Shown here one piece after another: positions 1 to 29,024 of a stretch of 29,024 nucleotides of DNA. Under the pieces are notes generated by a model that saw only the letters and a list, made by a program, of their open reading frames with translations, ran no database searches and was not told where the DNA came from. The stretch is from positions 1-29,024 of the forward strand of contig JAAERC010000192.1 of NCBI GenBank assembly GCA_024230695.1, given 5' to 3'. Each line of letters starts with the position of its first letter. Position 1 is the first letter of the stretch. A program made the position numbers and the translations under genes. Source of the DNA: Candidatus Zixiibacteriota bacterium (lineage in GTDB: Bacteria; Zixibacteria; MSB-5A5; GN15; PGXB01).

Positions 1-258
1 GATTAAGTAATCGTCATGTTCAACAGCATCGGCGTCGTCCTTATCAGCCGCATGACATTCGTAACAACCAACATCTGCCGCAAAATGTTGACTATGTCGC
101 CATTCTTTGACTAGCCCCGGCATATCGGCCTCATGGCATGTAACGCAGGCCGCCGATTCCTTGGACATCGATGTTGGAACTGTTCTGCTGGCATTGGTTA
201 CAACAAAACCAAAAAGTAGCAAAGCAGTGATTAGCATTACGAGGTTAATTCTTTTCAT
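1..258 (-). CDS. HAO-like multiheme cytochrome c, N-terminal part (partial)
   Basis: This is the first 86 residues of an exported multiheme cytochrome c whose remainder lies beyond the left edge. Residues 4-24 form a hydrophobic signal peptide. Two CxxCH haem-binding motifs are visible: CVTCH (Cys38, Cys41, His42) and CYECH (Cys65, Cys68, His69). The text between them, MPGLVKEWRHSQH, followed by a Val-Gly-Cys-Tyr-Glu-Cys-His block, resembles the start of hydroxylamine-oxidoreductase-type octahaem cytochromes. That family oxidises or reduces small N compounds or passes electrons in the periplasm; which applies here cannot be told. ATG at 258 is preceded by a strong AGGAGAGG ribosome site. The gene diverges from the HTH-regulator operon at 719. 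It could instead be another multihaem family (DmsE/NrfA-like); haem c binding is near certain, the HAO assignment moderate. Confidence 0.8.
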   Translation of the reverse strand, partial: MKRINLVMLITALLLFGFVVTNASRTVPTSMSKESAACVTCHEADMPGLVKEWRHSQHFAADVGCYECHAADKDDADAVEHDDYLI

Positions 259-709
259 GTCCTCTCCTTAATTTATGTTTGTTCCTTTTTTGGAAATTAT
301 TTTGATAGTTATTGGCTATGTTTAAAAGATTCCATATTTATTTCATTTCAAGAATGCACTATGTCACTACAATATAGATACATTTTATCCATATTGATAT
401 TATAGATAATTTATTACGGTTTGGTCAAGAAGTTTTCCAATATTAATTTTCAAAAACAATATCGTTTTTGATATTTCAAGCCTTACAGATATATATCGTA
501 TTGGCAAATGTTAACCAGAATAATACCATTTTAGTAAAAAACTGAGATTTATGCTTTCTTGGCAAGTTGTGAAAATGATAACAATCTCATTGTGTAACAA
601 TATGCCATTCAGTCGAATACATATATTATTTCAAAAAGTTGTAAAGAACTATTGACAAGTTGTCGAATTATTATTAATATGAAACTCAGAAAAGTCAGAA
701 AAAGCAGAA
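259..709. promoter_or_regulatory. divergent AT-rich intergenic control region
   Basis: This stretch of about 450 bases separates the multiheme cytochrome (minus) from the regulator operon (plus). No credible gene is seen. It holds two dyads that could be operators: CAAAAAC-N6-GTTTTTG (451-457/464-470) and ACAAT-N3-ATTGT (581-585/589-593). A sigma-70 promoter lies at its right end. The operon's first gene encodes a DNA-binding protein, so autoregulation and control of the cytochrome through this region is an inference. Confidence 0.5.
652..680 (+). promoter_or_regulatory. sigma-70 promoter of the redox operon
   Basis: TTGACA (652-657), a 17-base spacer and TAATAT (675-680) form a near-consensus sigma-70 promoter. 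Transcription would begin near 687, giving a leader of about 30 bases before the ATG at 719. Confidence 0.7.
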
Positions 710-718
710 TTGACAGAA

Positions 719-1489
719 ATGGATGATAAATTGGCAAATAAGGAATTTTTAACTACCAGTCAAGCAGCAAAGCTATTATCTGTCTCACCTGATACTGTTC
801 TTAAATGGGTTAAGGCCGGGAAAATAAAATCTAATAGAACCTTGGGCGGACATTTTCGAATTCCTATTTCGGAAATCGGCGTCTTTAATGGTTCTTCTTC
901 TGTAAATTTGAATACTGAGAACAATAATCATTTGGCTGTGCCATATCAATATTGCTGGGAATATTTGGCGGCAGATGGACCTATAAAATCAGAATGTAAG
1001 GATTGTATCACATTTCGATCACGGGCTAGTCGTTGCTATGAATTAAAAGATATCCCAGGAGGGTTGGGATGTTTGAATCTGATGTGCGACACCGAATGTC
1101 CCAGTTGTGAATATTTTAAAGTTGTTAATGGACAGAAAATAAATATTCTGATTCTAAGTGATAATACGCAGATAGTAAAAGATCTCGAAAGTCTCGATGA
1201 CTCCGGAATGTTTAGAATTCACTTCTCTGAAGATGAATATTCGGCCGCAATTGCAATTCAGGAGTACCGCCCAGACTATATAATCATCGATTGTTCTATC
1301 GGTAAGAAACGAACTGGGTATATTTGTAATAACTTATTTAATGACATTCGAATACCGGTAGTGCGGATCATATTAACATCCAAATCTAAAAAGATCAAAG
1401 ATTACTGCGATAAAGAGGTTTTTGGATGGATTCGCAAACCTTTTGATGTTGAGCAATTAAAAGAGTGCATCAGAGGAGTTCCCAAATAG
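719..1489 (+). CDS. HTH_17 (excisionase/MerR-like) regulator with Cys-rich segment and degenerate receiver domain
   Basis: Likely a redox-sensing transcription regulator. Counting from the TTG at 710, residues 13-60 are a winged-helix HTH of the excisionase/MerR type (TTSQAAKLLSVSPDTVLKWV). Residues 80-136 carry eight cysteines (82, 96, 99, 109, 121, 126, 130, 133). Residues 144-255 resemble a receiver domain with Asp194 at the phosphorylation position and Lys243 in an RKP motif, but the N-terminal acidic pair is replaced (ILSDNTQ). The Cys block could bind an Fe-S cluster, zinc or a disulfide; which one is not visible. I prefer ATG at 719, though neither it nor TTG 710 has a strong ribosome site. 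It is first in the operon, 35 bases before the macro-domain gene, and diverges from the cytochrome gene, its most likely target. Confidence 0.75.
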   Translation: MDDKLANKEFLTTSQAAKLLSVSPDTVLKWVKAGKIKSNRTLGGHFRIPISEIGVFNGSSSVNLNTENNNHLAVPYQYCWEYLAADGPIKSECKDCITFRSRASRCYELKDIPGGLGCLNLMCDTECPSCEYFKVVNGQKINILILSDNTQIVKDLESLDDSGMFRIHFSEDEYSAAIAIQEYRPDYIIIDCSIGKKRTGYICNNLFNDIRIPVVRIILTSKSKKIKDYCDKEVFGWIRKPFDVEQLKECIRGVPK

Positions 1490-1524
1490 GAAATTAGTGC
1501 TAATAATAGTAAAGGAGCTGTGTA

Positions 1525-2055
1525 ATGGCAGATAGTATCAAAGTGAAAAACTGCAATCTGAGATTATTAAAGGGTGATATCACCGATTTTGATATCGAAT
1601 CGTTTGTATATTACGCCACCGAGGATTTGGCCCTTGGTTCTGGATTTGGAACGGCCATAGCGGTTAGAGGAGGCCCGACAATTCAAAAAGAACTCAACGA
1701 AATTGGTAAGATTAAAATGACCGAAGTGGTAATTTCTGCGGCTGGTGAGATGAAAGCAAAATATATTGTTCATGCCAATGGTCCCAAATTTCAGGAGGAA
1801 GACCTTCCGGAAAAACTCAAAACAACAATTATAAATTCATTGAAACGAGCGGAAGAAAAGGGAATCAAAGCAATTGCTTTTCCACCAATGGGTGCCGGAT
1901 TTTATGGCGTTCCTTTAGATCAGAGTGCTGAGATCACTCTGACCACAATAAAAGAGTACTTATCAGGAGAAGCCAAATTGGATGATGTTGTAGTCTGTTT
2001 AAATGATAGGCGTGAATATATTGAATTTGAAAAGAAATTTTCATCATTGAAATAA
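1525..2055 (+). CDS. macro-domain protein (atypical, NAAN motif absent)
   Basis: A 176-residue single-domain protein of the macro (ADP-ribose-binding) fold. The adenine-contacting Asp is in LLKGDITDF (Asp18). The glycine-rich loop GSGFGTAIAVRGGP (38-51) and the second phosphate loop PPMGAGFYGVP (120-130) match family loops. The usual Asn-Ala-Ala-Asn of hydrolytic members is replaced by Tyr-Tyr-Ala-Thr (29-32), so ADP-ribosyl hydrolase activity is doubtful; ligand binding or an adaptor role is more likely. An AAAGGAG site precedes the ATG. It lies between the regulator and the membrane cytochrome b gene (16 bases downstream), implying a role tied to that electron-transfer complex. Family call firm, function unknown. 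Confidence 0.8.
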   Translation: MADSIKVKNCNLRLLKGDITDFDIESFVYYATEDLALGSGFGTAIAVRGGPTIQKELNEIGKIKMTEVVISAAGEMKAKYIVHANGPKFQEEDLPEKLKTTIINSLKRAEEKGIKAIAFPPMGAGFYGVPLDQSAEITLTTIKEYLSGEAKLDDVVVCLNDRREYIEFEKKFSSLK

Positions 2056-2071
2056 TTAAAGGGAGCTACCT

Positions 2072-2743
2072 ATGTTTGATTTAGAATTTGTTAGAGGACC
2101 GCTTCATGACATTGCTTTGGCTGTTATGATGGTCGTATATTTTATTAGATTATACTGGTTGACCAGATTTGTTGCCGGGCAGGAACGACAGGCGCCAACC
2201 GGGATGGGTGATACTAATCCTCGTAAAGGATTTATATACTCTTGGGGAAATGTTGGTATGCCTTGGGCGATGGAATCAACACGGACAAAATTATTTTTGT
2301 ATTTTCAATTTGTTATTTTTCATCTGGCCGTTACAGCGGCAATTATCCTGATGTTTTCGATCTCGTTTTTCTTCAAAGACACCCCGCTTCCTGCTCAACT
2401 CGCACTCGCCTTTAAAATAATTATTGGGGCCGGTTTTGTTGTTGGCGTATTAAGAATTATCCGTCGTATTGGAAGTAAATATATCAGAGCCATTAGTTCT
2501 CCAGATGATCATTTCTCACTCTGGCTGTTAACAAGTTGGTTTTTGTTCGGATATTTGGCGGCAGCCAATAATATTGCCGATGGCGAATGGAAACTGATGA
2601 CTTTCTTTGTTATGGGTTCATTCTTTTTGGTCTATGTTCCATTTTCGAAAATATCTCATTATCTGTACTATCCATTTACTAGATATTATCTGGGCAAATC
2701 ACTGGGAAGACGAGGTGTCTTTCCAATAAAGAGATTTCTATAA
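2072..2743 (+). CDS. cytochrome b-type membrane subunit (TmcC/DsrM/NarI-like)
   Basis: A 223-residue integral membrane protein with about five hydrophobic segments (roughly 11-33, 76-100, 112-131, 148-168, 175-194). Histidines 12, 84, 147 and 196 sit at or near membrane helices and are candidate haem b ligands, as in nitrate-reductase gamma and the TmcC, HmeC and DsrM subunits. Such subunits exchange electrons between quinones or periplasmic cytochromes and a cytoplasmic HdrD-like Fe-S partner. That partner is the next gene, 38 bases downstream, the order expected for Tmc/Hme/Dsr modules. The exact haem count and direction of electron flow cannot be read from sequence. Confidence 0.75.
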   Translation: MFDLEFVRGPLHDIALAVMMVVYFIRLYWLTRFVAGQERQAPTGMGDTNPRKGFIYSWGNVGMPWAMESTRTKLFLYFQFVIFHLAVTAAIILMFSISFFFKDTPLPAQLALAFKIIIGAGFVVGVLRIIRRIGSKYIRAISSPDDHFSLWLLTSWFLFGYLAAANNIADGEWKLMTFFVMGSFFLVYVPFSKISHYLYYPFTRYYLGKSLGRRGVFPIKRFL

Positions 2744-2781
2744 TTTATTACATTTAGAATGACAAATTTTTGGAGAATAAA

Positions 2782-4533
2782 ATGTCAAAAGAAAGATCAC
2801 ATAAAGCCCAGAAAGTAATTGATAGACTGGGCAAAAAGTTAAACCGGCAAATAGTCGGTTCATTAGTGGCCTGTGTTCATTGCGGAAATTGTACCGACTC
2901 ATGTCACTATGTTTTGGCAAACCCCGGTGATCCGACTTATGCACCGGCATACAAAGCCGATAAGATAAGATCGATTTTTAAACGTCACTATGACTGGACC
3001 GGCCGGATATTTCCGTGGTGGGTTCATGCCAAAAGTTTATATACCGACGAGGATCTTGAGGATCTAAAAGATACAGTGTTTGGGAAATGTACAAATTGTC
3101 GTCGCTGTACTATCAACTGCCCGATGGGTGTTGATTTGGCGACCTTTAACAGAATGGCTCGTGGTTTATTAGTTTCCGTCGGCGTTATGCCTGAAGGCGT
3201 TTCGGTTGTTTCTAAGGATCAATGGGAAATCGGCAATCAGATGGGAGTGCTAAAAGAGGATTATGTCGATACTCTTGAATGGCTTTCCGAAGAAATGCAG
3301 ATGGAAGATCCCAAAAGTCCCGGTATTCCGATTGATACTGTCGAAGCCGATGTTGTTTACTCGATAAATCCTCGGGAAGTTAAATATGACCCGCGAACTA
3401 TCTCTGATGCCGCAATGATATTTAACGCCGCCGGTGAAAATTGGACGATGCCTGCCGAAGATTGGGACATGACCAACTTTGGACTTTTTTCCGGCGATGA
3501 TGATCTTGGCGGAGGTGTTGCTCGTCGTTTATTTGAAAAAGTTGATGAGCTAAAAGGCAAAAAGCTTGTAATATCAGAGTGCGGTCATGGTTATCGTTCA
3601 ACTCGTTGCGAAGGACCAAACTGGGCCAAACGCGATGTCAACTTTACCATGGAGAGCTCTGTTATAACAATGATCAACTATATTAAAGAAGGTAAGATCA
3701 AAGTTGATAAATCCAAGAACCCTGAAAAAATGACTTTTCATGATTCATGTAACAATGCTCGTAGCTGTGGTCTGACCGAAGAGCCGCGCGAATTATTAAA
3801 ATTAGTGAGCGAAGATTTTCAGGAAATGTACCCTAATCGCGCCGAGAATTATTGTTGTACAGGCGGCGGTGGTGCTATGTCAATGTCAGAATATACACCA
3901 CGCAGATTAAAATCGGCAAAGGTTAAGGCCGACCAGCTTAAAGCGACCGGTGCTAAGGTAGTTGTAACATCATGTCATAATTGCGTCGATGGGTTGACAG
4001 ATTTAATTAAACATTATAAATTAGACATGAAAGTTACTCAACTTGTAAATCTGGTATCAAACGCTTTGGTTATTGAAAAACCTGATGAAGTAGAAACAAC
4101 TCCGACCGAATCAACTCCGACTGCAACCGAAGATGTCAGCTTGAAAGGTTACAAAATTCTTGTCGCCGATGATGAACCGGATTTTGTTACTTTTGTATCG
4201 ACTGTCCTTGAGGATAACGGCGCCGAAGTTGTTAAGGCATTTGACGGCAACCAGGCTCTGGAAATGGCCCGCAAGGAAAAACCTGATATGATGACGCTCG
4301 ATATTACTATGCCGGGTAAATCCGGAATTGAAGTATTTGAGATTCTCAGAGGTGATGATGAGCTGGCAAATATTCCGGTCTGCATTATGACTGGTAAACC
4401 GGAATTGCGTAAGCTAATTTATGAACGTGACGTTAGACCGCCAGAAGGATATATGGATAAACCGATTGATGAAGAATCAATTGTGATTAATATCCGTAAG
4501 ATTCTGGAACTTGCCAAAGATAAGACAAAATAG
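2782..4533 (+). CDS. HdrD/TmcB-like iron-sulfur electron-transfer protein fused to a receiver domain
   Basis: 583 residues. ATG 2782 is chosen over TTG 2770 because GGAGA lies 6 bases upstream of it. Two [4Fe-4S] motifs come first: Cys31/34/37/41 and Cys103/106/109/113, the latter followed by Pro. A CCG-type cysteine region follows: Cys267/276, Cys323/329, the Cys358-Cys359 pair before four glycines, and SCHNC (Cys398/401), as in HdrD, GlpC and TmcB. A Thr/Pro/Glu linker (about 434-452) leads to a complete receiver domain (about 456-580) with Asp463/464, phospho-acceptor Asp507, Thr537 and Lys560. HdrD-like proteins move electrons between a membrane cytochrome b and cytoplasmic carriers or disulfides. 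A receiver fused to one is unexpected and implies phospho-control of electron flow or an Fe-S-gated signalling output. A histidine kinase gene follows at 4561. Confidence 0.88.
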   Translation: MSKERSHKAQKVIDRLGKKLNRQIVGSLVACVHCGNCTDSCHYVLANPGDPTYAPAYKADKIRSIFKRHYDWTGRIFPWWVHAKSLYTDEDLEDLKDTVFGKCTNCRRCTINCPMGVDLATFNRMARGLLVSVGVMPEGVSVVSKDQWEIGNQMGVLKEDYVDTLEWLSEEMQMEDPKSPGIPIDTVEADVVYSINPREVKYDPRTISDAAMIFNAAGENWTMPAEDWDMTNFGLFSGDDDLGGGVARRLFEKVDELKGKKLVISECGHGYRSTRCEGPNWAKRDVNFTMESSVITMINYIKEGKIKVDKSKNPEKMTFHDSCNNARSCGLTEEPRELLKLVSEDFQEMYPNRAENYCCTGGGGAMSMSEYTPRRLKSAKVKADQLKATGAKVVVTSCHNCVDGLTDLIKHYKLDMKVTQLVNLVSNALVIEKPDEVETTPTESTPTATEDVSLKGYKILVADDEPDFVTFVSTVLEDNGAEVVKAFDGNQALEMARKEKPDMMTLDITMPGKSGIEVFEILRGDDELANIPVCIMTGKPELRKLIYERDVRPPEGYMDKPIDEESIVINIRKILELAKDKTK

Positions 4534-4560
4534 TTTATTTTGTAGATAGAGGTGTAATCG

Positions 4561-6024
4561 ATGGAACATCACAGGCGACGATTCTCTGATAAGGTATTTG
4601 ATGCCATTCCCGGATATCTGACCGTGCAAGATCGGGATTTTAAGGTGATTGAATCCAATGATGCTTTTAGAAGAAACTTTGGAGATCATAAAGGCAAATA
4701 CTGTTATCAGATATACAAACATCGTCCCGAAAAATGTGAGGATTGTCCTGTCGATCGCACCTTTCGTGACGGCCAGAAGCATCGAAGTGATGAAATAGTC
4801 ACTACCAAAGATGGCCGTAAAGTAAATGTTCTGGTTTATACTACTCCGATTTTCGATGATGACGGCAATGTCACCCAGGTCGTCGAGATGTCAACCGATG
4901 TGACTGAAATCAAACAGCTTCAAAAGCAGATCAAGGACAGTCAGGCCCGTTATCAACAGCTTTTTGAGGAGTCGCCCTGTTTTATTTCTATTCAGGACGA
5001 ATCATTAAATATTATTGATGCCAATAGACTCAATCGTGAAACATTTGGAGTCGGTTTTGGTGAAAAATGTTATAAACTCTACAAGCATCGCAATAAGGAA
5101 TGTGAACCATGTACTGTTAGGCAAACATTTCAAGATGGTGAAGCTCGTAATCATGAGGAAGTTGTAACTTCGATGTCAGGTGAACCAATAAATGTTTTGG
5201 TCCATACCGCACCACTGCGTAATGCCGATGGCGAGATCGAAAAAGTGATCGAGATGAGTACCGATATTACTCAACTCAGAAAATTGCAGGATAAACTAAG
5301 CTCGGTCGGATTACTTATTGGTTCAATCGCTCATGGCATAAAAAATCTCCTTAATGGCCTCGATGGTGGGATATATCTGGTTAATACCGGGCTAAAAAAA
5401 GATAATCGTGAACGGATTGATAAAGGCTGGGAGATCGCTCTGCGTAATGTTCGGCGAATTCGTTCGATGGTGATGGATATTCTATATTATGCCAAGGACC
5501 GTGAACCAAACTGGGAAGAGATCTCCACATTTGAAATGGTTGAGGATGTTTGTAAGATAATGAAAGAGCGGGCCGAGAGTCAGGATATCGATTTTACCTA
5601 TGAACTTGACGGTGATGTTGGTGATTTTGAGGCTGATAAGCAGGCAATTCGCTCTATGTTGCTAAATCTAATTGAAAACTCAATCGATGCTTGCCGAATA
5701 GATACAAATAAATCCGACCATACGCTGGTTGTAAGATTGCATGGAAATTCCGATAAGGTTGTTTTTGAAATTGAAGATAATGGTATCGGAATGGATCAGG
5801 AGACGCGCGAGAAAGCATTTTCTCTGTTTTTCTCATCAAAAGGAGCCGGCGGAACCGGATTAGGTCTATTTATTGCCAATAAAATTGCTCAGGCGCATGG
5901 TGGATGTATCGATGTCCAGTCAGAAGAAGGCAAGGGTTGTCATTTTGTTGTTGAATTACTAAGAAAAAGACCCGATATTGAGGGGAATGATGAAAATTCT
6001 GAACCACTGTTGGGAGACAAATGA
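4561..6024 (+). CDS. sensor histidine kinase with two cysteine-bearing PAS domains
   Basis: 487 residues with no transmembrane segment, so probably cytoplasmic. Two tandem PAS domains (about 8-118 and 130-238) each carry the same insert: Cys48-x10-Cys59-x2-Cys62 and Cys170-x10-Cys181-x2-Cys184, both around the text YKHR. Next come a HisKA-type helix with His258 (LIGSIAHGIKNLLNGLDG) and a HATPase domain with N-box Asn373, G1 DNGIG (406-410) and G2 GGTGLGLF (430-437). The identical Cys spacing suggests redox or metal sensing. It lies 27 bases after the HdrD-receiver fusion and overlaps the next receiver gene by 4 bases, so its partners are very likely those two receiver domains. Confidence 0.9.
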   Translation: MEHHRRRFSDKVFDAIPGYLTVQDRDFKVIESNDAFRRNFGDHKGKYCYQIYKHRPEKCEDCPVDRTFRDGQKHRSDEIVTTKDGRKVNVLVYTTPIFDDDGNVTQVVEMSTDVTEIKQLQKQIKDSQARYQQLFEESPCFISIQDESLNIIDANRLNRETFGVGFGEKCYKLYKHRNKECEPCTVRQTFQDGEARNHEEVVTSMSGEPINVLVHTAPLRNADGEIEKVIEMSTDITQLRKLQDKLSSVGLLIGSIAHGIKNLLNGLDGGIYLVNTGLKKDNRERIDKGWEIALRNVRRIRSMVMDILYYAKDREPNWEEISTFEMVEDVCKIMKERAESQDIDFTYELDGDVGDFEADKQAIRSMLLNLIENSIDACRIDTNKSDHTLVVRLHGNSDKVVFEIEDNGIGMDQETREKAFSLFFSSKGAGGTGLGLFIANKIAQAHGGCIDVQSEEGKGCHFVVELLRKRPDIEGNDENSEPLLGDK

Positions 6025-6407
6025 GTATGGCAGATAAAAAGAAAATTTTAGTTGTTGACGATGAACCGGATATTGTGGATTGGTTTTCAACTCTTTTTGA
6101 AGATAATGGATATTCCACAATTACGGCGCGCGATGGTTTTGACGGTTTTGAAAAAGCCGAATCGGAATTACCCGATCTTATTACTTTGGATATAACAATG
6201 GATAAAGAGTCCGGCGTTAAAATGTACCGTAAGCTTCACGATTCCGAAAAAACGAACAAGATCCCGGTAATAATGATTACTGGCATTGACCCTCAATTCA
6301 AAAAATTTATTGAAAACCGCAAACAAGTCGATCCACCGGCGGCCTATTTTGAAAAACCAGTCGATAAAGACGAACTGCTAAAAAAAATCAAAGACCTTAT
6401 CGGTTAA
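6021..6407 (+). CDS. single-domain response regulator (CheY/Spo0F-like)
   Basis: A 128-residue stand-alone receiver domain with acidic pair Asp13/14, phospho-acceptor Asp57, Thr87 and Lys112. It has no output domain, so it acts by protein contact or as a phosphorelay intermediate. Its start overlaps the kinase stop (ATGA), with GGGAG upstream, indicating translational coupling. The C-terminal text VDPPAAYFEKPVD matches VRPPEGYMDKPID in the receiver fused to the HdrD-like protein, so the two are paralogues and probably share the neighbouring kinase. A second in-frame ATG at 6027 is possible. Confidence 0.92.
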   Translation: MSMADKKKILVVDDEPDIVDWFSTLFEDNGYSTITARDGFDGFEKAESELPDLITLDITMDKESGVKMYRKLHDSEKTNKIPVIMITGIDPQFKKFIENRKQVDPPAAYFEKPVDKDELLKKIKDLIG

Positions 6408-6439
6408 TAAGCTTATTTGATAAGAACGGTTGATTTATA

Positions 6440-6475
6440 ATAGAGCCATATTATTGTATGGCTCTATTTGTTTGT
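6440..6475 (+). terminator. intrinsic terminator of the redox operon
   Basis: A perfect 11-bp stem (6440-6450 with 6457-6467, core AGAGCCAT/ATGGCTCT), a 6-base loop and a T-rich run (TTTGTTTG) follow the last receiver gene by about 30 bases. Confidence 0.85.
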
Positions 6476-6547
6476 AATTATCTATTCAGATTACTGATCT
6501 CGTCTAATTGTTTTTTCAACTTTTCTGGACTGTTGGCCGGAAGCCGG

Positions 6548-6569
6548 GTAGCCCACAGTTTGCTGTGGG
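6548..6569 (+). repeat. REP-like element: GTAG plus hairpin (single copy)
   Basis: GTAG (6548-6551) is followed at once by a 7-bp perfect hairpin CCCACAG-TTTG-CTGTGGG. GTAG plus an adjacent palindrome is the layout of REP sequences handled by RAYT (TnpA-REP) transposases. It resembles the pair at 15875-15951. It lies in the gap between two convergent operons. Confidence 0.55.
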
Positions 6570-6623
6570 GAAATAATGTCCGACCAAAATTATTTCAAAT
6601 TCCGTATTTCGGTTTTATTTTAC

Positions 6624-9600
6624 CTAACTTTTAATATGATTTGGAATCGATTTCAATTTGACCAAATAAAACAACACCGGCACAATAATAAGCGTTAAAA
6701 TGGTCGATGAGATCAAACCACCGATCATCGGCGCCGCAATTCGTTGCATCACTTCCGAACCGGTTCCATGCCCCAGCATGATTGGCAAAAGTGCGATAAT
6801 TGTGGTCATCACTGTCATCAGTTTTGGCCGAACTCGCTCGACAGCTCCTTCAATTACGGCAGTTTTTAGATCATTACTGGAATTAAGTCGGTTTTCATTT
6901 TTAAAACGATTAAATGCTTCTTCGAGATAAACCAGCATCACCACCCCGGTCTCAGCCGCCAGACCAGCCAGCGCAATAAAACCGATATAAACGGCAACAG
7001 AGGCATTAAATCCAAAGATGTAAAACAACCAAACACCGCCAACCAGCGCAAATGGCAATGATAAAATCACTATCAATGTACTGGTAATATTTTTGAAATG
7101 CATATAGAGCAGTAGAAATATAACAAACAAAGTAAGTGGAATAATGATATTTAACTTCTCAGCGACTGCTCTCATATTTTCATACTGCCCCGACCAGACC
7201 AAAGAGTATCCAGTTGGAAGATCGACCGATGATTCAACCGCCTGACGTGCCAACTCGACATAACTGCCAACATCAATTCCTCTGATATCAACAAAGACCC
7301 ATGCGGTCGGACGAGCATTTTCTGATTTAATCATCACCGCACCTTTGGAGAATTCAATTTCCGCAATTTGACCTAATGGTACTGACCCGCCGTTAGGTGT
7401 CGGGATAAGGACTCGTTTTAGTTCCTCCGGGTTATCTCTTAATTCTCTAGGATACCTGACATTGATCGGATAACGTTCCAGACCTTCAATATTTTCGGCG
7501 ATATTCATTCCGCCAATTGCAGTCTTAATTATATTTTGCACATCACCGGTTTTAAGACCGTAAGCCGAGGCCCGAAATCGGTCGATTTCAATATCAAGAT
7601 AATTTCCCCCGGTTACTCTTTCGGCATAGGCCGATCTTGTTCCGGTTAATGGTTTCACCGCTAATTCGATCCGTTGGGCAATAGCGTTAAGGCTATCCAA
7701 ATTGGGTCCCATCACTTTGATTCCTACCGGAGTTTTTATTCCAGTCGCAAGCATGTCTATTCGGGTTTTGATTGGCATCGTCCAGGCATTGGTCAAGCCG
7801 GGAAATTGGATCGCCCGATCAAGCGAATCAATTAGCATCTCAGGAGTTAATCCGGGACGCCACTGATCAGCAGGCTTGAGCATGATTGTCGTCTCAAGCA
7901 TCGTTAATGGCGCGGGATCGGTGGCAGTTTCCGCCCGTCCGACCTTACCGAAAACTCGCTCTACTTCTGGAAATGAAGCAATGATCTTATCGGTCTGTTG
8001 AAGCAGTTCTTTTGCTTTAGTAACTGAGATCCCGGGAAGAGTAGTCGGCATGTACAACAAGTCGCCTTCATATAAAGGAGGCATAAATTCACTGCCGATT
8101 TGTGATAAAGGAAAAAAGGTAGCGCCCATAAAAACAATCGTAAGTACAATCACCAGAGTTTTATATTTCAAAGCAAAATTGATTATTGGACGGTACAAAC
8201 TGATACTAATTTGGGAAATTGGATTTTTGCTCTCAGGGCGGATTTTCCCTTTTATTAAAAAGGCTGTTAAAGCGGGAATAAGAGTGATCGATAAAAAGGC
8301 CGCCGCCGTCATCGCAAATGTTTTCGTATAAGCCAGCGGTTTAAAAAGCCGCCCAGATTGTCCTTCGAGAACCAAAACCGGCAGAAACGAGACAGTAATT
8401 ATCAAAAGTGAGAAAAAGAGCGCTGGTCCAACCTCCTTGGCCGCATCAATTACAATTTGAGTATGTTTTTTCCTGCCAACATCTCGCTCCAGATGTTTAT
8501 GAGTATTTTCCACCATCACCACCGAGGCATCGACCATCACGCCAATGGCAATAGCAATACCTCCTAACGACATGATATTGGCATTTATTCCGAAAAAGTG
8601 CATTGTTATGACTGAAAGTAATACACCCATCGGCAAGGTCACGACCGCGACTATTGTTGAACGGACATGAAGTAAGAACAACATAGTTATCAGAAAAACA
8701 ACCAGTATTTCTTTGCCAAGGGTATTTATAAGATTTTCAGTGGCACGGTTAATCAACCCAGATCGATCATACACAGGGACAATTGAAACACCATCAGGAA
8801 GTCCCGGCTTTAGTTCTTCAATTTTTTGTTTAACCCGGTTTATTACTTTGCGAGCATTATCACCCCAACGGATAACAATAATACCGCCGACCGTTTCGCC
8901 TTCTCCGTTGAGCTCGGAAAGACCGCGCCTGATCTCCGGACCATACTGAACATTGGCAACCGATGATAACAATACCGGTGGCGAGTCTTTTGGGGTATGA
9001 ATCGGTACTGACCGAATATCATCGAGATCACCAAAATAGGCGAGATTACGAATCATAAATTCGGTTTCGCCCAGTTCCAGAAGTTTTCCGCCGACTGCGC
9101 CGGTAGATTTTTTGATTGCCATAATAAGATGACTTAATGGAACACCATAATGTTCGAGCTTGCGAGGATCGACTTCTATCTGATACTGTTTGACATATCC
9201 ACCGACCGAGGCGACTTCGGCGACTCCTTCGACCGATGACAATTCGTATTTCAAAAACCAATCCTGAAGGGAACGAAGTTCGGCTAGATTATGCTGATTG
9301 GTTGTGTCGACCAAGGCGTACTGGTACACCCAACCGACTCCGGTAGCATCCGGACCCAATTGAGGGGTAACACCATCGGGTAAACGACTGCTCATTTGGG
9401 ATAAATATTCCAACACTCTGCTACGAGCCCAGTAAATATCAGTGCCGTCTTCAAAGATTATATAAACAAACGATAAACCAAAATATGAAAAACCCCTTAC
9501 ATTTTTTGCCATCGGCACCGCCAGCATTGCGGTTGATAATGGATAGGTGACCTGATCCTCAACAACCTGTGGCGGTTGTCCGGAATATTCCGTTTGAATA

Positions 9601-9743
9601 ATTATCTGAACATCCGATAAATCAGGAATAGCGTCAACCGCTATATTTTCCGACGCATAAATACCGGCCAACAGCAACATCGCGGTAATAGATAAAACCA
9701 GCCAGCGATGCTTAACCGAATATTCGATTATTTTATTCAGCAT
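6624..9743 (-). CDS. cusA: CusA: Cu(I)/Ag(I) RND efflux pump
   Basis: A 1039-residue inner-membrane proton-driven pump of the heavy-metal RND family, usual length. It moves Cu(I)/Ag(I) from the periplasm or cytoplasm into the CusC channel. The three substrate methionines of E. coli CusA (573, 623, 672) have counterparts here: Met565 (GDLLYMPTTLPG), Met615 (PLTMLETT) and Met664 (RIDMLATGIK). The TM4 motif DASVVMVEN (Asp405) is the DAxxxxxEN form of the monovalent-metal group, not the DGAxxxVEN form of CzcA. The start overlaps the end of cusB by 11 bases, so it is translated from the same transcript. It is the last gene of the operon. Confidence 0.95.
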   Translation of the reverse strand: MLNKIIEYSVKHRWLVLSITAMLLLAGIYASENIAVDAIPDLSDVQIIIQTEYSGQPPQVVEDQVTYPLSTAMLAVPMAKNVRGFSYFGLSFVYIIFEDGTDIYWARSRVLEYLSQMSSRLPDGVTPQLGPDATGVGWVYQYALVDTTNQHNLAELRSLQDWFLKYELSSVEGVAEVASVGGYVKQYQIEVDPRKLEHYGVPLSHLIMAIKKSTGAVGGKLLELGETEFMIRNLAYFGDLDDIRSVPIHTPKDSPPVLLSSVANVQYGPEIRRGLSELNGEGETVGGIIVIRWGDNARKVINRVKQKIEELKPGLPDGVSIVPVYDRSGLINRATENLINTLGKEILVVFLITMLFLLHVRSTIVAVVTLPMGVLLSVITMHFFGINANIMSLGGIAIAIGVMVDASVVMVENTHKHLERDVGRKKHTQIVIDAAKEVGPALFFSLLIITVSFLPVLVLEGQSGRLFKPLAYTKTFAMTAAAFLSITLIPALTAFLIKGKIRPESKNPISQISISLYRPIINFALKYKTLVIVLTIVFMGATFFPLSQIGSEFMPPLYEGDLLYMPTTLPGISVTKAKELLQQTDKIIASFPEVERVFGKVGRAETATDPAPLTMLETTIMLKPADQWRPGLTPEMLIDSLDRAIQFPGLTNAWTMPIKTRIDMLATGIKTPVGIKVMGPNLDSLNAIAQRIELAVKPLTGTRSAYAERVTGGNYLDIEIDRFRASAYGLKTGDVQNIIKTAIGGMNIAENIEGLERYPINVRYPRELRDNPEELKRVLIPTPNGGSVPLGQIAEIEFSKGAVMIKSENARPTAWVFVDIRGIDVGSYVELARQAVESSVDLPTGYSLVWSGQYENMRAVAEKLNIIIPLTLFVIFLLLYMHFKNITSTLIVILSLPFALVGGVWLFYIFGFNASVAVYIGFIALAGLAAETGVVMLVYLEEAFNRFKNENRLNSSNDLKTAVIEGAVERVRPKLMTVMTTIIALLPIMLGHGTGSEVMQRIAAPMIGGLISSTILTLIIVPVLFYLVKLKSIPNHIKS

Positions 9744-11265
9744 CGGCTTCCTCCAGATCCTCGGTTTGGTATCTGACCAGGTTCATATTACAGACCGGGC
9801 ACTGTTCCTTCTTATTGTCTCTGACTGTCTCACATTCCGACATCGGACAAACATAAACTTTTTTGTTATTAGTCTCTCCAAGCGGAACCAATTTCATACC
9901 ACACTCGGAACAATCACCCTCTCCATATTGCAATTGATCAAAATGCACAGGCATAGGGCAGGTATAAATATCATGTCCACCAGTGGCGACAAGTTCATCA
10001 GGATCAAATTCATCTGGTTCTGATTTGGTTTCAGCTTCTGCTCCATGATCATGTCCCACATCTGCACCATCAGTTAGTGCCTCATTAAGTCGGGATTCGC
10101 TGTCGAGCATAAACTGACCAGAGGTTACAACCAAATCACCTTCGTCTAATCCTGAAATGACCTCGATTAAATCATTATCGCCAATAACTCCCGTTGAGAT
10201 TTCCTTTGGGATAAACGAATTCTTATTCTCTGTTACATATATGATCTTTTTGGTTCCAGAATGAATTACAGCCGAATATGGAATAACTAAACGTTCTCCC
10301 TCCAAGCTCGATTCAATTGAAACTTCAGCATACATTTTTGGACGAAGCAGATTATTACTGTTATCCAATTCCAACCGTATTTCGATTTGCTTTTTATTGT
10401 TTAGAAAAGGCGAGATATAATCAATTTTTGAGATGAAATCTTGTCCCGGCATACTCGGAATCGAGATTTTTGCTGGCTGTCCATGCGAAAGATATGGTAC
10501 ATCCTGCTCATAGATAAAGGCCTTGACCCAAACCGTTGAGAGATCAGCAATTTTATATAGCTCTTTTCCTGGTTTGAGAAAATCACCATTGGTAATATTT
10601 TTATCGATAATTGTCCCGTCAGATGGCGAGCGAATAATGATTGTCCGTTTGATATCAGATGATTCATCAAGATTTTCTATCTGATCTTCTGAAATATCCC
10701 AATTCAATAATCTTTTCTTTGCCGCCGTTAGAATATTTTTGGCACTACCTGACGAATTGTTTGTGACCTGTCTTTTTGCGTTGAGATATTCCTCCTGAGC
10801 GGCAATCAGTTTCGGTGAGTAGATTTCAAAAAGCGGCTGACCTTTCGATATCTCCAAACCGGTTTCGTCGGCAAAAAGTTTCTCGACCCAACCTTCTACT
10901 TTGAGATTGACTGTATATATATTTGGTTCACTGTATGTTACTTCGCCAAATGATTTTACTTTTCTGGTAAGGCTGTGAAAATAAGCCTCCGATGTTACAA
11001 TCCCCATGTTTTGCGATGTCGTCGGATCAATCAGAATACCTCCTGCCGATGAAATCGAACCATCTTTTTTGGGTGTTAGTTTCATACTGCACAATGGACA
11101 ATAGCCTGGCTCATCAGATACTATTTCGGGGTGCATACCGCATGTGTACTGCTGAACAGCCGATGAGGATTCACTAACCGGGGAGCTACTACCTGATGTA
11201 ATAATTAAAAAAGCCAGTGCGAATCCAGCTATGGCCATCACTATTGCTATTATTATTGTTTTCAT
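9733..11265 (-). CDS. cusB: CusB-like periplasmic adaptor with three heavy-metal-binding domains
   Basis: 510 residues; the membrane-fusion protein that bridges CusA and the outer-membrane channel and hands metal to the pump. An N-terminal membrane anchor (3-22) has no lipobox. Residues 40-64 form a YHS-like heavy-metal-binding motif (Cys42, Met44, His45, Cys56, Cys59, Met61). The barrel-sandwich and beta-barrel adaptor body follows. The C-terminus carries two further similar motifs, at about 434-462 (Cys436, Met438, Cys452, Cys455) and 471-498 (Cys473, Cys478, Cys489, Cys492), after a His/Asp-rich linker (VGHDHGAEAE). Most CusB-type adaptors have one such motif or none, so three is notable. 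It overlaps the upstream channel gene by 4 bases. Confidence 0.92.
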   Translation of the reverse strand: MKTIIIAIVMAIAGFALAFLIITSGSSSPVSESSSAVQQYTCGMHPEIVSDEPGYCPLCSMKLTPKKDGSISSAGGILIDPTTSQNMGIVTSEAYFHSLTRKVKSFGEVTYSEPNIYTVNLKVEGWVEKLFADETGLEISKGQPLFEIYSPKLIAAQEEYLNAKRQVTNNSSGSAKNILTAAKKRLLNWDISEDQIENLDESSDIKRTIIIRSPSDGTIIDKNITNGDFLKPGKELYKIADLSTVWVKAFIYEQDVPYLSHGQPAKISIPSMPGQDFISKIDYISPFLNNKKQIEIRLELDNSNNLLRPKMYAEVSIESSLEGERLVIPYSAVIHSGTKKIIYVTENKNSFIPKEISTGVIGDNDLIEVISGLDEGDLVVTSGQFMLDSESRLNEALTDGADVGHDHGAEAETKSEPDEFDPDELVATGGHDIYTCPMPVHFDQLQYGEGDCSECGMKLVPLGETNNKKVYVCPMSECETVRDNKKEQCPVCNMNLVRYQTEDLEEADAE

Positions 11266-12542
11266 AATATCACCTTTATATTTCCACCACTTAACTCAAC
11301 AAGCTCCGCATGTTTTTGCCAGTAGTTTTTCAGCAGTGCTATTTGTTCCAATTCTATTTCAAAAAGATCAAGTTGTGCCATAAGCAAAGCGTTAAAATCA
11401 ACCTCACCGACCTCATAAGCAACTTGGGCCGCCTCATAAGCGGCCATAGCCTGCGGCATAATAGAGTTATTGTATTGAGCAAAACTTTCGGTTAATCTCG
11501 TCATCAATAATTTTACAGCCGATATTTTTTTATTGATATTATTTTGCACAGCGTGATAATTCTCATTGGCGGCCTTTTGAGCAAAACGAGCCGACTTGGT
11601 TTGGTTGTTTTGCCTGGCAAAAAACCACAAAGGCAATTGAAAACCTACCTTAACTGTAACAAAATCCTCACCATGCAAAGCATCCATCGGTATATCTTTA
11701 CGAATACGATAATCAAGTCCAAAGGTGAAATTAGGATAGTACCCCGATTTTGCCAAATACAAATTTTTATCACTGATTGATGTATGAAGTTTTGCTTTTG
11801 TAAGTTGCGGATTATTTGATTCAATAACTGGAAATGCGTTATCCATATTTTCTGGAATATTTGCCATTAGAGTTTTATGAACAACCGATGGATCATCAAT
11901 TATATGTCCAATATTCAATAACGCCGTCTGGGCCATCTGAGTCATTGATAATCTTTTATTTTTCAGTTTCGCCGCGGTTGTTTGAGCGCGAAGTGCATCC
12001 TGAGCTGAGCTGGTTCCGTTGGCATATTTTGTTTCCGCAATATTTATTAGAAATCCAATTAACTCAAGATTATTATCGAGTATTTGCCTGGCTTTTGTCC
12101 AATATGAATACTCAAAATAAAAATGCTTCACCATTCTGATTATATTATTTTCATTTTGCAAAATATTCTGTTGTTGCTTTTTAGATAGTAATTGAGCAAC
12201 CGCTTTTTGGGCCTTCGATCTACCGGGCCAGGGGAGAGTCTGAGATACACCAAGAGCGATTCCAGACATCGGTGTTTCATCGAAACTCAAAGATGACCTC
12301 GGCATATTCAACGCCGCTATCATAAATTTAGGATCAGGGATTGTACCTGCTGATTTGGCCTTAAACTCAGCCGCTTGAAAAGAATATTTGCTGGATAATA
12401 TTTCCGGATTATTTTCCAGAGCAACTTGAATCAATGAATCTAAAATCCGAGAGCCCGAAAATTTCTGCGCTTTTGCTTCGATTTGAAATACCAGAAATAT
12501 CAACGAAAACAATATAAATTTATAAAACCAATTTATAATCAT
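11262..12542 (-). CDS. CusC/TolC-family outer-membrane channel
   Basis: 426 residues: signal peptide (about 1-25, likely cut after AKA) and an outer-membrane efflux protein body of alternating long coiled-coil helices. The text ALENNPEILSSKY (about 42-54) and TLPWPGR (about 102-108) are typical of the cation-efflux branch. It forms the exit duct of the tripartite Cus pump. It is encoded just before cusB (4-base overlap) in the order C-B-A. No N-terminal lipidation cysteine is seen, unlike E. coli CusC. Confidence 0.9.
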   Translation of the reverse strand: MIINWFYKFILFSLIFLVFQIEAKAQKFSGSRILDSLIQVALENNPEILSSKYSFQAAEFKAKSAGTIPDPKFMIAALNMPRSSLSFDETPMSGIALGVSQTLPWPGRSKAQKAVAQLLSKKQQQNILQNENNIIRMVKHFYFEYSYWTKARQILDNNLELIGFLINIAETKYANGTSSAQDALRAQTTAAKLKNKRLSMTQMAQTALLNIGHIIDDPSVVHKTLMANIPENMDNAFPVIESNNPQLTKAKLHTSISDKNLYLAKSGYYPNFTFGLDYRIRKDIPMDALHGEDFVTVKVGFQLPLWFFARQNNQTKSARFAQKAANENYHAVQNNINKKISAVKLLMTRLTESFAQYNNSIMPQAMAAYEAAQVAYEVGEVDFNALLMAQLDLFEIELEQIALLKNYWQKHAELVELSGGNIKVIL

Positions 12543-12572
12543 AACAAAATACCTGTTAAATGAAGAAATTAT

Positions 12573-12587
12573 GGGCGTAAAACGCCC
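12573..12587 (-). other. small hairpin between the Cys-rich gene and the cus genes
   Basis: GGGCG-TAAAA-CGCCC is a short GC-rich hairpin in the 73-base gap before the channel gene. With no clear U-run it would be at most a weak attenuator or a processing site. Confidence 0.3.
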
Positions 12588-12615
12588 CTGTCACAGATTG
12601 ATTATGATGTGGTTC

Positions 12616-13041
12616 TTAAATTAATAATGAACAGGAGGCAAGATATATCGGGGGACCCGAATTTCGAATAGATTCAATTCTAATAGAATTTTGAGATCTA
12701 TAACTATAAAACAATTCCCGTGTTTGAGTTTGGGAATCGGTTATATCAATTTTATTTTCTGTCTTTGTCGATAATTGCCCGGATAATTCAGAAGTAACAT
12801 GAGGTGGACTTTCAGTGATACCACAGCCGCATCTTTTATTATAACCGGTATTAGTCTGGTTGTTACTCTCAGCTTCTTCATCAGAGATACAGCAACAGCT
12901 ATTATCATCTGTTCCGCAACAGGATGAGGGTTGCATTGCCGGCACAAATGATCCGGCCAAAAAGCCGACAAATATCACGGCTACAGCCAGAATTTTCGAT
13001 ATGTTCTTAATTATCAACATCTTAGTTTTATTTCGACTCAT
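12616..13041 (-). CDS. cysteine-rich exported protein of the copper operon, unknown family
   Basis: 141 residues. A signal peptide or anchor (about 8-34) is followed by a cysteine-dense segment: Cys41-42, 49-51, 71 and 73 (SCCGTDD, SCCCIS, RCGCG). The end PPIYLASCSLLI is hydrophobic, like the tails of small proteins often found in copper loci. I do not recognise a named family; a periplasmic Cu(I)-binding or chaperone role is inferred from the cysteines and from its place directly upstream of the cus genes. An extended -10 (TGTTATAAT) lies about 9 bases before the ATG at 13041, so either the mRNA is leaderless or Met8 (13020) is the true start. Confidence 0.7.
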   Translation of the reverse strand: MSRNKTKMLIIKNISKILAVAVIFVGFLAGSFVPAMQPSSCCGTDDNSCCCISDEEAESNNQTNTGYNKRCGCGITESPPHVTSELSGQLSTKTENKIDITDSQTQTRELFYSYRSQNSIRIESIRNSGPPIYLASCSLLI

Positions 13042-13049
13042 CTTACTCT

Positions 13050-13058
13050 AATTATAAC
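13050..13058 (-). promoter_or_regulatory. extended -10 promoter element for the cus operon
   Basis: On the minus strand the sequence reads TGTTATAAT, a full extended -10 element, with only a poor -35. Transcription would start at or next to the first ATG of the Cys-rich gene. Confidence 0.5.
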
Positions 13059-13205
13059 AAAAAACAGAAAATAAAGTTCCTCTATTTTAATATATCTCCA
13101 ATTTGGCTTCAGCAAAATCCTCGCCATATTGCCATAGATTGGCATCTTAAATCAAAAAATTTCAAATAAATGAAAATAAGTCAAATTTGATTTGAAAAGT
13201 CAAAT

Positions 13206-14126
13206 CTAACTTCCCATATACAATTGAAAAGCAACTCCTGAAACAATCGCAAAAAGAATCCAAATTATTATATATAGCAGGGTCGGGCGTTTACCGATTA
13301 TTTTTTGTGCCATGATCATTGTCGGAATACAGGTTCCGACTGCTCCCAGTAAAAATGAAAATGATGGGCCCGGTCCCAGGCCAAGTTTAAGAAGAGCCAG
13401 AGTTATTGGTATCTCTTCACCTTCGCAGACATAAAATGGAATTCCAAAAAGGACTGCCGATGCATAAGCATATATTCCCGATGTTCCAATATATTTAGGA
13501 ATCAAACTCTCCGGTACCAAGGTCATCAATATACTTGCGACAGCTATACCAAGTAGGAAATATTTACCGAGGTTTTTAATAATATTAATAAGCGCCTGCC
13601 AAAATCCATCCTTCTGCGCTGGAGAGCAACCGCAACCCTTAACTGTATTACAACAATCTTTTATATTTGGTAATAATTGAGGTTGATTTGAAAATCCCCT
13701 GACATTACTATTTTCAAGTATATTAAAAATCAGACCGAGTAGTATGGCTCCGGCCAATGATGCAATTATTCGAGCGATTGTAAATTCCCAGCCAAGAAGG
13801 CCATAGTTAAGTACAAGTGTATGCGGACTGAGAAGTGGTGAGACCATTATAAAAGCGCCAACTGTTCCTAATCTTGCCCCGCTTGATTTTAGACTGCTCG
13901 CCATCGGCATAGTGGCGCATGAGCATCCCGGTAAAATGGCACCGAGCAGACTGGCATTGATGATCGAGCGTATGCCTTTACCGAAGTATTTTATTGCGGT
14001 TGCCGGTTTAAGGTATACTTCCAAAATTGCGCCGGTGACAGCACCAATCAGAAAATATGGTAACACCAGTATGGTTAAACCAAAAAACTCTAAGCCGGCT
14101 TTATATAAAAAATCAATTATCATCAT
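13206..14126 (-). CDS. SO_0444-type Cu/Zn efflux permease (DUF318/ArsP_1 fold)
   Basis: 306 residues with about eight membrane segments. The motif PGCSCATMPMA (66-76; Cys68, Cys70, Met73, Met75) and a polar loop rich in cysteines (Cys158/159, 165, 167) are hallmarks of the SO_0444 Cu/Zn efflux transporter group within the permease family PF03773. A second motif, YVCEGEEIP, lies near residue 235. It probably exports copper or zinc from the cytoplasm. It is 165 bases upstream of the Cys-rich gene on the same strand, so it may be its own unit. Start Met1 or Met2 cannot be decided; no strong ribosome site is seen. Confidence 0.82.
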   Translation of the reverse strand: MMIIDFLYKAGLEFFGLTILVLPYFLIGAVTGAILEVYLKPATAIKYFGKGIRSIINASLLGAILPGCSCATMPMASSLKSSGARLGTVGAFIMVSPLLSPHTLVLNYGLLGWEFTIARIIASLAGAILLGLIFNILENSNVRGFSNQPQLLPNIKDCCNTVKGCGCSPAQKDGFWQALINIIKNLGKYFLLGIAVASILMTLVPESLIPKYIGTSGIYAYASAVLFGIPFYVCEGEEIPITLALLKLGLGPGPSFSFLLGAVGTCIPTMIMAQKIIGKRPTLLYIIIWILFAIVSGVAFQLYMGS

Positions 14127-14181
14127 ACTTATTCAAATTAACTTATCTGTTTATCATAATCAATACGTAAGGAAATGTTAA

Positions 14182-14194
14182 TACAATGATTGTA
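14182..14194. promoter_or_regulatory. palindrome upstream of the Cu/Zn permease (possible operator)
   Basis: TACAATGATTGTA is a perfect 13-base palindrome 56 bases before the permease start. The TACA...TGTA arms recall CopY/BlaI-type operators, though the spacing differs (5 rather than 2). No regulator gene is adjacent. Confidence 0.35.
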
Positions 14195-14337
14195 CGCATA
14201 GATATGGCAGACAAGATTTGTCTGGCGGCCAACGAAAATAAAATGCCCTATTTTAGTCATAACAGTAGGGTTTCCTGATGGCAGAGAGAAGCGAGGTTTG
14301 GTTGAAAATTCTCTTTATTCTATTGCCTTCCACAGCC

Positions 14338-14363
14338 TTACAGCGAAAATGGCTTCGTTTTGT
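14338..14363 (-). repeat. short dispersed repeat, copy A
   Basis: On the minus strand this reads ACAAAACGAAGCCATTTTCG and onward. It is paired with a similar copy 100 bases away (14438-14462), differing at about five positions. From memory it resembles short repeats that yield KTNP/KRTQF-like peptides in spurious ORFs of Planctomycetes and other environmental genomes. Confidence 0.45.
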
Positions 14364-14437
14364 ATATAAAAAGTTTTTGAACCAACTGCTGTTTCCGTCA
14401 AATAAAAATTCATTGTAAGTTTATCACCTCCATACTA

Positions 14438-14462
14438 TTACGACGAAATGGGTTCGTTTTGT
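14438..14462 (-). repeat. short dispersed repeat, copy B
   Basis: On the minus strand this reads ACAAAACGAACCCATTTCGT and onward; it is the partner of the copy at 14338-14363, same orientation. Confidence 0.45.
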
Positions 14463-14610
14463 CATTATTTACTTTTTGGACTATAAACATAGTGGTAAAA
14501 ATGTAATGTTGCGATTTATTATCCTTAGCATCATAACAAAGATATGCGGAATAAAACAACAGTGTTGTTGTAGTGATTTTGTGTCGGTTAGGAAAATAGA
14601 ACGGTAAACG

Positions 14611-14671
14611 TACCCCAAGGGGTGCGCCACCCAGTCAAAGATTTTTATATTTCTGGGATGGGGCTGGGGTA
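14611..14671. repeat. GC-rich imperfect inverted repeat
   Basis: Outer arms TACCCC (14611-14616) and GGGGTA (14666-14671) and inner arms CCCAG (14630-14634) and CTGGG (14653-14657) enclose an AT-rich centre, in an otherwise AT-rich gap. It resembles a small dispersed repeat; no gene is inside. Confidence 0.4.
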
Positions 14672-14786
14672 GTCAAACATAGATAGAAAAAGTATGGAAC
14701 CTACTCGGAGCCTTAAGATTTCACCTAATTGGAAAACCAGAATCGAAAATCCACACATATCAAAAATCCCACACAAAGAAACCCAA

Positions 14787-15569
14787 CTATTTTAATGTAT
14801 CAAATTCAACTATAGGTTGGATAGTCCAAGCTATCGTGTTTCCCGTCTTGGCATTATATACATAAGATATATAATTGTAGGGTTTACCATACCGAGACTT
14901 GGGTATAATCGGATCTGTTCCTCTAAATGTAACAAACCATACCGCGATAGGATCTGCGCCCCGGCTTCCTGGAATCATAACTAATTGGGCCTTAAGCTGC
15001 TTAAAATTTCTTGGGCCCATACTATTTAATACATCAAAGAAGCTCACATAGTCGCTGTCAGGTGAGGCAAATCCCAAAAACCTTTCTTGAGATCCCTCCA
15101 TCCATTTCTCCGCCCATTTGCCTGATGGCTCAGGGTCAAAGTCAATATTTGTTCCAGAATATAGTGATTCAATTTTTAGAAGGGTTCCATCGTTTGGATC
15201 AATATAGACATCAAAGGTCCTTGGCACATCAACTGAGTCCGGATATCCGCGGTACGGCGATAATGTAATATCCTTAAATGTGACCTTCCATATGTCACAG
15301 TCATTTATTTGGTCTTGTAGAAAAGGAGTCTTATCATTATTAATATCTATTTTCGTCGCGCCTTCCAAATTCCGATCCCTCTTAAAATCTTTCATTTTTT
15401 GAAAACCAAGATATTCAATTGCCTTATTTTCCGCTGATTCTTCCGTAAGAATAGGTATTTTTGTGTTGATGACCTCTTCTTTAACTTCGAGTTTTTGCGA
15501 AAATGCACAACTCATGCTTATCAAAACAATTGCCGCTAATGATGAAGTAATTTTCAATATTGGCATCAT
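14787..15569 (-). CDS. exported protein of unknown function (PepSY-like element)
   Basis: 260 residues. A signal peptide (about 1-24, cut near AFS-Q) precedes a soluble body. The text TFDVYIDPNDGTLLKIES (about 118-135) resembles the strand pair of PepSY/peptidase-propeptide domains, and a second similar unit (YVYNAKTGNTIAW) lies near the end. No catalytic motif is seen. The ATG has a good AGGAAA ribosome site. The upstream ORF (15596-15883) ends 27 bases before it, so the two may be remains of one transcription unit. Function not known. Confidence 0.7.
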   Translation of the reverse strand: MMPILKITSSLAAIVLISMSCAFSQKLEVKEEVINTKIPILTEESAENKAIEYLGFQKMKDFKRDRNLEGATKIDINNDKTPFLQDQINDCDIWKVTFKDITLSPYRGYPDSVDVPRTFDVYIDPNDGTLLKIESLYSGTNIDFDPEPSGKWAEKWMEGSQERFLGFASPDSDYVSFFDVLNSMGPRNFKQLKAQLVMIPGSRGADPIAVWFVTFRGTDPIIPKSRYGKPYNYISYVYNAKTGNTIAWTIQPIVEFDTLK

Positions 15570-15595
15570 AATTTCCTTTCCGGTAAAGTTATATA

Positions 15596-15883
15596 CTATT
15601 GCGGATTAACATCCCAAATTTCAAACGAGTTATTGTCGATTTTATTATACATCCATTGAGAGGAATTATCTGTATAAAACTCATTATCATTTAAATAATA
15701 ATCTTGGAAATTCCCCCCATTTATTTTATATTGTAATTTTGAATATTTACATCTATCCGAGGATATTCCCGCCATATCATCTTCATAGTTATAAATATCA
15801 CCCGTATAAGTGACTAAATCTCCGGTCATATTCCACAGAGTATTTGGCAATGAAATCCGAACGGTATCAATTTGGTAACCCAC
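15596..15883 (-). pseudogene. truncated ORF cut by a REP-like element
   Basis: A 95-residue open frame rich in Tyr, Asn and Asp, with no recognised domain. Its only upstream start (GTG at 15883) lies inside a REP-like hairpin, and a stop occurs about 20 bases further up (15905-15907), so the first codons come from repeat sequence. This suggests the 3' end of a longer gene whose 5' part was lost at the repeat. It could alternatively be a short real gene starting at an internal ATG (codon 19). Confidence 0.45.
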
Positions 15884-15951
15884 CTGTAGGGTGGTTGAGT
15901 TTGTTTATAGCGCAGGCCATATTCAATTTACCCACCCTTCAGGTGGGCTAC
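15875..15951. repeat. REPIN-like pair of inverted GTAG hairpins
   Basis: Plus-strand copy 15875-15896 (GTAACCCACCTGTAGGGTGG) and minus-strand copy 15930-15951 (GTAGCCCACCTGAAGGGTGG) are about 86% identical and face each other over 33 bases. Each has GTA[G/A] followed by a CCACC...GGTGG hairpin. Tetranucleotide plus palindrome in inverted pairs is the REP/BIME/REPIN layout mobilised by RAYT transposases. Confidence 0.6.
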
Positions 15952-15971
15952 AAGAGTTTTTGGTTATATAT

Positions 15972-16009
15972 AAATAGAAAAAAGAGCAGATTAACAAAGT
16001 AACCTGCCC
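15972..16009 (-). terminator. lpdA: intrinsic terminator of lpdA
   Basis: On the minus strand an 11-bp stem (GGGCAGGTTAC with GTTAATCTGCTC, one bulged T) and a 3-base loop are followed by TTTTTTCTATTT, 20 bases after the lpdA stop. Confidence 0.8.
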
Positions 16010-16028
16010 TTTACAATTATAAATTAAT

Positions 16029-17426
16029 TTAATTAGGAATATGAATTGCCTTTTTGTCCGCGTCCATCGCCGCTTCCATCATTGCCTCGGATAAGGTCGG
16101 ATGCACCGCCATCATCTGGCCAAGGTCTTCGGTTGTACCATCCATCTCCATCAAAACCGTTCCGGTAAATATTATATCTCCGGCATGAGGTCCAAAAATA
16201 TGAATCCCCAGAATCTCATCGGTATCAGCATCGGAGATGACCTTTGTGAAACCTTCGCCAGCCAAAGTTGCGATTGCCTTGCCGACCGCACGATATGGAA
16301 ATCGGCCGATTTTGATTTTTTTACCAGCCTTAATAGCCTCTTTTTCACTCATTCCAACCCCGGCGATTTCCGGATCGGTGAAGACAGCATAAGGGACAGC
16401 TTTCCAATCGGCCTGATGCGCGCCTCCCGCAACTGTTTCGGCGGCCACAATACCTTCATGTGAAGCCTTATGCGCCAATAATATTCCTCCGGCAACATCG
16501 CCGACAGCATAAATATTCGAAATATTCGATTGCATCTTATTATTAGTTTCAATAAACCCATGCGAATCAAGTATTAGACCTATTTTATCAAGACCAAGAT
16601 TTCCTGAATTCGGTTTCATTCCAGCTGATACTAATACCATATCTAAAGTGAAATCTTTTTTTCCATCTGGTGTTTCAATACTGACCTCAACTTTGTCGTT
16701 ATTGATCTTTGATGAAACAACTTTGGATGATAGTAAAAATTTCATTCCCTGCTTTTTCAACGCTTTTTCTGAAGCTTTTGAAATTTCCTCATCAAGTGTT
16801 GGTAAAACATTATCAAAAATCTCAACAATAGTTACTTTGGAGCCAAGTGTTTGGTACACCGTTGCCATTTCAACCCCGATCGGCCCGGCGCCAACAACCA
16901 GCATCTCTTTTGGTACGCTTGGAATTTCAATAGCTTCTCTGGCACCGATGATTTTACTACTATCATATTTTAACATCGGCAATTCAATTGGAGAGGCTCC
17001 GGTGCTGACAATAAAATTATCCGAATTGATTGTTGTTTTGTTTTTGCCGTCATCGACAATAATTTCGTTTTTTGTTTTAAACGATGCAGTTCCCTGCAAA
17101 ATCGTCACGCCGGCTTTTTCTAACAATAGCTTCACTCCGCCGGTTAAACGTTTAACTGTAGTATCTTTATGCTTTCGCATTTTATCAAGATCGATACTGA
17201 TATTATCAGCAGTGAGTCCGATTCGTTTGGCATTTTCGATCGTGCGTTTTAATTCGGTGACATACAAAAGAGTTTTTGATGGAATACAACCCCAGTTGAG
17301 ACATACTCCGCCCATATATTCTTTTTCAACAATTGCCGTTTTTACACCAAGCTGGGCGGCTCTAATAGCGGCAACATATCCGCCAGGACCGGCCCCTATA
17401 ACAACCAACTTATAATTATCTGACAT
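16029..17426 (-). CDS. lpdA: dihydrolipoamide dehydrogenase (E3)
   Basis: 465 residues, full family length. It reoxidises dihydrolipoamide on 2-oxoacid dehydrogenase or glycine-cleavage complexes, passing electrons via FAD to NAD+. An N-terminal FAD Rossmann motif (GAGPGG, 11-16), the redox disulfide GGVCLNWGCIPSK (Cys42/Cys47), the NAD motif GAGPIGVE near residue 184, the second FAD motif with AVGD, and C-terminal HPTLSE (His442, Glu447) are all present. AAGGA precedes the ATG. It lies 20 bases after a broken E2 fragment and is the only intact gene of what was an E1-E2-E3 operon. It may now serve another lipoyl complex encoded elsewhere. Confidence 0.95.
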   Translation of the reverse strand: MSDNYKLVVIGAGPGGYVAAIRAAQLGVKTAIVEKEYMGGVCLNWGCIPSKTLLYVTELKRTIENAKRIGLTADNISIDLDKMRKHKDTTVKRLTGGVKLLLEKAGVTILQGTASFKTKNEIIVDDGKNKTTINSDNFIVSTGASPIELPMLKYDSSKIIGAREAIEIPSVPKEMLVVGAGPIGVEMATVYQTLGSKVTIVEIFDNVLPTLDEEISKASEKALKKQGMKFLLSSKVVSSKINNDKVEVSIETPDGKKDFTLDMVLVSAGMKPNSGNLGLDKIGLILDSHGFIETNNKMQSNISNIYAVGDVAGGILLAHKASHEGIVAAETVAGGAHQADWKAVPYAVFTDPEIAGVGMSEKEAIKAGKKIKIGRFPYRAVGKAIATLAGEGFTKVISDADTDEILGIHIFGPHAGDIIFTGTVLMEMDGTTEDLGQMMAVHPTLSEAMMEAAMDADKKAIHIPN

Positions 17427-17446
17427 AATTCTATTATCCTTAATAC

Positions 17447-17806
17447 TTATACTACTCCAAGTACCCAGCTGTCCGGGTCTTCTAAAAATTCAATCATCCG
17501 GCGCAGGAACTGAACAGCATACCCGCCATCAACTACACGATAATCAAATGACATACTAAAAATCAATATTGGTCTGATGACAATTTCACCATTTCGCGTA
17601 TATCTTTGGCGATCTGCAATAACGATTTTTTGTTCACAATGTTTTATCACAGGGACAATTAACGAATTATCACGAACAACCGCCATACCTATATTAAAAT
17701 ATTTTTTGACATGCAGGTTATCGCCTTCAAAAGTAGAGTTGATCCATGGGCATTCTTTGGCCGCAAATATGATAGCCTTGGCGATACAACTTTCTGAAAT
17801 GCTCAT
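17447..17806 (-). pseudogene. remnant of 2-oxoacid dehydrogenase E2 acyltransferase
   Basis: An open frame of 119 residues matches only the far C-terminal catalytic domain of E2. The lipoyl and E3-binding domains and the first part of the catalytic domain are absent. The text FNIGMAVVRDNSLIVPVIKH (37-56) is intact, but the expected stretch containing GGTFTISNLG is missing between residues 58 and 62 (about 60 residues lost in frame). The catalytic motif DHRxxDG reads DYRVVDG, so the active-site His is Tyr89. It cannot be a working acyltransferase. It sits directly upstream of lpdA, as E2 would. Confidence 0.85.
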
Positions 17807-17912
17807 CCAATAATCTGGTTTTTAGTAGGTTTGAATAAAGCCCTATCATTGTTTCATCGGGCAATCCGATCTTATCTGCTTTCGATTTTACCCTTTTCTT
17901 TTTAGAGGGGCA
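17772..17912 (-). pseudogene. remnant of 2-oxoacid dehydrogenase E1 N-terminus
   Basis: In another frame, just upstream of and overlapping the E2 fragment, the minus strand reads GLPDETMIGLYSNLLKTRLL followed by DEHFRKLYRQG, the typical opening of thiamine-dependent E1 alpha (Leu-x-Tyr-x6-Arg-x-Leu-Asp-Glu ... Arg-Gln-Gly). It soon runs into a stop and has no clear start codon; a frameshift in the A/G run near 17890-17905 may separate it from ATG 17931. A deletion joined E1 to E2, perhaps at the bases CGCCAAGGC, which read Arg-Gln-Gly in the E1 frame and (A)KA in the E2 frame. Confidence 0.65.
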
Positions 17913-17997
17913 TTTAACCTCATAATATAATAAAATATAAATTTATCATTTAAAGCTGAATTATAATTACTTATTCCATAATTATCATATTATACTA

Positions 17998-18032
17998 AAA
18001 TACCATTCTAATGAGAAAATAGAATGGTATTT
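17998..18032. other. perfect 13-bp inverted repeat in the divergent gap
   Basis: AAATACCATTCTA (17998-18010), a 9-base loop and TAGAATGGTATTT (18020-18032) form a strong hairpin flanked by A and T runs on either side, like a bidirectional terminator. No gene runs into it from either side, so it may be a relic, an operator or an orphan. Confidence 0.5.
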
Positions 18033-18086
18033 ATCTTATTGTCTTGCAGTCAGATAGGTCATTTTATCAAAAAAAAGAAACAAATA

Positions 18087-18116
18087 TTGAAATGACGGGA
18101 ACTTTATTCCTATAAT
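18087..18116 (+). promoter_or_regulatory. sigma-70 promoter of the oxidative-stress island
   Basis: TTGAAA (18087-18092), an 18-base spacer and TATAAT (18111-18116) give a good promoter, with a start near 18123, about 37 bases before the perR-like ATG. Confidence 0.6.
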
Positions 18117-18128
18117 CCTGTTAATAGT

Positions 18129-18144
18129 AATAATAATTGTTATT
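18129..18144. promoter_or_regulatory. possible PerR/Fur operator
   Basis: AATAA-TAATTG-TTATT, an AT-rich dyad, lies just downstream of the predicted transcription start and 16 bases before the PerR-like gene, a position suited to autorepression. Its match to the classical Per box is only partial. Confidence 0.35.
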
Positions 18145-18159
18145 GATAGAGAGGATTAG

Positions 18160-18579
18160 ATGACAGGATCAAAAATAAATAGAAATTCTTTCCAAAGAGA
18201 TGTTATATTGGAGGAACTAAGGAAGGTGAAATCACACCCATCGGCGACTGCTCTATATGAAATAGTTAAAAAGAGAATTCCCAATATTAGTCTTGGTACT
18301 ATTTATAGGAATCTTGAACTGCTTTCCCAAAAAGGGATAATTCAAAAACTGGGACTAAACGGAACTGAAGCTCGGTTTGATGGTACTATTGTCAGTCATT
18401 ATCATATTTCCTGTACAAATTGCGGCCGGATAGATGATATTGATGACCTTCCTTATGAAAATAACGAAGATGAAATGACCAAAATAATAAATGGATATCA
18501 GGTCAGTGGGTGCCATAAAAACTTTTTTGGTATCTGTCCAAAATGTTCAGAAGAAGAAGATAATAACAAAATAAAATAA
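18160..18579 (+). CDS. perR: PerR-like Fur-family repressor
   Basis: 139 residues: winged helix (about 10-75, ISLGTIYRNLELLSQKGI) and dimerisation domain. The zinc site has CxxC pairs Cys85/88 and Cys126/129. The residues matching the Fe/Mn regulatory site of Bacillus PerR (His37, Asp85, His91, His93, Asp104) are His26, Asp74, His80, His82 and Asp93. The Asp at the last position favours PerR-type peroxide sensing over Fur. GAGAGGA precedes the ATG. It heads a same-strand run of peroxide and iron genes, its probable regulon. Fur/Zur identity is not excluded. Confidence 0.85.
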   Translation: MTGSKINRNSFQRDVILEELRKVKSHPSATALYEIVKKRIPNISLGTIYRNLELLSQKGIIQKLGLNGTEARFDGTIVSHYHISCTNCGRIDDIDDLPYENNEDEMTKIINGYQVSGCHKNFFGICPKCSEEEDNNKIK

Positions 18580-18599
18580 TCAAAAATGAGGTAAGGCAA

Positions 18600-19037
18600 A
18601 TGTCTACCAAGGAAACACAGGAAAAAATTATAGATAACATGCGACGCTGGCAGAAAATTGAAAATGCATCGGTTGCGTCAACCGGTGAAGTTATCAACAA
18701 AACCGATAATCCGCTTATCCGTCTTGTGATGGAAATCATTCAACGCGATTCACAGATGCACTATCGGGTGCAGGAATTGGTTGCCGATAGTTTGGAATCG
18801 AAAACGATCTCATTAAATCCCGATGAATTGACTGAAGTTTGGGATCTGATTGAAAAGCATATCAAACTTGAACTTAAAACGATTGAATTGGCCAATGAAG
18901 CCAAAGAGGCTCTTAAAGGCAAAAAGATGGTCGTTCAGGAATATCTTCTCGATTATCTGCTAATTGATGAACAAAAGCATGATAAAATTTTAGAAACATT
19001 AGAAACAATTAAAAAGGGAATGTATCCTTACGGATGA
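18600..19037 (+). CDS. small ferritin-like helical protein, unknown role
   Basis: 145 residues, all helical in appearance, with candidate metal-site residues Glu91 (KLELKT) and the ExxH pair Glu124-His127 (DEQKHDK), the pattern of the second half of a di-iron four-helix bundle. The first half has Asp50 and His54 rather than a clean ExxH, so a complete di-iron site is uncertain. It lies 20 bases after the PerR-like gene and 45 bases before the peroxiredoxin, placing it in the peroxide response. I do not recognise a named family. Confidence 0.65.
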   Translation: MSTKETQEKIIDNMRRWQKIENASVASTGEVINKTDNPLIRLVMEIIQRDSQMHYRVQELVADSLESKTISLNPDELTEVWDLIEKHIKLELKTIELANEAKEALKGKKMVVQEYLLDYLLIDEQKHDKILETLETIKKGMYPYG

Positions 19038-19082
19038 TACTCCAAATAAGAAACTAATTTATAATTATTAAGGAACAAAAAA

Positions 19083-19670
19083 ATGTCAAATTTAGTAACC
19101 AAAGAAGCCCCGGATTTCACCGCTCAAGCTGTTATGCCGGATAACTCATTTGCTGAGTTGAAACTCTCATCATATCGTGGTAAATATGTAGTCTTATTTT
19201 TCTACCCGCTCGATTTCACTTTTGTCTGTCCATCTGAGATCATTGCTTTTAATAAGGCACTTGATAAATTTAAGAAAAAAAATACGGAAGTTATTGGTGT
19301 TTCGGTAGATTCACATTTCACCCACCTTGCCTGGAAAAACACAGATACCAAAGATGGTGGAATTGGGAATATCCAATATCCGTTGGTTGCCGATCTCAAC
19401 AAGGAAATTTCCCGTGACTATGATGTTCTCCTTGAGGGCGGCGTGGCTTTACGCGGTCTTTTCCTGATCGACAAAGAAGGTATCATCCGTCATTCGGTAG
19501 TCAACGATTTGTCTCTGGGGCGAAATGTTGATGAAGCAATAAGACTGGTTGATGCTTTGCAGTTTACAGAAAAACATGGTGAGGTTTGCCCGGCCAATTG
19601 GAAAGAGGGTGATGATGCCATGAAACCGACTGCTGAGGGGGTAGCGGAATATTTGGCCGAGCACGCATAA
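19083..19670 (+). CDS. typical 2-Cys peroxiredoxin (AhpC/Prx1)
   Basis: 195 residues; reduces H2O2, organic peroxides or peroxynitrite in the cytoplasm. The peroxidatic site is [11 protein letters not shown] (Cys49, with Pro42 and Thr46) and the resolving Cys is in GEVCPANW (Cys169). The GGIG loop is present, but the C-terminal Tyr-Phe tail of over-oxidation-sensitive enzymes is absent, so it should be a robust type. No AhpF or thioredoxin is adjacent; the reductant may come from elsewhere or from the local rubredoxin and flavoprotein. A terminator-like hairpin follows at 19691. Confidence 0.95.
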
Positions 19671-19690
19671 TTTACATAATAGTTTAATAT

Positions 19691-19715
19691 CCGGCGGGGA
19701 GAATATCTCCGCCGG
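19691..19715 (+). terminator. GC-rich hairpin after the peroxiredoxin gene
   Basis: CCGGCGGGGA and TCTCCGCCGG pair over 10 bp (one G-U) around a 5-base loop, 20 bases after the stop. It has only a weak T-run, so partial termination or mRNA 3'-end protection is likely. Confidence 0.55.
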
Positions 19716-19734
19716 TAAAATAGGGAGAATCAAA

Positions 19735-20112
19735 ATGAATTACCAAAAAAATGAAATATACAAATGCGATAAATGTGGGCTTATTGTTGATACGGTTCGC
19801 GGCGCAGAAGGGCATTTGGTTTGTTGCGGTTTGGACATGCGATTGCTTAAAGAAGGCGAAATTGATGCCGCAACTGAAAAACATGTTCCGGTTATTGAGA
19901 AAGTCGATGGTGGAGTTAAAGTCACTGTTGGTAGCGTTAATCACCCGATGGAAGAGGACCATTTTATCGAATGGATAGAAATAATACTTGACGGGAAAGT
20001 GTTTCGGCAGTTTCTTAAGGCTGACGATAAACCAGAGGTTTTCTTTAAAATAGATGGGGATAATATCACAGCTCGTGCTTATTGTAATCTCCATGGTCTC
20101 TGGAAGGCATAG
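19735..20112 (+). CDS. dfx: desulfoferrodoxin (superoxide reductase, 2Fe type)
   Basis: 125 residues; reduces superoxide to peroxide without making oxygen. The N-terminal desulforedoxin centre has Cys11, Cys14, Cys30 and Cys31. The catalytic centre II has His50, His70, His76, Cys117 and His120, with the conserved Glu48-Lys49 just before the first His (EKHVPVIE). All ligands are present, so it should be active. It lies downstream of the peroxiredoxin that can remove its peroxide product. AGGGAG precedes the ATG. Confidence 0.96.
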   Translation: MNYQKNEIYKCDKCGLIVDTVRGAEGHLVCCGLDMRLLKEGEIDAATEKHVPVIEKVDGGVKVTVGSVNHPMEEDHFIEWIEIILDGKVFRQFLKADDKPEVFFKIDGDNITARAYCNLHGLWKA

Positions 20113-20122
20113 AAAAATAATA

Positions 20123-20154
20123 TCTATTGGGGGATATTATCCCCCAACAATAGA
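20123..20154 (+). terminator. strong hairpin after dfx
   Basis: TCTATT and GGGGGAT pair with ATCCCCC and AATAGA around a 3-base loop, with a small bulge. It follows the stop by about 10 bases, with no long T-run. It may act as an attenuator or mRNA stabiliser splitting the island into expression blocks. Confidence 0.55.
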
Positions 20155-20187
20155 TTAAAATGTAGTAAGGTAAAACAGGAGAAAGAG

Positions 20188-20643
20188 ATGAAATTTAATT
20201 CAGTTGACGCCGTGCTAGACTTTGCTATCACCAAAGAAGAAGAAGCCGCCGATTTTTACACTAAAATGGCAGCCAGAATGACTAAACCGGCTATCAAAGA
20301 AGTTTTTGAACAGTTTGCCCTAGAGGAGAAAAGTCATAAAGCAAAATTGGAACAGGTAAAAGCAGGAAATCTTTTGCTGACCTCCAAACAGAAAATATTG
20401 AATTTAAAGATTGTTGATGTCATGGTTGACAATCGATTTGATGATGGCGACTTTGACGTTCAGGATGCTATGCTTTCGGCTATGAATTCTGAGAAGGCAT
20501 CGTTTAAACTCTATAGTGATCTGGCCAATTCGACTGATAATGCCGGTTTGAAAGAAACTTTCCTGGCACTGGCTCAGGAAGAGGCAAAGCATAAATTACA
20601 ATTTGAAATTGACTATGACGATCACGTTTTTCAGGAAAATTAA
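20188..20643 (+). CDS. erythrin-like ferritin-like protein 1 (rubrerythrin without rubredoxin domain)
   Basis: 151-residue four-helix bundle. Di-iron ligands are a Glu in the cluster KEEEAADFY (about Glu18), Glu47-His50 (EKSH), Glu102 and Glu132-His135 (EAKH), giving the paired ExxH motifs of rubrerythrin. There is no C-terminal FeS4 domain, so electrons must come from a separate rubredoxin such as that at 23584. Likely a peroxidase or iron-handling protein in the cytoplasm. It is first of three similar consecutive genes (gaps 17 and 20 bases). Confidence 0.8.
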   Translation: MKFNSVDAVLDFAITKEEEAADFYTKMAARMTKPAIKEVFEQFALEEKSHKAKLEQVKAGNLLLTSKQKILNLKIVDVMVDNRFDDGDFDVQDAMLSAMNSEKASFKLYSDLANSTDNAGLKETFLALAQEEAKHKLQFEIDYDDHVFQEN

Positions 20644-20660
20644 TTTTTTAGGGAGTGAAT

Positions 20661-21164
20661 ATGACTTTTGAAGAGGCAATCAAAACGGCCATTGAATATG
20701 AAATAAAAGTTAGAGATACTTATTTAAACTCTTTGAACTCAATAAAAGATGAAATGGGTAAAAGAGTATTCAAAGTTCTCGGCGATGAAGAGCAGGGCCA
20801 TGTCGACTTTCTTGAGTGTAAACTTGGCGAGTGGAAAAAAACCGGAACAGTCTCATCAAGTGATTTGAAAACGGTCGTACCATCGTTTGAGAAAATCGAA
20901 AAAGGCGTCAAGCAATTGGATAATCATTTAACTGAAAACCAATTTGAAACTGAACTTGAAATGCTCAAAAAGGCACTAGTGATGGAACAGGAAACATCAG
21001 ACTTTTATCGCAAGATGGTTGATGAGTTGGATAGTAACGGCGATTTTTTCAAACCGTTTCTTGAGATTGAAGATGGGCACACTGCAATAGTGCAAGCTGA
21101 GATCAATTATCTGACCAAAACCGGTTCATTTTTTAATTTTGAGGAATTTGGTCAGGAATATTAG
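20661..21164 (+). CDS. erythrin-like ferritin-like protein 2
   Basis: 167 residues; ATG 20661 preferred over GTG 20655 because GGGAG lies 5 bases upstream. Putative di-iron ligands: Glu14, Glu44-x2-His47 (EQGH), Glu111 and Glu137-x2-His140 (EDGH). The helix order matches the proteins before and after it, but sequence identity is low, so the duplication is old. No rubredoxin domain and no export signal are seen. Probably a cytoplasmic di-iron peroxidase or sensor; the exact role is not visible. Confidence 0.78.
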   Translation: MTFEEAIKTAIEYEIKVRDTYLNSLNSIKDEMGKRVFKVLGDEEQGHVDFLECKLGEWKKTGTVSSSDLKTVVPSFEKIEKGVKQLDNHLTENQFETELEMLKKALVMEQETSDFYRKMVDELDSNGDFFKPFLEIEDGHTAIVQAEINYLTKTGSFFNFEEFGQEY

Positions 21165-21184
21165 TCTTTGGTGGAATTAATATT

Positions 21185-21697
21185 ATGACAAATAGTAAAA
21201 AGAAACTGGCCGATGGTTTATTAAAAGCAATCAAGGCTGAAAAATATGGACATAGTTTTTATCTGATGGCCGCCAAAAGCACCGAAGATAAAAAGGGGCA
21301 GGAAGTTTTTAAGACTCTTGCCCGTGAGGAACTCGACCATATGCAGTTTTTGAAAGATCAATATAGATCAATTGTGGATACAGGTCAGCCAAATAAGGCG
21401 CTAAAATTGGGAACCCGAACCCTTCTTTCCGAAGCATCTCCCATTTTTTCCGAAAAACTGAGATCGCGTATAAAAGATGCTAATTTTGAAATGACCTCAT
21501 TGTCTATTGGGATTCAACTTGAACATGATGCCATGATTTACTATCGGGAGCAATCTGAGACGGTTGATGATTCAATAATGAAGGATTTTTATGCCAAACT
21601 TGCTGATTGGGAAGCGGGGCACTATCAAGCACTATTGAAACAGCAGGATGAATTAAAAGAAGACTTTTGGTCATCCAGCGGTTTTTCTCCTTTTTAG
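21185..21697 (+). CDS. erythrin-like ferritin-like protein 3
   Basis: 170 residues with candidate ligands Glu19, Glu49-x2-His52 (ELDH), Glu113 and Glu143-x2-His146 (EAGH). The tail EDFWSSSGFSPF is a short aromatic/Ser-rich extension, similar in place to FFNFEEFGQEY in the preceding protein. It belongs to the rubrerythrin-like family without rubredoxin. The 49-base gap before the ferritin gene is the longest of this block. Function presumed peroxide or iron related. Confidence 0.78.
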   Translation: MTNSKKKLADGLLKAIKAEKYGHSFYLMAAKSTEDKKGQEVFKTLAREELDHMQFLKDQYRSIVDTGQPNKALKLGTRTLLSEASPIFSEKLRSRIKDANFEMTSLSIGIQLEHDAMIYYREQSETVDDSIMKDFYAKLADWEAGHYQALLKQQDELKEDFWSSSGFSPF

Positions 21698-21746
21698 TCA
21701 AACGGGAGCATTTTAAATTTAAGTATGAAAACAAAGGATAAGACTT

Positions 21747-22250
21747 ATGATTAATAAAAAAATGGAAACGGCTCTAAACGATCAAATAACATTCGAGATA
21801 TATTCGGCTCATCTGTACCTATCGATGGCTGCTTATTTAGATTCTATTGATCTTCCTGGTTTTTCGCACTGGATGAGAATTCAGTATCAAGAAGAGATTG
21901 CTCATTCATTTAAAATGTTTGATTATGTCATTGAGCGCGATGGCCGGGCCAAAATATGTCAGATCGATGAACCGCAATTTGAGTGGAAATCTGTACTTGA
22001 CGCTTTTGAATCTGCTTATGCACATGAACAAAAAGTAACCAGCCGTATTAATAATCTTGTTGATATTGCTCTGGCCGAAAAAGACCATGCATCTCATATA
22101 TTTTTGCAATGGTTTGTTAATGAACAGGTCGAAGAGGAAGCCACAGCTAAGGGAATTATCCAACAGTTAAAAATGCTTGCTGACTCAAAGGCAGGTCTTT
22201 TTCAGATAGATCGTGAATTAGGTCAACGAGTATTTACACCACCAGTGTAA
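21747..22250 (+). CDS. ftnA: ferritin (FtnA type)
   Basis: 167-residue iron-storage subunit that oxidises Fe(II) and stores it as mineral in a 24-mer cage. The ferroxidase residues fall at the same numbers as in E. coli FtnA: Glu17, Glu49, Glu50, His53, Glu94, Glu126, Gln127, Glu129 and Glu130. No haem-binding Met typical of bacterioferritin is evident. AAAGGA precedes the ATG. It fits the island by removing the iron that would drive Fenton chemistry. Confidence 0.95.
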   Translation: MINKKMETALNDQITFEIYSAHLYLSMAAYLDSIDLPGFSHWMRIQYQEEIAHSFKMFDYVIERDGRAKICQIDEPQFEWKSVLDAFESAYAHEQKVTSRINNLVDIALAEKDHASHIFLQWFVNEQVEEEATAKGIIQQLKMLADSKAGLFQIDRELGQRVFTPPV

Positions 22251-22273
22251 GCAAGTAAAACAATTTGGGAACT

Positions 22274-22945
22274 ATGAGCAGTAAAAAAGAAAAATTAAAA
22301 GTAAAGGAAATCCTGATACAAAGAGATTTGGAAGGATTTCAGAATTGGGCTGAAAATGCTCGAAACCCCCAACGAGCTCTTTTGTCATTGGCTTATGATT
22401 CTGATGAATTAGTGGTGCGGAGAGCAATTGAAGCAATAGGAAAAGTTGCTTCAATGTGGGACAAAAGCGGCACTCAAAAAGCTCGTAATTTGGTTCGTCA
22501 GCAATTTTGGATGATGAGTGATGAATCAGGTGGATTGGGTTGGCATTCTCCTGAGATCATCGGAGAAATCCTGGTGAATGTCCCAAAGTTAATAAATAAG
22601 TATGCACCATTGCTTCCAAGCTATTTTGACGAAGAACCTTTTGAAAGAGGAAGCTATTTGGCAGTATACAGGGTGGCATCTATTAACCCCAAGCCATTTG
22701 TAGATATAACAAATGAACTGATAAAATCATTAAATAATCCAGATGATTATATTAAGGCCTATGCGCTGATGTCTCTCGCCGAGATTGATTTGTCTCTAAT
22801 TAAAAATAATGAAGATAAATATAGTAACGAAACAGGAAATATTGAACTGTATGATTTTAAAAGCGGTCAATTTGTGTCGACCGATTTGGGGGATGTTTTT
22901 AAAAAGGTGATGGATAATAATAATTCATCAAAAAGTACCGCATAA
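22274..22945 (+). CDS. DVU0298-like HEAT-repeat protein
   Basis: 223 residues. ATG 22274 is preferred over TTG 22265. The N-terminal part (about 10-75) reads like HEAT repeats (LLSLAYDSDELVVRRAIEAI), followed by the strongly conserved-looking text RQQFWMMSDESGGLGWHSPE (about 72-91) and a second helical repeat set. This matches my recollection of the DVU0298 family of sulfate reducers, whose function is unknown. No catalytic site is seen; a protein-binding scaffold is likely. It sits between ferritin and rubrerythrin in the same operon. Confidence 0.75.
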   Translation: MSSKKEKLKVKEILIQRDLEGFQNWAENARNPQRALLSLAYDSDELVVRRAIEAIGKVASMWDKSGTQKARNLVRQQFWMMSDESGGLGWHSPEIIGEILVNVPKLINKYAPLLPSYFDEEPFERGSYLAVYRVASINPKPFVDITNELIKSLNNPDDYIKAYALMSLAEIDLSLIKNNEDKYSNETGNIELYDFKSGQFVSTDLGDVFKKVMDNNNSSKSTA

Positions 22946-22983
22946 ATATTATTGTTTGATAAGATTTGAGGAGGAACTGTAAA

Positions 22984-23559
22984 ATGGGCGAACTAAAAGG
23001 AAGTAAAACCGAAAAAAATATACTTACCGCGTTTGCAGGTGAATCACAAGCAAGAAACCGATATACTTATTTCGCAAGCAAAGCTAAAAAAGAAGGATTT
23101 GTTCAAATTTCAGCTATTTTTGAGGAAACGGCCAATCAGGAAAAGGAACATGCCAAAAGATTATTCAAATTTCTCAAAGGCGGTGATGTCGAAATTCAGG
23201 CTTCTTTTCCCGCTGGAGTAATTGGCAGTACAGCCGAAAATCTTAAGGCATCGGCCGGTGGTGAACATCATGAGTGGGAAATAATGTACCCCGAATTTTC
23301 TAAAATTGCCCGCGATGAAGGTCTTGAGAATATTGCCAAAGTATTTGATGCCATTGCTATTGCCGAAAAACATCATGAAGAACGGTACCTGGCCTTTTTG
23401 AATAATATCGATTCAGATACAGTTTTTGAAAAAGATAAGAAGGTCGTTTGGCGTTGCCGTAATTGTGGATATACACATGAAGGGCAAGAAGCACCCGCCG
23501 TATGCCCAGCGTGTGCGCATCCGCGTGCTCACTTCGAAGTCAAAGCGGAAAATTGGTAA
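22984..23559 (+). CDS. rbr: rubrerythrin (complete, with rubredoxin domain)
   Basis: 191 residues. ATG 22984 is chosen over TTG 22966 because AGGAGG lies 9 bases upstream of it. The di-iron site has Glu20, Glu53-His56, Glu94, Glu97 and Glu128-His131. The C-terminal FeS4 centre has Cys158, Cys161, Cys174 and Cys177. It is the classic NAD(P)H-linked H2O2 reductase of anaerobes, taking electrons through a rubredoxin. The rubredoxin gene follows by 24 bases and a flavin reductase after it, giving a complete electron route. Confidence 0.97.
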   Translation: MGELKGSKTEKNILTAFAGESQARNRYTYFASKAKKEGFVQISAIFEETANQEKEHAKRLFKFLKGGDVEIQASFPAGVIGSTAENLKASAGGEHHEWEIMYPEFSKIARDEGLENIAKVFDAIAIAEKHHEERYLAFLNNIDSDTVFEKDKKVVWRCRNCGYTHEGQEAPAVCPACAHPRAHFEVKAENW

Positions 23560-23583
23560 AGGCTGTTATCCGGGAGTAAATTT

Positions 23584-23745
23584 ATGAAAAAATATGAATG
23601 CGATATTTGTGGATGGGTGTATGATCCTAATGAAGGACTACCTGACGAAGGAATTAAACCAGGAACGGCTTTTGAAGATTTACCGGATGATTTTGAATGT
23701 CCAGAGTGTGGTGCCGGTAAAGATGATTTTTCGCCGGTAGAATAA
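23584..23745 (+). CDS. rub: rubredoxin
   Basis: 53 residues. The single Fe is held by Cys6, Cys9 (CDICG), Cys39 and Cys42 (CPECG); the texts WVYDP and EDLPDDF are family hallmarks. It carries single electrons to rubrerythrin, desulfoferrodoxin and the domain-less erythrins. It lies between rubrerythrin and the FAD reductase, so its donor and acceptor are both adjacent. GGGAG precedes the ATG. Confidence 0.97.
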
Positions 23746-23782
23746 TTATTGATAATATGAAACATGAGGAATTGAAATAAAT

Positions 23783-24607
23783 ATGGCAGTCAAAGAGCTA
23801 AACGCTATTGTTAGTCAGAGAATAGAAGTGTCACAAGGTTTGGTTAAACTAAGAGTTATTCCTGATGGCTGGGAACTTCCTGATTTTAAACCCGGACAGT
23901 ATGGAGTTCTGGGATTACCTGGTTCTACTTCAAGATACAGCTTGGCTGATGCTGAGGAAACTGCACCTGATCCTGATAAAATTATTATGCGTGCTTATTC
24001 GGTTGCATCGTCATCTGTTGCCAAAGAGTATATTGAATATTATATCGGCTTGATCCGTTCGGGAGCATTGACCCCTCGGTTACTTAATTTAAAACCGGGA
24101 GATAAATTATGGATGGGTCCGAAATTTAAAGGGATGTTCACATTAGCAGAAGTCCCTGAGATATACAATTTAATTTTAGTCGCCACAGGAACGGGTGTCG
24201 CTCCGTATATGAGTATGATTCGTTCTGAACTTGCTAAGGGTGGAAGGAGCAAATTTACCGTTATTCATGGCGCCTGTCACTCAATAGATCTGGGTTACAA
24301 TGATGAGCTGATTACTCTCGCCGCGGCTAACGAAAATTTCACATACTTTCCTATACTCAGTCATGCGCATGAGGAGGTTGCACCATGGACGGGCCATGAG
24401 GGGTTTGTACAGGAGCTATGGACCAATGGAACTATAAAAGATGCTTGGGGATTTCAACCAACTCCGGAAAATACGCATCTATTTTTATGTGGAAACCCAA
24501 TGATGATAAAAGCGATGACTGAAATAATGGAAAAAGAAGGTTTTAAGAAACACTCTAAAAAAGAATCAGGACAAATTCATACTGAACAGTTTTTTGTGAA
24601 ATTGTAA
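23783..24607 (+). CDS. ferredoxin/rubredoxin-NAD(P)+ reductase (bacterial FNR family)
   Basis: 274 residues. FAD-binding motif RAYSVASS (70-77), NADP-binding loop GTGVAPY (136-142) and CGNPMMI (Cys236) define the FpR-type flavoprotein; the end HTEQFFVKL is near the family's C-terminal aromatic region. It transfers hydride electrons from NAD(P)H to one-electron carriers. Placement 37 bases after rubredoxin suggests rubredoxin is the acceptor here. Whether NADH or NADPH is preferred cannot be told. Confidence 0.88.
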   Translation: MAVKELNAIVSQRIEVSQGLVKLRVIPDGWELPDFKPGQYGVLGLPGSTSRYSLADAEETAPDPDKIIMRAYSVASSSVAKEYIEYYIGLIRSGALTPRLLNLKPGDKLWMGPKFKGMFTLAEVPEIYNLILVATGTGVAPYMSMIRSELAKGGRSKFTVIHGACHSIDLGYNDELITLAAANENFTYFPILSHAHEEVAPWTGHEGFVQELWTNGTIKDAWGFQPTPENTHLFLCGNPMMIKAMTEIMEKEGFKKHSKKESGQIHTEQFFVKL

Positions 24608-24628
24608 GTTTAGGATTGGATAAATTAT

Positions 24629-25441
24629 ATGTTTGATTGGTTTAAAGAATTACACCCAGTTATGCAAGCTCTGTTGGCCACTATTTTCACGTGGTTTATG
24701 ACTGCTTTGGGAGCGGCTCTTGTTTTTCCTGTCAAACAGATGCATCGCAAAACGCTGGATGGTATGCTTGGCTTTGCGGCGGGAGTGATGATTGCGGCCA
24801 GCTATTGGTCGCTCCTTGCGCCGGCAATTGAGATGTCAGAAGGGCAAGCTATTCCTTCATGGGTTCCGGCTGTATCGGGATTTTTACTGGGTGCTTTCTT
24901 TTTGAGATTAATAGATAAAATTCTACCACATCTTCACCCCGGAATAGATATAAGTAAAGCCGAGGGTGTTAAAACCAGTTGGCAGAGAACAACTCTCTTG
25001 GTTCTGGCAATCACTCTACACAATATCCCTGAAGGACTTGCTGTTGGTGTTGCTTTTGGAGCCGCGGCGGCAGGTTTGGAATCAGCCACATTGGCCGGAG
25101 CAATTGCTCTGGCTATTGGAATCGGCATCCAGAATTTTCCGGAGGGAACAGCTGTTTCAATGCCTTTAAGGCGGGAAAATTACTCGCGGATGAAAAGTTT
25201 CTGGTATGGCCAATTATCTGGTGTGGTTGAACCGGTAGCTGGTGTATTGGGTGCCGCGCTTGTTATCCTAGCCCGACCAATTTTGCCTTATGCCTTGGCT
25301 TTTGCCGCCGGTGCAATGATTTTTGTTGTAATTGAAGAATTGGTACCGGAATCTCAAACTGGCGGGCATTCTCATTCCGCAACAATGGGCGCGATACTTG
25401 GTTTCGCGGTTATGATGACACTGGATGTTGCGCTTGGCTAA
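24629..25441 (+). CDS. ZIP-family metal transporter (GufA-like)
   Basis: 270 residues with about eight membrane helices. The metal-site motifs are HNIPEG (His131, Asn132, Glu135) in TM4 and QNFPEG (Gln168, Asn169, Glu172) in TM5, with Glu201 (VVEP) in the next helix. A His-rich loop (GGHSHS) lies near the end. ZIP proteins import Zn, Fe or Mn; the GufA branch is poorly characterised. As the last gene of the island's main run it may bring in the Fe or Mn needed by its di-iron enzymes and repressor. Substrate is inferred only. Confidence 0.9.
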   Translation: MFDWFKELHPVMQALLATIFTWFMTALGAALVFPVKQMHRKTLDGMLGFAAGVMIAASYWSLLAPAIEMSEGQAIPSWVPAVSGFLLGAFFLRLIDKILPHLHPGIDISKAEGVKTSWQRTTLLVLAITLHNIPEGLAVGVAFGAAAAGLESATLAGAIALAIGIGIQNFPEGTAVSMPLRRENYSRMKSFWYGQLSGVVEPVAGVLGAALVILARPILPYALAFAAGAMIFVVIEELVPESQTGGHSHSATMGAILGFAVMMTLDVALG

Positions 25442-25485
25442 AAAGGAAATTTTTTGAAACAAAAATGTTATAGTAGTATATCAAC

Positions 25486-25514
25486 TTGATTTTTTGAGAT
25501 TTCTGCTGTAATAT
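25486..25514 (+). promoter_or_regulatory. sigma-70 promoter of the fourth erythrin-like gene
   Basis: TTGATT (25486-25491), a 17-base spacer and TAATAT (25509-25514) lie about 50 bases before the ATG at 25567, giving this gene its own start site near 25521. Confidence 0.55.
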
Positions 25515-25566
25515 TGAGAAGTTAGCAAAGTAAAAACACCATTTTTAAATATATACAGGAGTTAAT

Positions 25567-26046
25567 ATGGCAGTCAATTCTGAAATTTTAGATGCTCTTA
25601 CCACCGGTATTCAATCCGAAGTCGCGGCCTATGTTTTTTATATAGAAGCTATCAAACTAGCCGATATGGCTGATTTCAAAACAATTCTTGAAGATTTGGC
25701 CATTGAAGAGAAGAAGCATTTTCAAATATTAGAAAGACAATATGATTCATTAGTTCGTTCGGAGAAATGGATCAGTACCGCCGATGTTTTAAAACAGGAT
25801 GGTCTACCCGAGATAGATGCCAGTATGACCGAGAAGCACCAGGCCCTGATTGAAAGCGTTGGCAAATTAAGCACTTCTCTTGAAATATTTAATATGGCCC
25901 TGAAACTGGAATCAGATTCTCAAGAATTGTTTATCAAATTGGCTGGCTCCTCCGAATCTGAAGAAGCCAAAAAAGTTTTTGAACATCTGGCCGGATTTGA
26001 AGAAGGCCACGTCAAATTAATTCAGAATCTTATCAATAATTTGTAA
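25567..26046 (+). CDS. erythrin-like ferritin-like protein 4
   Basis: 159-residue four-helix protein with candidate di-iron ligands Glu18, Glu48-x2-His51 (EKKH), Glu115 and Glu145-x2-His148 (EEGH). It is the same domain-less rubrerythrin type as the three genes at 20188-21697 but stands apart, after the ZIP gene, with its own promoter and an AGGAG site 5 bases before the ATG. Probably peroxide or iron related; independent control suggests a distinct inducer. Confidence 0.8.
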   Translation: MAVNSEILDALTTGIQSEVAAYVFYIEAIKLADMADFKTILEDLAIEEKKHFQILERQYDSLVRSEKWISTADVLKQDGLPEIDASMTEKHQALIESVGKLSTSLEIFNMALKLESDSQELFIKLAGSSESEEAKKVFEHLAGFEEGHVKLIQNLINNL

Positions 26047-26158
26047 AATAAGACTGACGCTTTATTAATAGGATGTTTGCGGTTATACTATTATGAAATA
26101 GTAATTAACTGTTGTCTATTATATTACATCATCTGAATGCCAATAATTATTACATATA

Positions 26159-26176
26159 TACGTATGTATGTATGTA
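26159..26176 (+). repeat. short GTAT microsatellite
   Basis: About four tandem GTAT/ATGT units lie in the AT-rich leader of the enoyl reductase gene. They could vary in copy number and alter promoter spacing; no evidence beyond the repeat itself. Confidence 0.4.
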
Positions 26177-26238
26177 GTGTGTTTAGTGGAAAAGTATATT
26201 AGTAAATGAAAGCTATTTGGATTTTTTGAGGGGAAATA

Positions 26239-26994
26239 ATGTATCCTGAATTAGATGGAAAACATGCTCTGGTAACCGGGGCAACTCGCGGTTTTGGAAA
26301 GGCTATTGCACTAAATCTTGCGAGACAGGGTGTCAAGGTAATTGTAAATTATCGCCGTAGTATGACCGAGGCCAATGATGTTGTCAAGGAAATTAAAAAA
26401 CTTGGTGGTGAGGCGATTGCGCTTCGTGCCGATATTGGAAAACTTTCAAGTCTTGAAAAACTTTTTGATAAAATAAAAGAAGAATGGGGACGGCTTGAGA
26501 TAGTTGTCGCCAATGCCGCCTTTGGCGTTCCGGGCAATATGATGGAAGCCACGCCAAAATACTGGGATATAACGATGGCAGCTTCGGCTCGATCACTTTT
26601 GGATATGGCCAAACTGGCCGTTCCCCTAATGAAAGATTATGGCCGTATTATTAGCATTACCAGCGATGGCGGGCAATTAGTGATCCCCGGTTATGGGGTT
26701 GTTGGAGCCGCTAAGGCGGCTTTGGAATCAGTCACCCGAGGATTAGCTTATGAGTTGGGTCCAAAAGGAATTGTCGTCAACGGTGTGTTAGCCGGATTGG
26801 CCAATACCAAATCGGCGCGTTCCATACCTGGTGCTGTCGATGTGATGGATCACGCGAAATTCCATACTCCCTTGGGACGAATTGTCGAACCGGAAGATAT
26901 CGCAAAAGTGGTTGCCTTTTTGGCATCGGAGCAAGCCGATATGATATGCGGACATTTTGTGACTGTTGATGGTGGCAGGAATATCGTTGGATAG
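26239..26994 (+). CDS. fabL: SDR-family enoyl-[ACP] reductase, FabL-like
   Basis: 251 residues. Rossmann motif TGATRGFG (13-20), ANAAFG (91-96) and the catalytic pair Tyr152-x6-Lys159 (YGVVGAAK). Tyr-x6-Lys is the enoyl-ACP reductase spacing, not the Tyr-x3-Lys of classical SDR enzymes. Similarity to FabL runs along the length (NYRRS, GRIVEPEDIAKVVAFL, ADMICGHFVTVDGG). It would reduce trans-2-enoyl-ACP with NADPH in the last step of fatty-acid elongation. It stands alone, with 192 bases upstream. Another NAD(P)-dependent SDR role is possible. Confidence 0.82.
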   Translation: MYPELDGKHALVTGATRGFGKAIALNLARQGVKVIVNYRRSMTEANDVVKEIKKLGGEAIALRADIGKLSSLEKLFDKIKEEWGRLEIVVANAAFGVPGNMMEATPKYWDITMAASARSLLDMAKLAVPLMKDYGRIISITSDGGQLVIPGYGVVGAAKAALESVTRGLAYELGPKGIVVNGVLAGLANTKSARSIPGAVDVMDHAKFHTPLGRIVEPEDIAKVVAFLASEQADMICGHFVTVDGGRNIVG

Positions 26995-27050
26995 TTCAAT
27001 TAGTCGCAGAATTAAGAATAACAATATTGTCTATTATTACACAAATAATA

Positions 27051-27079
27051 AAGACCGAGGGGAGGGGACCCTCGGCCTT
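27051..27079. terminator. bidirectional terminator between fabL-like and chemoreceptor genes
   Basis: AAGACCGAGGG (27051-27061) pairs with CCCTCGGCCTT (27069-27079) around a 7-base loop. On the minus strand a TATTATTT run follows, so it mainly ends the chemoreceptor transcript. Confidence 0.7.
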
Positions 27080-27109
27080 GTAAGGTAATCACATAAAAAA
27101 TGCGATTAT

Positions 27110-29024
27110 TTAAAATTCAGTCATTTCCTCTTCGTTAAGAGTGATAATATTTTTTGCCGTGACATTTGGTTTCGTAAGTTTGGAAGTTGATTTTTTGGGC
27201 TTATTCCAATTTTGCTGGCTATTAGTATATTCATTTCTAGTAACATGCTTACGACTAGTCTGAGTTTGATTTAATTTATCACTATTGCTATTGATACCAT
27301 GAATGATCCGACTCAATTTACCAACGATATTTTGCATTTCTTCGCCCTGTGAAGCAAGTTCTTCACTTGCGGAGGAGGATTCTTCAGCGTTGGCCGCGTT
27401 TTGCTGAGTAACCTGGTCCATCTGACCGACAGCGGTGTTGACTTGATCAATTCCTTTAGACTGCTCATCACTCGCTGAGGATACTTCATTCATAAGATCC
27501 GTAACTTTGCGAATACCATCAGAAACATTCTTTAGAATCTCAACCAATTCGTCGGTTGATTTTACTCCAGCATCAGCATTTTTCTGTGAATCTTCAATAA
27601 GCGAGCTTGTGTTCTTTGCCGCCTCGGCCGAACGCTGTGCAAGGTTTCTGACTTCTTCAGCGACCACTGCAAATCCCTTACCAGCTTCACCGGCGCGAGC
27701 CGCCTCAACCGCCGCATTTAGCGCAAGAAGGTTAGTTTGGAAAGCGATTTCGTCGATCACCCTAATAATCTTGGCTGTTTCGTCTGATGAATTTTTAATT
27801 TCTTGCATGGCTGATGACATAGAATCCATGGCCTTCAAACCTTTGTTGGTTTCCTCGTTTGCGGTCAATACAAGAGAGTTGGCCTCGTTCGTATTGTCGG
27901 CGTTCTGACGAGTCATACTGGCCATTTCCTCGAGAGATGATGATGTTTCTTCAAGTGATGACGCTGTTTCTGATGATCCTTCCGCAAGCGATTGGCTTGC
28001 CGAAGCAACCTGTTCAGATGATGAGCCAACCTGTTCGGCATTATTCAATAACCCGACTATCAATCCTTTAATCGGTTTGACGATTATTTTATCGAGGAAG
28101 TATGCAACCAAAAGGGCCGATAAAATTCCGGCAAGTGCAATAATCAGTGAGATCATTAAAACCTTTTGCGATTTGGCCATAATATCACTCTTAGGAACAA
28201 ATAATATCAAACATAATTCCGATGTACTCAATTTCTCATTGGCTTTTTCAATAAGTGTTGAACCGTCATGTATTTTAGAGAATATGGAATAGCTCTCAAC
28301 ATCCTCAATGCTAAATTCATCGAAAGTTTTGTCACTCTCAAGCCAGGACCAAAAATTATTGTCGGCGACAAATGAGTTTCCAATATTGGCTTCAGACGAA
28401 TGACAGATGGTCATATTTGTGTTCAAATTTACAATCGTGGCTTTCGCATTTTCATAACCGCTTTCAATGGCGGCTGTAACCATATCGTTAACTTTTTGAT
28501 CAGATTTTTGCCAGTCAAGACCTGCGACAAACAATCCATTATTATTTCCTGAGCTATTTTTCGACGGGAAACTAAACAACATTATCCATTTTGACTTATT
28601 ACTTGAATTTTCAGATGGATTCTCAGCCAATTCTATATTGACTGAGTTTTTATTGATTAATCTTTTTGTACTCTCAAAATTTTGATTATTTAAAACTCCT
28701 TGAGTTATCGTCCGATCATAATTTTGCCCAGCCGATGCCACCACTTTTCCAGTTTCATCAATCAATCTGATTGAGGAAAATCCTGGCGCATGTTTGAGCA
28801 TACTTTCAAAATTGCCATTAATTTCATCTAAGGTATTAAATTCAATGGCCATCCCAAAAATATTATCTGCAATCCACTCATTGAAGATGGTTTTTTGATC
28901 TTCCAAGTAGCTGTTTAGTTCCTGGGACTCGTACTTATTCATCATTGTTAGAAAATGACCACTACTTTCAATAGAAGAGCTTTTGTTGTAATCATAAGTG
29001 ATATACACAATGATAAATATCGGC
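27110..29024 (-). CDS. methyl-accepting chemotaxis protein (partial, 5' end outside window)
   Basis: About 637 residues are visible. The frame stays open to the right edge, where it encodes hydrophobic text (PIFIIVYIT), so the first membrane helix and true start lie outside. A large periplasmic Cache-like sensor region (about 15-280, numbering from GTG 29008) with the GLDW/LFVPKSD elements is followed by a second membrane helix (about 283-308) and a very short HAMP-like segment. The signalling domain holds the hairpin-tip motif [20 protein letters not shown] and [15 protein letters not shown]. It feeds CheA/CheW. The tail ends EEEMTEF, possibly a CheR/CheB tether. Ligand unknown; no che genes are nearby. 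Confidence 0.92.

What the first reader, a model, noticed from the sequence alone, without database searches (positions are those of the whole stretch)
2782..4533. HdrD/TmcB-like iron-sulfur protein fused to a receiver domain
The sequence shows two [4Fe-4S] motifs and a CCG-type cysteine region followed, after a Thr/Pro-rich linker, by a receiver domain with every key residue (Asp463/464, Asp507, Thr537, Lys560). HdrD-family proteins carry electrons and receivers carry phosphoryl signals; I know of no well-described protein that joins them. It suggests phosphorylation tunes electron transfer, or that cluster state gates signalling.
Basis: partly seen in the sequence, partly recalled or inferred. 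Interest (0 to 1): 0.82.

Follow-up and report, generated by a model that had tools for sequence, protein, structure and literature searches.

The report
Electron-transfer protein fused to signal receiver
A bacterial iron-sulfur protein that probably passes electrons to or from the cell membrane carries a built-in signal-receiver domain, and the same fusion sits in the same gene set in many unrelated bacterial groups, which suggests that cells may switch this electron path directly by phosphorylation; that switch is not yet tested.

Summary
The fusion is real. Window 2782-4533 encodes one 583-residue protein: two [4Fe-4S] motifs, one CCG domain, a flexible linker and a receiver (REC) with all catalytic residues. 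It is no assembly error: 78 of 80 loci from named genomes (15 phylum labels) hold it in one uninterrupted frame. Around it lies a conserved operon: macro-domain protein, NarI/TmcC-like membrane anchor, HdrD-REC, PAS-PAS histidine kinase, lone REC. The Fe-S part folds like EtfD, a menaquinone-linked electron wire, keeps all six ligands of its noncubane cluster D2 and lacks three of four D1 ligands; no cytochrome gene is conserved, unlike Tmc. Relatives exist as separate genes in a row, so the fusion joins neighbours; one lineage seems to have lost the REC again. Best reading: a quinone-linked electron-transfer pair whose Fe-S subunit is a direct two-component target. That phosphorylation changes electron flow is inferred, not shown. 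Regulators and kinases beside tmc/hmc genes are already known; the fusion was in none of the papers that my ten searches listed. New variant of a known kind.

The parts
2782..4533 (+). HdrD/TmcB/EtfD-type Fe-S protein fused to a receiver domain (583 aa)
2872..3120 (+). two ferredoxin-type [4Fe-4S] motifs (C31,C34,C37,C41; C103,C106,C109,C113)
   Evidence: Fer4_8; Cys in 79 of 80 loci, one (L079) not aligned
3733..3984 (+). CCG domain with ligands of a noncubane cluster (C323, C358, C359, C398, C401; sixth ligand H269 lies before it)
   Evidence: PF02754; ligands mapped from EtfD: Cys and H269 80 of 80
4069..4149 (+). variable Thr/Pro-rich linker
   Evidence: pLDDT under 50 at residues 435-451; stretch 429-457 spans 14-59 residues, median 25, in 79 loci
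4150..4512 (+). receiver domain (D463, D464, D507, T537, Y557, K560)
   Evidence: pLDDT mostly above 90
2072..2743 (+). NarI/TmcC-like membrane anchor, probable single haem b (H84, H196)
1525..2055 (+). macro-domain protein, conserved operon member
   Evidence: PF01661 87 bits; 74 of 74 loci with room, at 40 bits or more
4561..6024 (+). soluble PAS-PAS histidine kinase; C48/C59/C62 and C170/C181/C184 in the PAS domains, H258
   Evidence: Cys and H258 in 69 of the 69 loci with a kinase match of 380 bits or more; present in 68 of 70 loci with room
6021..6407 (+). stand-alone receiver (REC2), DVU0259-type, overlaps the kinase stop by 4 bases
   Evidence: NF045717 113 bits, cut-off 160; 55 of 69 loci with room
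710..1489 (+). MerR-type HTH, Cys-rich middle, receiver-like end: probable local regulator (not in most loci)
   Evidence: 20 of 67 loci with room, 21 of 80
6439..6468 (+). terminator-like hairpin at the end of the operon
   Evidence: 13-pair stem; 6 such sites in the region against 4.6 expected in shuffles, so not significant alone

Best explanation
The gene encodes the soluble Fe-S subunit of a two-subunit, membrane-anchored electron-transfer module, with the receiver as its on-board control input. Electrons would run between a cytosolic donor or acceptor (not identified), the noncubane CCG cluster, the two cubane clusters, the haem b of the NarI-like anchor (2072-2743) and menaquinone, as proposed for EtfD. 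The cysteine-bearing PAS-PAS kinase (4561-6024) would autophosphorylate at H258 and pass the phosphoryl group to D507 of the fused receiver and to the stand-alone receiver (6021-6407); the phosphorylated receiver would then change electron flow or partner docking. Shown here by sequence: the fusion, intact catalytic residues on kinase and receivers, cluster ligands, predicted fold, conserved operon. Inferred: phosphotransfer, its effect on electron transfer, the direction of electron flow, menaquinone as partner.
Against: No phosphotransfer or activity data. The model gives a flexible linker, so no fixed REC-HdrD interface is predicted. One lineage (L081-L087) seems to have lost the fused REC and keeps an HdrD 62-64% identical, so the REC is dispensable there. 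For the fused REC the same partial Mantel test gave no alpha1-specific excess with the kinase DHp (0.456 against 0.649 for the rest), only a general shared history. The alpha1 signal fades at n=6 after heavy thinning (p 0.26), and relatedness or gene conversion are not excluded. No cytosolic partner gene stood out among neighbours. One locus (L072) has no aligned acidic pair in its receiver.
Confidence: 0.5

Rival explanations
1. The redox complex is the sensor and the receiver is where its state enters signalling: the cluster or quinone redox state changes how fast the fused receiver takes or loses phosphate, and the signal leaves through the stand-alone receiver and the MerR-type regulator.
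For: A stand-alone REC is present in 55 of 69 loci with room; an upstream MerR-REC regulator in 21 of 80, or a homologue of an Rrf2-family protein in 17 of 80 (one of the 17 checked by Pfam, which names the family iron-dependent); the main fused clade has a Cys pair (C276, C329) next to the CCG ligands (26 of 26 rows, none of 27 others) that could act as a redox switch.
Against: About half of the loci show neither regulator upstream (some contigs are too short to tell); receivers normally are inputs to the attached domain (general knowledge); the kinase has its own conserved Cys in two PAS domains and so its own candidate sensor.
Confidence: 0.25
2. The fused receiver is a tether or phosphate sink: it holds the soluble kinase at the membrane complex, where the Cys-PAS domains read the local redox state, or drains phosphate from the second receiver, without changing electron transfer.
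For: Flexible linker; two receivers per kinase whose alpha1 helix co-varies within loci; REC loss tolerated in one lineage, where five of seven loci show a REC-kinase gene pair nearby.
Against: Conservation of the T/S and Y/F switch residues suggests a working conformational output rather than mere docking.
Confidence: 0.18
3. Ordinary HdrD homologue with a decaying or irrelevant receiver; or an assembly chimera.
For: Separate-gene relatives and one REC-less lineage exist.
Against: Fusion over both parts in 80 loci (78 in one clean frame) and in the 120 listed proteins, with receiver residues kept.
Confidence: 0.03

Closest known systems
EtfD (ETF:menaquinone oxidoreductase, M. smegmatis, PDB 9ojn)
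   Different: EtfD is one chain that includes its membrane part and also has the linear [3Fe-4S] cluster D1 (PMC13083937, passages); here the anchor is a separate gene, three of four D1 ligands are absent (P197, M230, G270) and a receiver is added.
TmcBC / HmcEF of sulfate reducers
   Same: Same pair of a NarI-like anchor and an HdrD-like Fe-S protein; true tmc loci also show a receiver gene behind the tetrahaem gene (6 of 12 short loci), and tmc/hmc genes beside response regulators and kinases are described (PMC5109826, passages read).
   Different: No TmcA-type cytochrome (an ORF with three or more CXXCH occurs in only 12 of 80 loci); scores far under the TmcB and HmcF cut-offs; receiver fused instead of separate; macro protein in the operon.
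DsrK of DsrMKJOP
   Same: Same architecture of ferredoxin plus CCG domains; eight loci carry a BLAST match to a DsrK nearby (the one of L048 checked, 743 bits).
   Different: 249 bits against a cut-off of 400; receiver added; operon without a periplasmic multihaem gene.
DVU0259-family (DivK-like) receivers
   Same: The DVU0259 model is the best receiver model for both receivers of the operon.
   Different: 78 and 113 bits against a cut-off of 160; the fused one is not a stand-alone protein.

Membership tests
TmcB (NF045724) | family score over curated cut-off (735 bits) | tested here: not met
   306.8 bits
TmcB (NF045724) | tetrahaem cytochrome TmcA encoded next to it | tested here: not met
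   No open frame of the window has three or more CXXCH; the only one with two is the divergent, truncated ORF at 258..1 (-); ORF with three or more CXXCH in 12 of 80 loci anywhere in the held DNA; present in 12 of 12 true TmcB loci
TmcB (NF045724) | NarI-like membrane partner TmcC | tested here: met
HmcF (NF045711) | family score over cut-off (750 bits) | tested here: not met
   329 bits
DsrK (NF045796) | family score over cut-off (400 bits) | tested here: not met
   249.3 bits
HdrD | two complete CCG motifs for two noncubane clusters (definition recalled) | tested here: not met
   One Pfam CCG stretch only; first CCG ligands replaced (P197, M230, G270)
EtfD | soluble fold with two [4Fe-4S] sites and a His-capped noncubane cluster D2 | tested here: met
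   (model and ligands; the clusters themselves not observed)
EtfD | linear [3Fe-4S] cluster D1 ligands | tested here: not met
   one of four kept (C267)
EtfD | accepts electrons from ETF | not testable with these tools
   no ETF-like cluster was recognised among neighbour families (read by eye); no assay
Response regulator receiver | acidic pair, phosphoacceptor Asp, Thr/Ser, Lys | tested here: met
   D463/D464, D507, T537, K560; conserved in the 80 loci with the exceptions listed
Response regulator receiver | phosphorylated by a partner kinase | not testable with these tools
   kinase gene adjacent, H258 in 69 of 69 aligned kinases; no assay

The most novel reading that the evidence does not exclude
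A widespread phosphorylation-gated electron wire: a two-component system that acts on electron flow itself instead of on transcription, through a receiver built into a quinone-linked Fe-S subunit, with a macro-domain protein as a further conserved partner.
Probability: 0.42. Interest if true: 0.82.

Novelty: new variant of a known kind. Interest (0 to 1): 0.62.

Why it matters
Receivers and kinases have been noted beside Tmc/Hmc genes (PMC5109826, passages) without a stated purpose in what I read. A conserved fusion of the receiver to the Fe-S subunit, in genomes with 15 phylum labels, turns that adjacency into a testable statement: the target of the phosphate is the redox complex. If true, bacteria could change membrane electron flow directly by phosphotransfer, and the macro-domain gene found in all 74 loci with room may add a nucleotide-linked input.

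Tried and rejected
Assembly error or frameshift chimera: rejected. Membership in TmcB, HmcF or DsrK: scores under cut-offs. Periplasmic cytochrome as a further part: the truncated ORF at window 258..1 (-) with two CXXCH is divergent, and multihaem genes are not conserved. Further conserved neighbours: the clusters with at least 7 loci beyond the core were mostly antisense frames, besides Rrf2, an NtrC-like regulator, MerR, a NarI-like/DsrK-like pair and a few scattered genes (named by eye except where says so). Longer fusions hinted at by long open frames (G573, G503, G077): upstream reading-frame artefacts and a run of N. REC tree: a first tree without unrelated receivers put the separate REC of the split loci beside the fused ones with weak support (77); with six background receivers (14 sought) that grouping was not resolved and not rejected (AU p 0.41), while the fused RECs stayed one clade, 100/98. 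HdrD trees: the 53-row quick tree and a careful tree of 36 of those rows (17 dropped: near copies, long branches and outer groups) agree that the unfused 62-64% group lies inside the fused ones; AU p 0.0025 against the fused as one clade. Partial Mantel: no alpha1-specific excess for the fused REC against the kinase. Papers with DVU0258-DVU0262 are not in the library and the one with DVU0263 was only seen in the listing; the arrangement in D. vulgaris is recalled apart from what PMC5109826 says. PMC2702500 (passages) names TmcBCA clusters but adds nothing on a fusion. Six loci with DVU0259-like receivers from a small class were fetched and not followed further. Structure listings: no fold search was made on the Fe-S part alone, and the list is filled by receivers.

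Full report
Observation. Window 2782-4533 (+) is one open frame of 583 residues. Pfam places Fer4_8 at 29-117, CCG at 318-401 and Response_reg at 459-570, all over their cut-offs. No whole genome is held for the window.

It is a family, not an accident. The 120 listed of 3403 homologues, the window's own protein included, all carry CCG and Response_reg; those with a source organism are named Zixibacteria, one Planctomycetota. A scan of genome contigs with 23 of those 120 proteins aligned gave 212 relatives; the 80 kept match over both parts and are 62-90% identical. In 78 of 80 one uninterrupted frame holds the ferredoxin Cys, D507 and K560; L071 ends with its contig and L079 has a broken frame. 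By NCBI labels 64 of the 80 fall under 15 phylum names: Zixiibacteriota 16, Acidobacteriota 13, Myxococcota 10, Thermodesulfobacteriota 6, Planctomycetota 3, Calditrichota 3, Gemmatimonadota 3, Electryoneota 2, LCP-89 2, and one each of Poribacteria, Pseudomonadota, Ignavibacteriota, Bacteroidota, Hydrogenedentota and Elusimicrobiota; 16 have none. The titles are of metagenome-assembled genomes, so labels may err. Uninterrupted fusions were counted in 23 of 98 genomes of the Zixibacteria phylum sample (three more, G064, G077 and G079, are broken by contig ends, a gap or a stop), 10 of 247 of the Syntrophaceae genome's phylum, 5 of 119 of an acidobacterial phylum sample (one of the five matches has a stop inside) and 1 of 121 of a gemmatimonad sample. 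Each sample includes its centre genome, which was chosen because it has the gene.

The operon. In the 80 loci, counting only those with room on the contig, the same strand holds a TmcC-like anchor in 76 of 76, a macro-domain protein in 74 of 74 (40 bits or more; two are short pieces), the kinase in 68 of 70 and a stand-alone receiver in 55 of 69. In the window the genes from 710 to 6407 follow with gaps of 16-38 bases and one 4-base overlap and end at a terminator-like hairpin. Upstream regulators differ: MerR-HTH with a receiver-like end in 21 of 80, Rrf2 homologues in 17 of 80, another MerR type in 3 of 80, no locus with the first two together (one Rrf2 checked by Pfam). ORFs with three or more CXXCH lie in only 12 of 80 loci, and no frame of the window has three, so no periplasmic cytochrome gene belongs to the module.

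The signalling parts. The fused receiver keeps D507 in 80 of 80, T or S at 537 in 80 of 80, K560 in 79 of 79 aligned, and Y or F at 557 in 78 of 79 aligned. In the 69 loci with a kinase match of 380 bits or more, H258 and six PAS cysteines (C48, C59, C62, C170, C181, C184) are kept in 69 of 69; four loci with shorter or weaker kinase matches were not counted. Both receivers of the operon match the DVU0259 (DivK) model best among receiver models, under its cut-off. Within a locus the two receivers are more alike in helix alpha1 (466-478) than across loci: z 4.2, p 0.0002, 55 loci, against z 0.48 for the rest of the domain. Sliding windows peak at alpha1; thinned sets give p 0.0004 (26 loci), 0.015 (12) and 0.26 (6). 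That alpha1 is the docking helix for kinases is recalled knowledge (a listed PDB title, 4ja2, names rewired residues of such an interface). This fits one kinase serving both receivers. A partial Mantel test (54 loci) found a shared history of all two-component parts beyond that of HdrD; against the kinase DHp, alpha1 stood out for REC2 (0.552 against 0.241) but not for the fused receiver (0.456 against 0.649).

How it arose. Seven have TmcC and an unfused HdrD (62-64% identical; L081-L087); in five of them (L081, L082, L085-L087) REC and kinase genes follow after about 1.2 kb, two short stretches show none. In L081 UspA-like and HEAT-repeat-like genes lie between (names recalled from sequence). 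Five Zixibacteria-sample genomes have a TmcC-HdrD pair without the kinase/REC set nearby (L092, L093, L094, L097, L098; L094 has one weak 50-bit kinase-like hit). In a careful tree the unfused 62-64% group lies inside the fused ones (AU p 0.0025 against one fused clade), while the fused receivers form one clade (100/98). The simplest reading is one fusion and one later loss. True tmc loci show TmcC, TmcB and a tetrahaem gene in 12 of 12, and a REC gene in 6 of 12 of the 3.7-4.3 kb stretches. PMC5109826 (passages) describes response regulators and kinases beside tmc/hmc genes, as in D. vulgaris. So adjacency is known; the fusion is the new step.

A side result. C276 and C329 occur together in 26 of 26 rows of the main fused clade and in none of 27 other rows, which include two more distant fused proteins. 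The macro gene was also not found beside those two (L096, L099). A redox-active pair beside the CCG cluster is possible but untested.

Verdict. Real, conserved, and as a fusion absent from the papers listed by ten searches of an open-access library, two of which showed only the top of long lists. The mechanism, phosphorylation gating of a quinone-linked electron relay, is the best fit at about one in two.

Noticed in passing
window 18160-25441 (+): A Fur-family regulator followed by a peroxiredoxin, a desulfoferrodoxin, several rubrerythrin/ferritin-like genes and an NAD-binding oxidoreductase: an oxygen/iron stress island (Pfam for six of them; the rest by sight).
   Followed up: partly
window 17447-17806 (-): A 119-residue piece of a 2-oxoacid dehydrogenase acyltransferase catalytic domain (best stretch starts at profile position 64 of 232) next to a dihydrolipoamide dehydrogenase-like gene (by sight): looks truncated.
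   Followed up: no
window 1525-2055 (+): The macro-domain gene is as conserved as the redox pair (74 of 74 loci with room) although no macro domain is known to me in such operons; the usual catalytic loop residues look changed (from recall).
   Followed up: partly
window 4561-6024 (+), residues 48-62 and 170-184: Each PAS domain of the kinase has an invariant Cys triad of the form C-x10-C-x2-C, 69 of 69 kinases compared: a possible metal, Fe-S or thiol sensor.
   Followed up: partly
L048, L057, L063, L070 and others, mostly within 10 kb: A DsrK-like gene (one of them with a NarI-like gene in front, L040) lies near the operon in 19 of 80 loci and a closer DsrK match in 8 of 80, by BLAST at over 250 bits (examples checked).
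   Followed up: partly
L095 1016-4969; L096 4467-8407: A more distant HdrD-REC-kinase gene trio without fusion, closer to DsrK (326 bits, under the cut-off): another redox subunit paired with two-component genes.
   Followed up: no
window 710-1489 (+): HTH plus Cys-rich middle plus a weak receiver: may be a redox-reading transcription factor for this operon.
   Followed up: no
L072 1993-3651: A shorter fused protein (552 aa) whose receiver has no aligned acidic pair: possibly a receiver that cannot be phosphorylated.
   Followed up: no
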